In this document: piece by piece, positions 1-60,929 of the stretch
How the letters are laid out: each line of letters starts with the position of its first letter
Numbering within the stretch: the first letter of the stretch is position 1
Assembly (NCBI GenBank): GCA_031296115.1
Contig: JARLGI010000115.1
Span: 1 to 60,929 of the forward strand
Source of the DNA: Acidobacteriota bacterium
GTDB lineage: Bacteria; Acidobacteriota; Terriglobia; Terriglobales; Acidobacteriaceae
Reading direction: 5' to 3'
Length of the DNA stretch: 60,929 bases
Position numbers and translations under genes: made by a program
Notes under the pieces: generated by a model
Databases searched by the model: none
Told to the model about the DNA's origin: nothing
Seen by the model: the letters and a program-made list of their open reading frames with translations, nothing else

Positions 1-113
1 GTTGTTAGTTGTTAGTTGTTAGTTGTTAGTTGTTAGTTGTTAGTTGTTAGTTGTTAGTTGTTAGTTGTTAGTTGTTAGTTGTTAGTTGTTAGTTGTTAGT
101 TGTTAGTTGTTAG
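1..113. repeat. Tandem heptanucleotide array (GTTGTTA)n
   Basis: About 16 uninterrupted copies of the 7-bp unit GTTGTTA fill the left edge, so the array may continue outside the window. The unit differs by one base from the GTTGCTA/ATTGCTA heptads found at about nine other places here, which suggests one repeat family of which this is an expanded member. It has no coding potential. Confidence 0.97.
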
Positions 114-119
114 AATTCT

Positions 120-452
120 GACGGGCGAGCTAACCAGCCCGGAGGGCGGATCAGGACAGCCCAGCGCGGAAGCGCTGGGTAGGCGTGCAAAACGAGACAG
201 AGCCCCGTAGGGGCGGCACCAAGGAACTTTGACGCCAAACCGTAGGGATGCTTGCAGTTAAGTGTAAACCGTTCGTTATGTTTATCTTGCGAGAATTTTT
301 CTTGTAAGTGATTGATTTTGCTGATGGGCCCGGGGGGGAGGGGGGTTGCCAGATACCCCCTGCACCGCAGGTTTCGGCGCGCAAAGGCGGCGCGCCTGCG
401 CTCAGGATGACAAGGTTTTTGCTAGTTGCTAATTGCTTCTTAGGAGCTTCGA
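120..452. repeat. Gene-free stretch with small palindromic repeats and a heptad tail
   Basis: No credible gene is seen between the satellite and the thiolase. The stretch holds short palindromes typical of dispersed acidobacterial intergenic repeats: CCCAGCGC..GCGCTGGG near 160-178, GCCCCGTAGGGGC near 202-214, a C-tract/G-tract near 327-345, and a GCGCTCAGGATGACA motif near 398-413. A heptad repeat at 419-437 is followed by AGGAG at 442-446, the ribosome binding site of the next gene. No convincing promoter was found. Confidence 0.7.
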
Positions 453-1631
453 ATGCGTGATGTCGTAATCGTCAGTGCCGTGCGGACGCCGGTAGGTAAA
501 GCGAACAAGGGAACTCTGCGGGCGACTCGTCCCGACGATCTGGCCGCGGTCGCTATCAAGGGCGCGCTGGAGCGCGTGCCCCAACTCGATCCCAAAGAGA
601 TTGAGGACGTCATCTTCGGCTGCGCCATGCCCGAGGCGGAGCAGGGCATGAACGTGGCGCGCATCGCATCGTTGCGCGCCGGTCTGCCGATCGAGATTTC
701 GGCCATGACCATCAACCGCTTCTGCTCTTCCGGCCTGCAGGCGATTGCCATGGCCGCCGAGCGCATCATGACGGGCGGCGCGGAGACCATCATCGCGGGC
801 GGCGTCGAGTCAATGACCATGATCCCCATGGGCGGCCATAAGGTCTCGGCCAACCCGTGGCTCATCGCCAACTATCCCGACTCCTATCTTTCGATGGGTC
901 TCACCGCCGAGCGCCTGGCGCAGCGCTTCAACATCACGCGCCAGATGTCGGACGAGTTCTCGGTGCGCAGCCACAAGAACGCGATTGCTGCTATCGAGGC
1001 CGGTAAGTTCGACGACGAGATCGTGCCGGTACCCGTCAGCTTCACCACGCCGAACGGCAGCAAACCCAAGCGCACCGACATCGTCTTCAAAATGGATGAA
1101 GGCCCCCGTGCCGACACGACGCTGGAGGCACTCGCGGCACTGAAGCCGGCGTTCCATGCGAAGGGAACAGTGACCGCCGGCAACTCTTCGCAGATGTCGG
1201 ATGGCGCTGCGGTCTCGATCGTGATGTCGGCTGACTGGGCCAAGGCGCTGGGGCTGAAGCCGCTGGCGCGCTACGTGGGATTTGCGACCGCGGGCTATAA
1301 GCCGGAAGAGATGGGCATCGGACCGGTCTTCGCCATCCCGAAGGTCTTGAAGATGGCAGGACTGAAGCTTAGCGACATCGATGTCATCGAATTGAACGAG
1401 GCGTTTGCAGTGCAGGCCCTGGCGGTCATCCTGGAAGGCGAGGTGGATCCGGCGCGCATCAACGTGAACGGCGGCGCCATCGCGCTCGGTCATCCGCTGG
1501 GATGCACCGGCGCCAAGCTGACGGCCAGCATCATTCGCGAACTCAAGCGCCGCAACGGCCGCTACGGCATGGTGACCATGTGCGTCGGCGGCGGTATGGG
1601 CGCGGCCGGTATTTTTGAGAATTTGCAGTAA
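453..1631 (+). CDS. Thiolase (acetyl-CoA C-acyltransferase family)
   Basis: This 392-residue thiolase would condense or cleave acyl-CoA thioesters in the cytoplasm. The sequence shows the complete catalytic set: the nucleophile Cys91 in NRFCSSG, His347 in GHPLGCTG and Cys377 in MCVGGGMG. Length is normal for the family. The start ATG has AGGAG seven bases upstream. The next gene on the same strand is an acyl-CoA dehydrogenase, so a role in fatty-acid beta-oxidation (FadA-like) is more likely than a biosynthetic one. The chain-length preference and the choice between thiolase I and II cannot be settled from the sequence alone. The hydroxyacyl-CoA dehydrogenase partner is not in the window. Confidence 0.95.
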
Positions 1632-2050
1632 CGCAATTCACCATGGAGAACACGGAGAGCACTGAGGAACAGAAGCAAGAAGCCACCGAAACATAGAGAC
1701 ACCGAGGAGTAAGAGCGAAAGCAAACGGGTTTCAAGGCTAAAAGCGGTTCATTATTAGATGCCAGAATCGGGCTCAGATACAACTCCGTGTTACGCCGAG
1801 AAATATGAATTACCAGCGAGCCAGCCCCGAAGGGGCGGATAAATGATAGCCCAGCGTGAAGCGCCCGCTGTTGGCGCGGAATGCGGGGTTGGCGGCAATT
1901 GTAGGCCCCGAGTCCCGTAGGGACGGCACAGGGAACTCGAGAAGCAGATCCCTCGCCGACTGAAGTCGGCTCGGGTTGACAAGAATAAGGCATTACTGGC
2001 GCGGCTGAGCCGCGCCCTACCAATAGCGAAAAACGAACAGCGAGGGTTCT
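1632..2050. repeat. Gene-free stretch of dispersed repeats
   Basis: No gene is supported here. The stretch contains a purine-rich segment of the type GGAGAACACGGAGAGCAC (around 1643-1663) and palindromic modules such as AGCCCCGAAGGGGC near 1823-1836, GAGTCCCGTAGGGAC near 1910-1924 and CCGACTGAAGTCGG near 1958-1971. The same kind of modules occurs at 120-220 and 58300-58500. The last bases contain GAGGG, which probably serves as the ribosome binding site of the gene at 2051. Confidence 0.7.
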
Positions 2051-3838
2051 ATGGCAACCACCGTATCGGCAGCTCCCAAGACGAAGACCACGGGCGGAAG
2101 TTTTCTGCTCGAAGATCACAACCTCGACAACGTCTTCACTCCGGAAGACTTCAACGAAGACCAGCAGATGGTCGCCAAGCTGGCGGAGGAGTTTGCGACC
2201 AACGAAGTGGTGCCCGTCGCCGAGAAGATGGAGCACAAGGAATGGTCCGTCGCGCGCGAGCTGCTGCAGAAGGCCGCCGAGATGGGCCTGACCAACGCCG
2301 ACATCCCCGGCGAGTACGGCGGCTCGGAGATGGACAAGGTCTCTTCGGCCATCATCTCCGACTTCATGTCGAAGTACGGCAGTTTCATGGTGACTCTGGG
2401 CGCGCACAGCGGCATCGGCACCCTGCCCATCGTCTTCTTCGGAACCGAGGAGCAGCAGAAGAAGTATCTGCCCAAGCTGGCGACCGCAGAAATCGTCGGC
2501 GCCTATGCGCTGTCGGAGAGCACCAGCGGCTCCGACGCCATGAACAGCCGTACCCGTGCGGTGCTTAGCCCGGAGGGTAAGCACTACATCCTGAACGGCG
2601 AGAAGATGTGGATTACCAACGCCCACTTCGCCGACCTGTTCACCATCTTCGCCAAGATTGATGGCGAGAAGTTCACTGCCTTCCTCGTCGAAAAGGACTT
2701 CCCCGGCTTCTCCGTTGGCGCCGAAGAAAAGAAGATGGGCATCCGCGGTTCCTCCACCGCGCCGCTCATCCTGAACGATTGCAAAGTACCAGTGGAAAAC
2801 GTGCTCGGCGACATCGGCAAAGGGCACATCATCGCTTTCAACATCCTGAACGTGGGCCGCTTCAAGTTGGGGGCAAGTTGCGTCGGCGGCGCGCGCACTT
2901 CCCTGCAACATGCCATCGCCTATGCCAAGGAGCGCAAGGCCTTCGGCAAGACCATCGCCGATTTCGGCCTCATCCGCGAGAAGTTGGCGCAGATGGCGGC
3001 GTGGCTCTATGCCTGCGAGTCGATGGTGTATCGCACCGTCGGCATGATGGACACCGCGCTCTCCACCATTGAGCACAACCCCGAGGCGGTACGCAAGGCG
3101 ATTGAGGAGTACGCGGTCGAGTGCTCCATCATCAAGGTCTCGGCCTCCGAGATGCTCGACTTTGTGGTGGACGAGACCGTGCAAGTGTACGGCGGCTACG
3201 GCTTCGTTGAGGAGTATCCCGCCGAGCGCGCCTATCGCGACTCGCGCGTGAACCGCATCTTCGAAGGCACCAACGAGATCAACCGTCTCATCATCACCGG
3301 ATGGCTGCTGAAGCGCGCCATGAGTGGGCAGCTCGCGCTGCTGCCGGCCATCAAGAAGACGATGGACGAGGTCATGGCGGGTCCTTCCGGCGAGGAACTG
3401 GAAGGCACGCTGGCCGCTGAGCGCAAGCTCGTGGAGAACGCCAAGAAGCTCTGCATGCTGGTTGCGGGAGCGGCCTCGCAGAAGTACATGCAGAAGCTGG
3501 TCGACCACCAGGAGGTGATGGGCGCCATCGCCGACATGGTGATCGAAGTGTTCGCCATGGACTCTGCGTTGCTGCGCGCGCGCAAGTATGTCGAAGCCAA
3601 CGGCGAAGACAAGGGCGCACTCGTGGTCGCGATGACCCAGGTCTATCTCGAAGGCGCGTTTACCAAGCTGGAAGCCGCCGCCAAGAAGGTCATTGCCGAC
3701 GTGGCGGAAGGCGACATGTTGCGCACCCAGATGGCGATTGTCCGCCGCCTGGCCAAGCACGAGCCGGCCAACGTGATCGCGTTGCAGGAGAAGATTGCCG
3801 CGCGCGTACTGGAGACCGGGAAGTACGTGACGGCGTAG
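2051..3838 (+). CDS. Acyl-CoA dehydrogenase, long form with C-terminal extension
   Basis: A FAD-dependent acyl-CoA dehydrogenase that would introduce the trans-2 double bond in beta-oxidation. At 595 residues it is about 200 longer than the short- and medium-chain type. Residues about 30-420 form the usual N-terminal helical, beta and C-terminal helical domains. The FAD/substrate segment YALSESTSGSDA is present, and the catalytic-base motif RIFEGTNEINRL places the likely base at Glu405. The remaining 170 residues are a helical extension like that of very-long-chain and ACAD9-type enzymes, so a long-chain substrate is plausible by inference. It lies 420 bp after the thiolase on the same strand, separated by repeats, so co-transcription is uncertain. 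Confidence 0.93.
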   Translation: MATTVSAAPKTKTTGGSFLLEDHNLDNVFTPEDFNEDQQMVAKLAEEFATNEVVPVAEKMEHKEWSVARELLQKAAEMGLTNADIPGEYGGSEMDKVSSAIISDFMSKYGSFMVTLGAHSGIGTLPIVFFGTEEQQKKYLPKLATAEIVGAYALSESTSGSDAMNSRTRAVLSPEGKHYILNGEKMWITNAHFADLFTIFAKIDGEKFTAFLVEKDFPGFSVGAEEKKMGIRGSSTAPLILNDCKVPVENVLGDIGKGHIIAFNILNVGRFKLGASCVGGARTSLQHAIAYAKERKAFGKTIADFGLIREKLAQMAAWLYACESMVYRTVGMMDTALSTIEHNPEAVRKAIEEYAVECSIIKVSASEMLDFVVDETVQVYGGYGFVEEYPAERAYRDSRVNRIFEGTNEINRLIITGWLLKRAMSGQLALLPAIKKTMDEVMAGPSGEELEGTLAAERKLVENAKKLCMLVAGAASQKYMQKLVDHQEVMGAIADMVIEVFAMDSALLRARKYVEANGEDKGALVVAMTQVYLEGAFTKLEAAAKKVIADVAEGDMLRTQMAIVRRLAKHEPANVIALQEKIAARVLETGKYVTA

Positions 3839-3922
3839 CTTTCAACGGAAGCGGGACCATCCAGCTTTCATCCTGAGAGTCGGCGGGTCGCGAGTGCGGC
3901 CCGCCGCAAGGGAAGGCAGTCT

Positions 3923-4282
3923 ATGAAACTCAAATTTGACTGCGTCTTTTATTACGTCTCGGACATTGAGCGCGCCATCCGCTTCTATACCGATGTTCTC
4001 GGGTTCAAAGTAGCGTCCCGGGACTTCGTAGCGCGCTTCGAGATCGACGGAGTCTTGGTCGAAATCGTCCCCACCACCGACGCGAGCAAGCTTGCGGGCG
4101 GCGGGAATGCGCGGCTCTGCCTGCAGGTGGACGACATCGCCGCGACTCTCCTGGAACTGCAGCATAAGGGAGTTCCCACTACCCCTGCGCACCCGGAGAC
4201 CGGCGGACTGCTGGCCGCATTCCAGGACCCGGACGGGAACGAGATTTGTTTGTGGCGGTACACTGCGACGGGGAAGAACTAG
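3923..4282 (+). CDS. VOC (glyoxalase/bleomycin resistance) family protein
   Basis: A 119-residue single-module vicinal-oxygen-chelate protein. It opens with the characteristic VOC beta strand and helix (YYVSDIERAIRFYTDVLGF) and ends with the family's FQDPDGNEICLW motif, which carries the C-terminal metal-ligand Glu. It may be a metal enzyme or a small-molecule-binding protein; the substrate cannot be told. The ATG at 3923 is preceded by GGAAGG. It sits 84 bp after the acyl-CoA dehydrogenase, across a CGGCGGG/CCCGCCG hairpin (3881-3906) without a T-tract. Confidence 0.85.
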   Translation: MKLKFDCVFYYVSDIERAIRFYTDVLGFKVASRDFVARFEIDGVLVEIVPTTDASKLAGGGNARLCLQVDDIAATLLELQHKGVPTTPAHPETGGLLAAFQDPDGNEICLWRYTATGKN

Positions 4283-4307
4283 CCGACGCCGGTCACAGTT
4301 GGTGAGG

Positions 4308-4586
4308 CTATAGCCCTGCGGCGGCGGCGCTCTGTTTTTGCTTTCTGATTTCTTCCATCACCGAGGAAATCAGTTCTTTCGCATCGGTTATGCCCTTCAT
4401 CACCACCTGAATGTCCATGGCCGGCTTGCCCGGCTGGCGGGCGCTTTGGCAGTAGACGCCGTGCTGGCCGACCATGATCAGCGCATCGGTCAAGACATCC
4501 ATCGCGACCGCGAGACGTCCGCGCGGAACGCCCATCATGAACTCGTACTTCTCCAGCTCTTGCCGCTTGTCATCAAGAACGCCCAT
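4308..4586 (-). CDS. Conserved-looking hypothetical protein, 92 aa
   Basis: I do not recognise the family. The protein is short, soluble and mostly helical, with an acidic N-terminus (MGVLDDKRQELEKYEF), a central hydrophobic helix and a Lys/Gln-rich C-terminal helix. The ATG at 4586 is chosen because the residues upstream in the same frame are repeat-free but low quality and overlap the promoter region of the divergent gene at 4670. The neighbours are a VOC protein (convergent) and a DUF2911 protein (divergent). No function is proposed. Confidence 0.65.
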   Translation of the reverse strand: MGVLDDKRQELEKYEFMMGVPRGRLAVAMDVLTDALIMVGQHGVYCQSARQPGKPAMDIQVVMKGITDAKELISSVMEEIRKQKQSAAAAGL

Positions 4587-4669
4587 ACCCGAATTGTAAC
4601 CTTGGCCGCGAACGTGAATAATGGAACGGCTACATCGTGGAAACGACTCGCAGTTTACGGGAGAGTGTA

Positions 4670-5203
4670 ATGTTGAAGTGCCGCCCAGCCGTCCTCGTCG
4701 TCCTGGTGACGATTGCCCTAACAGCCATAGCATTCACACAGCAGAAACCGGCGAGCCCTCCCGGCGAAGCCACGCTGAAGTTCGGCGACGGAAAGACCGT
4801 CACCATTCAGTACAGCCGTCCTTCCATGCGCAGTCGCAAGATCTTTGGCGGACTGGTTCCCTACGACGAGGTCTGGCGCACCGGCGCTAACGCTGCCACC
4901 AGCCTGAAGACCGACGTCGACCTGCTCATCGGCGGAGAGGCCGTTCCCAAGGGCGAATACACCCTTTACACGCAGCCCGGCATGAGCAACTGGCAGCTGA
5001 TCATCAACAAGCAAACCGGTCAATGGGGCACGGAATACAGCCAGGGCCAGGACCTCGAGCGCGTCAACATGAAGGTCACCCAACGGCTCTCCGGCCTGGA
5101 AATGTTCACCATCTCGTTCGACAAGACCAGCGCCAGTTCCGCAACGCTCAAACTGGAATGGGAGAACACCATCGCCAGCGTGGATGTGAAAGAGAAGAAA
5201 TAA
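4670..5203 (+). CDS. DUF2911 domain secreted protein
   Basis: A 177-residue protein with an N-terminal signal peptide (hydrophobic VLVVLVTIALTAIAF, residues about 8-22) followed by a DUF2911 domain. The signature is the YSRPSMRSRKIFGGLVPYDE segment followed by WRTGANAAT and the GEYTLYTQP turn. The domain occurs in periplasmic or exported proteins of Bacteroidetes and Acidobacteria, and its function is unknown. ATG 4670 is preceded by GGGAGAG with suitable spacing. An in-frame ATG at 4637 would put charged residues before the signal peptide and is less likely. Confidence 0.88.
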   Translation: MLKCRPAVLVVLVTIALTAIAFTQQKPASPPGEATLKFGDGKTVTIQYSRPSMRSRKIFGGLVPYDEVWRTGANAATSLKTDVDLLIGGEAVPKGEYTLYTQPGMSNWQLIINKQTGQWGTEYSQGQDLERVNMKVTQRLSGLEMFTISFDKTSASSATLKLEWENTIASVDVKEKK

Positions 5204-5277
5204 CCTCAAGTTGGCCGCGGTGCAGCAAATCGCACGGCACACGTAACTAATTCGGGCTAGACGAATCTCATCGCGGT

Positions 5278-5931
5278 ATGAAGACGCTCTTTTTGTTCCT
5301 GGCAATTCTGGCTTGGTGTGCTTCCGTTTACGGTGTTCAACCGCCGAGTAGCCAAGCGGTGGTAATTGAATTATTTACCTCCGAATGCTGCTCCGGCTGC
5401 CCGCCGGCCGACGCGCTGCTGATGGAGCTGTCGCAGAATGGTTCCGGCAAGACGCCCGAAGTCATTGTTCTCGGGGAGCACGTTGACTATTGGAACTACA
5501 TTGGCTGGACAGACCGCTTTTCGTCAGCCGCCTTCAGCAGCCGCCAGCAAGACTACGCCGCGCGATTTCACCTTGCATCGGCCTACACGCCGCAGATGGT
5601 GATTGACGGCCGAACGCAACTGGTGGGCAACGATCGCTCGGGCGTCTATCGCACGATTGCTGCAGCGGCCGTCGCGGCAAAACCTGCGAACATAAGCATG
5701 TCGTGGGAAGGTGCAACTCGTCTGCATGTAGTGGCGCAGCTTACGGGATCGGAGCTGGCGCAGGTGCAGCTTCGTACCATTGGGAAGATGAAGAACGGAA
5801 AGTTCGACGGCGAGATTGAAGTGCCAAAAAAGTCCGACGGGAACGCGAAAGCCTTAAAGGCTGTGGTATTCGTCCAGAAAGGAGACGACGGTCCCATCCT
5901 CGGAGCAGCGTCGCTCCCGTTCACGCCTTGA
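5278..5931 (+). CDS. DUF1223 secreted thioredoxin-fold protein
   Basis: A 217-residue exported protein of the DUF1223 family. A signal peptide covers about residues 1-20. The hallmark segment FTSECCSGCPPADALL carries Cys38 and Cys41 in a CxxC arrangement, preceded by Cys37, and is followed by the family's HVDYWNYIGWTDRF motif. A periplasmic redox role is plausible by inference from the fold but is not proven for the family. Its 3' end overlaps the convergent nat gene by 11 bp. Confidence 0.9.
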   Translation: MKTLFLFLAILAWCASVYGVQPPSSQAVVIELFTSECCSGCPPADALLMELSQNGSGKTPEVIVLGEHVDYWNYIGWTDRFSSAAFSSRQQDYAARFHLASAYTPQMVIDGRTQLVGNDRSGVYRTIAAAAVAAKPANISMSWEGATRLHVVAQLTGSELAQVQLRTIGKMKNGKFDGEIEVPKKSDGNAKALKAVVFVQKGDDGPILGAASLPFTP

Positions 5932-6718
5932 TCTTTTCCTCGCTGCCAAGCCTTGCCAAATCGACCGTCGCAGGAAACGCGATGCCGAAGTTCTCCGAGA
6001 GCCCGGCTCGCACCTCGGCATCGGTGGTAAGCACGCTTTCCTCGCGGCCGCTATTTCTCGTGATGATCAAACGCCGGTTGGCCATCGTTATGCGGCCATC
6101 TGGCGTGGCCCGGCTGCAAATCCAGCGCTGTGTGAAGCCGGATTCCGGCGCGGTTTGATGAAAGTGGCACATTTCACGATAGTCATCGAGCTGGCGCGGC
6201 TCGTCTCGGAAGCGATAGAGCGGAGATTGGCCTTTTTCATCCTCTCGAACCAGCAGCCAGTCATCGTCGGCAGGTAAGACCAGATAGCGATGTCCATTCA
6301 CCTGGTCGGCACCGCCAGATCGGAAAAGGATTGGATCTACGAAGGAATCGCCAAAGCCCACGTCGACTAACCACGGATCCTCCAGATCCACTTTCAGCAG
6401 CATGTGGTCGAATTCTGGGCCAAAGCCGCCGTCGTCGCGCCGTACCCGCGCCGACAGCATCTGCACGCGAAATCCCAACGCTTTCAGCAGCTTACAGAAC
6501 AGGCCATTAAGCTCGTAGCAGAAGCCGCCACGATTACGGCCCACGACCTTCTCATAAATCAGGTCGAGATCCAGGCTGATCGGGACTTTTAGTGGTATAT
6601 CGAGGTTCTCGAACGGTACCGTGAATAGGTGCTTGCGGTGCAGATCCTGCAGAGTGACCGGCGCGCATTGGCGCGGGCCGTGATAGTCAATCCGGCGCAG
6701 ATATGCGTCAACATCCAT
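5921..6718 (-). CDS. nat: Arylamine N-acetyltransferase
   Basis: A 265-residue cytoplasmic enzyme of the NAT family, which transfers acetyl (or related acyl) groups from CoA to arylamines or hydrazines through a Cys-acyl intermediate. The catalytic triad is visible: Cys67 in RNRGGFCYE, His105 in FDHMLLKV and Asp119 in LVDVGFGD. Length is typical. It follows holA by only 3 bp and is the last gene of the long minus-strand run, so it is probably co-transcribed. Its physiological substrate is unknown, and some bacterial NATs belong to secondary-metabolite pathways. Confidence 0.93.
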   Translation of the reverse strand: MDVDAYLRRIDYHGPRQCAPVTLQDLHRKHLFTVPFENLDIPLKVPISLDLDLIYEKVVGRNRGGFCYELNGLFCKLLKALGFRVQMLSARVRRDDGGFGPEFDHMLLKVDLEDPWLVDVGFGDSFVDPILFRSGGADQVNGHRYLVLPADDDWLLVREDEKGQSPLYRFRDEPRQLDDYREMCHFHQTAPESGFTQRWICSRATPDGRITMANRRLIITRNSGREESVLTTDAEVRAGLSENFGIAFPATVDLARLGSEEKIKA

Positions 6719-6721
6719 GCT

Positions 6722-7846
6722 CTACACGGGCAGCTCGTCTTGCAGCCATCCCGCCTCTTGAGGTTTGGGTTCCGCGGTGAGGTCGAGCACTAGGTTCTCC
6801 AGCACCAGACGCTTGCTGGGAGGATTAGAGCGCAGTGCAAGATCGGCCCGTGCCACGCGCCGAATCGCGCTTGTCAGCTCACGGCGCGATTTATAACGGC
6901 GCGCCTGGCGAATGATGTCCTCGGCAGCGAAAGGTGGAATGCGAAAGCCCTGCCACAAAGCTTGCCAGAGCGCGCGCGAATCGCGCACATTGCGCTCTAG
7001 AATGACCAGCATCTGGCGGAAAGTGCGCGAAAGCATGTAAAGATGACCGATGGCTGCTTCGTCCCCGTCGCTGGTGCTGAGAATTGCGTCCAGCACCTCT
7101 AGCGCACGAGCCCGGTCCCGCGCTGAGATGGCATCGGTCAACTCGTAGAACGAACGCTGCTTGGCGGCGAGCACCAGAGTTTCGACGTCACCCAGGGTTA
7201 TGCGCTTCTTGTCGCCGACGAAAAGAACCAACTTCTCCAGTTCGTTGGCGACCATCATCATGTCCCCGCCCAACGAATCCACCAGTTCGCGCGCTGCATC
7301 GGTCTCCAGCTTCACGCCTTCTGCACCAGCCGTGTCGACAGCCCACTTTACGGCGTCGCCGTCATCCACACGCGCAAACTCGAGAATGGAACAGTGTTCT
7401 CCCAGCGTCTCGCGGATGCGCTCGTAGCGGTCTTTGTCGATCAGCTCCATGCGACGGACATCGGCCGGTATGTTGATGTGGTCAGCGACGAAGATCAGCA
7501 ACACGTCGGGGTTGGGATTGCTGAAGTAGTCGGCGATGGCGGCAAACTCGTCGTTGTGCTTTCCGCGGCCGTACAGGTTTTTTACGCCCCGTATGAAGAA
7601 CACCTGAAACGGCGACATCAGCGAAGGCGTCCGCGCCTGGTCAAGCACCTGTTGGAGGTCAACCTCACTCAGATCCATGTCATACAGACTCAATTCCCGA
7701 ACGTCGGCCGGGACCAGATGCTGCAAGATCGCATCACGGCACCGCTTGCGGAAGAAGGCTTCGTCCCCAATGAACACGTACGCAGGAGCCAGCTTGCGCG
7801 ACATCACGTCCGCCACAAACCGGTCCGAGGCCGCGAAACTTCGCAT
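6722..7846 (-). CDS. holA: DNA polymerase III subunit delta
   Basis: A 374-residue clamp-loader delta subunit, which binds the beta sliding clamp and opens it as part of the DnaX complex. The N-terminal domain begins with the AYVFIGDEAFFRKR segment that stands for the Walker-like region of HolA. The middle AAA-type lid and a helical C-terminal collar domain follow (LTSAIRRVARADLALRS). Its ATG directly follows the TAG stop of lptE, so translation is likely coupled. The lptE-holA pairing is common in bacteria and supports both calls. Confidence 0.92.
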   Translation of the reverse strand: MRSFAASDRFVADVMSRKLAPAYVFIGDEAFFRKRCRDAILQHLVPADVRELSLYDMDLSEVDLQQVLDQARTPSLMSPFQVFFIRGVKNLYGRGKHNDEFAAIADYFSNPNPDVLLIFVADHINIPADVRRMELIDKDRYERIRETLGEHCSILEFARVDDGDAVKWAVDTAGAEGVKLETDAARELVDSLGGDMMMVANELEKLVLFVGDKKRITLGDVETLVLAAKQRSFYELTDAISARDRARALEVLDAILSTSDGDEAAIGHLYMLSRTFRQMLVILERNVRDSRALWQALWQGFRIPPFAAEDIIRQARRYKSRRELTSAIRRVARADLALRSNPPSKRLVLENLVLDLTAEPKPQEAGWLQDELPV

Positions 7847-8386
7847 CTAGTACGCCTCCAGGATGTCGCTGACCAGGGTCTTTGAGAAGCTGTTGGCAAC
7901 GCGAGTCACCGCCGGCTCCTCTTCCTCGAAGAAACTGGCGACGTCGCGCGATACCTGATACTGCTCGCGATACAAATAGTTAGGGTTCTCCCAAAGCACC
8001 TTGCCTTTTTGTCCTTTGAGCGATGCGCTGAATCCAAGCATCACCATCGCAGACGAGACACGTCCTGTCCGCGAATCATAGGTGAGCGGCGCAATAGAGG
8101 AGTAGGTGACGGTGCCGGTGAGTGTGGCGTCTGCTGTGCCATCGTTCACTGTCACGATCCTGTAGTTCGTGCGGCTGCGCAACTCACGGATCACATCTTC
8201 GGTCAGCGTCTGTCCCAATCCATAAATATTGGTGGCATTCGCGAACGCTGGCACGTATATCGTATGAAGATCCGATGGCAAACGCACCGCGTTCCCCGCA
8301 GTGTGATATCCACAACTCGTGGCGGCCAATAGCAGCAAGGCGATGCAGCCCGCGCTCAATCCGCGTAGGCGACGGCGCTTCGTCAC
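7847..8386 (-). CDS. lptE: LPS assembly lipoprotein LptE
   Basis: A 179-residue outer-membrane lipoprotein that would plug the LptD barrel for lipopolysaccharide export. A basic n-region (TKRRRLRG) and hydrophobic stretch lead to Cys25 in AATSCGYH, the start of the mature lipoprotein and the conserved CGYH of LptE. I chose the GTG at 8386. It overlaps the stop of the upstream gene as GTGA and has GAGGA eight bases upstream, whereas the ATG at 8431 would add 15 residues before the signal peptide. The holA partner follows without a gap. Its presence implies a didermic cell with LPS. Confidence 0.88.
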   Translation of the reverse strand: MTKRRRLRGLSAGCIALLLLAATSCGYHTAGNAVRLPSDLHTIYVPAFANATNIYGLGQTLTEDVIRELRSRTNYRIVTVNDGTADATLTGTVTYSSIAPLTYDSRTGRVSSAMVMLGFSASLKGQKGKVLWENPNYLYREQYQVSRDVASFFEEEEPAVTRVANSFSKTLVSDILEAY

Positions 8387-9462
8387 TGTACGGTTCCTCG
8401 CGGGCGCGACGCGATCATGCTCTCCGCACATTCTACTGCCGTCAGGGCGGCGATCCGAAGGTTATCGCTGGAGGCCCATATCCAGAACCCGTTGGCCCGT
8501 TGTGAATCGCGGCGAACGAACACCTGTATCTGCTCCTGCCCGGCGGCGTTTACATTACTCGGCGATTCCTCACTGCCTTGCAGCACGTCAACATGGTCGC
8601 CGGAAAGTGCAGCCGTCATCTCTTCCAACTGTGCCGGCTGCTCCAATTCAATGTAAAGCGAGAAGGCGTGGCCGTGGAAGATCGGCGCTTGCAGAAGCAT
8701 CAACGAAGGCACCACCACTTTGCCGGTCACAATGCTTTGTAAGTGGCGCAGGATCCGGTCTTCGACCGACTGCAGCGACGACTGTGACTTCTCGCCGTAC
8801 CTGTCCAAGAGGTTGAAGGCGACCTGGGAATCAAACACCGTTTTGGGGAGCTGCTGAAAGGACAGGAGGTTTACCGTCTGCTCATGCAATTCGTCCATGC
8901 CGCGCTTGCCGTGTTCCGAAGCGGGTTCGAAGGCGGTCGCGACAGCGCGCACGATGGAGGCGGTTTTCTGCGCGCGTAGAAGGAGCAGCGCCAGCACTAC
9001 GGCCGCCGGATGGGCAATCGTCACGGAAGCTTCTGAAAAATCGATTCTGGGCCCAATGCATAACTCTCGTTCGATCCACGGCGCGCGCAGCGGGACCCCT
9101 TTTTCGCCCTCCAGCGCGTAGGAAAGATCGATGATGTCGCTACCGGCCTTGCGCGCCATCTGCCAGCTATTGCGCGTGAAGTTCTCATCACACGCGAAGA
9201 ACGTGAAGTCGGCATTCTCCAAGTGCTCAGGCAGGACACTCTGAATAAACGTGGGCTCTTCGCCCACCGCTTCCAACTGCCCCAGCGATTCATCATCGTC
9301 CAGCAGGCGGATGTCTTGCGCTGGGAAATTGCGATCGGTGAGAACTTCCTTCAGTTCCCGCCCTTTGAGTGTGGCAGCACCTATCACGGCCACGCGAAAC
9401 ACGCCGCCCCAATGCCCCGCGTCGGGGCGAATCGCTGAGCTGTTACTTGGTTGGTTTTTCAT
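8383..9462 (-). CDS. Aspartate-semialdehyde dehydrogenase-like protein lacking the catalytic cysteine
   Basis: A 359-residue protein with the Asd fold: an N-terminal Rossmann segment (VAVIGAATLKGRELKEVL) and a C-terminal dimerisation domain with the PIFHGHAFSLYIE strand. In true Asd enzymes the nucleophile sits in an NPNCST-type motif. Here the matching position reads IAHPAAVVL, with no cysteine, so dehydrogenase activity is not expected. USG-1-type proteins are another example of Asd-like relatives. The ATG at 9462 overlaps the stop of pssA (TAATG), and its own stop overlaps lptE, so it belongs to an envelope-lipid operon. A structural or regulatory role is an inference. Confidence 0.82.
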   Translation of the reverse strand: MKNQPSNSSAIRPDAGHWGGVFRVAVIGAATLKGRELKEVLTDRNFPAQDIRLLDDDESLGQLEAVGEEPTFIQSVLPEHLENADFTFFACDENFTRNSWQMARKAGSDIIDLSYALEGEKGVPLRAPWIERELCIGPRIDFSEASVTIAHPAAVVLALLLLRAQKTASIVRAVATAFEPASEHGKRGMDELHEQTVNLLSFQQLPKTVFDSQVAFNLLDRYGEKSQSSLQSVEDRILRHLQSIVTGKVVVPSLMLLQAPIFHGHAFSLYIELEQPAQLEEMTAALSGDHVDVLQGSEESPSNVNAAGQEQIQVFVRRDSQRANGFWIWASSDNLRIAALTAVECAESMIASRPRGTVQ

Positions 9463-10331
9463 TATGCGTGAGAGGCCTCGTCCTGAGGCGAAGGTGGCGG
9501 CACGCCAGGGCGCCGGAAGACGAACGACAGGCGGGCGAGCACGCCCGAGAGGGTGTAAACCAGCGCAATCGCGAACAGTACATACTGCGAGAAGAACCAC
9601 CCGAGAGCGATGATTCCCCCGAATACGATCATCCAGCGGAAGTTTCGGCGCTCACGCAAGTTGATTTCCTTGAAGCTATAAAACCGCCAGGTACTGACCA
9701 TCAGGAACGCAACGGCGAAGACGAACACGCCCCATCCGATGGAGAGCCACCAATACTGCAACGGAGCCCCTCCCACCAGGTGAACCACCGCCGCGACGAC
9801 CCCTGCGCCCGCAGGGATAGGCATGCCGACGAAATACTTTCGCCCCGGACGGCCAGGGTTCGACGGCTGCGGATTGGTCTGGATGTTAAAGCGCGCAAGA
9901 CGGCTCGCCCCGGCCACGAGGAAGATGAACGTGGCGATGGCGCCGAGTTGAATGACCTTGGTTCTCAGATCGTTGTCATCGATGGGCGGCAGCATCCTGA
10001 AGCCCCACATCCAGGCCAGGATTGCAGGCGCTACACCGAAGGCGATCACGTCAGCCAGCGAATCCAGTTCACGCCCAAAGGCGCTGGTGGTATTTGTCAT
10101 GCGGGCAATACGGCCGTCGAATCCATCGAACAGGATGGCGAAGCCGATCGCCTTGGCGGCATGGTCGAAGTGCCAAGGATCGGCCGCAGTTCCCTGAATC
10201 GCCTGCGAAAGAGCGTAGTAGCCGGCGGCAATATTGCCGGCCGTGAACAGGGACGGCAGGACATAGAGCCCTTTTCGCGACCCGCGGGTGTTGTCCGTTT
10301 CTCCGTATCTGCGCAACGGTTGCTCGCTCAT
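9462..10331 (-). CDS. pssA: CDP-diacylglycerol-serine O-phosphatidyltransferase
   Basis: A 289-residue integral membrane enzyme that makes phosphatidylserine from CDP-diacylglycerol and serine. The CDP-alcohol phosphotransferase signature DGx2ARx8Gx3Dx3D is perfect, running from Asp72 to Asp94. Several hydrophobic segments follow, including one near residues 220-260. Its start overlaps the end of psd by 4 bp (ATGA), and together the two genes provide the phosphatidylethanolamine pathway. The length fits PssA type II enzymes. Confidence 0.95.
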
Positions 10332-10984
10332 CGCGCCTCCGCAGCGTCGTGCACGTCCTGCATGATGGCTTGTGGCGACGCAATCGCGAGTACACTGGAT
10401 CCGCCCTTTACCTGTTCGCCCACACGTACCTTCATCTCCGCACCGGCGGCAAGGACAACGTCCACACGCGAACCGAACTTGATCAGGCCAACGCGTTCGC
10501 CACGAGCGACGTGGTCGCCAATCTTCTTGGTAAATACGATGCGGCGCGCCAGAAGCCCGGCAATTTGCTTAAAGACCACAGTGCCTGCGTCTCCCCGGAC
10601 AGTAACAATGTTCTGCTCATTCCGTTCCGCGGAAACCGGACCCATGGCATTGCGAAACTCACCTTTGCGGTATTGCACGCTGGTAATCGCGCCGCTGATG
10701 GGAGACCGGTTCACGTGCACATCGAAAACGTTGAGAAATATGCTGATACGAGTCTGCGCTCCGTCGTTACCGGATACCTCACTAACATCGGTAACCTTCC
10801 CGTCCGCTGGGGACACAATCGCGCCGTCCACGGCAGGAATGTCGCGCTCAGGATCGCGGAAGAACCAGAGAAAGAACGCCGCCAGCAGCAACGGAACAAT
10901 CGCCACAGCAGGCGTGGTCAGCCATCCCAGGAGGGCTGCCACAATCACACAAGCTAGTCCGTAATAGATCCCGTCGCGAACCAT
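10328..10984 (-). CDS. psd: Phosphatidylserine decarboxylase (short form)
   Basis: A 218-residue pyruvoyl enzyme that converts phosphatidylserine to phosphatidylethanolamine at the inner membrane. An N-terminal hydrophobic region (residues about 8-40) is followed by the decarboxylase domain. The self-cleavage site is [11 protein letters not shown], with processing expected between Gly195 and Ser196 to give the pyruvoyl-bearing alpha chain. The length fits the short Psd-A type. It is the first gene of the psd-pssA-asd-like-lptE-holA-nat series, all coupled or spaced by a few bases. Confidence 0.95.
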
Positions 10985-11022
10985 GGGCTGGATTGATTAT
11001 AGAGCCTGCCTTGCTGACGCCC

Positions 11023-11359
11023 TAATTCGCTGAACCCAGGATCTCACGGGTCAGTTGGTCCATTCGCTGCTGCACTTCCTGGTACTTTTCTCCCGTCGAA
11101 GGCCCCGCGAAGCCGGCGTGAATCGCGTGCACGCGTCCGCCCCATTCGACGGCTTCTCCGCTGACAGTTCACGATGGGGCGCGATCGCCACCGGAATGTG
11201 GACCATTCCTCCACTCGTGAGTCGCGAGTATTCGCCATTTTCTGTGGTGAGACGTAATGGGCGGACAGTTGACCGTCGCGAGAAGCGGAAGGGTGAGATG
11301 AGATGCAGAAGTAGAGTCGGACGGTAGAGAATCCGGTCTCTACCGCCACGCGCAAGCGG
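11023..11359 (-). pseudogene. Possible frameshifted remnant of an unknown gene
   Basis: This 385-bp gap between psd and the DUF465 gene holds two coding-like segments on the minus strand in different frames. One runs from 11359 to about 11190 and contains SGGMVHIPVAIAPHREL. The other runs from about 11190 to a TAG at 11023 and contains WGGRVHAIHAGFAGPSTGEK and QRMDQLTREIL. Joining them needs a one-base frame change near 11190, and there is no start codon at the left end. I do not recognise the family. The alternatives are a sequencing error or chance. Confidence 0.3.
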
Positions 11360-11369
11360 TTAGCAAGGA

Positions 11370-11597
11370 CTAAACGACCTGGTGGTCGGCGCGGAACTTC
11401 TGTTCCAAACTTTCCATCTGGTCCTTCAGGCGGAGCTTCAGCTTCTTCAGTCGCACTTCTTCAAGCTTCTCGTCTTCAGAAAGATATTTTTTCTGAATCA
11501 GGTTTTCGAGGCGTTGTTGGTATTGGAAATGTTCCTGGGCAAGCTTGCGAAATTCATCGTTACTTTGCAGAAGCTGATCGCGTACCTGAGCTGCCAT
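11370..11597 (-). CDS. DUF465 (YdcH-like) coiled-coil protein
   Basis: A 75-residue protein that is almost entirely a charged helical hairpin. The LDEKRLKKLKLRLKD-like C-terminal half (here VRLKKLKLRLKDQMES) is diagnostic of the DUF465/YdcH family. The function is unknown and the protein is presumably cytoplasmic. The ATG at 11597 is preceded by GGAGG (reading the minus strand). It lies just downstream of rimI on the same strand. Confidence 0.85.
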   Translation of the reverse strand: MAAQVRDQLLQSNDEFRKLAQEHFQYQQRLENLIQKKYLSEDEKLEEVRLKKLKLRLKDQMESLEQKFRADHQVV

Positions 11598-11667
11598 TCA
11601 ATGGACCTCCGGAGAGATGCAGTACAAAACGCTAGCACACGGCGCAAGGCCGCTTCAAGCCATTTTG

Positions 11668-12126
11668 TCACAGAACTGCAATAGAAAATTGCAACAACAG
11701 CGCGTCCTCGCCTGGATCGCGGTAATACTGAGGACGTCTCCCCTGCAGTCTAAATCCATGCTTCTCATACAACCCGCGGGCTGCGGCATTCGATTCGCGC
11801 ACCTCCAATAGCACCGAGGTGGCGGCCCCGGCGCGCGCTCGGCTTATCAGATTACTCACTAACTCGCTGGCGATGCCCTGCCGGCGTTCTTCCGGCGCGA
11901 CGACCACGTTTTCGATTTCCCACGCATCGGTCGCACACGACGCGATCAAGAAGCCCATAACCGCATCGTCGGTCCCGTTCACCGCCACCAGCACTCGTCG
12001 CGGTGGCGCGTCAGCGGCGAAGAGCGCGTCGTACTCGTGTTCGGACCAATGTGCTGCCGCCACGCTCTGCTCCTCGAGCTCGCACATCGCAGGCACATCG
12101 GCGAAGGTTGCGGTACGAATCAGCAT
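11668..12126 (-). CDS. rimI: GNAT acetyltransferase, RimI-like (ribosomal protein S18 alanine acetyltransferase)
   Basis: A 152-residue GNAT protein. The acetyl-CoA loop is visible as ERRQGIASELV, preceded by the VVVAPEERR strand, and the C-terminal GLYEKHGFRLQGRRPQYY segment is typical of RimI. It acetylates protein N-termini, classically that of ribosomal S18. Its position directly after tsaB is the usual tsaB-rimI arrangement and supports the name. I use the ATG at 12126 rather than an in-frame TTG at 12141. Confidence 0.88.
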   Translation of the reverse strand: MLIRTATFADVPAMCELEEQSVAAAHWSEHEYDALFAADAPPRRVLVAVNGTDDAVMGFLIASCATDAWEIENVVVAPEERRQGIASELVSNLISRARAGAATSVLLEVRESNAAARGLYEKHGFRLQGRRPQYYRDPGEDALLLQFSIAVL

Positions 12127-12153
12127 GTCGTCGCCAATCAACAGCGCACCATC

Positions 12154-12828
12154 TCAGCGCTTCGGCGAGGCAAAAACCTCTGCATCGGAGCGGCGTATGT
12201 AGTTCACATCTGCGGTCGCTAGATCAGTTTCTTCGCCGGCCAGAAGCTTGCGGAGCCCAATATGCCCAATGACGTCGGCGAGCACGGGCTCGGCCAACTG
12301 AACGCCAGAGCCGGTTCCTGCGACCTCGGCAATCCTGGTATCCGGGGTGAAGACCCGGCCCTGCGATGCCAGCAGATCGCCCAACTGGGCGAGCTTCGCG
12401 ATAGACTCCCGAATCTTCTCCGCGCTCCCATCGCCCAATTTGTATTCACCGACATAAACTTCGCCCCGCCCTGCGTCCAAGAGTGCGGTCACCGTTTCGC
12501 CGAATCTTCCGTAGGCGATAGCGATGGCCTCGAGCATCGATACCGTCGCCAACGGTTTACTTAGCGGCTCGCAAAGACCCTTTACAGTGGCCAGTCCAAC
12601 CCGAAGTCCGGTAAACGATCCCGGACCTGAGACCACCACAAAGCCATCTACGTCGGCTTTACCCAGCTGTTGCTGCCGCAGCACCTGGGCAATCAACGGC
12701 ATCAGTTGCGCCGAATACGTCCCGTGCTCCAGCGACGCCAGTTGCAGAACCTCGAAGCCGCCGGCATCGCCGCGGCAAAGAGCAGTGCTTCCCTTTCGTC
12801 CCGATGTATCCACCGCAACGATAAGCAT
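12154..12828 (-). CDS. tsaB: tRNA threonylcarbamoyladenosine biosynthesis protein TsaB
   Basis: A 224-residue member of the ASKHA-fold TsaB/YeaZ family, which scaffolds TsaD and TsaE in making t6A37 on ANN-decoding tRNAs. The N-terminal LIVAVDTSGRKGSTAL and the VVSGPGSFTGLRVG glycine-rich segment are family hallmarks. The ATG lies 2 bp after the stop of mce. tsaD and tsaE are not in the window. Confidence 0.93.
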   Translation of the reverse strand: MLIVAVDTSGRKGSTALCRGDAGGFEVLQLASLEHGTYSAQLMPLIAQVLRQQQLGKADVDGFVVVSGPGSFTGLRVGLATVKGLCEPLSKPLATVSMLEAIAIAYGRFGETVTALLDAGRGEVYVGEYKLGDGSAEKIRESIAKLAQLGDLLASQGRVFTPDTRIAEVAGTGSGVQLAEPVLADVIGHIGLRKLLAGEETDLATADVNYIRRSDAEVFASPKR

Positions 12829-12830
12829 AG

Positions 12831-13238
12831 TCAGACGCCCTGTGGTGCGTCTTCTACCAACTCCAGCAGCACGCCGCCAGCGCTCGACGGGTGAATGAAC
12901 ACATACAAGTGCCCGCCCGCGCCAATCTTGATGTCATCGGAGATGAGCCGCGTACCCGCAGCCTTGAGCCGCTCAACCGTCCCAGCGAGATCATTGACGT
13001 GCAGCGCTACATGGTGCAAACCCTCCCCGCGCTTCTCCAGGAATTTCGCGATGGTCGAATCCGGCGACAGCGGTTCCAACAACTCCAGACGGCTTTCGCC
13101 GACGGGTACCATCGCTAGCCGTACCTTCTCGGCTTCGACCGTCTCTTCCGGCATAACCTGCAAGCCGAGCTGTTCGTAAAATTTTCTGGCCGCAGCCAGC
13201 GACTTTACGGCAATGCCTAGGTGATCGATGTGACTCAT
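12831..13238 (-). CDS. mce: Methylmalonyl-CoA epimerase
   Basis: A 135-residue VOC-fold metalloenzyme that interconverts (R)- and (S)-methylmalonyl-CoA. The start SHIDHLGIAVKSL carries the first metal-ligand His, and GLHHVALHVNDL carries the second. HPSSAGGVLLELVE near the C-terminus includes the ligand Glu and the family's HP(S/K) motif. The ATG overlaps the stop of meaB (ATGA), and that neighbour confirms the pathway: propionate or odd-chain breakdown, or methylmalonyl supply. The mutase itself is outside the window. Confidence 0.93.
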   Translation of the reverse strand: MSHIDHLGIAVKSLAAARKFYEQLGLQVMPEETVEAEKVRLAMVPVGESRLELLEPLSPDSTIAKFLEKRGEGLHHVALHVNDLAGTVERLKAAGTRLISDDIKIGAGGHLYVFIHPSSAGGVLLELVEDAPQGV

Positions 13239-14242
13239 TCCGGTTTCCCCAACCCGTCCACGATTTTCTCCACCAGTGAATACGGGTCGCGCTTGTGTTC
13301 GGCCACCTCGGCGGCGTAACGCGCCGCTTCGCCTTCGCTGAGGTAGTACTGCAGCACCCGTTGAAATAAGGCGTCGCGTAGCATCTCCGTGATTCTGCCT
13401 CGCCAGTTCTCGATGCGACGAATTTGCGCGCGAGCGTTCTGTTGCAGGTGTTGCTGGTATTTTTCGATGGCGGCAACCAACTCGGGAATGCCGGTACCGT
13501 CGCTGGCGACCGTCTTAATGATCGGCGGAGTCCAGTCGTCCTTGCGGCCGGCCAGCGACTGCATGGCGCGAATCTCGCGCTCCACCCGCTCGGCGCCTTC
13601 GCGGTCCGCCTTGTTGATGACGAAGATGTCGGCAATCTCCATGATGCCGGCCTTGATGGTCTGCACGTCGTCGCCCATGCCGGGCACCAGCACGACGATG
13701 GTCACGTCCGCGAGGCGCACGATGTCCACTTCGTCCTGCCCCACGCCGACGGTTTCGATGATGACGATGTCGCGGCCGCTGGCATCGAGCACAGTCGCGA
13801 CGTCAGCCGTGGTGCTGGCCAAGCCGCCCAGCGAGCCACGCGTGGCCATGCTGCGGATGAAGATACCCGGATCGGCATGATGGGACTGCATGCGGATGCG
13901 GTCGCCAAGAATCGCTCCGCCGCTGAACGGGCTGGTGGGATCGACGGCCACAACGCCGATGGTCTTGCCCTGCCTGCGGTAGTGGTGGGCAAGCTGATCT
14001 ACCAGCGTGCTCTTGCCTGCCCCGGGAGATCCGGTCAGACCAAGCAGCATCGCGTTCCCGCTGTAAGGAAAGAGCGCCTTTAGAAGCTCCCGGGACTCTC
14101 CGGTATGGTCTTCGACGGTGGAGATGGCGCGCGACAAGGCGCGAATTTCACCGGCGCGGACCCGGCGAACGAGGTCCGCGACTTGGCCATTTCCAGCCTG
14201 GGCGCCCTCGATTCTGATGGGAAGAGCCAGAGAATCTGCCAA
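13235..14242 (-). CDS. meaB: Methylmalonyl-CoA mutase-associated GTPase MeaB
   Basis: A 335-residue G3E-type P-loop GTPase that protects and reloads the B12 cofactor of methylmalonyl-CoA mutase. The Walker A motif GSPGAGKST is at residues 71-79. The switch and Walker B region includes VDPTSPFSGGAILGDRIRM and IIETVGVGQDEVD, and the guanine-specificity motif is NKAD. The C-terminal helices mediate dimerisation. It is coupled to mce by a 4-bp overlap. Old database names such as ArgK/LAO transport ATPase refer to the same family. Confidence 0.95.
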   Translation of the reverse strand: MADSLALPIRIEGAQAGNGQVADLVRRVRAGEIRALSRAISTVEDHTGESRELLKALFPYSGNAMLLGLTGSPGAGKSTLVDQLAHHYRRQGKTIGVVAVDPTSPFSGGAILGDRIRMQSHHADPGIFIRSMATRGSLGGLASTTADVATVLDASGRDIVIIETVGVGQDEVDIVRLADVTIVVLVPGMGDDVQTIKAGIMEIADIFVINKADREGAERVEREIRAMQSLAGRKDDWTPPIIKTVASDGTGIPELVAAIEKYQQHLQQNARAQIRRIENWRGRITEMLRDALFQRVLQYYLSEGEAARYAAEVAEHKRDPYSLVEKIVDGLGKPE

Positions 14243-14523
14243 GCTATGGTACCTCCTACCCCCCCAACGCCATCTTTATTTTCAATGGGTTAACACGCAA
14301 GAACATGGCAAAGTTTTGAGCCGCAGGGATTTGAAGCCGCCCCGCAGCGGGGCGCTCTGTGCTCGGAAACTCGGAGCCTTCGTGTCTTCCTGCGCCCGCC
14401 AAACCTAATCCCCTCTCGGCAAATTCTACCCCCTCGCGACCGAGGTTCCGAGCCGCCCCTGTCACAGCCGAATGTGTGCACGTCACAACCCGCAGATCGC
14501 AACATCTCGCAGTCGCCGCCATC
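14243..14523. other. Intergenic region without a visible gene
   Basis: These 281 bp between the acyl-CoA dehydrogenase and meaB hold no supported gene. The sequence near meaB is C- and T-rich, and GCCGCCCCGCAGCGGGGCGC around 14335-14354 forms a small palindrome of the dispersed-repeat type. I see no clear promoter. Confidence 0.6.
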
Positions 14524-15666
14524 TCAATCCTTCAGAATCTGCCGCGCGATGACCAGACGCTGGATCTCGCTGGTCCCTTCGCCGATGGTGCACAGCTTCA
14601 CGTCGCGATAGAACTTTTCCGCCGGATAATCCTTGATAAAGCCGTAGCCGCCGTGAATCTGCACGCCTTCGTTGGCGCACCTTACCGCGACCTCGCTCGA
14701 ATACAGCTTTGCCATCGAGGATTCAAGCGTGGTCTTCATGCCCGCGTCTTTCATGGCTGCGGCGCGGTAGGTCAGGAGGCGCGCGGCATCAATCTCGGTC
14801 GCCAGGTCCGCCAGCTTGAATGCGATGGCCTGAAACTCGCTGATGGGCTGGCCAAACTGCTCGCGTTCCTTGGAGTACTTCAGCGCCGCCTCGTACGCGC
14901 CCTGCGCCATTCCCAAGCCGAGCGCCGCTATGGAGATGCGGCCGCCGTCGAGGATCTTCATCGCGTCAATGAAACCGTCGCCTTCTTTGCCCAGCAAATT
15001 CTCTGCGGGAATCTCGCAGTCCTCGAAGATCAACTCGGAGGTATCGCTGGCGCGGAGGCCCAGCTTGTTCTCTTTCTTGCCGGCGCGAAACCCCTTAGTG
15101 CCCTTCTCAACGACGAACGCAGACAGACCATGAGTGTGCGCCGTCTTGTCGGTAACGGCGATCACCACCGCGACATCGGCGTAGTGACCGTTGGTGATGA
15201 ATGTCTTGGTACCGTTCAGCACCCAGCACTTCCCTCGGCGCACCGCCGAACAGCGCGCCCCGCCAGCGTCGGAGCCCGATCCCGGCTCAGTCAGCCCCCA
15301 TGCGCCGAGGAACTCGCCTATAGCAAGCTTCGGAATGTATTTGCGCTTCTGCTCTTCGTTTCCCGCCACGAAGATGTGATTGGAACACAAGGAAATGTGC
15401 GCAGCTACGGTAATGCCGACCGACCCGTCCACCCGTGAAAGCTCCTCGATCGAGCTCACGAACTCGACGTAGCCCATGCCCGCGCCGCCGTGCTCCGTCG
15501 GAAATATGGTGCCCAGCAGTCCGAGTTTGCCCAGCTCCTTGATGGTCGCCAGCGGAAATTCCCCGGGCTCGTCCCACTTCATCACGTTGGGCGCAATTTC
15601 ACGCTCGGCGAAGTCGCGCACCATCTTCTTCAGTTGCAGTTGTTCATCCGAGAGCTGGAAATCCAA
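14524..15666 (-). CDS. Acyl-CoA dehydrogenase, short-chain type
   Basis: A 380-residue FAD enzyme of the classical acyl-CoA dehydrogenase length. Signatures are [15 protein letters not shown] (FAD contact), [12 protein letters not shown] and the catalytic-base segment [13 protein letters not shown] with the base at Glu363. The length and motifs fit short-chain, butyryl or branched-chain (isovaleryl/isobutyryl) enzymes. The following genes for methylmalonyl-CoA handling make branched-chain amino-acid or odd-chain degradation plausible, as an inference. The gap to meaB is 281 bp. Confidence 0.93.
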
Positions 15667-15704
15667 ACGGTTCCTCCGAGCTTGATCGTTTCGCTTGATG
15701 GGCA

Positions 15705-15853
15705 GGTGGAGCAGCGCTTTAGCGCTGCATTGAAAACTTGCCTTTGAAAACGGCTTCAGCCGGTGAGGTAAGTCGATAAGCCTTCACCTCAGGCGCTAAA
15801 GCGCGAGATTCGAGATGGCATTCCCATGCAGGCCTAAAAGGCCTGCTCCACCC
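15705..15853. repeat. MITE-like repeat, copy A
   Basis: A 149-bp element bounded by inverted ends GGTGGAGCAG and CTGCTCCACC. Inside is a chain of small palindromes: GCGCTTTAGCGC at the left, CGGCTTCAGCCG in the middle, GCGCTAAAGCGC, and CAGGCCTAAAAGGCCTG at the right. The same design recurs at 41427-41572 and, in diverged form, at 56681-56813. No transposase is present, so mobilisation would have to be in trans. The rest of the 15667-15966 gap shows no gene. Confidence 0.8.
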
Positions 15854-15966
15854 GTTGCCAGGTTCGACGAGTACCAAGTGCACAATGCCCTTAGCCTGAG
15901 CAAGCGCACGTGCCGAAACAGGCGATTATACGGGATGTTGAGAGATAAATCGCGAACAGAGATTTC

Positions 15967-16209
15967 TCACTGCCGCTGCGCCTCAATGAGGACGAGAAGT
16001 TCGGCCGCAGTTGGCTTCGTGCCGCTTTCCTTGTGAGAAAACACCCGCTTACCGTTTACCAGAATCTCGAGTTCGCCCATGGCGTGTTTCACGCGGGGAC
16101 GAATCCCGTACTTGGACTGCAATTCGCGCTTCAGGCTCCCGGCCGCGCGTCGCAGGTCGCCTCAAACCAAGCAGCGGCGAATTTCCACGTCCATCGTTTG
16201 GTCCATCAT
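15967..16209 (-). CDS. Candidate SelW/Rdx-family selenoprotein, UGA-encoded CxxU
   Basis: Reading from the ATG at 16209 gives 80 codons with one in-frame TGA at 16162-16164 and a normal TGA stop at 15967. The start is well supported by AAGAAGGA six bases upstream and lies 12 bp after the aldo/keto reductase stop. The product matches the Rdx (SelW/SelT-like) thioredoxin-fold family: strand MDVEIRRC, then C13-L-V-U16 at the redox position, a helix (GSLKRELQSKYG), and the family C-terminal half GELEILVNGKRVFSHKESG. The TGA sits exactly where the family has the second Cys or Sec of its CxxC/CxxU motif. A hairpin follows it (see the next entry). A gene caller that stops at TGA would miss the gene or start it at the internal Met near 16083. 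No sel genes are in the window, so decoding is inferred. The alternative is a nonsense mutation of a CxxC gene. Confidence 0.82.
16117..16164 (-). promoter_or_regulatory. Candidate bacterial SECIS hairpin downstream of the UGA
   Basis: On the minus strand, just after the UGA (16162-16164), the RNA can fold into three stacked stems. The lowest is CTGC (16155-16152) with GCAG (16120-16117), the middle is CGCGC (16149-16145) with GCGCG (16129-16125), and the top is GGC (16144-16142) with GCC (16136-16134), closing a CGGGA loop. The apical loop begins 21 nt after the UGA and has a G in its first two positions. This agrees with the general bacterial SECIS layout that recruits SelB. It was judged by eye and no folding energy was computed. 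Confidence 0.65.
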
Positions 16210-16221
16210 GGTTTTTCCTTC

Positions 16222-17190
16222 TTATGTCCAGTAATAGTTTCGCACCCAGCGATGCCGCCGCAACCTCGCCAGCACTTGCGGGGGCAGCGGGCCGGCATCG
16301 GACGCCGCTGTATTGGCCGCCACATGCCTGGTGTTTCGCATACCCGGTATGACGGTAGAGACGGCAGGATGCGACAGGCAGAAGCGCAGCGCAATCTCCG
16401 GCAGTTGCTCGATGCTGATGCCCAGGTCGCGCACGATGGCCTGCACATGCCCCCAAACTTCTTTCTTGCGCTCGCCCGCGAAGTAGATGTTGCGGAAGTC
16501 GCCCTCCGGGAACTGCGTGTCGGGCCCGATCTTGCCGGTCAGGCTGCCTTCGTCAAAGGGGACCCGCACAATCACGCCGATGCCGTTTTTCTGGCAGTGG
16601 GGAAAGAGTTGGTCTTCCGGCGACTGATCGAAGGTGTTGTAGATGACCTGTACGGATTCAATCAGTCCGCTGTCCAGCGCCTTCAGTACGTTGGCCGGCT
16701 GGTGGTTCTGGATGGAGATGCCGACGAACCTGACCTTGCCGGACGACTTCATCTCGCGGACCGTCTCTTGCCATTCGGGATCGCCGGCCCAGTCGTCAAT
16801 CCAGGTGTGGAACTGGTAGACGTCAATGCTGTCGCGATTGAGATTTTTCAGACTCTGATCGAGACAGTCCAGCACGTATTTCTTGGGGAAGGTATTTCCC
16901 AGCGGAGCGCCCGGCCCTACAGACCACTTGCGGTCTTTTGGCGGCACCTTGCTGGCGATGACGATGTCTTTTGCGTCGGCAAAGCACTGGGCAATTAACC
17001 GCTCGCTGTGTCCCTCGCCGTAAGCCAGCGCAGAGTCGAAGAAGTTGACGCCGGCGCCACGCGCAACGCGCAACGATCGCAGCGACTCTTCATCCTCGGC
17101 CCCTACCCACAGGGCCTTGCCGATGCCCCAGGCGCCGTAGCCTACCTCGCTCACCTGCAATCCGGTTTTGCCAAATGGCCGATACCGCAT
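16222..17190 (-). CDS. Aldo/keto reductase
   Basis: A 322-residue TIM-barrel NADPH-dependent oxidoreductase. It opens with MRYRPFGKTGLQVSEVGYG, the usual first strand. The catalytic tetrad positions are visible: Asp and Tyr in FFDSALAYGEGHSE, Lys in IVIASKVPP and His in YQFHTWID. I start it at the ATG at 17190, preceded by AAGGAAGG; upstream codons in the same frame are poor. The substrate is unknown. The SelW-like gene follows after 12 bp, so the two are probably co-transcribed and may share a redox context. Confidence 0.92.
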   Translation of the reverse strand: MRYRPFGKTGLQVSEVGYGAWGIGKALWVGAEDEESLRSLRVARGAGVNFFDSALAYGEGHSERLIAQCFADAKDIVIASKVPPKDRKWSVGPGAPLGNTFPKKYVLDCLDQSLKNLNRDSIDVYQFHTWIDDWAGDPEWQETVREMKSSGKVRFVGISIQNHQPANVLKALDSGLIESVQVIYNTFDQSPEDQLFPHCQKNGIGVIVRVPFDEGSLTGKIGPDTQFPEGDFRNIYFAGERKKEVWGHVQAIVRDLGISIEQLPEIALRFCLSHPAVSTVIPGMRNTRHVAANTAASDAGPLPPQVLARLRRHRWVRNYYWT

Positions 17191-17201
17191 AAATGCCTTC
17201 C

Positions 17202-18305
17202 TTAGACTGTCGCGCGCTGGGCTTTCACTCCGCAGATGGCTGCTACCACCTCGATGGCCTGCGCGCACTGCTCACGGCTCACGTCGAGGTGCGTCACGAA
17301 TCGGATGTGTTCGGCTCCCACGCCGTTGGCCAGCACCTTGCGTTCGGCGAGTCTGCGTGAGATTTCGCCGGAATTCATGCCCGTGCCCGCGGTGTCGCAC
17401 ATCAGAATGTTGGTCTGCACCTTGGCAGGATCAATCTTGATGCCGGAAATCTGCGCCAGGGCCTCGGCGAGGAACCGTGCATTGGCATGGTCCTGATTTA
17501 GCTTTTGTGGACCCTGCTCCAGTGCAATCAGACCGGCGGCAGCAAGAATCCCAGCCTGTCTCATGCCGCCACCGAGGGCCTTGCGGTAAAGGCGGCCACG
17601 GTCCATCAACTCGGCACTGCCTACCAGCAGCGACCCCGCCGGCGCGCCGAGCCCCTTGGAGAGACAGAACATCACGGTGTCGGCCTTCGCGGTCAGTTCA
17701 GCCACCAGAATGCCCAGCGCGACGGACACGTTAAAGATACGCGCGCCATCGAGGTGAACCGGCAGCCCGGCGGCGTGGGCGTTGTCGCAGATCTCGGCGA
17801 AGACCTCCGGCGGCGTAATCGTGCCGCCCGCGAGGTTGTGCGTGTTCTCCAGCGATACCAGCCCGGTCTTCGCCGCGTGGTAACTCTTGCTCTTCAGCTT
17901 CGACTTAAGGTGTTGCCAGGTCAGGATGCCGTCCTCCGCCCAGACCGTCCGCGGGAGTACACCTGAGAAGTGCGCCATCATGGCCATCTCGTAGTTGAAG
18001 ACGTGGCCGCGTTCTTCGCAGATGACTTCCTGCCCGTGTTGCGTGTGCAGCTTGATGGCAATCTGGTTCCCCATGGTCCCACTGGGAACAAACAGGGCCG
18101 CCTCACGGCCAAAAATCTCGGCCGCCCGCTTCTCCAAACGATTGATGGTTGGGTCCTCGCCGTACACGTCGTCGCCGACCTCGGCCTCGAACATAGCACG
18201 CCGCATCTCGGGCGATGGCTTGGTGACGGTGTCACTGCGCAGATCAATGACACCGGCCGTGGCAGAACGCTGTTCGATTTCCGATTGCGGAACGGAGGTG
18301 TACAT
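17202..18305 (-). CDS. ltaE: Low-specificity L-threonine aldolase
   Basis: A 367-residue PLP enzyme of fold type I that cleaves threonine or allo-threonine to glycine and acetaldehyde. It contains DLRSDTVTKPS near the start, VGDDVYGEDPTINRLE, and the PLP-binding lysine in FCLSKGLGAPAGS. Length is about normal, with a 19-residue N-terminal extension before the conserved domain. It lies 11 bp upstream of the aldo/keto reductase, which suggests an operon. Confidence 0.92.
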   Translation of the reverse strand: MYTSVPQSEIEQRSATAGVIDLRSDTVTKPSPEMRRAMFEAEVGDDVYGEDPTINRLEKRAAEIFGREAALFVPSGTMGNQIAIKLHTQHGQEVICEERGHVFNYEMAMMAHFSGVLPRTVWAEDGILTWQHLKSKLKSKSYHAAKTGLVSLENTHNLAGGTITPPEVFAEICDNAHAAGLPVHLDGARIFNVSVALGILVAELTAKADTVMFCLSKGLGAPAGSLLVGSAELMDRGRLYRKALGGGMRQAGILAAAGLIALEQGPQKLNQDHANARFLAEALAQISGIKIDPAKVQTNILMCDTAGTGMNSGEISRRLAERKVLANGVGAEHIRFVTHLDVSREQCAQAIEVVAAICGVKAQRATV

Positions 18306-18354
18306 ACGGGAATCCTAACGGCTCTTAACTAACGGTTGAGTTTACCAGCCACAG

Positions 18355-18501
18355 TCACGGCTTGGGTTCTTCGGGGCTCGTCGGTTTGGCGCCGGGCTTG
18401 TTTGCGCGCCGGGCCTCGGCGTCCGCCTTCGCTTTTGCCGTCTTTTGCCTCATCTTTTCGGCGAACCTCTCCCGGGCGCGATCTTCCTGTGCTTGGCTCA
18501 T
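18355..18501 (-). CDS. Small charged hypothetical protein, 48 aa
   Basis: A short reading frame from the ATG at 18501 to TGA at 18355 encodes a helical, Arg/Lys/Ala/Glu-rich peptide (start MSQAQEDRARERFAEKMRQK) with a Pro-rich tail. I do not recognise it. It fits the space between hemW and ltaE on the same strand. There is no clear ribosome binding site, so it may be a chance open frame in GC-rich DNA. Confidence 0.4.
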   Translation of the reverse strand: MSQAQEDRARERFAEKMRQKTAKAKADAEARRANKPGAKPTSPEEPKP

Positions 18502-18543
18502 GGATTCAGTTTACTAGGAATTGCGACGCAGACCCGGCTTTCA

Positions 18544-19818
18544 TCAGATAGAAAAACCGCCGACCGCGGAAGAATTAGCGCCCCGCAGAAAGCTGCCGAA
18601 AACCTCGTTCGACAACAGACGTCCTTTGCCTGTCAGCCGCACCCGCTCAGAAGCTGCTTCCATCAGACCATTGGCAATCGCCTCGGCGATGACCGGGTGA
18701 CACTCCTCGACCGCTTCGCAGCCAAATTGTTGCGCCAGCGCAGCAAGCGAGATGCCGGCGTTCAACCGCAGCCCCAGGAAAAACGATTCCTCCAGCGCCG
18801 CCCGGGCGTCAACGAGGGTGCGCGAAGCCAGTAGTTGGTCCGAGCGCGCGGCCGGCGGATCGAGTTCGTTGCCCGCCGCTGAGTAGGCTTCCAGCGAAGC
18901 GGGAGTCGCGAAGCGCACGGCTTCGATGCCTCGCGATCTCAATTCGGTGTCGGCCGGCAGCATGGAATGCGCATCCAAGCCGAATCCCAGATAGGGCTGT
19001 CGCGTCCAGTACTTCCGGTTGTGCCGCGAATCGCGCAGCCCGATGCCGTGGGTCACCGCCCGCGCAAAGTTTGAAATCTCGTACTGCTTCACGCCTCCCT
19101 TCTCCAGCCGCTCACAGGCTACGAGATACAGGTCGGCAGTCAAGTCATCATCGGGGACGAAGTGGGCGTGATAACGGCTGCCACCGGCCAGCAGCTCGGT
19201 GCCTAGGCGCGAATCCTCATCCACTTCCAGCATGTACACGCTGACATGAGGCACACCGGTCGCCAGCGTTTCGCTCAGCGAGAATTCCCAGCTCTCGGAA
19301 GTTTGGTGCGGCAGGCCGGCAATCAGGTCAATACTGATGTTGCCGATACCCGCGGTCCGCAAGCGAGCGACGTCGTCCAACGTGATGGCCCGCGTGTGCA
19401 GACGGCCTACGGATGAGCACTCCTTGTCCGCGAACGACTGCACACCCAGGCTGACACGATTGACTCCGCAACGGAGAAGCGCTTCCAGAACATCGGGGGC
19501 GATGGTTCCCGGCGCGCATTCCACGGTGATTTCCGCGACGCTCTCGACCTCAACCTGCTCCCGCACCGCGTGAAATAGACGCTCCAGCTGATCGGGTGCC
19601 AGCACCGACGGCGTGCCTCCGCCGAGATAGATCGAGTCCACCCGCTTCTCCAGGCGACCGCCAAGTTCACGGGCAGTGCGGCTCGCAGCGGCAATCTCCG
19701 CGCAAACCTGTTCCACGTAACGGTCGAACAGCGCACGGGAAAACACACTTGAGGCGAAGTTGCAGAAGCTGCACTTCGTGCTGCAAAACGGCACCGAAAT
19801 GTAAATTCCCAGTGACAA
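18544..19818 (-). CDS. hemW: HemW-like radical SAM protein
   Basis: A 424-residue radical SAM protein of the HemN/HemW class. The iron-sulfur motif is CxxxCxxC at Cys12, Cys16 and Cys19 (CSTKCSFCNF), near the N-terminus as in HemW. It is followed by SIYLGGGTPSVL and the VSLGVQSF segment. HemW is now viewed as a haem chaperone rather than a coproporphyrinogen oxidase, so the older name should be avoided. The C-terminal HemN domain is present (GLRLNAGISL). It is transcribed away from fabF, and the 225-bp intergenic region carries heptad repeats. Confidence 0.9.
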   Translation of the reverse strand: MSLGIYISVPFCSTKCSFCNFASSVFSRALFDRYVEQVCAEIAAASRTARELGGRLEKRVDSIYLGGGTPSVLAPDQLERLFHAVREQVEVESVAEITVECAPGTIAPDVLEALLRCGVNRVSLGVQSFADKECSSVGRLHTRAITLDDVARLRTAGIGNISIDLIAGLPHQTSESWEFSLSETLATGVPHVSVYMLEVDEDSRLGTELLAGGSRYHAHFVPDDDLTADLYLVACERLEKGGVKQYEISNFARAVTHGIGLRDSRHNRKYWTRQPYLGFGLDAHSMLPADTELRSRGIEAVRFATPASLEAYSAAGNELDPPAARSDQLLASRTLVDARAALEESFFLGLRLNAGISLAALAQQFGCEAVEECHPVIAEAIANGLMEAASERVRLTGKGRLLSNEVFGSFLRGANSSAVGGFSI

Positions 19819-19870
19819 GCGGGTCGCGGAAACTGCTGCGCAAGTAATACAGTAGCAGGACTAGGATAAG

Positions 19871-20037
19871 CAGCTAGCAACTAGCGACTAGCGGTCAGCT
19901 TCTACCTGTTAGCATCTTAACTTTGGATCTTAGGGGCGCGGTGAATGTGGGTCGACGAACGATACGCCCCGAACAGTCGGTTAGCATGTCTTACATCGCT
20001 AATTGCTGGTTGCTAGTCGCTAGTTGCTGATTGCTTC
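19871..20037. repeat. Two heptad-repeat clusters between hemW and fabF
   Basis: Imperfect 7-bp units of the GCTAGTT/GCTAATT type occur at about 19871-19896 and in the other orientation at 19996-20037. The second cluster runs to within seven bases of the fabF start codon and occupies the place where a ribosome binding site would be expected. The clusters form a loose inverted pair around 19900-19995. I see no clear promoter between them. Confidence 0.85.
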
Positions 20038-20043
20038 TTTTCT

Positions 20044-21297
20044 ATGAAAAAACGCGTCGTCATCACCGGCATGGGCGTGGTCAGCCCGAACGGCATCGGC
20101 AACGAGGCCTTTTGCCGTGCCATCCTTGCCGGCACCAGCGGCGTGAAGCGCATCTCCAGCTTCGACCCCAGCGACCTGCCGGTGCAGATTGCCGGCGCGA
20201 TCCAGGGCTTTGACGAACTGGCCTGGGTGGATGCGCACGAGCGCAAGCACGTCTCCCGGGCCGTGCCTCTGGCGCTGGCCGCCTCGACCGAAGCGTTGCG
20301 CGAAGCGCGGATCGAGCCCACAAGACTTACACTGGACCAGCAGCGCGAAATCGGAGTCGCGCTGGGCTCGGGCGGCGGCGCGCAGGAATTCTCCGAGGAG
20401 CAGGTCCGCCTCTGGTTGCAAGGGAAGGTTAAGCAGGTCAGCCTGTTCTGCATTCCGAGCGGAACCATGGGGACGCTGTCCAGCGAGATCAGCATGCGCT
20501 TCGGCCTGCGCGGCATGAGCCACGTGATCACCACCGGCTGCACCTCTTCCACCGACGCCTTCGGCTACGCCCTGCGGCAGATTCAATTCGGGTTCCTCCC
20601 CATGCTGCTGGTGGGTGGTGTCGACGCCCCTATCGCACCCGGCATCATGAAGGGCTTCACGCTGATGCGCATCATGACACCATCGTGGAACCACGCGCCG
20701 GAGCGGGCTTCGCGGCCCTTCTCCGCTGATCGCGACGGCTTTGTGGTTGCCGAGGGGGCGTGGATGTTCTTCCTGGAAGAGTACGAGCACGCCCGCGCGC
20801 GCGGAGCAAACATTCTAGCCGAGGTCGCAGGCTACGGATCCACCTGCGAAGCGTTCCACCGCGTGCGTTTGCAGGAGTGCGGCGAAGAGCCGGCACGCGC
20901 CATCCAAATGGCGATGGCCGATGCTGGCATCGAGGCCGCTGATGTGGATTATGTCAACCTGCACGGCACTTCGACCCAACTCAATGACCGCATCGAGACG
21001 CGCGCCCTGAAGTTGGCCCTGGGCGACAAGGCTTACGCGACGCCAATGTCCAGCCTGAAGGCGCAGATCGGGCACCCGCAGGGCGCTTGTGGCGCGGCCG
21101 GCATCGCCGCCACCCTGGTGGCCATGCGCCACAAGCAAATTCCGCCGACGATCAACCTCGAGCAACCCGATCCCGACTGCGATCTCGATTATGTTCCCGA
21201 AGCAGGACGGCAGGCCGAAATCGAACACGCGATTTGCAACTGTATTGCCTTCGGATCGAAGAACTCTGCCCTGGTACTGCGCAAGGTGAGCGCGTAA
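20044..21297 (+). CDS. fabF: Beta-ketoacyl-ACP synthase II (FabF-like)
   Basis: A 417-residue condensing enzyme that elongates acyl-ACP with malonyl-ACP in fatty-acid synthesis. The Cys-His-His triad is intact: Cys166 in TTGCTSSTDAFG, one His in NLHGTSTQLND and one in IGHPQGACGAAG. It stands alone, without an ACP or other fab genes nearby, so a dedicated or secondary role (polyketide or aryl-polyene type) cannot be excluded. The start has no Shine-Dalgarno sequence; heptad repeats lie directly upstream. Confidence 0.88.
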   Translation: MKKRVVITGMGVVSPNGIGNEAFCRAILAGTSGVKRISSFDPSDLPVQIAGAIQGFDELAWVDAHERKHVSRAVPLALAASTEALREARIEPTRLTLDQQREIGVALGSGGGAQEFSEEQVRLWLQGKVKQVSLFCIPSGTMGTLSSEISMRFGLRGMSHVITTGCTSSTDAFGYALRQIQFGFLPMLLVGGVDAPIAPGIMKGFTLMRIMTPSWNHAPERASRPFSADRDGFVVAEGAWMFFLEEYEHARARGANILAEVAGYGSTCEAFHRVRLQECGEEPARAIQMAMADAGIEAADVDYVNLHGTSTQLNDRIETRALKLALGDKAYATPMSSLKAQIGHPQGACGAAGIAATLVAMRHKQIPPTINLEQPDPDCDLDYVPEAGRQAEIEHAICNCIAFGSKNSALVLRKVSA

Positions 21298-21318
21298 GCA
21301 ACCACGTTAGCAAGAAGA

Positions 21319-21340
21319 AAGGGAGGCCGAAGCCTCCCTT
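21319..21340. terminator. Hairpin between fabF and the convergent lipoprotein gene
   Basis: A perfect 9-bp stem AAGGGAGGC/GCCTCCCTT with a CGAA tetraloop lies between the two convergent stop codons. The stem ends are A- and T-rich in both directions (GAAGAAA before, TTGG after), so it could act as a bidirectional terminator although no long T-tract follows. Confidence 0.7.
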
Positions 21341-21360
21341 GGTTCATTTGCTGGAAGAGG

Positions 21361-22164
21361 TTACTGGTTCATCTGTCCCATGGCGTTCGGCGCCACGCGA
21401 TGCACGGTGATAGGGCTCGCCAACTTGAAGGTGACTACTGACTCCGCCGGAATCTCCAACTCCTTGTTTCCAGTGAACGCTGCACCCGCGGTACCCGCAC
21501 CAGCACCCACCACGCCGCCGATGAGAGCACCTTTTCCACCGCCCGCGATTCCGCCTATCAAGGCGCCGGCGCCGCCGCCGCCGCCGATCGCGACCGCGGT
21601 CCTCTTGCCCTTGCCCTTCACAGTCTGGGTATACGGCGAAGTCTCCACACTCATCGGTGCACCACCAACATTGATCGAGGCGACAGCGATGGTGAGCACG
21701 CCTTCGCCCTTAAACTTGCCTGGGGACCTCGAGGTAATCACGGTCCCGGTCACGCCCGCACCCGCGGTAATCGCAACCACGCCATGGACCGCAACCGCAT
21801 TGGCGAGAGAGCCCATGAAGGTCTCACCCTGGTTAGCCGTCTTGGTGGAAATGGTGCTGCCCATGCGGACCACGAGGTGGGTCCCGGCTGGCACGACCAG
21901 TGGTGGAGGTGGCGGAGGCGGCTCAGGAGCAGCCGCGGCCGGCGCCATTTGCTGCTGCTGTTGCTGAGCGGGCATTTGCGCACTGGAAGCCGCCGTCTGT
22001 TGACTCTGCTGATCGGCCGGTTGGCCCGCAGCAGGCTGATTAGGCGCCATTGACCCAACGGTTGCCGCTGGCGGACCTGGGGCAGGCTCCTTCTTGCTGC
22101 AGGCTAACAGGGTCATTGCAAGCATTGCGCTGAGCACGAGCGCTTGAATTCGAAGATGCATCAT
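21361..22164 (-). CDS. Glycine-zipper lipoprotein of unknown function
   Basis: About 267 residues. The N-terminus is a lipoprotein signal (AMLAMTLLACSKKE). A long low-complexity region of Ala, Pro and Gln follows, and then a beta-rich domain. Near the C-terminus is a glycine-zipper segment with repeated GGxxGALIGG units, as in 2TM/YMGG-type envelope proteins that span or pack against a membrane. GAGGAG lies upstream of two adjacent ATGs (22164 and 22161), either of which could be used. The protein is envelope-located by inference. The function is unknown. Confidence 0.8.
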   Translation of the reverse strand: MMHLRIQALVLSAMLAMTLLACSKKEPAPGPPAATVGSMAPNQPAAGQPADQQSQQTAASSAQMPAQQQQQQMAPAAAAPEPPPPPPPLVVPAGTHLVVRMGSTISTKTANQGETFMGSLANAVAVHGVVAITAGAGVTGTVITSRSPGKFKGEGVLTIAVASINVGGAPMSVETSPYTQTVKGKGKRTAVAIGGGGGAGALIGGIAGGGKGALIGGVVGAGAGTAGAAFTGNKELEIPAESVVTFKLASPITVHRVAPNAMGQMNQ

Positions 22165-22339
22165 CCTACTCCTCATAGTTACTACCCACATCCGGCCCGC
22201 CTTGCTGCCACAACGGAATTTGGCTCGACGCCCGCATCGGCGCGAAGGACTTCAACAAGCATATGAGTTACAGACGACCCGATATACGCAACGGCCGAAC
22301 TGAGGAAATTGTAACCCGTTTCTGGCTTGTCGAAGCGAC

Positions 22340-23710
22340 TCAGTCCGATTCAGCAACGCTCGCAATCCCTGGTGGCAGATCAGGCCCGCCGTCTTTACGC
22401 AGGGCAAAGTAGCCAACCGCGCCCGCAATCACCGACGCAGCCAGCACTGCGGTCTTGGCTTCCATCAAATGGGCGGCATCGTCGAACGCCAGGGAACTGA
22501 TAAAAATGGAAACGGTGAAACCGATTCCGGCCAGCACGCCGACGGCGCTTATCTGTCGCCAGGTTACCCCATTCGGAAGCTGTGCCAGACCCCAGCGGAC
22601 GGCAACTTTGGACAGCACAACAATACCCAGCGGCTTACCGATGACTAGACCCAGCAGGATTCCCCATGCGACGCGGCTGGTCAGCAAGCTTCCCCAAACG
22701 CCGCTGGTGAAGGTCACCCCCGCATTGGACAGCGCGAACAGGGGCAGGACAATGAATGAAACCCAGTCGTTCAGCAGGCGTGTCAGCCGCTCTGCCGAGG
22801 ATTCAGTGCTCTGCACAGCCAGTTCGAGGGAGCCCAGCAAGCTCTTGGCGCCCTTCAAGTCCCCGCCCGCCATCGCATCACGGAACCGAACTGCGGTTTG
22901 GCTGGCGATCTCGCGAAACTCTTCTAAAGACAAAGGTGCCGTGGTCGGAACCACGAACCCCAGAATCACGCCTGCGATGGTGGCATGAATGCCCGATCGC
23001 AAAATCGCGATCCAGAAACCGACTCCCAGAACGAAGTAAAGGACGGGCTGTGAGATGCCCAGCTTCAAACAAGCCACGACCAGGCCGAGCAGAACCAGAC
23101 CTGTAATCAGCGCTGCCACATCCAGCGAGCCACTGTAAAAGATGGCGATCACCGCGATGGCGCCAATGTCGTCAGCGATGGCCAGCGTCAACAGAAAAAT
23201 CTTCAACTCCTGGGGAATGCCTTTTACCATGCCGAGCACGCCGAGCGAGAAGGCAATATCGGTGGCCATGGGGATGCCCCAGCCGTGTTGCCCTTCGTGT
23301 CCATGGTTCAGCAGCACATACACCAGCGCGGGAGCAATCATGCCACCCAGCGCGGCGACGATGGGCAACGCTGCCCGCTTCATGTCGGCCAGTTCGCCAT
23401 GCACGATCTCGTGCTTGATCTCCATCCCCACCAGGAAGAAAAAGATGGCCATCAGCGCGTCGTTGATCCAGGCGTGCACCGGTAATTGCAGCCGGCTCAG
23501 CGACAACTCCATCTCCCATACATAGTGGTACGACTCGTGCCAGGGCGAGTTGGCCCATACCAGCGCCGCGACGGCGGCTGCCAGCAGAAAAATGCTGCTG
23601 ATCCCCTGAATGTGAATGAATTGCTGAATCGGCAGGACCACCGCGCGTGTGACCAGCGACTCGCGCAGCTTGACCTGTAGTGCTCCGAGTGTCCGCGGCG
23701 GAATTCCCAT
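22340..23710 (-). CDS. nhaA: Na+/H+ antiporter NhaA
   Basis: A 456-residue inner-membrane antiporter that exports sodium in exchange for protons. The two essential aspartates are in TLAIADDIGAIAV and the conserved Asp of TM4 is in MATDIAFSLGVLG. MEIKHEIVHGEL, at the TM2-cytoplasm boundary, is also typical. It is about 65 residues longer than the E. coli protein because of an N-terminal extension and an acidic/hydrophilic loop near residues 255-310. It shows no operon partner; marC is divergent. Confidence 0.95.
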   Translation of the reverse strand: MGIPPRTLGALQVKLRESLVTRAVVLPIQQFIHIQGISSIFLLAAAVAALVWANSPWHESYHYVWEMELSLSRLQLPVHAWINDALMAIFFFLVGMEIKHEIVHGELADMKRAALPIVAALGGMIAPALVYVLLNHGHEGQHGWGIPMATDIAFSLGVLGMVKGIPQELKIFLLTLAIADDIGAIAVIAIFYSGSLDVAALITGLVLLGLVVACLKLGISQPVLYFVLGVGFWIAILRSGIHATIAGVILGFVVPTTAPLSLEEFREIASQTAVRFRDAMAGGDLKGAKSLLGSLELAVQSTESSAERLTRLLNDWVSFIVLPLFALSNAGVTFTSGVWGSLLTSRVAWGILLGLVIGKPLGIVVLSKVAVRWGLAQLPNGVTWRQISAVGVLAGIGFTVSIFISSLAFDDAAHLMEAKTAVLAASVIAGAVGYFALRKDGGPDLPPGIASVAESD

Positions 23711-23850
23711 AACTCACCGGCAGAAGGGCTGCCCGGCGGCGCCTTCCGTCCTATTCAACCCGTAACACGACCGCGCGGTCAACGGGGAGAATATCACCCC
23801 ACCACAGCTCCTACAGAATCAGCCAGCCATGCGCTATGCTGGTCACTCGG

Positions 23851-24519
23851 ATGAATGCCATCGTCAAGAATGTGCTGCTGGTTTTCGCCGCGCTGCTGCC
23901 CATCGTGAACCCTTTGGGTCTGGCGCCTATCTTCGCGGAAATGACGATGGACTACGACCAGGCCACCCGCCGAACGGTTGCGTTGCGGGTTGCGGTGAAC
24001 GGCATGGTCCTGCTGGTTGCCTCGATCTTCATCGGAGGCTACATTCTGGAATTCTTCGGAGTGAGCCTGGCTGCGGTGCAGATTGGAGGCGGCCTGGTGG
24101 TCACCGTGGCGGGTTGGCGCATCCTAAATCGCAAGGGCGACCTGCCCGACCGCAAGGCCGAGTCCCAGCCGAGCAACGAGGAAATCCTGTCGCAGGCCTT
24201 CTATCCGTTGACGATGCCGCTCACGGTCGGGCCAGGCTCTATCGCCGTTGCCGTCACCCTGGGCAGCAACCTGCATGAGGAGACGCACTTCAAACTCATC
24301 GTAGGCGCACTGTCAGCCCTGATTGGAATCGTGCTGATCGGGCTCAGCATTTACCTGTGTTACGCCTATGCCGACCGTTTGGAGCGCCTGCTTGGCGCCA
24401 ACGGCACCAGCATCGTGATCCGCCTTTCCGCGTTCATCCTGGTGTGCATCGGCATCCAGATCATGTTCAACGGCCTGGAAGACTTCTACCACTACCTGCT
24501 GACGGCGCCGAAGACCTAG
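23851..24519 (+). CDS. MarC family integral membrane protein
   Basis: A 222-residue membrane protein with six predicted hydrophobic segments. The N-terminal [14 protein letters not shown] motif (NP-type, as in MarC) and the second-half repeat [17 protein letters not shown] are the internally repeated family signatures. The function is unknown; early links to multiple antibiotic resistance were not upheld. The ATG at 23851 starts directly before the first membrane segment, and an ATG at 23836 is also possible. Its stop shares the palindrome CTAG with the stop of convergent thiG. Confidence 0.85.
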
Positions 24520-25286
24520 CGCACCACGCCTTCCAGCGGCGAGCTCGCCGTCGCGTAAAGCTTCCGCGGCATGCGTCCTGCAAGAAATGCCAGCCGCCCG
24601 GCGGCCACGGCGTTCTTCATCGCCTCGGCCATCAGCACCGGGTCCTGTGCTCCAGCGATTCCGGTGTTCATCAGCACGCCGTCCACGCCCAGCTCCATGG
24701 CAATGGTCGCGTCTGAAGCCGTCCCCACGCCAGCGTCCACGATCAGCGGAACGTCGGTAATCATCTCGCGCAGAATGCGGATGCTGGCCTGGTTCTGGAT
24801 CCCCAAACCGCTGCCGATGGGTGCGCCCAGAGGCATAACGGCGCTGGCACCGGCATCAATTAGACGCTTTGCAACCACGATATCATCAGATGTATAGGGC
24901 AGAACAGTAAAGCCTTCCTTTACTAATACGCGGGTCGCCTCGATCGTCGCCTGCACGTCGGGAAAAAGCGTTTGCTGGTCGCCAATGACTTCGATCTTCA
25001 CCCAGTCCGACAGGCCGACTTCCCGGCCCAACCGTGCGGTGCGGATGGCCTCGTCAGCCGTATAGCAGCCGGCGGTGTTCGGCAGCAGAAAATACTTCTG
25101 CGGATCAATGAAGTCGAGCAGCGATTCTTTGCTGCGGTCGAGATTGACCCGCCGCACGGCGACCGTGACCATCTCCGCGCCGCTAGCCGCGATGGCGCGG
25201 GCGGTCTCCTGCCCCGATTTGTACTTCCCTGTCCCGACGATGAGCCGCGAGCGAAACTGCCTGCCTACAATGATGAGAGAGTCCAC
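24516..25286 (-). CDS. thiG: Thiazole synthase ThiG
   Basis: A 256-residue TIM-barrel enzyme that builds the thiazole phosphate of thiamine from DXP, dehydroglycine and ThiS thiocarboxylate. The Schiff-base lysine is in [20 protein letters not shown] and [11 protein letters not shown] are the phosphate-binding and barrel motifs of the family. It overlaps the convergent marC gene by 4 bp. Its sulfur carrier thiS is 19 kb away in this window and the other thi genes are not seen. Confidence 0.95.
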
Positions 25287-25378
25287 ACCGTTATTGTAAC
25301 GGGAGCCGACGGAGCGGCGTGTGACTTAGGTCACCGCAGGATGTCGCTGGCGCAACCCGGTCGTTACTCAAGGATGAG

Positions 25379-26464
25379 CTAGTTCCGAATGTTCTCGAGC
25401 AACTGCTCGACTTCTGCTTTCTTGTCAGCGGTCAGCGGCAAGAGCGGCAGGCGTGGAGTTCCGCCGTACATTCCGTTGAAGTCCATGGCGTACTTCACGC
25501 CTGGGATACTCAGCTCTCCCACAATGCGCTGTGCGGCCTTCGCGATGCGCTCCTGCTTCTCGCGCGCCAGTGCAACGTCGCCGTCTTTCCAAGCGGCATA
25601 GATTTCGTAACAGGCGGTAGGCGCGCAGTCGGCAAAGGCGAGGATGGCGCCCACGGCGCCCACGGCGAGCGAAGGTTCGAGCTTCTGCGCGGCGCCTACC
25701 AGCACCTGGAAGCCGACCTCCTTCTCGCGGGTCTTCAACCCGCCGACAACCTTCACCGCGGCCGACGAGGGCTTCGGCGCAGAAGCTGCTCCCGCTGCCG
25801 CGCCAATCGAAACCAGTTCGCCACCGTCAGCACCCGTGGCAGGAGACGCCGCTGCCTTCAACATGCGTCCCGTGACGGCGGCAGACGTCTCGGTGACGGT
25901 CGCCTTGCGCTTGATGTGGCGCGTACCTTCTACCATCTTCTGCACCTTCTCGATCGAGCCGGCCGATTCCTTGATAGCGATGAGGATGGGATGCTCGGCG
26001 AGCTCGATGACGAGTTCGGCGGGTATGTCGTACCCGGTCGCCTGCGGGAAGTTGTAGATGACAACGGGCAGCGGCGAGCGGTCGCAAACGAAGCGATAGA
26101 ACGCGAGCATGTTCGCCGGATTCGCCATCTGGCCTTTGTAGTAGTGCGGCGTGCGCACCATGGCGACGTCGTAGCCCAGCTCGTAAGCGTATTCCGTCAG
26201 CCGCAAGGTCTCGATGGCCGACTCGATTCCCGTTCCCGCAATCAGGACCTTGTCGTTGGAAGCCGCGCCCCGCGCGGACTTCAGCACCTCGCGGCGCTCG
26301 TGATCGCTCAGTAGGATGGCTTCGCCGGTCGAGCCTTGCACGACGATGCCGGCAATCGGCCCGCGCGAGTATTGGTCGACGTTTTGTTCCAGCTTGCGGA
26401 AGTAAATTCTGCCGTCAGGATAAAACGGGGTGGTGATGGGAGGAAAGATGCCGTGTAGAAGCAT
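25379..26464 (-). CDS. Dihydrodipicolinate synthase/HOGA-family aldolase with an internal insertion
   Basis: A class I aldolase of the DapA/N-acetylneuraminate lyase family. Tyr137 (VVIYNFP) and the Schiff-base Lys165 (LIAIKESAG) are present, with GSTGEAILLS near the N-terminus. At 361 residues it is about 60 too long. The extra length is an Ala/Gly/Ser-rich stretch between residues about 190 and 247, after which the barrel resumes with VGFQVLVGAAQKLEPSLAVG. The C-terminal MDFNGMYGG resembles 4-hydroxy-2-oxoglutarate aldolase (HOGA) more than lysine-pathway DapA. No lysine genes are nearby, so the substrate is left open. Confidence 0.85.
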   Translation of the reverse strand: MLLHGIFPPITTPFYPDGRIYFRKLEQNVDQYSRGPIAGIVVQGSTGEAILLSDHERREVLKSARGAASNDKVLIAGTGIESAIETLRLTEYAYELGYDVAMVRTPHYYKGQMANPANMLAFYRFVCDRSPLPVVIYNFPQATGYDIPAELVIELAEHPILIAIKESAGSIEKVQKMVEGTRHIKRKATVTETSAAVTGRMLKAAASPATGADGGELVSIGAAAGAASAPKPSSAAVKVVGGLKTREKEVGFQVLVGAAQKLEPSLAVGAVGAILAFADCAPTACYEIYAAWKDGDVALAREKQERIAKAAQRIVGELSIPGVKYAMDFNGMYGGTPRLPLLPLTADKKAEVEQLLENIRN

Positions 26465-26551
26465 GGGAACCTCTGAGGGGATTATAAGACGCGGCGGTTA
26501 GCAGGTCCGGGTTGTACGACCGTTGCTGGTGATATGGAGATATTACGCCTG

Positions 26552-27326
26552 CTATTCGCCGGGATTCTTGTCACGAGTCAGCTCCCGTGCTGAAAACCAC
26601 TGCGAAGCTTCGAAACGGCGAGTCTTGGCCGACCACGTGTGGTCTCTTCTTAATTCCACTTTCACTCCCGCAAACTTAATTACTTCGACTTCCTTGAAAG
26701 CAGGGCCCGTGGCGAATCCTTTGCTGTCAGGCGCAGTCGGCGGTACATATACAAATTGGCTGTCTTGGAAGACTTCAGTCTCACCAAAGGGCGGCGTCAC
26801 GTAGGCGGATTCAACCGCATCGAGGGACGGGACATAGCTTCGTGTTGATGAGCTTGTACACCACAAAGTTTTGCTGCTTGATTCCCGTGCCCGACCCGTA
26901 CCGGACTTTGTGAATGAGCACTTGTGGAGAATCATCCCCTGTAACCGACGCTACGCTTACACCCGCTTCCTCGTATTTGTTCGGCACGATGATGGTCTGT
27001 AGGAATTGCCAGCCCTTGTCGTTCTCCTCGGTGAATATCAGATTCAGATCCCATCAGCCTTGCATTCGGACGAGACCAGCCTTGTGCAGTCCGTCAAGTT
27101 GAACATGAGTTGAAGTTATGTCAGAACAGCCATGCACGAGCAGGGATGTCTGTAACGCTCTGGTAACCGACTCATCCACGAAGAAAGCATCACAGCTTTT
27201 CGTCGTCGCCTCACATTTTTCCTCGGCTTTTTGTAAGCCTTTCAAATACCGACAAGCCACATGTTTGCCTCGCCCGTAGCTATCAGCGATTACATCATGA
27301 CCGATGGGAGATAGCTGTGACGCAGG
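26552..27326 (-). pseudogene. Decayed gene of unknown function
   Basis: One long coding-like frame can be followed on the minus strand from 27326, where no start codon is seen. It contains IGHDVIADSYGRGKHVACRY and then reaches an in-frame TGA at 27054-27056. It continues in the same frame with WDLNLIFTEENDKGWQFLQT and QVLIHKVRYGSGTGIKQQNF. A frameshift near 26835-26870 leads to a third segment (VYVPPTAPDSKGFATGPAF and the C-terminal SARELTRDKNPGE). Missing start, nonsense and frameshift together indicate a dead gene. I do not recognise the family. Confidence 0.6.
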
Positions 27327-27329
27327 TTA

Positions 27330-27689
27330 CGTCTCGGATGCTCAGCCGTAGCTGGCGCGAACAGCCGATTTCACAAACAATCCTTACGCCGGGCGCCCCG
27401 TCTTTCGCCCCGGTTTTGGCGGAGGGCGGGAGCAAGATGTGCTGTCCCTGAAGGGACTCGGGAGTTCGTGGGGCCGGGTCCAGCCAACTACTGTGGCAGC
27501 GGGCTGGATCCACTCAACTACTAAAGAGGGACCGCCTTGGAATTGTCATCACGAGGAGGCCTTCAGGCCGACGAGGGATCTGCTTTTCTTCCAGTTGTCG
27601 CCGCGACCCCGGATTCGCTCGTCATGGCAATTCTATCGTCGTTGCCTCGGTCGCAGGTTTCCGGTGCGCTGGCTGACGGCCAAAAGCTG
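27330..27689. repeat. Repeat-rich gene-free stretch
   Basis: No gene is supported. The stretch contains G+C-rich palindromic modules (for example CCCTGAAGGGACTCGGGAG near 27446-27464 and GAGGCCTTCAGGCCGACGAGG near 27557-27577). The latter is followed by GATCTGCTTTT, a common acidobacterial intergenic motif. It ends in the heptad cluster at the carB terminus. Confidence 0.6.
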
Positions 27690-27700
27690 AATGCTAGTTG

Positions 27701-30993
<3,293 letters not shown>

Positions 30994-30994
<1 letters not shown>

Positions 30995-32127
30995 TACTGA
31001 CGCTTCCACTCCTCCATCATCTTCACAAAATCCTTGAACAGGTAGTGCGAGTCGTGCGGGCCGGGCGCGGCCTCGGGGTGGTACTGCACGCTGAACAGCG
31101 GCAGCGAGCGATGGCGCAGACCCTCCAGCGTATTGTCGTTCAGGTCGATGTGCGTCAGGTCCACATCGCTCCGCTTCAGCGAATCAGGATCGACGGCGTA
31201 GTTGTGATTGTGCGCCGTGATCTCGACCTTGCCAGTCGCCATCTGCTTCACCGGATGGTTGCCGCCGTGGTGCCCGAACTTCAGCTTGTAGGTCCTGCCG
31301 CCCAGCGCCAGGCCAATCAACTGGTGGCCCAGGCAGATGCCGAAGATGGGCACACGGCCCATCATGCGGCGAATGCTCTCCTGCGCGTAGGTTACCGGCT
31401 CGGGATCGCCCGGCCCGTTCGACAGGAACACGCCATCGGGCTTGAGCGCCAGCACGTCTTCCGCGCTGGTGGTGGCAGGAACAACCGTCACTCGGCAGCA
31501 CTCGCCCACCAGGCGCCGCAGAATGTTGTGCTTGATGCCGTAATCGTAGGCGACAACATGGTGCCGGGGCGGTTCGTCCTTCACGCCGACGACTTCCGTC
31601 GGCTCGTGCGAACGCACGCCCTCGTCCCATTCGTAAACGCTGCGCGTCGTGACTTCCTTCGCCAGGTCGGTGCCGTCCATCTTCGGGATGGAGCGCGCCT
31701 TGGCGATGAGCTTGTCCACGTCGCTTTCCAGCGTGGAGATGACGCCGCGCATCACCCCATTGGCCCGCAGATGCCGCACCAGCGCGCGCGTGTCGATCTC
31801 CGCCAGCACCGGAATCTTGTAGCGCTCCAGGTACTCCTCCGCCACTTCCTGCGAACGCCAGTTCGAGCTGACGCGCGAAAACTCGCGCACGATCAGCCCC
31901 TCGATGTAGGGGCGCGTGGCCTCGTTGTCGTCGGAGTTGGTGCCGTAGTTGCCGATTTCGGGGTTGGTAAGAACTACGATCTGCCCGGCGTAGGAAGGAT
32001 CGGTGAAGATTTCCTGATAGCCGGTGATGGAGGTGTTAAAAACAACTTCCCCGTAACATTCGCCTTTGGTGCCGTAGCCTTTGCCGCGGAAGATCCGTCC
32101 ATCTTCCAGCGCAAGGATTGCCTGCAT
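30994..32127 (-). CDS. carA: Carbamoyl-phosphate synthase small (glutaminase) subunit
   Basis: A 377-residue class I glutamine amidotransferase that delivers ammonia to CarB. The nucleophile Cys is in FGICLGHQL, and the His and Glu of the triad are in [13 protein letters not shown]. The N-terminal CPSase small-chain domain is complete ([18 protein letters not shown]). It is translationally coupled to carB. The 120 bp upstream show no obvious PyrR or arginine operator by eye. Confidence 0.98.
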
Positions 32128-32250
32128 CGTTTCTCCGGGGACTGGATTTTATCGATCTTATCAGGGAACGTCGCGGAGCATAAGAGGGCGCTGTGGATTT
32201 CGCGGGTTAATTCGGCTGACGCTATCAGCGCGCCGGCGCAAGAGCTGCCC

Positions 32251-32844
32251 CTACGGCTTTGCTGCCGGCGCACCTTCGTCCACCGTAATAGCAAGTGCAA
32301 TCGTGCGCGACGACTTGTCGACCTGTACCTGCGGCACGGGTGTGAAGTTCATGTAGCCTTTGCCTATGTAGAGGCGTCGCATTGCTTCCAGGCCCCGGCG
32401 TATTTTCTCGGTATCGAAAAGGTCGCCGTTCTGTAGCGGAAACTGGCGTCGCAACTCGTCTGCAGGAAATACCTTGGCATTCGCAAAGGTGATGTCCTTC
32501 AGCCGGTACTGTTCGCATTCGTTCACACTGATGGTGACTGCAACAATTTCGCGGCGCTTGCCCTGGCTGAGGACCTTGACCTCCGGCTCGCCGACCTGCG
32601 CTTTGAAGTAACCCCGCGTTTGCAATGCGTAGAGCACCCGCTCCTTGATTTCCTTCAAATTGCTGCGCTGGTACTGGTGGTCGATAACGTCGTCCGCGAT
32701 TTGTTGCTGCTCGGCCTGCGAAAGCCTGGTGGGTCCGGTGAAGTCCACGGAGTCCACTGTGACATCCGCCTTGGGGAGTGCGGTCTGGGCCACGATGCGC
32801 GTGGTCAGCAGGAGAACGGCGGTGACAACAGCCAGCTTGTGCAT
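32251..32844 (-). CDS. Secreted POTRA-domain protein (BamA/TamA-like periplasmic fragment)
   Basis: A 197-residue exported protein with a signal peptide (residues about 1-19) and two tandem POTRA-like modules. Evidence is the VDSVDFTGPTRLS strand/turn, the helix KEIKERVLYALQTRGYFKA, and the second module LKDITFANAKVFPADELRRQ with a further LEAMRRLYIGKGYMNF. There is no beta-barrel domain, so it would act in the periplasm as a stand-alone POTRA protein, possibly with an outer-membrane assembly machine (inference). The ATG at 32844 has CGGAGG upstream. It is divergent from the RHH-like regulator. Confidence 0.82.
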   Translation of the reverse strand: MHKLAVVTAVLLLTTRIVAQTALPKADVTVDSVDFTGPTRLSQAEQQQIADDVIDHQYQRSNLKEIKERVLYALQTRGYFKAQVGEPEVKVLSQGKRREIVAVTISVNECEQYRLKDITFANAKVFPADELRRQFPLQNGDLFDTEKIRRGLEAMRRLYIGKGYMNFTPVPQVQVDKSSRTIALAITVDEGAPAAKP

Positions 32845-32924
32845 GGTGCCTCCGGCGGAATTATAGGACCTAGGCTCGCGACGGGGCATGCCCCTTGCCA
32901 TAGGATGCGCAAGCACAGGAAGCC

Positions 32925-32953
32925 TTGACGTTATCTTGGTACTTTGATACATT
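32925..32953 (+). promoter_or_regulatory. Sigma70-type promoter directly at the start of the RHH-like gene
   Basis: TTGACG (32925-32930), a 17-bp spacer and TACATT (32948-32953) form a near-consensus promoter. The ATG at 32961 lies seven bases after the -10 box, where transcription would begin. The spacer and following bases contain GTAC (32939-32942) and GTAC (32955-32958) around an AT-rich centre, a possible operator for autoregulation. Confidence 0.7.
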
Positions 32954-32960
32954 AGTACAC

Positions 32961-33227
32961 ATGACCAAACATCGTGAAGCCTATGTCGAAATTGAACGGG
33001 TCCAGACCGGCGTCCGCATGGAGAGGCGCCTGCTCAAGGTGCTGAAGGGGCTGGCCGAACTTAAAGATCTGACACTGGGCGATCTGCTGGAAGGCATCGT
33101 TCTGCATGCCTTCGAAGGCAAGGCGCCTTTTTCGCCGCAGACACTGAAGGAAATCGAGAAGCTGCGGCAGATTTACGGCCTGACGCTGAAAGCCACCGAT
33201 AGCCATCACCTGAAGGAGCGGCGATGA
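32961..33227 (+). CDS. Ribbon-helix-helix-like putative DNA-binding protein
   Basis: An 88-residue protein. Residues about 8-50 read as a ribbon strand (IERVQTGVRMERRL) followed by two helices (LKVLKGLAELKDLTLGDLLE), the pattern of RHH repressors; the remainder is a charged helix. A dimeric transcription factor is an inference. There is no Shine-Dalgarno sequence, and a strong promoter sits seven bases upstream, so the mRNA is probably leaderless. Its stop overlaps the start of the next gene (ATGA), suggesting it controls or accompanies the START-like protein. Confidence 0.72.
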   Translation: MTKHREAYVEIERVQTGVRMERRLLKVLKGLAELKDLTLGDLLEGIVLHAFEGKAPFSPQTLKEIEKLRQIYGLTLKATDSHHLKERR

Positions 33228-33769
33228 AACTCACCCTGATGATTTCTACCCTGACATTCTTGCTCGCGCTGCTTGCTTCCCTCTCTGCAAGTGCGCAGAA
33301 GCCTGTCTCCACCCTGGCCCATACCCGCACCCAGTTCAGCTTTGTGGTCAACGCTCCCTTTGAGCAGGTGGTGCCGCTGTTCGGTGCCCACGAGGAACGC
33401 AAGTGGGCTGAACACTGGGACCCACAGTTCATCTACCCAAATCCCGCGCGCGATCAGCAAGGCGGGGTTTTCAAGGTCGAGCATGGCCAGCGCTCCAGCG
33501 TGTGGATCAATACCGCACTCGATCTGACCGCGGGACACGTCCAATACGCATACGTGCTGAACGACGCCATGACGACGCTGATCGACATTCACGCCACCCG
33601 ACAGGGAGTGGACAAGACCTCGGTCACCGTCTCCTACGAGCGGACCGCGCTGATACCGGAAGCCAACGGCCACGTTCAGCACATGACGAAGAGGGACGAA
33701 GGCGCGGGCAAGGAGTGGGGCGACGCACTCAACGCCTACTTCGCGAGCAAGGCGAAACCGCCGAAATAA
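33224..33769 (+). CDS. Secreted SRPBCC/START-like protein
   Basis: A 181-residue protein with a clear signal peptide (LTFLLALLASLSASAQ, cleavage near residue 24). The mature part has the pattern of a SRPBCC ligand-binding fold: the first strand is TQFSFVVNAPFEQVVPLF, and a long C-terminal helix includes GAGKEWGDALNAYF. Export of such a domain is less usual than a cytoplasmic one. The ligand is unknown. It is translationally coupled to the RHH-like regulator. Confidence 0.75.
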   Translation: MKLTLMISTLTFLLALLASLSASAQKPVSTLAHTRTQFSFVVNAPFEQVVPLFGAHEERKWAEHWDPQFIYPNPARDQQGGVFKVEHGQRSSVWINTALDLTAGHVQYAYVLNDAMTTLIDIHATRQGVDKTSVTVSYERTALIPEANGHVQHMTKRDEGAGKEWGDALNAYFASKAKPPK

Positions 33770-34154
33770 GTTCCCCTCCCTTTTTGGGAACACCGAAAAA
33801 TAAATATTCGAATATCACTGACAAACGCTGCGGAATCGCGCTAGGTTGAGAACGTAGTCGGGTCGGCAGGCACATGTGTGCCGGACACCCGGCTATTTGT
33901 TTTGGGCGGCACTTTGCCGTAAAGAAGGACGGAGCGGCGTGAGCGAGACCGTAAATTCTCTATTAATTGTGCAAGCGGCTCCCTGCGACCCGCAAGTTAT
34001 TCAGAATCAATAGTATACGATAACTTCAATGAATGCACGACCTTACCGCCGAAATCTCGCTAACTCTATGATTCCAAGGAACCATCCAGGGGGAGGGGGT
34101 ACCAAATCAAAGAGCGAGCACCCGAACCTGCCCGCAGCGCGCTACAGTGATCTC
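33770..34154. other. Gene-free stretch between the START-like and macrodomain genes
   Basis: No gene is supported in these 385 bp. A short hairpin GGCAC-ATGT-GTGCC lies at 33869-33882, followed further on by ATTTGTTTT, a weak terminator candidate for the upstream operon. The part from 33950 to 34030 is clearly more AT-rich than its surroundings. I recognise no riboswitch class. Confidence 0.5.
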
Positions 34155-34733
<579 letters not shown>

Positions 34734-34817
34734 CGGGCTCGCACCGAGGTGCCAGCAACTTTTTCGAGGAGTGCGGTTTATAAGCAATGAAACCTTGAGC
34801 GAGGAAGAAGCCAGTTC

Positions 34818-36869
34818 ATGAACCTCGGCGCAACCAGCCCAACAAGCAGACACAAGTTACAGCGCGCAGGTTGCCTGGTCCTCACGCTCCTTCTCGCCGC
34901 CAGCCTTTACGCCGCCAAGAAATCAAAGGTCTCCGACGCCGCAACCGAGCAGAAGCGGGCGCTGCATGCCCTTGATCGTCTTGCCTTCGGGCCGCGTCCC
35001 GGCGATGTGCAGTTCGTGACCGCAATGGGCGTGGACAAGTGGATCGAGCAGCAGCTGCATCCCGACAAGATTGACGACAGCGCCATGCAGTCGCGGCTCG
35101 CCGGCTACCGCACCTTGCAGATGAGTTCGCGCGAGATGCTGCTGGATTTCCCGCCGAATCCAGTTCTCAAGGCTGTGCAGGAAGGCAAGCTTCCCATGCC
35201 GCGCGATCCTTACCGCCGTGCTGTCTATGTGGCCGGACTCGACCGCATGGAGCAGAAACAGGAACAGAAGCAGAACGCGGCGGAAGCCACGCCTGCGAAT
35301 GCTCAGCCGAACGGCATCGCAACTCCGGTCGCCATGCAGCGGCAGCAAGACCGCCGCGACGCGCACGGTGTGGTCGACGATCTGATTGCATTACGTGCGG
35401 ACCAGCGGATGCAACGGATTCTTGCGCTGCCCGTAGCGCAACAGCGCGACCTTACGCAGGGGCTACCCTTCGAGAAGCGCCAGGCATTGCTCTCCGGCCT
35501 GACGGCCGAGCAGTGCGAGACCGTGCTGGCACTCAACAATCCGGCGGGCGTCATCAACAACGAGGTGCAGTCGGCGAAGCTGCTGCGCGCCGTGTATAGC
35601 GATCGCCAACTAGAAGAGGTGCTGACCGACTTCTGGTTCAACCACTTCAACGTGTTTATCGGCAAGGGCGCTGATCATTACCTGGTAACCGCCTATGAGC
35701 GCGACGTGATTCGTCTGCACGTGCTGGGCAAATTTCAGGACCTGCTGATCGCGACCGCCAAGAGCCCGGCGATGCTGTTCTATCTCGACAACTGGCAGAG
35801 TGAAGGCCCTGATTCCGACGCTGCACACGGAGTGCCCGAACATCCACACGCGCAAGCCGCGCGGATGAATGGGCCATTCGGGCCACGCCGTTGGCCCCCG
35901 GGCTATCCGCCCCCGCAGCAAAAGCCGAATGCGCAAAACAAACAGCAGAAACGCAGCAGCGGCCTGAATGAAAACTATGCGCGCGAGTTGATGGAACTGC
36001 ACACGCTGGGCGTGAACGGCGGCTACTCGCAGCAGGACGTGACCCAGGTGGCGCGCGTCTTTACGGGGTGGACGATCGAGGAGCCTCGTCAGGGCGGCGG
36101 TTTCACCTTCAAGCAGCGGCTGCACGAGCCGGGCAAGAAAACCGTGCTTGGCCGCACCATCAAAGAAGGTGGTGAAAATGAGGGCGTGCAAGTGCTGGAG
36201 ATGCTGGCACGCAGTCCTGCGACAGCGCGTTTCATCTCCACCGAGCTGTCCCAGCGCTTCGTCTCCGACACCCCGCCGCAATCGCTGGTTGACGCGATGG
36301 CGAAGACCTACCTCAAGAGCGACGGTGACCTTCGCGAGGTGCTGCGCACCATGTTCCACTCGCCGGAATTCTGGGCGCCGGAGGCGTATCGCGCGCGGGT
36401 GAAGACGCCCTTTGAGTTTGTGGTTTCGTCGTTGCGCGCCACCCAGGCCGACATCACCGACCCGCAGCCGCTCCTGGCTACGTTGAATAAGATGGGCATG
36501 CTATTATACGGTTCGCAGCCGCCGACCGGCTACTCCACCAAGTCGGATGTGTGGGTAAACTCGGCAGCGCTGCTCGACCGCATGAACTTTGGCTTGGCGC
36601 TTTCGACCAATCATTTGCCGGGCACGAGCTTCGACCTTTCGCAACTGACAAAGGGAACGGCAACCTCCGATAACGATCCTTACAAGGTGCAATTGGAGTT
36701 GGAGCAGACGCTGCTGGCGGGCAACGTTTCCCAGCAGACGCACCAGACGATTGAAGAGCGCATTGCCGCGCCGCAGGCCATCGCGCAGTTCGCGGACCCC
36801 AACCGGCCCACGAACGTGAACGTGATCGCGGGATTGCTGCTGGGCTCGCCGGAGTTTCAGCGAAAGTAA
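34818..36869 (+). CDS. DUF1800 domain secreted protein
   Basis: A 683-residue exported protein. The signal peptide covers residues about 15-36. The DUF1800 domain runs through most of the protein; recognisable pieces are LHALDRLAFGPRPGD at the start, DFWFNHFNVF, GLNENYARELMELHTLGV, VARVFTGWTIE and FHSPEFW. The middle contains low-complexity Gln/Asn/Pro stretches. The function is unknown, but DUF1800 proteins are almost always encoded beside a DUF1501 protein, as here, 11 bp downstream. Confidence 0.95.
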   Translation: MNLGATSPTSRHKLQRAGCLVLTLLLAASLYAAKKSKVSDAATEQKRALHALDRLAFGPRPGDVQFVTAMGVDKWIEQQLHPDKIDDSAMQSRLAGYRTLQMSSREMLLDFPPNPVLKAVQEGKLPMPRDPYRRAVYVAGLDRMEQKQEQKQNAAEATPANAQPNGIATPVAMQRQQDRRDAHGVVDDLIALRADQRMQRILALPVAQQRDLTQGLPFEKRQALLSGLTAEQCETVLALNNPAGVINNEVQSAKLLRAVYSDRQLEEVLTDFWFNHFNVFIGKGADHYLVTAYERDVIRLHVLGKFQDLLIATAKSPAMLFYLDNWQSEGPDSDAAHGVPEHPHAQAARMNGPFGPRRWPPGYPPPQQKPNAQNKQQKRSSGLNENYARELMELHTLGVNGGYSQQDVTQVARVFTGWTIEEPRQGGGFTFKQRLHEPGKKTVLGRTIKEGGENEGVQVLEMLARSPATARFISTELSQRFVSDTPPQSLVDAMAKTYLKSDGDLREVLRTMFHSPEFWAPEAYRARVKTPFEFVVSSLRATQADITDPQPLLATLNKMGMLLYGSQPPTGYSTKSDVWVNSAALLDRMNFGLALSTNHLPGTSFDLSQLTKGTATSDNDPYKVQLELEQTLLAGNVSQQTHQTIEERIAAPQAIAQFADPNRPTNVNVIAGLLLGSPEFQRK

Positions 36870-36880
36870 CTGAGAACATC

Positions 36881-38122
36881 ATGAGCATCACACGACGGGC
36901 ATTCATGAAGGGCGGAGCGATGGCGGTGGTCGGCACAGCGGCCATTCCCTCGTTTCTAACGCGCGCAGCCTGGGGCGCAGTCGCACCTGGCGCCAGCAAC
37001 AAGCGGCTGGTTGTGATCTTCCAGCGCGGCGCGGCCGACGGGCTTAACATCGTGGTGCCGCACGCCGAGCATGCTTACTATGCGATGCGGCCGAGCATCA
37101 ACATCCCGCGTCAGCAAGTCATCGATCTCAACGGATTTTTCGGCCTGCACCCGTCGCTGTCGTCGTTCAAGCCGCTGTGGAATCAGGATCATCTGGCCAT
37201 CGTGCACGCCGCCGGCTCGCCCGACACAACGCGTTCGCACTTTGATGCCCAGGACTACATGGAATCGGGTACGCCCGGCGTCAAGGCCACCACCGACGGT
37301 TGGCTCAATCGCACGGTGCAATCGCAGCCGTATCCGGTTGACAGCCCGTTCCGGGCGGTCGCGCTCGGCACTTCCCTGCCGCGCATCCTATCCGGCAAGG
37401 CCGCCGCTGTCGCGGTCAGCAACGTCAACGGCTTTGGCGTTTCCGGCGGCAATCCCGCGGCGGCGCCGCTCGGCAACACTTTTGAAGCAATGTACGCGCA
37501 GTCAGTCGACACCGTATTGCATAGCACCGCCACGGAAACCTTCGAAGCGGTCAAGATGCTGAAGTCGGCAGATCCGCGGCACTACACGCCAGCGCCGGGC
37601 GCCAACTACCCGAAGGGACGCTTCGGCGATGCCCTGCAGCAGACCGCGCAGCTCATCAAGTCGAACCTCGGAGTGCAGATAGCCTTCACCGACATCGGCG
37701 GATGGGACCATCACGTGAACGAAGGCGCGGTCGAAGGTCAACTCTCCAACGTGCTGCGCGAGTTCTCGCAATCCATCGCCTCCTTTTGGACCGACCTGGG
37801 TGCGCTGGCGGAAGACACGGTCGTCGTCACCATGTCGGAGTTCGGACGTACGGCGCGCGAGAACGGCAATCGCGGCACCGATCACGGCCACGCCAACGTC
37901 ATGTTCATCCTCGGCGGCCCGGTGCGCGGCGGACGTGTTTACGGCCGCTGGCCCGGACTTGAACCATCGCAGCTCAATGAAGGACGCGACCTCGCACTGA
38001 CGACGGATTTTCGACGTGTGCTGGGAGAAGCCGTCTCGCGGCATCTGGGGAACGACCATCTCAACAGCGTTTTTCCCGGCTTCGACAATTCACCACGGGA
38101 GTTTCTGCGCTACCTTGGATAG
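36881..38122 (+). CDS. DUF1501 domain protein, Tat-exported
   Basis: A 413-residue protein with a twin-arginine signal (ITRRAFMKGGAMAVVG) followed by a DUF1501/sulfatase-like alpha/beta domain. The typical LVVIFQRGAADGLNIVVP, HAAGSPDTTRSHFDAQDYME and EFGRTARENGNRGTDHGHAN segments are present; the last is metal-ligand-like. Tat export suggests folding with a cofactor in the cytoplasm. It forms an operon with the DUF1800 gene. The biochemical role is unknown. Confidence 0.95.
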   Translation: MSITRRAFMKGGAMAVVGTAAIPSFLTRAAWGAVAPGASNKRLVVIFQRGAADGLNIVVPHAEHAYYAMRPSINIPRQQVIDLNGFFGLHPSLSSFKPLWNQDHLAIVHAAGSPDTTRSHFDAQDYMESGTPGVKATTDGWLNRTVQSQPYPVDSPFRAVALGTSLPRILSGKAAAVAVSNVNGFGVSGGNPAAAPLGNTFEAMYAQSVDTVLHSTATETFEAVKMLKSADPRHYTPAPGANYPKGRFGDALQQTAQLIKSNLGVQIAFTDIGGWDHHVNEGAVEGQLSNVLREFSQSIASFWTDLGALAEDTVVVTMSEFGRTARENGNRGTDHGHANVMFILGGPVRGGRVYGRWPGLEPSQLNEGRDLALTTDFRRVLGEAVSRHLGNDHLNSVFPGFDNSPREFLRYLG

Positions 38123-38144
38123 AACTTCGGCCGGCCTCGCCCGT

Positions 38145-38173
38145 CTGTCAACAGAGAAGTAAGCGGCTATAAT
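38145..38173 (+). promoter_or_regulatory. Promoter with perfect -10 box at the frataxin start codon
   Basis: CTGTCA (38145-38150), a 17-bp spacer and a perfect TATAAT (38168-38173) lie directly in front of cyaY. Only six bases separate the -10 box from the ATG at 38180, so transcription should begin on or next to the A of the start codon. Confidence 0.68.
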
Positions 38174-38179
38174 CCCGTC

Positions 38180-38512
38180 ATGGACGAACAGGATTTTCGA
38201 CGCCGCGCGGAGGCCGCTCTGGATGACCTGAAGCGCAGCCTTTATGATGCGGAAATCGACGCGGATTTCGAAGTCGAGGAGAATGCCGGCGCTCTGCACA
38301 TCAGCTTCGACGAGCCGCCCGGACGGTTCGTCATCTCGCCCAATGCTCCCGTCCGGCAAATCTGGATTTCGGCCTTGTCCACCAGTTTCAAGCTTGACTG
38401 GTCGGAAGAGAAGGACGCCTTCGTGCTCGCCAAATCGGGAGAACCACTGAAGCCATTGGTCTCCCGGCTCATCAACGAGCAACTCGGTGAGGCAAGCGTC
38501 AGCCTCGAGTAG
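38180..38512 (+). CDS. cyaY: Frataxin-like iron donor protein CyaY
   Basis: A 110-residue protein with the frataxin fold: an acidic first helix (QDFRRRAEAALDDLKRSLYD), strands rich in Asp and Glu (DADFEVEE, LHISFDEPPGRFVIS), then APVRQIWISALSTSFKLDW, the most conserved part of the family. Frataxins bind iron and tune Fe-S cluster assembly. No Shine-Dalgarno sequence is visible, in line with a leaderless mRNA. Its stop is 9 bp from the convergent ypdA stop. No isc or suf genes are nearby. Confidence 0.88.
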   Translation: MDEQDFRRRAEAALDDLKRSLYDAEIDADFEVEENAGALHISFDEPPGRFVISPNAPVRQIWISALSTSFKLDWSEEKDAFVLAKSGEPLKPLVSRLINEQLGEASVSLE

Positions 38513-38520
38513 CGTGGTCG

Positions 38521-39549
38521 CTAAGCCGTGATCGTCTCCGGCAAAAGCTTCCGTTTCAGGTCGGCCGCAATCAGCGCGCCGTGAAAGCGCCCGTTCTCGA
38601 TGAAGATCTCGCTGGTGCGCATGCCAGCTACGATGACGCCAGCGAGATAAACTCCCGGCACATTGCTTTCCAGCGTCTGCGGATCAACCACCGGCTTCTT
38701 GTCGGCCTCGCCGCTCAGTCTGACGCCGAGTGCGCACAAGAACTCGAAGTCGGGGTGATAGCCGGTAAGTGCGAAGACATAGTCATTGGGGAGCATCACT
38801 TCTCCCTGCGGCGTGTCGAGCACGACATGTTCCAGCGTGATCTCGCGCACCGTGGAGTTAAAGTAGGCTTTTATCTGCCCGGCTTTGATGCGGTTCTCGA
38901 TGTCGGGCTTGATCCAGTACTTCACCGATCCACTCATGCCTGCGCCGCGGTGAGCCAGCGTCACGTGCGCGCCATGCCGACATAACTCCAGCGCGGCGAT
39001 GGCGGCCGAGTTCTTGCCACCGACAATCAGCACGTCCAGCCCGAAGAACGGATGCGGCTCACGATAGTAGTGCATGACCTTGGACAGCTCTTCGCCGGGA
39101 ACGCGGATGAGGTTTGGCCGGTCGTAGTACCCGGTCGCCAGAATGAGTTTGCGCGCGTGGTACTCGCGCCTGTGTTCATGCAGATTAGTGGTATGAACGA
39201 CGAAGTTGCCGTCGCTGCCCTCCACTTTCTGCACCGGCTCGTACTGCCGCACATCGAGCTGGTAGTGCTCGGCGCACTTGCGGTAATACTCCAGCGCCTC
39301 CTGCCGCGTAGGTTTCTGGTTGGGACTGGAGAAAGGAAGGTCGCCAATCTCCAGCAGCTCAGGCGTGGTGAAGAACGTCATATTGCTGGGATAGTTGTAC
39401 AGCGAGTTCACCAGACAGCCCTTGTCGATGTTGGCCACCGTCAGTCCGGCGCGCTTGGCGTCGATGCCGCAGGCCAGACCAGTAGGTCCCGCCCCGATTA
39501 CCACTACATCCAGGTCGAATCGTTCCACCGAAACGGGCTTTGCGTCCAT
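38521..39549 (-). CDS. ypdA: YpdA-type (bacillithiol disulfide reductase-like) flavoprotein
   Basis: A 342-residue FAD/NAD(P)H oxidoreductase of the YpdA group. It has the N-terminal FAD motif VVVIGAGPTGLACGI and the second dinucleotide motif VLIVGGKNSAAIAAL. FHGALIA and the AGVIVAGMRTSEIFIENG segment near the C-terminus are characteristic. The group is proposed to reduce bacillithiol disulfide, which would mean this organism makes bacillithiol; the bsh genes are not in the window. The ATG at 39549 gives the normal start just before the FAD motif. The broken M20 gene overlaps its 5' end by 46 bp. Confidence 0.88.
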   Translation of the reverse strand: MDAKPVSVERFDLDVVVIGAGPTGLACGIDAKRAGLTVANIDKGCLVNSLYNYPSNMTFFTTPELLEIGDLPFSSPNQKPTRQEALEYYRKCAEHYQLDVRQYEPVQKVEGSDGNFVVHTTNLHEHRREYHARKLILATGYYDRPNLIRVPGEELSKVMHYYREPHPFFGLDVLIVGGKNSAAIAALELCRHGAHVTLAHRGAGMSGSVKYWIKPDIENRIKAGQIKAYFNSTVREITLEHVVLDTPQGEVMLPNDYVFALTGYHPDFEFLCALGVRLSGEADKKPVVDPQTLESNVPGVYLAGVIVAGMRTSEIFIENGRFHGALIAADLKRKLLPETITA

Positions 39550-40674
39550 GTAAAGAGGATACCGCGTCGCGCTGCCGAGCATGAAACAGGCACGGGCGGC
39601 CACACGTATGGCATCGGCACCACCCTGACCAATTCCTGCCGCACCTCTTCCCGCGAATGCCCGGGCAAGACTCGGCAGTTCACGTTCGCCGTAGCTCGTT
39701 GCGGAAGAGCATTCTCCACATGTCCACCTTGCGGCATGGTCGCGACACACGTGGTGCGCATGGTCGCGTTATAGGGAGGATCTGCTGAGAGCCGGGTGAT
39801 CGCCGCTTTGTCCGGCGGCGTCTTAAGGATCGACTTCATGTCGGCGGCGCTTTGCCCAGTCACCACCTGCGACATGCTTCCAAAGCAGGCGCGCGTCACC
39901 GCGTTCAGCTCGAAAGGAAACTGGTAGGCTTGCAGCCGATTGAGTGCGTCGGCCAGGCGGTAGATAGCATTCTCGGCGGTGGGCAATGAGCTGTGCCCTC
40001 CCGGATTGGTCACTTCAAACTGATAGTCGGCATACAGCTTCTCGCTCACGTCCACCTCGAAGATAAGCGGCTTGCCCTGTTCACTGGTGACGCCGCCGCC
40101 GTCGCCGTTGAGCCCCACCTCGGCGTCGATCAGCTCGCGGTGGTTGCGCAGCAGCCAGTCCACACCGTCGTATTTTCCGCCCTCCTCGTCCGCGGTCAGG
40201 ATCAGGATGATTTCACGGTCGGGCTTGTATCCCTCCTGCTTAAACCGGATGAGAACGGCCACAAGAACCGCATCGCTGTCCTTCATATCCTGCGCGCCCC
40301 GGCCGTAGTAATATCCCTCCTTTTCGACGAACTGAAATGGGTCCGTCGTCCAGTCTTCACGGCGGGCTTCCACCACATCGAGATGCCCCATTAACAGGAT
40401 GAGCTTGTGCGTTCCGGTCCCGCGCAGCCGCACCATCAGGTTTTGTTTGCGATCGGTCGGCCCTAACAGGTGAATGTCGGCGTCGGGAAAGCCTGCGTCG
40501 CGGAAGCGCTGCGCCATGGCCTGTGCGGCGATGGCCACGTTGCCCACCGAATCGGTTGTGTTGATCTCGATGAGCTGCTGGAAGATATCGCAGGCGAGTT
40601 TCGTGGTGGCGCTATCTACCTGTGCCTGGAGCGCAGACGCCGCGAGCAACAGAACAACGAACCCAATGAACCAT
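39504..40674 (-). pseudogene. Truncated M20 family metallopeptidase
   Basis: The body is a secreted M20 peptidase: LLMGHLDVVEARREDW carries the first zinc ligand, YGRGAQDMKDSDA the bridging Asp, and LTADEEGGKYDGVDW the catalytic Glu pair; a lid domain follows. It is broken at both ends. A signal-peptide frame (FIGFVVLLLAASALQAQ) lacks a start codon, and the nearest ATG (40674) is one base out of frame. After SREEVRQELVRVV the rest of the catalytic domain, including the last zinc-ligand His, is missing, and the frame runs 46 bp into ypdA. Residual expression from TTG 40649 is possible but activity is unlikely. Confidence 0.75.
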
Positions 40675-40893
40675 GGTTTGCAAACGAACCCTCCGAGTTT
40701 CCGTTAGCCGAGCCGGACAGCGAGAGTATCAAAGGCGCGACCCGAACGCCAAAGATCTACTTGGGCTGATAGTCCTCGGTAGTACGCTTTCGCTATACAA
40801 TGCACAGCTGCAATGCGTCTGCGAGCGCGAATGCGGACGGTTGTCCTTGCCGCGGGCGGAATGATGATGTGTGGCACAGTGGCCGAGGTGACG

Positions 40894-41382
40894 ATGAAAC
40901 CCAGAATCGTGGAACAAGAGCAGTTTCAGGTGGTAGGGACCGAAGCCCGTACCAACAACGCGAAAGAAGCCGGATCCGACGGCATCATCGGCAAACAGTG
41001 GCAGGAGTTCCTGAGCCACGGGCTGCTGCAGAAGATTCCCGATCGGTTGGACGACAACATCCTTGCGGTCTACACCGACTACGCGAGCGACGCCAATGGT
41101 CAGTACACGTTCATTTTGGGTGCGCGGGCGAAACCGATACCGAATCCCACGGTTCCGACCGGCATGGTAGTGAAGACCGTTCCCGCTGGGCGCTACGCGG
41201 TATTCACTTCGGAGCGCGGGCCGGTGGCGAAGGTTGTCGTCGAAACGTGGAAGCGAATCTGGGAGTACTACCAGACACCGGCGAATGGACAGCGGGCGTA
41301 CCGAGCGGATTTCGAAGTCTACGCCCTGCGCGCCGCCGATCCCAACAACGCGCAGGTGGACATCCATATCGGAGTGAAATGA
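40894..41382 (+). CDS. GyrI-like/effector-binding domain protein
   Basis: A 162-residue stand-alone protein of the AraC effector-binding (GyrI-like, SHS2-fold) type. Evidence is the opening PRIVEQEQFQVVGTEARTNN, the central NILAVYTDYASDANGQYTF, and the C-terminal RAYRADFEVY and VDIHIGVK. Such proteins bind small cationic or hydrophobic ligands and may act as buffers or accessory regulators. I start it at 40894 because GAGGTGACG precedes that ATG; an upstream ATG at 40813 would add residues with no family match. There is no DNA-binding domain. Confidence 0.82.
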   Translation: MKPRIVEQEQFQVVGTEARTNNAKEAGSDGIIGKQWQEFLSHGLLQKIPDRLDDNILAVYTDYASDANGQYTFILGARAKPIPNPTVPTGMVVKTVPAGRYAVFTSERGPVAKVVVETWKRIWEYYQTPANGQRAYRADFEVYALRAADPNNAQVDIHIGVK

Positions 41383-41426
41383 GATGGAGATGGCAAACTT
41401 CTTCGCGGAGTAGGTTGCGGAATTGG

Positions 41427-41572
41427 GGGTGGAGCAGCGCTTCGGCGCTACATTTCGACCTGGCTACAGGACGGCTTTAACCGCTGGGGTAAGAAGCAAG
41501 GCTCTATCTCGAGCGCTAAAGCGCAGAGCAAAATTCCCAAGCTGATTGCAGGTCTGAAGGCCTGCTCCACCC
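41427..41572. repeat. MITE-like repeat, copy B
   Basis: A 146-bp element with inverted ends GGTGGAGCAG and CTGCTCCACC and internal palindromes (GCGCTTCGGCGC, CGGCTTTAACCG, GCGCTAAAGCGC and CAGGTCTGAAGGCCTG), in the same order as copy A at 15705. It lies between the GyrI-like gene and the convergent M28 peptidase gene. Confidence 0.8.
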
Positions 41573-41599
41573 GGCAAACCCTGAAAAATTGCAGCAGCT

Positions 41600-42619
41600 T
41601 CACCGCGCGTTGATCAGCTGAATCGTCTCCAAAACCACGTCCGTTGAAATCGCCAGCGACTGCGGGCTCAGCTTGTCGATGGTGTCCTGCGGCGTGTGAT
41701 GGAATACGTTGTTGTAGCCGTAGTCCAGGTCAATGATGTCCACTGCGGGCACGCCGATTTTCAGAAACGGCATGTGGTCGTCGTCAACGCCGCCCTGCAT
41801 CTTGTAGAAGTGCGACTGGTAACCCAGGTTGCTGGCCGCCTGGTACACCAGTTCGCTCAGCCACGGCGTGGAACGAGTCTCTTTCAGAACATCCAGGTCA
41901 GCGTCGCCGAGCATGTCCACCACCATCAGCGCCTTGATCTTACCGGCCGTGCCGTCCTTCTCCCATTTCTCCGCTAGCTGACGCGTGCCGTAAAGGCTGT
42001 CAGTGGCGGTCCACTTCACAAAGGCTTCTTCGCCATCCGTCCACACCAGCCAGACGCTGTAGCCGTCGAGCGTCCGGCCGCGAAACTGATCGGCCAGCGC
42101 CAGCAACATGGCGGTGGAGGAGCCGCCGTCATTGGCGCCAACATAGGTCTTGGGAAGCGGGTAATTGGTGTCGTAGTGCCCGGCGACTACGATGATGCCA
42201 TCCTCGCGGCCCGGGAACTTCGCGATGATGTTGTTGATCGCGAATTTTCCCACCGGCGTTTCTGCCGTGAACTTGTCCTGCTCGACATCCACGCCCTTCA
42301 GCTTGGAGAGAATGTACTGCTCCAGCTTCGCGTGTCCGGGACTGCCCACGGGACGCGAGCCGAAGGCCACAACTTCCTTCACATACCGCATGACGTGATT
42401 GCCGTCAACGTTCGGCTTGGGGCCGCTTGGAGCGCTTTGCGCCGGCGGAGTGCTGACAGAGGGCTTGGCAGCAGAATTACTGTCAGAGGCCGGCGTCGCC
42501 GCACCCGAGGCGGCTGCAGCAGTCGTCTGTTCTGGCTTGCTGCACGCCACGGTGACGATGGAAAGCGTAAGCAGGGCCAATACGACGATGCAGCGGACTG
42601 TGAGCAAAGGAGAATTCAT
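41600..42619 (-). CDS. M28 family peptidase / glutaminyl-cyclase-like lipoprotein
   Basis: A 339-residue lipoprotein (signal ending at Cys26 in TVACSKPE) followed by an Ala/Ser/Pro linker and a zinc-dependent M28 domain. Metal and catalytic residues are visible: GHYDTNYP (His), GANDGGSST (bridging Asp), WTDGEEAF (catalytic Glu), MVVDMLGD (Asp) and VFHHTPQDT (His). The single-zinc pattern and WTDGEEAF resemble glutaminyl-peptide cyclotransferases as much as aminopeptidases, so the reaction is left open. It acts in the periplasm or at the outer membrane. Confidence 0.9.
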   Translation of the reverse strand: MNSPLLTVRCIVVLALLTLSIVTVACSKPEQTTAAAASGAATPASDSNSAAKPSVSTPPAQSAPSGPKPNVDGNHVMRYVKEVVAFGSRPVGSPGHAKLEQYILSKLKGVDVEQDKFTAETPVGKFAINNIIAKFPGREDGIIVVAGHYDTNYPLPKTYVGANDGGSSTAMLLALADQFRGRTLDGYSVWLVWTDGEEAFVKWTATDSLYGTRQLAEKWEKDGTAGKIKALMVVDMLGDADLDVLKETRSTPWLSELVYQAASNLGYQSHFYKMQGGVDDDHMPFLKIGVPAVDIIDLDYGYNNVFHHTPQDTIDKLSPQSLAISTDVVLETIQLINAR

Positions 42620-42671
42620 CTCTTGTGATTGTAAACGGCGTATCGCGGAAAAATCCGCCTCACGAATAGCG

Positions 42672-42693
42672 AAGGCCGCCCGAAAGCGGCCTT
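42672..42693 (-). terminator. Hairpin downstream of yebC
   Basis: An 8-bp stem AAGGCCGC/GCGGCCTT closes a 6-nt loop. On the minus strand it follows the yebC stop by about 33 bp, and its 3' arm ends in TT before CGCTATT. It lacks a strong T-tract, so termination strength is uncertain. Confidence 0.5.
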
Positions 42694-42708
42694 TGAGATC
42701 GACTGTCT

Positions 42709-42735
42709 TTGCTGACTGCTGACTGCTAACTGCTC
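42709..42735. repeat. Heptad repeat forming the 3' end of yebC
   Basis: Units of GCTGACT/GCTAACT type with period 7 cover the yebC terminus. On the minus strand they supply the last two serine codons and the TAG stop at 42726-42728, as another heptad cluster does for carB. Confidence 0.85.
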
Positions 42736-43478
42736 GCCGTCACTTCCTCCAGTTGCTTCTGGTCGATGTCGAAATTCGAGTAGACGTGCTGCACGTCGTC
42801 GGCATCTTCCAGCGCTTCCAGCAGGCGGATCATGGTGCCCGCCTGATGACCTTCGAGCTTGGTATAGGTCTGGGGAACCATTCCTATCTCCGCGACGTCC
42901 GGCTTGATGCCCGCAGCTTTCACCGCCTCCAACACCTTCTCGTACACGGCAGGATCGGTAAGAACTTCCCAACTGTCGCCATCGTCCTTCAGGTCGTCGG
43001 CGCCGGCTTCCAGGATGATGTTCATCAGATCATCTTCCTTAGCAGCTGACTTGGAAACGAGGATGTCGCCCTTCTTGTGGAACATCCAGGCGACCGAGCC
43101 GGCCTCGCCCATGTTCCCGCCGTTCTTGGAGAAGGCATGGCGGATTTCGCTGACCGTGCGGTTGCGGTTGTCGGTGGATACCTCGACCAGAATGGCGACT
43201 CCACCCGGACCGTAGCCTTCAAAGGTAATTTCTTCGTACGAAACGCCCGGCAACTCGCCGGTTCCGCGCTGGATGGCGCGCTTGATGTTGTCGGCCGGCA
43301 TGTTCTCCGCCTTGGCGGCGGCCACAGCCGTCCGCAGTCGCGGGTTCTTTTCGGGATCACCACCGCTCTTGGCGGCAATGGTGATTTCCTTGATGAGCCG
43401 GGTGAAAATCTTGCCGCGCTTGGCGTCCAGCGCGCCCTTCTTGTGCTTGATGGTGGCCCATTTTGAGTGGCCTGACAT
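42726..43478 (-). CDS. yebC: YebC/PmpR family protein
   Basis: A 250-residue protein of the widely conserved YebC/TACO1 family. [20 protein letters not shown] at the start is nearly invariant in the family, and YEGYGPGG-like (here [14 protein letters not shown]) and [15 protein letters not shown] follow. Members have been described both as DNA-binding regulators and as translation factors that relieve ribosome stalling, and the sequence cannot decide. It is encoded alone, between an M28 peptidase gene downstream and a VOC protein gene upstream. Confidence 0.97.
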
Positions 43479-43673
43479 GGAGAGACCTCAGATGTTTGAA
43501 TGGCTTCGGATGAATACAGGGTGCCCAGCCACGGTCCTTGGACATAGGGGAGGAAAAGCCTCCCGGTACACGGAAACCGCGCGGGCAACCCGAAATTATA
43601 CACCGGCTCTTGCGCTGGACGGGCCAAGGCCTCCGTCCAACTCGAACGGCGGCGGCAAGAGTAATAGCCTTGA

Positions 43674-44144
43674 TTACTTGGACTTATCGGTTCCGGCGCC
43701 GGCAGCCTGCTTTTTCGCCATTGCGCTGTAGCGCCGCTCAATCTCCTGCGGCGACACGTCTTCGACGTGCGTAGCTATCCACCATTGATTGCCCTGGCCG
43801 TCCGCGATTCCGCCGCTGCGATCACCGTACGGCTGGTCCGCGGGTTGCTGGACTGACGTTGCCCCGGCCTGCAGGGCCTGCTTGTAGGTGGCGTCCACGT
43901 CAGGGACGTACAGATAAAGCATGACGGGCTGGGCATGCCATTCGTCGCGGGCCTGCCCCATCATGATCATCGAATCGCCAATCCGCACTTCGGCGTGCCG
44001 AATGTTGCCGTCCGGGTCGCCATGACTGTAGGTCTTCACCGCGCCGAAAGCCCGCTGCAGAAAGTCGATCTCCACAGCGACGTCGTCCACGATCAGGTAC
44101 GGCGTGACGGTGTGATACCCGTCGGGAACTGGTTTTACTGCCAT
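43674..44144 (-). CDS. VOC family protein, PhnB-like
   Basis: A 156-residue vicinal-oxygen-chelate protein of the PhnB/YdeE-type group. Signatures are GYHTVTPYLIVDDVAVEIDF, the IRHAEVRIGDSMIMMGQA strand and PYGDRSGGIADGQGNQWWIA near the C-terminus. The function of this group is mostly unknown. The ATG at 44144 follows GAGGAGAATT, which decides the start over an in-frame codon 18 bp upstream. A Lys/Ala-rich tail of about 20 residues ends the protein. Confidence 0.85.
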   Translation of the reverse strand: MAVKPVPDGYHTVTPYLIVDDVAVEIDFLQRAFGAVKTYSHGDPDGNIRHAEVRIGDSMIMMGQARDEWHAQPVMLYLYVPDVDATYKQALQAGATSVQQPADQPYGDRSGGIADGQGNQWWIATHVEDVSPQEIERRYSAMAKKQAAGAGTDKSK

Positions 44145-44292
44145 AATTCTCCTCCTCACCACCGGATGTCCTTGGTATTGTGCCTGATCCCCAAGCCGTG
44201 CGGGCGGCGTTCATCCAAAAAAAATTTGGTGAATGACCTTCGTGCCTCGGGTTGTGCTTGAAACTTGAAACGGGAAACTCGAAACTATCTAA

Positions 44293-44493
44293 ATGCTCTT
44301 ATCCATCAACGGCAACCAGAAGACCTTCGCCCCTCCCCTATCTCTTGCAGAGCTCGTCGAACAACTAGGCATGAAAGGCGATCGCGTCGCCGTTGAGCTG
44401 AACCGCGAGATCATCTCCCGCACCCAATGGGCCGACACCTCGCTCAAGGACGGCGATCAGCTGGAGATTGTGCACTTTGTGGGCGGCGGGTAG
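44293..44493 (+). CDS. thiS: Sulfur carrier protein ThiS
   Basis: A 66-residue ubiquitin-like protein that carries sulfur as a C-terminal thiocarboxylate to ThiG. The fold pattern [12 protein letters not shown] and [20 protein letters not shown] is typical, and the chain ends in VHFVGGG with the required terminal Gly-Gly. It is separated by 19 kb from thiG. I see no TPP riboswitch in the 150 bp upstream. Confidence 0.95.
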
Positions 44494-44608
44494 ACGCAAC
44501 GGGGTCTTCCTTACCCCTGCGGATCCATGTAATTTTCGCGCCACGTGACGAATTTCGACGCCAATTTACCACCAACGTAAATAGCGCGTGAACGCTTGCG
44601 CACTTCGG

Positions 44609-44637
44609 TTGACATGCCTGCTAAGCATCAATAAACT
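44609..44637 (+). promoter_or_regulatory. Promoter of the nuo operon
   Basis: TTGACA (44609-44614), a 17-bp spacer and TAAACT (44632-44637) give a strong sigma70-type promoter. The predicted start point is near 44644, leaving a leader of about 42 nt before nuoA. No operator was recognised. Confidence 0.72.
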
Positions 44638-44686
44638 CGAATGTTTACCCGCCCTCGCACGGCGAATCCCGAGTAATAGCGCTTTC

Positions 44687-45094
44687 ATGCCGGACTTTTA
44701 CTTCACCCGATACCTGCCGCTGCTGATTCACATTGCGATCGCGATGGTGATTGCGGTCGGTATGGTGCTGCTCTCCTTTCTCGTCGGCCAGCACAAGTAC
44801 AATTCCGCGAAGATGTCGCAATACGAATGCGGCATGCAGCCGGTTGGCGACGCCCGACAGCGCTTCAGCGTGAAGTTCTACCTGGTGGCGATGCTGTTCA
44901 TCCTGTTCGACGTGGAAGCCATCTTCCTCTATCCCTGGGCGATTGTAGGACGTCCGCTCAAGGCGGACGGCCTCGGCGGTTTCTGGTTCGCCGAGATGAT
45001 GGTTTACATCGGCATCGTGCTTGCGGGACTGTGGTATGTCTGGAAGAAGGGTGTCATCGACTGGAACAAACAAGGCAAGGCGGAGAAGCTCTAA
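44687..45094 (+). CDS. nuoA: NADH-quinone oxidoreductase subunit A
   Basis: A 135-residue membrane subunit of complex I with three transmembrane helices. The signature YECGMQPVGDARQRFSVKFY carries the quinone-site loop, followed by LFDVEAIFLYPWA. The ATG at 44687 starts shortly before the first helix, and an ATG at 44588 lies upstream of the predicted transcription start and is rejected. It opens the operon. The next gene, 3 bp downstream, is nuoC rather than nuoB. Confidence 0.95.
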   Translation: MPDFYFTRYLPLLIHIAIAMVIAVGMVLLSFLVGQHKYNSAKMSQYECGMQPVGDARQRFSVKFYLVAMLFILFDVEAIFLYPWAIVGRPLKADGLGGFWFAEMMVYIGIVLAGLWYVWKKGVIDWNKQGKAEKL

Positions 45095-45097
45095 CTC

Positions 45098-45595
45098 ATG
45101 GCACTGGCACCGGCAATCACCGATCTCGAGCAGTTGAAGGAACGCCCCGAGGTGGCCGCCCTCCTCGCATGGAACGCGGCGGCGGTCACCGGCGCCAAGT
45201 TCGATCGCAACGAGCTCACGATTTGGGTGGACCGTACCTGCCTGCGCCAGGCTTGCCAGACGTTGAAGGATGACGGAGTTCTGCAATACAGCACATTGGC
45301 CGACATCACCTGCGTGGACTGGTATCCCAGCGAGCCCCGTTTCGAGGTCGTCTACCATCTCTTTTCGATCCCCAACAAGAAGTATGTTCGTCTGAAGGTC
45401 AAAGTCCCGGGCAGCGATCCCGCGGTGGATTCGCTGGTACCCATCTGGCCGGGGGCCAATTCCTTCGAGCGCGAGGTATTCGATCTCTTCGGAGTCCGCT
45501 TTGACGGACATCCCAACCTGACCCGCATCATGATGCCGGAAAACTGGGAAGGTCATCCGCTGCGCAAGGACTATCCCGTCGAGGGCTACCGCTAA
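45098..45595 (+). CDS. nuoC: NADH-quinone oxidoreductase subunit C
   Basis: A 165-residue peripheral-arm subunit (30-kDa subunit). The family signature EREVFDLFGVRFDGHPNLTR is followed by GHPLRKDYPVEGY. It is separate from nuoD, not fused as in E. coli. Its ATG is 3 bp after the nuoA stop, the place where nuoB is normally found. Confidence 0.95.
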   Translation: MALAPAITDLEQLKERPEVAALLAWNAAAVTGAKFDRNELTIWVDRTCLRQACQTLKDDGVLQYSTLADITCVDWYPSEPRFEVVYHLFSIPNKKYVRLKVKVPGSDPAVDSLVPIWPGANSFEREVFDLFGVRFDGHPNLTRIMMPENWEGHPLRKDYPVEGYR

Positions 45596-45597
45596 CC

Positions 45598-46803
45598 ATG
45601 GCCCACATGAATCCCACGCCAGTGCTGGATCCGTCAGCCGACAAGACGATGATCCTGAACATGGGTCCGCAGCACCCGTCGACCCATGGTGTGCTCCGCT
45701 TGCTGCTGGAGATTGACGGCGAAACCATCGTGCGCCTCATGCCCGACATCGGGTATCTGCACACCGGCATCGAGAAGACCTGCGAAGCCAAATTCTACCA
45801 GCAGGTCGTGCCCCTGACCGACCGCATTGATTACCTCTGCCCCATGACCAACAACCTGGCCTACTGCCTGGCGGTGGAGAAGTTGCTGGGGCTGGAAGTC
45901 CCGCCGCGGGCGCAGTGGATCAGGGTCATGCTGAACGAGCTGACGCGCATCAACTCGCACCTGGTGTGGCTGGGCACGCACGCGCTCGATCTCGGCGCCA
46001 TGACGGTATTTCTCTACTGCTTCCGCGAGCGCGAAGATGTGCTGCGGCTTTTCGAGGCAGTTGCCGGCCAGCGCATGATGACCTCGTACTTCCGCATTGG
46101 CGGGCTGGCGCTGGAACCGCCGCTCGGGTTCTTCGAGCGCGTCAAGGACTTCCTCGCCCGCTTCCCAGCCAACATTGATGAGTACGAGAGCCTGCTGACC
46201 AGCAATCCCATCTGGGTGAACCGCACCAAGGGCGTGGCGTATCTTGCGCCCGAAGACGCCATCGCGCTCTGCGCTACCGGTCCCACGTTGCGCGGCAGCG
46301 GAGTGGACGTAGACCTCCGCCGCGATCAGCCTTACAGCGGCTATGAGAATTTCAAGTTCAACGTGCCCGTCTCTAGGGATGGCGACGTGTTTGCCCGGTA
46401 CATGGTCCGCGTGCAGGAACTTCGCGAATCGCAGAAAATCGCCATGCAAGCGCTGGAAGGCGTTCCTGAAGGTCTGGTGAAGGCCGATGCGCCCCATGTC
46501 GTGCTGCCCGATCGCGAGAAGATGAAAACGCAGATGGAAGCGCTCATCTATCACTTCAAGATTGTGACCGAGGGCTTCACCGTACCGGCCGGCGAGGTCT
46601 ACAGCCCGATTGAGTCGCCGCGCGGCGAGATGGGCTACTACGTCGTGAGCGACGGCACCGCCAAGCCGTATCGCGTGCACATGCGCTCGCCCTCGTTCGC
46701 GAACCTGCAGTCGCTGCGCAAGATGTGCGAGGGAAACCTGATCGCCGACGTGGTGGCCGCCATCGGCAGCATCGATATCGTGCTGGGAGATTGCGACCGG
46801 TAA
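45598..46803 (+). CDS. nuoD: NADH-quinone oxidoreductase subunit D
   Basis: A 401-residue 49-kDa subunit that forms the quinone-binding pocket together with NuoB. MGPQHPSTHGVLRLLLEIDGE near the N-terminus carries the conserved His of the quinone site, and PDIGYLHTGIEKTCE and the C-terminal IDIVLGDCDR are typical. It is spaced 2 bp from nuoC, so they are coupled. Its required partner NuoB is not encoded in this operon. Confidence 0.96.
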   Translation: MAHMNPTPVLDPSADKTMILNMGPQHPSTHGVLRLLLEIDGETIVRLMPDIGYLHTGIEKTCEAKFYQQVVPLTDRIDYLCPMTNNLAYCLAVEKLLGLEVPPRAQWIRVMLNELTRINSHLVWLGTHALDLGAMTVFLYCFREREDVLRLFEAVAGQRMMTSYFRIGGLALEPPLGFFERVKDFLARFPANIDEYESLLTSNPIWVNRTKGVAYLAPEDAIALCATGPTLRGSGVDVDLRRDQPYSGYENFKFNVPVSRDGDVFARYMVRVQELRESQKIAMQALEGVPEGLVKADAPHVVLPDREKMKTQMEALIYHFKIVTEGFTVPAGEVYSPIESPRGEMGYYVVSDGTAKPYRVHMRSPSFANLQSLRKMCEGNLIADVVAAIGSIDIVLGDCDR

Positions 46804-46806
46804 GAC

Positions 46807-47289
46807 ATGAAATTCTCTGACCAACTCGAACAGCGCTTTGCCGCCATGGTCACGCATTATCCGACCAAGCGCTCAGTGTTGGTTCCCATGCTGCTCTACA
46901 TCCAGGATGAACTCGGCGCGCTGAACGACGAAGCCATCCACGAGATCGCGGAGCGGACGGAATTGTCGGAGCTGGAAGTGCGCAACGTCATCAGCTACTA
47001 CTCGATGCTGCGGACGCACCCCATCGGCAAGTACAACCTGCAGGTCTGCACCAACGTAAGCTGCCTGCTGCGCGGTGGCGAAGAGATTCTCGAGCATTGC
47101 CAGAAGAAGCTGGGTGTGGGCAACAAGCAAACGACGGCCGACGGGCTGTTTCACATGGAAGAGGTCGAGTGTATCGGCGCGTGCTCGTGGGCGCCGGCAT
47201 TGATGCTGAACTATGAATTCCATGAGAACCTGACGCCGCAGAAGATTGACGAGCTGATCGATGGGATCAGGAAGAAGGAACACCAGTAG
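46807..47289 (+). CDS. nuoE: NADH-quinone oxidoreductase subunit E
   Basis: A 160-residue thioredoxin-like [2Fe-2S] subunit (24-kDa). The four cluster ligands are visible in VCTNVSCLLRGG and VECIGACSWAP. The N-terminal helical part (LEQRFAAMVTHYPTKRSVLV) is normal. It works with NuoF as the NADH-input module, holding cluster N1a. Confidence 0.95.
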   Translation: MKFSDQLEQRFAAMVTHYPTKRSVLVPMLLYIQDELGALNDEAIHEIAERTELSELEVRNVISYYSMLRTHPIGKYNLQVCTNVSCLLRGGEEILEHCQKKLGVGNKQTTADGLFHMEEVECIGACSWAPALMLNYEFHENLTPQKIDELIDGIRKKEHQ

Positions 47290-47291
47290 GC

Positions 47292-48599
47292 ATGGCGTAC
47301 TTAGTCTCCCATCCCGATGAGGTAAAGGTCGTCTCCAGGCGCTTTGGCCTGGGCGCGGCCAATCTCGACCGCTACCTCGAACTGGACGGCTACAAAGCCG
47401 TGCAGAAGGCCATCACCATGGGGCCGGACGCGATCATCACCGAGATGAAGGCGTCGAAGCTGCGGGGCCGCGGCGGCGCGGGATTCCCGACGGGAATGAA
47501 GAGGTCGTTCGTGCCCAAGCAGTCGCCTAAGCCCAAGTATGTGCTGTGCAACGGTGACGAAAGCGAGCCCGGCACCTGCAAAGACCGCCTGATCTTCGAG
47601 CACGATCCGCATTCCGTGATCGAGGGCGTGATGATCGCCTCGCTCGCGGTGGGCGCCAAGACCGGCTTCATCTACATTCGCGGCGAGTACCGCTATCTGG
47701 TCGAGATCATGGAGCGCTCGGTGGCCGACGCATACGCGCGCGGCTTCATCGGCAAGAATATCTTCGGCTCGGGCATTGACCTCGACATCTTCGTGCACTC
47801 CGGAGCCGGCGCGTACGAAGTCGGCGAAGAATCGGCGCTGATGGAATCGTTGGAGGGCAAGCGCGGCGTTCCGCGCATCCGGCCTCCCTTCCCTGCCGTC
47901 GTCGGTCTGTGGGGCGGCCCCACGGTCATCAACAACGCCGAGACCCTGGCCAGTGTGCCGCACATCATCCTCAACGGCGGCGAGTGGTTCGCGAACCTGG
48001 GCACGCCGCGCAACGGTGGCACGCGTCTGTTCTGCATGAGCGGCGAGCTCGAGCGCCCCGGCGTCTACGAGCTGCCCATGGGCTACAACCTGAAGAAGAT
48101 GATTTACGACGTCTCCGGCGGCATGATAAAGGGTAAGAGCCTGAAAGGCGTGGTGCCGGGCGGCTCGTCCGTGCAGATTCTGACGCCCGATGAAATCGAT
48201 GTAGGCATGGATTTCGACCAGGTGCTGAAAGCCGGCTCCATGCTGGGCTCGGGTGGCGTCGTCGTTATCGACGACCAGATGTGCATCGTGCGGTTCGCCT
48301 TGCGCGTAGCCAGGTTTTACCAGCACGAGAGCTGCGGATGGTGCATTCCCTGCCGCGAAGGCACGGACTGGATGAAGAAGACGCTGGTACGCTTCCATTC
48401 CGGCGGCGGAGTCGCCAAGGACATCGACAACCTGAAGTACCTGGCGGAGAACATGCTCGGTCGCACCTTCTGTCCGCTGGGCGATGCGGCGGCCATGCCG
48501 ATCATCTCCTACATTCAGAAGTTCCGTAAAGAATTTGAGGACCACCTGGACGGCAAGCCGTGCCCCTACGAGAAGGTGCACGAAGCAGCCCTGGTGTGA
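47292..48599 (+). CDS. nuoF: NADH-quinone oxidoreductase subunit F
   Basis: A 435-residue NADH-oxidising subunit. The NADH/FMN site is GRGGAGFPTGMKRSF with CNGDESEPGTCKDR. The [4Fe-4S] N3 ligands are in ESCGWCIPCREG and the later RTFCPLGD. It overlaps neither neighbour, with 2 bp after nuoE. The length is normal. Confidence 0.97.
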   Translation: MAYLVSHPDEVKVVSRRFGLGAANLDRYLELDGYKAVQKAITMGPDAIITEMKASKLRGRGGAGFPTGMKRSFVPKQSPKPKYVLCNGDESEPGTCKDRLIFEHDPHSVIEGVMIASLAVGAKTGFIYIRGEYRYLVEIMERSVADAYARGFIGKNIFGSGIDLDIFVHSGAGAYEVGEESALMESLEGKRGVPRIRPPFPAVVGLWGGPTVINNAETLASVPHIILNGGEWFANLGTPRNGGTRLFCMSGELERPGVYELPMGYNLKKMIYDVSGGMIKGKSLKGVVPGGSSVQILTPDEIDVGMDFDQVLKAGSMLGSGGVVVIDDQMCIVRFALRVARFYQHESCGWCIPCREGTDWMKKTLVRFHSGGGVAKDIDNLKYLAENMLGRTFCPLGDAAAMPIISYIQKFRKEFEDHLDGKPCPYEKVHEAALV

Positions 48600-48651
48600 C
48601 GGGTAGAGCGGGCCTTCAGGTCCGCGTCTCAGAATGACTCGGGTAGTGGGT

Positions 48652-48679
48652 TTGCTAATTGCTAGTTGCTAATTGCTAG
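48652..48679. repeat. Heptad repeat directly upstream of nuoG
   Basis: Four 7-bp units (GCTAATT/GCTAGTT) end five bases before the nuoG ATG. Their last unit turns into AGG, which may serve as a weak ribosome binding site. The 85-bp nuoF-nuoG gap also contains a short GGGTAGAGC/GGTCC palindromic module at about 48600-48630, similar to one end of the MITE-like repeat. Confidence 0.88.
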
Positions 48680-48684
48680 GTTCT

Positions 48685-51078
48685 ATGGCTGACGTGACCC
48701 TTATTGTCGACGGCAAGAAACTCACGGTTCCCGCGGGGACGCTCCTCATCGAGGCCTGTAAGAGCACCGGCATCGAAGTTCCGTCTTTCTGCTACTACCC
48801 CGGCCTCTCGCTACAGGGCGCTTGCCGCATGTGCCTGGTGGAAGTGGAGAAGATGCCCAAGCTGCAGACGGCGTGCACCACGCCGGTGGCCGAGGGCATG
48901 GTGGTCACCACCGAAAGCGACAAGATCAAGCAGGCCCGCAAGTCCATGCTGGAGCTTCTGCTCGCCAACCACCCGCTGGATTGCCCGGTCTGCGATGCCG
49001 GCGGCGAGTGCGAACTGCAGGACATGACCTTCAAGTACGGCGCCGCCGAATCGAAGTTCATGGACATGAAGAACCACCGCGACGAGCAGCAATGGTCGCC
49101 AGTGGTCTACTTCGACCGTCCGCGCTGCATCCTTTGCTACCGCTGCATTCGCGTCTGCGGCGAAGGCATGGATGTATGGGCGCTGGGGATCCAGAACCGC
49201 GGCAGCAGCGCCATCATCGCCCCCAACAAGCAAGACCACCTGGAGTGCGAAGAGTGCGGGATGTGCATCGACATCTGCCCGGTCGGCGCGCTGACTTCCG
49301 GAGCTTATCGCTACAAGACACGGCCCTGGGAGATGAAGCACACCGGCACCGTCTGCACCCACTGCGCCGACGGTTGCAAGACGACGCTGGGCGCTCGCCG
49401 CGCCGACACCGGCATGCAGATTGTGCGCGGCGATAACCGCGACAAGAGCGGCATCAATGGGGATTTCCTCTGCGTGAAGGGCCGCTACGCTTTTGATTTT
49501 GCCCACAGCGACTGCCGCCTGAAGCAGCCACTGGTCAAGCGTGACGGCAAGCTGGTTCCCACAACGTGGGAGCAGGCGTTTGAGCTGATCGCCTCCAGAT
49601 TTAAGCAGGTACTGACCACGGACGGCCCGGCCGCGATTGGCATTATCGGCTCTAACCACACCAGCAATGAAGAGAATTACCTGCTGCAAAAGTTCGCGCG
49701 GCTGGCGCTGGGCACTAACAACATTGACCATCATCGCACCGCCGACTTTCCCGCCTTCGCCTCCGCGCTGGCGGGCAAGGCTGAAGCGACAGCCTCCATG
49801 CGCGACGTGCACAACGCTGCTGCGATTCTGCTGATCGGCAACAATCCTACCGAACAGCATCCGCTGCTGGCCTGGCAGATTCGCACCAACGTACGCCTGC
49901 ACCACTCCAAGCTCTACGTGGTGAACTCGTACCCGATTAAACTGCGCCGCCAGGCCGCGTCGTTCGCGCAGATTGCTCCCGGCTCGGAAGGCGGTTTCGC
50001 GCAGTTCATAGCCGGCAGCGACGCCGCAGCCGACAGTATCGTATCGCCCAAGCTTAGCCGCGAAGCGCTTGCAGCGTTGCGCGACGCGCTGAAACAGGAG
50101 ACCAGCCTTGTCATCATCTTCGGCTCGGAGTTGCGCGGCAACGACGTCAAAGCGCTGGTGGACTTCGGGCTCGCGCGCTCGGCGAAATTTATTTGCCTGG
50201 GCGATTACAGCAATTCACGCGGCGCTGCCGACATGGGTCTCTACCCCGACATGCTACCGGGCTACGGTCCGGTAGCCAGCGCGACCACGTTCCATACGGA
50301 TTGGCTGGATGAAATTCCAGCCACTTCCGGCATGAACCTGCTGCAGATGATGGACGCCGCCAAAGAGGGCAAGCTGAAGGCACTCTACGTCGTCGGCTCC
50401 AATCCCATCGCCCGCTACAACATCGATCCATTCGCGTTGTCCAAGAGTTTCGTTATCGTGCAGGACATGTTCCTCACCGAGACCGCGAAGATCGCCGACG
50501 TGGTGCTGCCGGTCGCCAATGCGTACGAGAAGGCCGGCACGGTCACCAGCACCTGCGGCGACGTGCAGATCCTGAAGAAGGCGGGCGACTTCGCCGGAGT
50601 ACGCACTGATTTCGAGTGCATCGTGCGCATCGCTGCCACTATGGGCTACGACGTACGCAAGCTGGTTCCCTTCGGCGGCGAAGGAACACGGGCCGACATG
50701 GGTCAGAGCCGCGGCGCGCAGTCGGGCGAGGCAGACCGCCACGCGGTTTGGCTCTCCGAGCACAACCTCGAGCCGAAGATGAGCCCGTTCGATCCTTCCG
50801 CCATGCTGGACGAGATCCAGCGGCTGGTACCGGCCTACGACATTTCGCGCCTCAGCTTGCTTTCGGGTCAGGACGTACACACGCAGTTGGTGCAGATTAC
50901 CGGCGCCACGGGGTTGGGACATCCGGAGCTGGTGCTGCCGGCCAACGACACACTTTTTACGTCGGGAACGCTGGGACGTTTCTCGGCGACGCTGAACACA
51001 GTGATGGAGCGTTACTCGTCGCCGGTGGAACCAGAGATGGTAGCGGGTTACGATCCCGCGGCAAGACAGGGTCCTTAG
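48685..51078 (+). CDS. nuoG: NADH-quinone oxidoreductase subunit G
   Basis: A 797-residue large iron-sulfur subunit. The N-terminal ferredoxin domain binds [2Fe-2S] (PSFCYYPGLSLQGACRMCLV), the His/Cys motif LDCPVCDAGGECELQD binds N5, and CILCYRCIRVC with CEECGMCIDICPVG binds the further [4Fe-4S] clusters. A CTHCADGC motif with a fourth Cys about 31 residues later suggests the extra N7-type cluster. The rest is a molybdopterin-oxidoreductase-like domain without cofactor. The start at 48685 lies just after a heptad repeat; a codon at 48673 is inside the repeat. Confidence 0.96.
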   Translation: MADVTLIVDGKKLTVPAGTLLIEACKSTGIEVPSFCYYPGLSLQGACRMCLVEVEKMPKLQTACTTPVAEGMVVTTESDKIKQARKSMLELLLANHPLDCPVCDAGGECELQDMTFKYGAAESKFMDMKNHRDEQQWSPVVYFDRPRCILCYRCIRVCGEGMDVWALGIQNRGSSAIIAPNKQDHLECEECGMCIDICPVGALTSGAYRYKTRPWEMKHTGTVCTHCADGCKTTLGARRADTGMQIVRGDNRDKSGINGDFLCVKGRYAFDFAHSDCRLKQPLVKRDGKLVPTTWEQAFELIASRFKQVLTTDGPAAIGIIGSNHTSNEENYLLQKFARLALGTNNIDHHRTADFPAFASALAGKAEATASMRDVHNAAAILLIGNNPTEQHPLLAWQIRTNVRLHHSKLYVVNSYPIKLRRQAASFAQIAPGSEGGFAQFIAGSDAAADSIVSPKLSREALAALRDALKQETSLVIIFGSELRGNDVKALVDFGLARSAKFICLGDYSNSRGAADMGLYPDMLPGYGPVASATTFHTDWLDEIPATSGMNLLQMMDAAKEGKLKALYVVGSNPIARYNIDPFALSKSFVIVQDMFLTETAKIADVVLPVANAYEKAGTVTSTCGDVQILKKAGDFAGVRTDFECIVRIAATMGYDVRKLVPFGGEGTRADMGQSRGAQSGEADRHAVWLSEHNLEPKMSPFDPSAMLDEIQRLVPAYDISRLSLLSGQDVHTQLVQITGATGLGHPELVLPANDTLFTSGTLGRFSATLNTVMERYSSPVEPEMVAGYDPAARQGP

Positions 51079-51094
51079 AAATTTAGAAATAAGG

Positions 51095-51134
51095 CCCCCG
51101 AAGATTGTGATTGTTCGAGAGTTCGAACCGGGGG
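51095..51134 (+). other. Two-tier hairpin in the nuoG-nuoH gap
   Basis: CCCCCG (51095-51100) pairs with CGGGGG (51129-51134), and an inner stem GTTCGA (51113-51118) pairs with TCGAAC (51123-51128) around a 4-nt loop. The 3' part resembles a tRNA T-arm. The structure is followed by a TTTT and by an imperfect 7-8 bp repeat up to the nuoH start. It could act as a processing site or attenuator inside the operon (inference). Confidence 0.4.
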
Positions 51135-51173
51135 TCTCAGGTTTTACTGACAAGTGACGACTGACAACTGAAC

Positions 51174-52208
51174 ATGGGCATTGGAACCTATATCATCGTT
51201 TCGCTGATCAAGATCGTGATTGCGGTCTTCATCCTGCTGACCGGCGTGGCCTACACCACGCTGGCGGAGCGGAAGGTCGTCGCCCATATGCAGAACCGCT
51301 GGGGACCTTCGCGGGTGGGCCCGTTCGGCATCTGGCAGCCGCTGGCCGATGGCTTAAAGTTTATCTTTAAGGAAGACCTCACACCTCCTTACGCCAACAG
51401 GCCCTTATATATATTGGCTCCGATGATCTCGCTGGTCACCGCGCTAACCTCCATCGCGGTCATTCCGGTCGGTCCGTGGATCACGGTTGCGGGTGTCCAT
51501 ACCCAACTGCAGATCACCGACGTCAACATCGGGCTGCTGGTGATTCTCGGCGTGACCTCGATCGGCGTTTACGGAGTGGCGCTGGCGGGGTGGTCGTCCA
51601 ACAGCAAGTACTCGATGCTGGCCAGCCTGCGCGCCTCGGCGCAGATGATGAGTTACGAACTCGCGCTCGGCCTCTCGCTCATCGGCGTCCTGATTTATGC
51701 CGGCAGCTTCAGCCTGCGTGACATCGTGGACTCGCAGGCCGGCACCTGGCTGGGCTTCATCCCCAAGTGGAATTTCTTCAAGGGACAGTTCGTCGCCTTC
51801 TTTATTTACATTATGGCGGCTTACGCTGAGACCAATCGCATTCCCTTCGATCTGGCAGAGGCCGAATCCGAATTGGTCGCCGGCTACCACACGGAATACA
51901 GTTCGATGAAGTTTGCCATGTTCTTCATGGCCGAATACGCCAACATGTTTACGGTGGCGTGCCTGGCGACCGTGCTTTTCCTGGGCGGCTGGTCAGGACC
52001 GGTATTCGGCCCGCCCATCATGCAAGCGCTGATGCCGGTGGGCTGGTTCGTCATAAAAGTAATCGCCTTCATTTTTATTTACATCTGGGTCCGCGGCACG
52101 TTGCCGCGTTTCCGCTATGACCAGTTGATGGCCTTCGGCTGGAAGTTCCTTCTGCCGTTGGCCATCGCGAATATCGTCATTACCAGCCTGGTCGTGGCGC
52201 TGAAGTAA
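51174..52208 (+). CDS. nuoH: NADH-quinone oxidoreductase subunit H
   Basis: A 344-residue membrane subunit with eight transmembrane helices that closes the quinone chamber. AERKVVAHMQNRWGPSRVGP is the first diagnostic loop, and RIPFDLAEAESELVAGYHTE, with its conserved glutamates and arginine, is the second. nuoI normally follows nuoH, but the next gene here is nuoJ, 61 bp away. Confidence 0.97.
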   Translation: MGIGTYIIVSLIKIVIAVFILLTGVAYTTLAERKVVAHMQNRWGPSRVGPFGIWQPLADGLKFIFKEDLTPPYANRPLYILAPMISLVTALTSIAVIPVGPWITVAGVHTQLQITDVNIGLLVILGVTSIGVYGVALAGWSSNSKYSMLASLRASAQMMSYELALGLSLIGVLIYAGSFSLRDIVDSQAGTWLGFIPKWNFFKGQFVAFFIYIMAAYAETNRIPFDLAEAESELVAGYHTEYSSMKFAMFFMAEYANMFTVACLATVLFLGGWSGPVFGPPIMQALMPVGWFVIKVIAFIFIYIWVRGTLPRFRYDQLMAFGWKFLLPLAIANIVITSLVVALK

Positions 52209-52269
52209 CCGCAGGATCCTGGAAACGGTTGTACCCGGTCGGCTGTTCCGGCCGGCGTAACGGAACATC

Positions 52270-52788
52270 ATGCATCTTGCACTCTTTCTTATCTTCGCGG
52301 CCGTCTGCGTGGGAGGCGCCATCAACCTCCTGGCGCAGAAACACCCCATCAACAGCGCGCTGTCGCTGATTGTAGTGATGGGCTCGCTCGCGATGATCTA
52401 CCTGCTGTTGGGCGCGGAGTTCGTCGCCGCCGTGCAGGTCATCGTTTATGCCGGCGCGGTCATGGTGCTGTTTGTCTTCGTCATCATGCTGTTGAACGCC
52501 GGAGTGGAAGAGCGCACGCCTCATGCCAGCAGAGTGGCGACCCTGCTGGGCGTTCCGGGATTGATCATTGGACTCGGCATCTCCGCGTGGGTGGTAAGCC
52601 GCATCACCGGGCTGGACAAGATCGCCATCGGCGGTCCCTCAGTGATGAACGGCAGTGACGTCTTCGGCAATCCGCAGGCGGTGGGTCAGTTGCTGTTCCG
52701 CGATTACCTGCTGCCCTTCGAAGTAACGTCGATCCTAATCCTGATCGCCATCATGGGCGCCGTGGTGTTGGCGCGGAGGGAGGAGTAG
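52270..52788 (+). CDS. nuoJ: NADH-quinone oxidoreductase subunit J
   Basis: A 172-residue membrane subunit with five hydrophobic segments. NAVQVIVYAGAVMVLF-type TM3 (here AAVQVIVYAGAVMVLFVFVI), with the pi-bulge region, is the signature. It abuts nuoK with no spacing: the stop at 52786-52788 is followed directly by ATG. Confidence 0.95.
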   Translation: MHLALFLIFAAVCVGGAINLLAQKHPINSALSLIVVMGSLAMIYLLLGAEFVAAVQVIVYAGAVMVLFVFVIMLLNAGVEERTPHASRVATLLGVPGLIIGLGISAWVVSRITGLDKIAIGGPSVMNGSDVFGNPQAVGQLLFRDYLLPFEVTSILILIAIMGAVVLARREE

Positions 52789-53091
52789 ATGGTCCCTCTT
52801 TCCTACTACCTGATTCTCAGCGCGGTGCTGTTCGCCTGCGGTGTCGCCGGATTCCTGATCAAGCGCAACATCATTACGACTTTTCTTTCCATCGAGCTGA
52901 TGCTGAACGGCGTGAACCTGTCCTTTGTGGCCTTCGCCGCGCAGTTGAAGTCACTGGATGGTCATATTTTTGTTTTCTTTGTGATGGTCGTGGCTGCAGC
53001 GGAAGCCGCGGTCGGTCTGGCCATCATTATTTCTGTGTTCCGTACGCGCGAAACCTTGAACGTGGACCGCGTGAACGTGCTGAAGCTGTAA
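52789..53091 (+). CDS. nuoK: NADH-quinone oxidoreductase subunit K
   Basis: A 100-residue three-helix membrane subunit of the MrpC type. The conserved glutamate of TM2 lies in [15 protein letters not shown], and that of TM3 lies in [13 protein letters not shown]; both are needed for proton transfer. The length is exactly that expected. Confidence 0.97.
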
Positions 53092-53134
53092 CCGGACGCG
53101 GCGCGCGACTGCGCGTTGGTCGGCAAGAGACAAT

Positions 53135-55114
53135 ATGCACCTCTGGATCATTCCATTGCTGCCACTGGCCGGCGCAGCCATTAACGGATTGCTGGGCAAG
53201 CGCTTTCCCAAGGCGCTGGTAAATACCATCGCGCTGGGCTCAACCGCGCTGGCCTTTGGATATGCGCTATGGGTGGCATCGCAGTTCGCCGGGCTCCCTG
53301 CTGACCGGATTCCGCACATCGAGCGCTACGCCAACTGGCTTGCCGCAGGCCCGTTCTCCGCCGAGTTTGGCATTTACCTCGACCAACTCTCGCTGGTCAT
53401 GCTGCTGGTAGTAACCGGCGTCGGCTTCCTGATCCACGTTTATTCCCTCGGCTACATGGCGCATGAAGGCGGCTACTACCGCTATTTTGCTTACCTGAAC
53501 CTCTTCATGTTCTTCATGCTGACCCTGGTGCTGGCAAACAATTACCTGCTGATGTTCGTCGGATGGGAGGGCGTGGGCCTGGCGTCCTATCTGCTCATCG
53601 GCTTCTGGTTCCTGAAGAAGTCGGCGGCCGATGCCGGCAAGAAAGCGTTCATCACCAACCGCGTCGGCGACTTCGGTTTCCTGATCGCGCTCTTCCTGCT
53701 GATCAAGCACTTCGGCACGTTGCAGTACGACAGCCTATGGACGCTGGTCAGCAAGTATCCCGTGGAGAGCGGCGCCGCCGGAGTGCTCACCGCCATAGGA
53801 CTCCTGATGCTGGTAGGTGCGACCGGCAAGTCGGCGCAGATTCCGCTGTACGTCTGGCTGCCCGACGCCATGGAAGGTCCGACTCCGGTATCCGCGCTCA
53901 TCCACGCCGCGACCATGGTCACAGCCGGCGTGTACATGGTGGCGCGCTCCAACCCCATCTTCAACCGTACACCGCAGGCTTTGATGGCCGTTGCCATCAT
54001 CGGTACCCTGACCGCGATCTTCGCCGCCTCCATCGGCATGGTGCAGACCGACATCAAGAAGGTGCTGGCCTACTCCACCATCTCGCAGCTCGGCTACATG
54101 TTCATGGGTTGCGGCGTGGCCGCCTACGGCGCCGGCATCTTTCACCTGATGACCCACGCCTTCTTCAAGGCGCTGCTGTTCCTGTCGGCCGGCTCCATCA
54201 TCCACGGCATCGCCGGCGAGCAGGACATGCGCAAGATGGGCGGCCTGCGCAAGTACCTGCCCTGGACCTTCTGGTGCATGACGGTGGCGACTTTCACCAT
54301 CGTCGGCTTCCCTCCCCTGGCAGCGTTCTTCTCCAAGGACGAAATTCTGTGGCGCACCTGGGCGAGCGGCAACCACGCGCTGTGGCTGATCGGCGTCATC
54401 GCTGCCGGGATGACCGCGTTCTACATGTTCCGCCTGTGGTTCCTGACGTTCTTCGGCGAGTACCGCGGCGCAACCTCCAGCACGGAAGCGCACGGCCATG
54501 ATTCGCATCACGACGAAGAGCACGGCGCTCCTCACGAGTGCCCCTGGGTTATGGTGATTCCTCTCGTGCTGCTGGCCATTCTGTCGTTCGTTGGCGGATG
54601 GGTTGGGATTCCCGCGGCGATGGGCGGTTCCAATCGCTTTGAGCACTTCCTCGATCCTGTGTTCCAGTCCACGGCCCTGGCCCTGCCCGCCGAAGCCGCG
54701 GCCGCACCTGAGAGCCCCAGCACCGAGTTGCTGTTCAGCGCCATCTCGGTTGCCGCCGCGACCATCGGCTTCCTGATCGCCTGGTTCCTTTACTTCAAGC
54801 GGACGGACCTTCCCGCGCGCATTGCCAGGTCGCTCAACGGCCTTTACACGCTGGTGCTCGACAAGTACCGCATCGACGAACTCTACGCCGCAGTCTTCAT
54901 CCAGCCAATCATCGCGCTGTCCACTAGCGTCTTCTGGAAGGGCATTGACCAGGGGCTGATCGATCGCGGGGTTGACGGCGGCGCAGCCGGCGCGCAGGAA
55001 GCCTCGGACGGAATGCGGCGGATGCAGTCCGGCAACATCCGATCCTACGCGGGATGGGTGGCCGTCGGCGCTGCCGCGGTCATCGCCTTCATGGTCTGGC
55101 GAGGTGTGCGATGA
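53135..55114 (+). CDS. nuoL: NADH-quinone oxidoreductase subunit L
   Basis: A 659-residue antiporter-like subunit with the long lateral helix. FVGWEGVGLASYLLIGFW contains the TM5 glutamate, and AQIPLYVWLPDAMEGPTPVS the broken-helix TM7 region. HAFFKALLFLSAGSIIHG carries the TM8 lysine and histidines. A His/Asp/Glu-rich loop (HGHDSHHDEEHG) near residue 460 is unusual and might bind metal. Its TGA overlaps the nuoM ATG. Confidence 0.97.
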   Translation: MHLWIIPLLPLAGAAINGLLGKRFPKALVNTIALGSTALAFGYALWVASQFAGLPADRIPHIERYANWLAAGPFSAEFGIYLDQLSLVMLLVVTGVGFLIHVYSLGYMAHEGGYYRYFAYLNLFMFFMLTLVLANNYLLMFVGWEGVGLASYLLIGFWFLKKSAADAGKKAFITNRVGDFGFLIALFLLIKHFGTLQYDSLWTLVSKYPVESGAAGVLTAIGLLMLVGATGKSAQIPLYVWLPDAMEGPTPVSALIHAATMVTAGVYMVARSNPIFNRTPQALMAVAIIGTLTAIFAASIGMVQTDIKKVLAYSTISQLGYMFMGCGVAAYGAGIFHLMTHAFFKALLFLSAGSIIHGIAGEQDMRKMGGLRKYLPWTFWCMTVATFTIVGFPPLAAFFSKDEILWRTWASGNHALWLIGVIAAGMTAFYMFRLWFLTFFGEYRGATSSTEAHGHDSHHDEEHGAPHECPWVMVIPLVLLAILSFVGGWVGIPAAMGGSNRFEHFLDPVFQSTALALPAEAAAAPESPSTELLFSAISVAAATIGFLIAWFLYFKRTDLPARIARSLNGLYTLVLDKYRIDELYAAVFIQPIIALSTSVFWKGIDQGLIDRGVDGGAAGAQEASDGMRRMQSGNIRSYAGWVAVGAAAVIAFMVWRGVR

Positions 55115-56856
55115 ACTTCATCGACAACAACATCCTCACCATCGTCATCTTTCTGCCGCTGGCCGGCGCGATCCTGCTGATGTTCTTCCCGCGCCGCGAC
55201 CGCGACGTGCGCTATTTCGCGCTGGGCATTTCGCTGATCACGCTGCTAGCCTCGCTGCACCTGCCATGGCATTTTGACCGCGGCAACAGCGGCTTCCAGT
55301 TCGAGCAGAACATCCCGTGGATTTCGCACCCGAACATCCACTATCACCTCGGCATTGACGGCATCTCGCTCTGGCTGGTCGTCCTCACCACCTTCCTGAT
55401 GCCGCTATGCGTGTTGAAATCCTGGAAGGGCATTCACGAGCGGGTGAAGGAATTCTTCATCCTGATGCTGGTGCTCGAGACCGCGATGATCGGCGTCTTC
55501 ATGGCGCTCGACTTCTTCCTCTTCTACTTCTTCTGGGAAGCCACGCTGATTCCCATGGCGCTGGTCATCGGCATCTTCGGCCACGGGCGCCGCATTTATG
55601 CCGCGGTGAAGTTCTTCCTGTACACCATGATCGCGTCGGTCTTCATGCTGGCGGCCATCCTGTGGCTCTACGCCAAGACCGGTAGCTTCGATTTCGTCAC
55701 TATCCAGAACGCGATCCAGGGCGGACAGGTCGCCAACTTCGCGCAAGCCTCCATATGGCTCTTCCTCGGCTTCTTCGTGGCCTTCGCCGTCAAGGTCCCG
55801 CTGTTCCCTGTCCACACCTGGTTGCCGGACGCCCACGTGGAAGCTCCCACCGCCGGCTCGGTCCTGCTGGCCGGCGTCCTGCTGAAGATGGGTACCTACG
55901 GCTTGCTGCGCTTCAACGTCGGGCTCTTCCCCGACCAGGCGCGGCGCAACGCGCCGTGGATTATCACGCTCGCGATCATCGGCATCGTTTACGGCGCGCT
56001 GGTGGCGATGGTGCAGCCCAACATTAAGCGGCTGGTCGCCTACACCTCCGTCAGCCATCTTGGTTTCGTGGTGCTCGGCATCTTCAGCTTCACCCAGATC
56101 GGGGTGGACGGCGCGGTCTACCAGATGCTGAACCACGGGGTCTCCACCGGCGCGCTCTTCATGCTGCTGGGCATGATCTACGATCGCCGCCACACCTACG
56201 ATCTCGCAGAGTACGGCGGCCTGGCCACGCCCATGCCGGTGTACGCCACGTTCTTCGCTTTCATCATGCTCTCCTCGGTCGGCCTGCCGCTGCTGAACGG
56301 TTTCATCGGTGAGTTCATGGTGCTGAGCGGTGCGTTCATGGCGAAGCAGCTCTACGGAATTCTGGCCGCGACCGGCGTCATCTGGAGCGCGTGCTACCTG
56401 CTGTGGATGTACCAGCGCGTCTTTTACGGCAGTGTGACCAACCCGGCGAATGCTCAGCTGCGCGATCTTGACGCGCGCGAGCGGGTCTCGCTGTGGCCGC
56501 TGGCCATTGCCGCTCTGGTGATGGGCGTTGCTCCCATGTTGTGGCTGCACTCGATTGATCCCACGGTGGGCGCAGCACTGAAGCAGTTCTCGAACGCAAA
56601 CCAAGCAGTTGCCTTAAAAGCGCCACACCCAACCCAACATCCACACGAAGTTGGAGTTTTGTGCGAGCGGTCTGACGCACGGGTAGAGCGGCGCTTCAGC
56701 ACCGCGTCCCCGGCTGCTGACAAGACTTTTGTCGTTTCAGCCCGTGACAACAGGCTGAAGCGACAAGAGGAAGCAGTGTCCCTGGAACGCAGGCCTGGAG
56801 GCCTGCTCTACCCAGTAGCCAATCACCGCGAACCTTCTGGGCAGGTGGTCCGATGA
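55111..56856 (+). CDS. nuoM: NADH-quinone oxidoreductase subunit M with a repeat-derived C-terminal extension
   Basis: A 581-residue antiporter-like proton-pumping subunit. The core is complete: FFWEATLIPMALVIGIFGH contains the TM5 glutamate, VPLFPVHTWLPDAHVEAPT the TM7 region, and LNHGVSTGALFMLLGMIYD the TM8 site. The core ends near residue 490 (WLHSIDPTVGAALKQF). About 85 further residues are hydrophilic, Arg/Ser-rich and without family match; residues about 524-568 are encoded by a MITE-like repeat (56681-56813). The ATG at 55111 overlaps the nuoL stop and the TGA end overlaps the nuoN start (ATGA), so the extension preserves coupling. Confidence 0.95.
   Translation: MNFIDNNILTIVIFLPLAGAILLMFFPRRDRDVRYFALGISLITLLASLHLPWHFDRGNSGFQFEQNIPWISHPNIHYHLGIDGISLWLVVLTTFLMPLCVLKSWKGIHERVKEFFILMLVLETAMIGVFMALDFFLFYFFWEATLIPMALVIGIFGHGRRIYAAVKFFLYTMIASVFMLAAILWLYAKTGSFDFVTIQNAIQGGQVANFAQASIWLFLGFFVAFAVKVPLFPVHTWLPDAHVEAPTAGSVLLAGVLLKMGTYGLLRFNVGLFPDQARRNAPWIITLAIIGIVYGALVAMVQPNIKRLVAYTSVSHLGFVVLGIFSFTQIGVDGAVYQMLNHGVSTGALFMLLGMIYDRRHTYDLAEYGGLATPMPVYATFFAFIMLSSVGLPLLNGFIGEFMVLSGAFMAKQLYGILAATGVIWSACYLLWMYQRVFYGSVTNPANAQLRDLDARERVSLWPLAIAALVMGVAPMLWLHSIDPTVGAALKQFSNANQAVALKAPHPTQHPHEVGVLCERSDARVERRFSTASPAADKTFVVSARDNRLKRQEEAVSLERRPGGLLYPVANHREPSGQVVR
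56681..56813. repeat. MITE-like repeat, diverged copy C, inside the nuoM reading frame
   Basis: A 133-bp element with ends GGGTAGAGC and GCTCTACCC and internal palindromes (GGCGCTTCAGCACC, TTTCAGCC...GGCTGAAG and AGGCCTGGAGGCCTG). Its order and ends match copies A and B (GGTGGAGCAG/CTGCTCCACC). It keeps the nuoM frame open. Confidence 0.72.
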
Positions 56857-58286
56857 TTTCGGCGGTCGACTACATTCGGATCCTTCCTGAGTTGGTGCTG
56901 TCCGTCTTCGGCATCCTCGTCATGATCGTGGATCCGCTGATTCCCGAGCAGAGCCCCAAGCGGCCGCTCGGCATGATTGCGCTCGTCGGCGTGCTCGCCG
57001 GCCTGGCCGCAACCGCCTACCAGGTGGGCTTTTACGGCGACGCCTTCTTCCACAGCGTCCAGGTCAACACCTTCAGCGTCTTCTTTCATATCGTTATCCT
57101 GCTGATCGCGCTGGTCGTGCTGCTCACCTCGTGCGAATACCTCGAGGTGCAGAAGATACGCGCCGGCGAATACTACGGCCTCATCCTCTTCGGCACCGTC
57201 GGCATGATGCTGATGACTTCGGCCGTGGAACTGGTCCTCATCTTCATCGCGCTCGAAATTTCTTCCATCTCCACCTACATCCTGGCCGGCATGCGCCGCC
57301 GCGTGGCCGAGAGCAGCGAATCGTCACTCAAGTATTTCCTGCTCGGCTCGTTCGCCACTGCGTTTTTCCTCTACGGCGTGGCCATGGTCTACGGCGCAAC
57401 TGGATCGACCAACATCTACACCATCGCGCACGCGCTAAGAACGCAGCAGTCCACGCTGGCTTATCTTGCCGTGGGATTGATGTTCGTCGGCCTCGGCTTC
57501 AAGGTTGCTGCCGCGCCCTTCCATGTCTGGACGCCCGACGTCTATGAGGGTTCGCCCGCGCCGGTCGTGGCGCTGATGTCCACCGGACCGAAAGCCGCCG
57601 CTTTTGCCGTCTTGCTGCGCGTGTTATTCGGTACCGGAGCTATCGGCTGGTTCTGGATTGTCTGGCTTGCCGCGATCCTCTCGATGACGCTGGGTAATAT
57701 CGGCGCGCTGGTCCAGCAGAACGTCAAGCGGCTGCTGGCTTACTCCTCGATTGCCCACGCCGGATATTTGCTGGTGGCCTTCGCCGCGGGACGCGAAGTT
57801 GGCATCTCGGGAGCCATCTTCTATACCGCGACCTACGCGGCGATGAACGTCGGCGCCTTCGCCGTGGTCAGCCATCTCTCGGGCGAGGGCGAGAAGTACG
57901 TCACGATCGATGACTACGCCGGACTCGGCCGCCGCTCTCCCCCGCTGGCCGGCATCCTGACCATCTTCCTTCTGTCGCTCATCGGCATCCCCGCGACGGG
58001 TGGCTTCTTTGCCAAGTTCTACGTCTTCTCCGCCGCCTTCCAGTCGGGCCTCACCGGACTGGTCATCATCGGCGTCATCAACAGCGCCATCGCGGCATAC
58101 TACTATCTGCGCATTATCGTCCACATGTATATGCGCGACGAGCGCACTGAGGCGCCCGTCGCCCGCATTCCCGCAACGCTCGGCATCGGCCTGGCCATCA
58201 GCCTGATCGCAACGATTTATCTCGGCGTGCTGCCAGGACGGTTGCTGGAATACGCCCTCACCAGCGCACGGGACTTGGTGAAGTAA
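56853..58286 (+). CDS. nuoN: NADH-quinone oxidoreductase subunit N
   Basis: A 477-residue antiporter-like subunit and last gene of the operon. ELVLIFIALEISSISTYILA contains the TM5 glutamate, KVAAAPFHVWTPDVYEGSP the TM7 region, and YSSIAHAGYLLVAFA the following helix. It is coupled to nuoM by a 4-bp overlap. The following intergenic region is repeat-rich and then meets the convergent atp cluster. Confidence 0.97.
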   Translation: MISAVDYIRILPELVLSVFGILVMIVDPLIPEQSPKRPLGMIALVGVLAGLAATAYQVGFYGDAFFHSVQVNTFSVFFHIVILLIALVVLLTSCEYLEVQKIRAGEYYGLILFGTVGMMLMTSAVELVLIFIALEISSISTYILAGMRRRVAESSESSLKYFLLGSFATAFFLYGVAMVYGATGSTNIYTIAHALRTQQSTLAYLAVGLMFVGLGFKVAAAPFHVWTPDVYEGSPAPVVALMSTGPKAAAFAVLLRVLFGTGAIGWFWIVWLAAILSMTLGNIGALVQQNVKRLLAYSSIAHAGYLLVAFAAGREVGISGAIFYTATYAAMNVGAFAVVSHLSGEGEKYVTIDDYAGLGRRSPPLAGILTIFLLSLIGIPATGGFFAKFYVFSAAFQSGLTGLVIIGVINSAIAAYYYLRIIVHMYMRDERTEAPVARIPATLGIGLAISLIATIYLGVLPGRLLEYALTSARDLVK

Positions 58287-58618
58287 GTCCCTGGTTCCCG
58301 AGCCCAATTCAGCGTTGTTCTGCTCAATGCCTCGCAACGCTCCGGCCGCGCAGCTGCGGCACCGCCGTTAGCCCCGGGCGTAAGCGCGGGGTAAATCTCA
58401 AGAATTGGACCGAGCCCCGTAAGGGGCGACACCCTTTACCCGCTCCCAGGAAGCACAGGCTTGTCGGCACGGCTAAAAAGCCGTGGCCCTTCAAAACCTG
58501 CCAACGCCGTGCGTGTGAAGCGCGCAAAGATTGTAGTGCGCTTCTCAAGCGCCGTAGGCTCGAAAAATCCTAGCCCAGTGCGGAAACCAGGTCAGGACTT
58601 CGTTCCCAGCCAGCAAAA
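58287..58618. repeat. Repeat-rich gap between nuoN and atpE
   Basis: No gene is supported here. Short palindromic modules follow one another: GGCCGCGCAGCTGCGGC near 58343-58359, CCCCGGGCGTAAGCGCGGGG near 58373-58392, GAGCCCCGTAAGGGGC near 58412-58427, and CACGGCTAAAAAGCCGTG near 58468-58485. They resemble the modules at 120-220 and 1800-1970. One of them probably terminates nuo transcription, but none has a clean T-tract. Confidence 0.6.
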
Positions 58619-58640
58619 CGCCCCGTCTGCGGACGGGGCG
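58619..58640 (-). terminator. Rho-independent terminator of the atp (F0) operon
   Basis: A perfect 9-bp G+C stem CGCCCCGTC/GACGGGGCG with a 4-nt loop lies 24 bp after the atpE stop on the minus strand. It is followed there by TTTT, which gives the minus-strand direction. Confidence 0.85.
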
Positions 58641-58663
58641 CTGCCGAACTGCCGAGGCCGCAG

Positions 58664-58975
58664 CTAGACGACCTTGGCAAAGATGATAACCAGCGTGAAC
58701 AGCACCAGCGACTCGATAAAAGCGAGGCCGAGAATCAGCGCCACCTGGATCGCCGGACGGGCAGCAGGGTTGCGGGCCATAGCTTCACAAGCCGCAGCGC
58801 CGACCCGGCCCTGTCCCAGACCGGCCAAGCCCGCCGCAATGGCAATACCGAAACCGGAGGCGATGGGCACCCAGTTGGTGGGTTGGGGAGCAGCGCTTCC
58901 GCCCTGCGCGTACGCCGGCATGGTCATCAGCAGGATGGCCAGCAGCGCAAAAAATACGATCGTGACTTTCCGCAT
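58664..58975 (-). CDS. atpE: ATP synthase F0 subunit c with signal peptide
   Basis: A 103-residue proteolipid. It begins with a signal-peptide-like segment (FFALLAILLMTMPAYAQ, cleavage expected after residue 23), and a two-helix hairpin of about 70 residues follows. The polar loop is RNPAAR. The ion-carrying carboxylate is Glu88 in GLAFIESLVLF. Gln55 (GLGQGR) on helix 1 and Ser89 after the Glu match part of the sodium-binding pattern known from Ilyobacter. ATAAGGAG lies upstream. It is the last gene of the F0 cluster and is followed by a strong terminator. Confidence 0.95.
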   Translation of the reverse strand: MRKVTIVFFALLAILLMTMPAYAQGGSAAPQPTNWVPIASGFGIAIAAGLAGLGQGRVGAAACEAMARNPAARPAIQVALILGLAFIESLVLFTLVIIFAKVV

Positions 58976-59055
58976 TGTGTTTCTCCTTATGAATTGCTGC
59001 CAGGAGGTGGTTGACGTTCACCGTGCTGACGCCCTCACGCTGGCAGCGAACCTTT

Positions 59056-59197
59056 AAGCAACTAGCAATTAGCAACTAGCGTTGATCATCGATCCCTTTG
59101 GTTGGTTGGTAATGCCAAAGCCAATTGCACGATCAAGACGTCCGAAACGAATGGAAGCCCGCTATCGAACTTTTACTAGTTGCTAATTGCTAACTCT
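59056..59197. repeat. Two heptad-repeat clusters between atpB and atpE
   Basis: Clusters of the GCTAATT/GCTAGTT unit lie at 59056-59081 and 59174-59194, in inverted orientation to each other. The second begins three bases after the atpB stop codon. The 220-bp gap between the genes shows no other gene. Confidence 0.85.
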
Positions 59198-59928
59198 TAG
59201 TGTTCATGCGATACCGCTTCTGAAATGTATACCGTCGCCAGCAGCACAAAAATGTACGTCTGGATGAACGAAACGCCCACGTGCAGCAGCATGAAGACGA
59301 CGGGAACGGCAATCGGGAACAGCGAGAAAAACACCAGCGTCACCATGTCGCCGGCAAACATGTTGGCGAACAGACGGATGGTGAGCGACATGACGCGCGC
59401 GAGGTGGCTGAATATCTCGATAGGCAGCAACAGCGGCGCCACTGCCGGCATCGGTCCCATGAAGTTCTTGATGTATCCGAAGCGTTTCTCGCGGATGCCT
59501 TGATAGTGGTAGTAGAACCAGGTCACCAGCGCGCAGCCCAACGGCACCGACGGGATCGCGGTGGGCGCTTCAAAGCCGGGAATCAAGCCGATGAGACAGC
59601 AGGTCAGGATGTAGATGCCCAGGCAGGTCAAGTACGCGGTATACCGCTCGGAACCGTGGCCGATGATCTCCTCGCCCTGCTTGCCCACGAAGCCGTCGAT
59701 GGCCTCCATGGTATGTTGCAGCGCGCCCGGACTCTCCACCGAAAGCCGGGAACGGACAAGAATGCAGGCCAACACCAAGAGGGTAAAGACCAGCAACTGC
59801 ATGGCTACGTAGTTGGGAATGGGCGCTTGCGGATGGCGGGCATGCACATGAACGGCGCCGAGAATCGCATTAACCGCGCCCGCGAGGTACTTGTTCAGAA
59901 GGGCCGTTATCCAGAGTTGCTCATGCAT
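59197..59928 (-). CDS. atpB: ATP synthase F0 subunit a
   Basis: A 243-residue membrane subunit that forms the ion half-channels. The essential arginine is in MSLTIRLFANMFAGD, preceded by the helix IEIFSHLARV. The C-terminal helix includes FVLLATVYISEAV. Length is normal. It is second to last in the cluster atpZ-atpI-atpB-atpE; atpF, atpH, atpA, atpG, atpD and atpC do not follow. Confidence 0.96.
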   Translation of the reverse strand: MHEQLWITALLNKYLAGAVNAILGAVHVHARHPQAPIPNYVAMQLLVFTLLVLACILVRSRLSVESPGALQHTMEAIDGFVGKQGEEIIGHGSERYTAYLTCLGIYILTCCLIGLIPGFEAPTAIPSVPLGCALVTWFYYHYQGIREKRFGYIKNFMGPMPAVAPLLLPIEIFSHLARVMSLTIRLFANMFAGDMVTLVFFSLFPIAVPVVFMLLHVGVSFIQTYIFVLLATVYISEAVSHEH

Positions 59929-60025
59929 GAAAGATCAGCTCGTATGACTGTCGTATTGTGCTGCGCTTGCTGCCGCCCGGCACACTCTGGGCCTTGGCCG
60001 GGAGCAGCAAGAAATGTATCGGGAG

Positions 60026-60472
60026 CTAGAGTCCGCGCCGCAGTGCGCCATGCAGCTCGACTGCGACTTCGCAGGCTACGGCCGCAATGGGAAGACAAAC
60101 TCCGCCCAGGAAGCCGTAAAGTCCTGCGAGAGAAACACTAAATATAACATACGCTCCGGCGCCGATGAAGATGTACCGCAACACCGCGCGGAACACGATG
60201 CTGCCTCCCCGCTCCTGGCTCTGGCCGGTCGTAAGCCGCTCGCCGAGTGCGTCCACCGCGTGCACCAGCCAACGGTGGTTGAGGTACGAGATGAGAGCGC
60301 CCACCAGGAATCCCGCAGCCACCGGCCAGCGGAAGAAAATGAGGCAGAGCACCAGCCCGAGCGGAGCGATCGCCAGCATAAACTTGCGAATGCGCTCCAA
60401 CGCCCCGCCGTAGAACCTGTCGGCGGAGGAGGATTGCGGCTCGGACGCGGGCGTCGTGGGAGTTTCCGCCAT
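60026..60472 (-). CDS. atpI: ATP synthase subunit I family protein
   Basis: A 148-residue membrane protein with four hydrophobic segments (for example MLAIAPLGLVLCLIFF and AVLRYIFIGAGAYVIF), preceded by a polar Ser/Thr/Pro-rich N-terminus. Sequence pattern, size and position before atpB fit the AtpI family, which assists c-ring assembly and possibly magnesium transport. It is spaced 9 bp from atpZ. Confidence 0.82.
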   Translation of the reverse strand: MAETPTTPASEPQSSSADRFYGGALERIRKFMLAIAPLGLVLCLIFFRWPVAAGFLVGALISYLNHRWLVHAVDALGERLTTGQSQERGGSIVFRAVLRYIFIGAGAYVIFSVSLAGLYGFLGGVCLPIAAVACEVAVELHGALRRGL

Positions 60473-60481
60473 TGCGATGGG

Positions 60482-60709
60482 TCAGCTCTTGCTGCGCGTG
60501 ACGGTGCGAATCATGTCTACGAAACCGGCGACCGCCCCCAGGATCACGCCGACGAGAAAGAGCCAGCGCGTGTGCAACCAGTAGTCGAGGAGCTTGCCGA
60601 TGAGCAGGCCAACCACCACGGCCCCGGGAATGATGAATGCGATTTGCGAGTAGCGCGCCCACAGGACCGCGGCATCCTGAGGTTTGTCGCCCTGTTTGTC
60701 TTCGCCCAT
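60482..60709 (-). CDS. atpZ: AtpZ/AtpI-type small membrane protein
   Basis: A 75-residue protein with two transmembrane helices (QIAFIIPGAVVVGLLIGKLL and LFLVGVILGAVAGFVDMIR) separated by a short Trp/His loop, the layout of the F-ATPase gene 1 (AtpZ) family. It is the first gene of the F0 cluster. Between it and the tRNA lies an imperfect palindrome GGCGC-ACAATTGC-GCGCC (around 60739-60756), which could be an operator or a short hairpin. Confidence 0.82.
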   Translation of the reverse strand: MGEDKQGDKPQDAAVLWARYSQIAFIIPGAVVVGLLIGKLLDYWLHTRWLFLVGVILGAVAGFVDMIRTVTRSKS

Positions 60710-60817
60710 GACTGAAGGCTAACACCCGGTTGCAAGCGGCGCACAATTGCGCGCCTTGAAAACATCATCGTTCACCTGCAGGCGTCTGCGACGCAAGCGC
60801 GAGGGCACGGCGAAGGT

Positions 60818-60846
60818 TTGACCTGACGTTCAGCGGCAGGTATTAT
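60818..60846 (+). promoter_or_regulatory. Promoter of the initiator tRNA gene
   Basis: TTGACC (60818-60823), a 17-bp spacer and TATTAT (60841-60846) form a strong promoter. The mature tRNA begins at 60852, only five bases after the -10 box, so the transcript has almost no 5' leader. Confidence 0.75.
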
Positions 60847-60851
60847 CAGAC

Positions 60852-60928
<77 letters not shown>

Positions 60929-60929
60929 A

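Follow-up and report, generated by a model that had tools for sequence, protein, structure and literature searches.

Does the TGA codon that interrupts a short minus-strand reading frame in the 60,929-nucleotide stretch of Acidobacteriota DNA analysed here (the window) disable a gene, or is it read as selenocysteine (Sec) in a small redox protein? The frame runs from position 16209 to 15967 and has 80 codons followed by a terminal TGA stop (15969–15967), and its single internal TGA (16164–16162, residue 16) takes the place of the second redox residue in a C-L-V-U motif, as an earlier reading of the window from its letters alone (the sequence-only reading) had stated. Read through, the product is MMDQTMDVEIRRCLVUGDLRRAAGSLKRELQSKYGIRPRVKHAMGELEILVNGKRVFSHKESGTKPTAAELLVLIEAQRQ. 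The Shine-Dalgarno sequence that the same reading had called strong is present as AAGGA (16216–16220, minus strand), 6 nt 5′ of the first ATG, but we grade it as moderate. An ATG lies 30 nt 5′ of the UGA in 18 of the 26 other Sec-type places described below, which makes the ATG that opens MDVEIRRC an alternative candidate for the start of the window gene.

We consider it very probable that this is a selW-like gene (Rdx family, thioredoxin-like fold) at 15967–16209 of the minus strand whose UGA at 16162–16164 encodes Sec in a CxxU motif. The proposed Rdx/SelW-like identity is borne out by a nearly full-length match of the product to the Pfam Rdx profile (PF10262) at 27.4 bits, over the cut-off of 22.6, whereas an equally near full-length match to the NCBIfam model TIGR02174 (SelT/SelW/SelH) reaches 30.7 bits and stays under its cut-off of 34.2. 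The product is thus below the threshold of the family model used by NCBI, and the description of the gene as hidden was fair in this respect; ordinary gene callers would shorten it. A six-frame Pfam Rdx search of its own genome (125 contigs totalling 3.75 Mb, completeness 93.6%) gave no match at E ≤ 0.001 and so missed the window gene, and a PDB sequence search with the product found nothing significant (best E 0.71). PMC4607533 describes SelW genes that annotation had overlooked altogether.

An AlphaFold model made from the window protein and eight relatives (pLDDT 87, pTM 0.72) has the order strand, helix, three strands, short helix and long helix, with the CxxU motif (residues 9–12 in the numbering of the model) where strand 4–9 ends, ahead of helix 13–30. 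A structure search with this model gave 22 PDB matches at E ≤ 0.001, SelW-related proteins and mouse SelW among them. The best, from Pseudomonas, Vibrio and Agrobacterium, are SelW-related proteins (2obk, 2p0g and 2fa8; query TM 0.77–0.84), and mouse SelW (2npb) matches with a TM of 0.64; these four are 22–28% identical to the window product, and none of them was found by the PDB sequence search. The window product is therefore predicted to have the thioredoxin-like SelW fold.

Is the genome able to make selenoproteins? The sequence-only reading had asked for selA, selB, selD and tRNA-Sec, and all four were found: tRNA-Sec on contig C88 (67.1 bits against a gathering score of 47, and called SeC with anticodon TCA by ARAGORN), and SelB on C17 (383.8 bits), SelA on C63 (565.1 bits) and SelD on C14 (365.7 bits), each over its curated cut-off. 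The selD match (L018:1441–2430) itself contains one in-frame TGA near its N-terminus (...MVKAAGUASKLSP...), and because of this internal TGA the SelD of this genome is probably a selenoprotein as well. Among 300 genomes of the same family, SelA is over its cut-off in 151; it is found in 24 of the 26 genomes that carry the Sec gene and in 127 of the 274 others (Fisher p = 2.6 × 10−6, uncorrected for kinship), and the two Sec-gene genomes that gave no SelA match (G120 and G185) have SelB over its cut-off.

A search of these 300 genomes with the window product gave 30 matching places in 29 genomes. TGA occupies the Sec codon within a CxxU motif in 27 of the 30 places, which lie in 26 genomes (including the window's) and 17 genera; the exceptions are a Pro codon, a Glu codon and a weak hit (L050) that we discounted as probably due to chance, and Cys occurs at the UGA column in none of the 30. 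In one genome (G108) there are two Sec-type copies, L037 and L051, which differ in subtype. The same codon in so many places, together with the Pfam score, agrees with the earlier argument that a TGA at precisely the redox residue is not a chance event. Across the 27 TGA-column sequences (alignment A1 omits L039, L047, L049 and L050), the redox Cys codon and the strand upstream of it keep the same phase as the downstream part and are conserved along with it. Degeneration 3′ of the UGA, which the sequence-only reading had named as evidence against its proposal, was not found in the comparison with L023: over the 60 codons past the UGA the window gene and L023 differ with pS 0.76 and pN 0.35. 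The corresponding values for L023 against L029, an orthologue that lacks Sec, are 0.76 and 0.23. Since synonymous sites are saturated, these values show only that selection on the coding sequence past the UGA, that of L029 included, is strongly purifying.

These observations bear directly on the possibility that the TGA is a recent nonsense mutation that turned a gene for a Cys-type Rdx protein into a pseudogene. The gene is present in only one of nine genomes of its genus (it was not found in the eight others, which are 71–100% complete), and its hairpin (below) is among the two shortest of the set; against this stand the TGA at the same codon in 17 genera, the lack of any Cys form among the 30 family places, the conservation of both halves of the protein in the alignment and the purifying selection on the downstream half. 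We judge a pseudogene to be highly improbable.

If the UGA is read as Sec, an RNA signal is expected in its neighbourhood, and epsilonproteobacterial selenoprotein genes are reported in PMC4607533 to share an apical hairpin of 5 or 6 bp a few nt 3′ of the TGA. In the window, a probable bacterial SECIS (bSECIS) hairpin lies at 16126–16148 of the minus strand and has the form GCGC-GGC, loop CGGGA, GCC-(UGAA bulge)-GCGC, as read from the family pairing and from a fold of 54 nt. Its apical loop is 20 nt after the UGA, and it has three contiguous pairs, with more beyond the 4-nt bulge, which makes it one of the two shortest among 27. The 54-nt fold displays this hairpin, the 44- and 61-nt folds prefer another structure, and the folding energy of the window copy is ordinary (z 0.03 and −0.07).

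The pairing was read from a gapless alignment of the 27 Sec sequences anchored at the UGA. The GGC/GCC pairs (21:31, 22:30 and 23:29), counting a few variant pairs, can form in 24 of the 27, with the loop starting 20–21 nt past the UGA; in L027, L030 and L033 they cannot form in the UGA-anchored register. Pair 19:33 is C-G in 12 sequences, G-C in 5 and unformed in 10; pair 20:32 is A-U in 13 and G-U in another 5, with no pairing in the other 9; and pair 24:28 forms in only 7. Constraint on the RNA is also seen at synonymous sites: when codons for the same amino acid are compared (25 of the 27 sequences, the near-copies L039 and L051 being excluded), identity at codons +5 to +10 exceeds the expectation from codon usage by 0.20–0.53, with 0.78 observed against 0.25 expected at column +9. 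Columns −4 and −1 (each 0.17), +1 (0.26) and +16 (0.25) also have an excess, and others have little or none.

Hairpins were then counted in all 27 sequences, with a G required in the first two loop bases, and compared with 300 synonymous shuffles. Of the 27, 20 have a hairpin with 5 or more pairs (shuffles 11.6 ± 2.3, maximum 18); the thresholds of at least 4 pairs (25 of 27; shuffles 19.5 ± 2.1, maximum 26) and at least 6 pairs (11 of 27; 4.7 ± 1.8, maximum 12) are weaker tests. Folding energy gives a weak signal across the set, with a mean z of −0.50 and 6 of 27 sequences at p ≤ 0.05 for codons +3 to +16, and a mean z of −0.98 and 4 of 27 for codons +1 to +14 (0, 3, 1 and 0 of 27 at four control offsets). 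Folding-energy z-scores, for the window copy or for the set, thus discriminate poorly, and synonymous conservation and the count of hairpins with at least 5 pairs do so better. The excess synonymous conservation at +5 to +10 and the excess of hairpins over shuffles point to a bacterial SECIS. A bSECIS hairpin past the UGA is probable, being supported for the family, though weak in the window copy by itself.

Could the UGA be translated as some other amino acid, by a suppressor or by near-cognate Trp or Cys insertion? The complete Sec machinery of the genome, the bSECIS-like constraint on the RNA, the placement of the UGA at the redox site of proteins whose family is known to include Sec forms, and the co-occurrence of the gene with SelA all speak for Sec, and we give this alternative almost no weight.

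A different alternative is that the UGA stops translation and that the conserved downstream part starts internally as a redox-free protein. Some encouragement for it comes from L029 (L029:1501–1725, genome G023), in which T-P-L-F-P replaces R-C-x-x-U, so that both redox residues are missing and the Sec position is a CCC (Pro) codon in an otherwise well conserved gene. The in-phase conservation of the Cys codon and the upstream strand in the 27 TGA-column sequences speaks against an internal start, and we regard it as barely credible. L029 lies upstream of the same acyl-CoA dehydrogenase gene as the window gene (below), and L023, from the same genus, keeps Sec. A second Sec-less orthologue (L049:1501–1671, genome G038) has C-F-W-E, with Glu for Sec, on a long tree branch, and is followed by the same dehydrogenase. 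SelA and SelB are still present in both host genomes, and the two orthologues allow one to ask whether the protein does anything beyond what its redox pair provides.

Beyond the family, 396 genomes from across the phylum were scanned, and 111 had a match. All 28 loci of other families that were read, which are among the best-scoring matches of that scan, have UGA at the Sec codon. Their motif differs from that of the window clade: 27 of the 28 carry YCxxU[NDSG]Y, and the remaining locus, L069, shares the RCxxU type of the window gene. In the window clade the signature is mostly [KR]RCxxU, with D/E next and then an R-rich helix. In a tree of 57 rows (L050 excluded; few columns for so many rows, with L025 and L028 not firmly placed), the 27 YCxxU[NDSG]Y loci form one group on a long branch with support of 100/99, apart from the sequences of the window's family. 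Judged by signature and tree, the window gene is a member of a divergent Acidobacteriota clade of putative SelW-like selenoproteins.

Bacterial SelW-like proteins with CxxU have long been known, and the window gene adds a member in this divergent clade. As described in Zhang et al. 2006 (PMC1794560) and PMC2398784, they resemble the window product in being Rdx-type proteins with Sec at the second position of CxxU and few Cys homologues. By 2006, very few or no Cys homologues had been reported in Sec-utilizing organisms (PMC1794560), and the 2008 ocean survey (GOS) lists 427 SelW-like Sec sequences and 56 Cys homologues (PMC2398784). SelW is absent from the main text of a 2025 predictor paper (PMC12013277). 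The present analysis adds a well-supported selenoprotein gene and its clade to an abundant soil phylum.

How might the product work? SelB, tRNA-Sec and the hairpin just past the UGA would help the ribosome to insert Sec as the second redox residue of CxxU; by analogy with the family, the Cys-Sec pair would then form a reversible selenenylsulfide, and the protein may be a small thiol/selenol oxidoreductase or a redox sensor, with protein thiols or low-molecular thiols as its targets. To our knowledge, the cellular function of the SelW family is unsettled, and the genes beside the Sec gene offer a lead on its physiological role.

Downstream of the window gene lies an acyl-CoA dehydrogenase gene with a TTG start (14524–15666, minus strand), which is recognized by its Pfam domains and reaches no NCBIfam cut-off. 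Of the 26 other Sec loci, 16 are followed on the same strand by a close homologue, which makes 17 of 27 with the window, at 81–87% identity (76% over the 33 residues available at L030). Counted by genus the linkage holds in 15 of 17, with g55 and g51 as exceptions; these counts cover flanks of at most about 1.5 kb (1007 nt downstream at L025). The gap between the two genes ranges from 25 to 1387 nt and is 300 nt in the window and 25–34 nt in three relatives. This recurrent neighbour, which also follows both Sec-less orthologues, suggests a link to acyl-CoA metabolism. A literature search that combined SelW-like proteins, acyl-CoA dehydrogenase and selenocysteine, and that covered few subscription journals, found no report of the linkage; it is possibly new, and may be reported in journals of that kind. 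One could go further and propose that the [KR]RCxxU clade forms a separate Rdx subfamily, in which the Cys-Sec pair is a redox partner or switch dedicated to the adjacent dehydrogenase or to that enzyme's acyl-CoA or electron-transfer chemistry; we think this unlikely at present, and if it were true, L029, which is conserved beside the dehydrogenase without its redox residues, would keep a binding role.

The gene on the other side, an aldo/keto reductase (16222–17268, minus strand) that ends 12 nt upstream of the window gene, is not a conserved neighbour: no close copy lies beside the searched relatives, which have one distant match of 28% (L040 and its duplicate L060), and we rejected it as a partner. 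The dehydrogenase is found at E ≤ 1e−180 in six of the eight other genomes of the window's genus; in all six of these sister loci (L062–L067) the DNA 5′ of the dehydrogenase is unlike that of the window, and the Sec gene and the aldo/keto reductase are absent there. A consensus scan between the selW-like gene and the dehydrogenase found neither a promoter nor a terminator. A simple selW-dehydrogenase operon is doubtful in the window, given the 300-nt gap and a TATAAT-like stretch before the dehydrogenase (TATAATCGCCTGTTT), to which three of the six sister loci have a similar counterpart (TATAACCGCCTGTTT).
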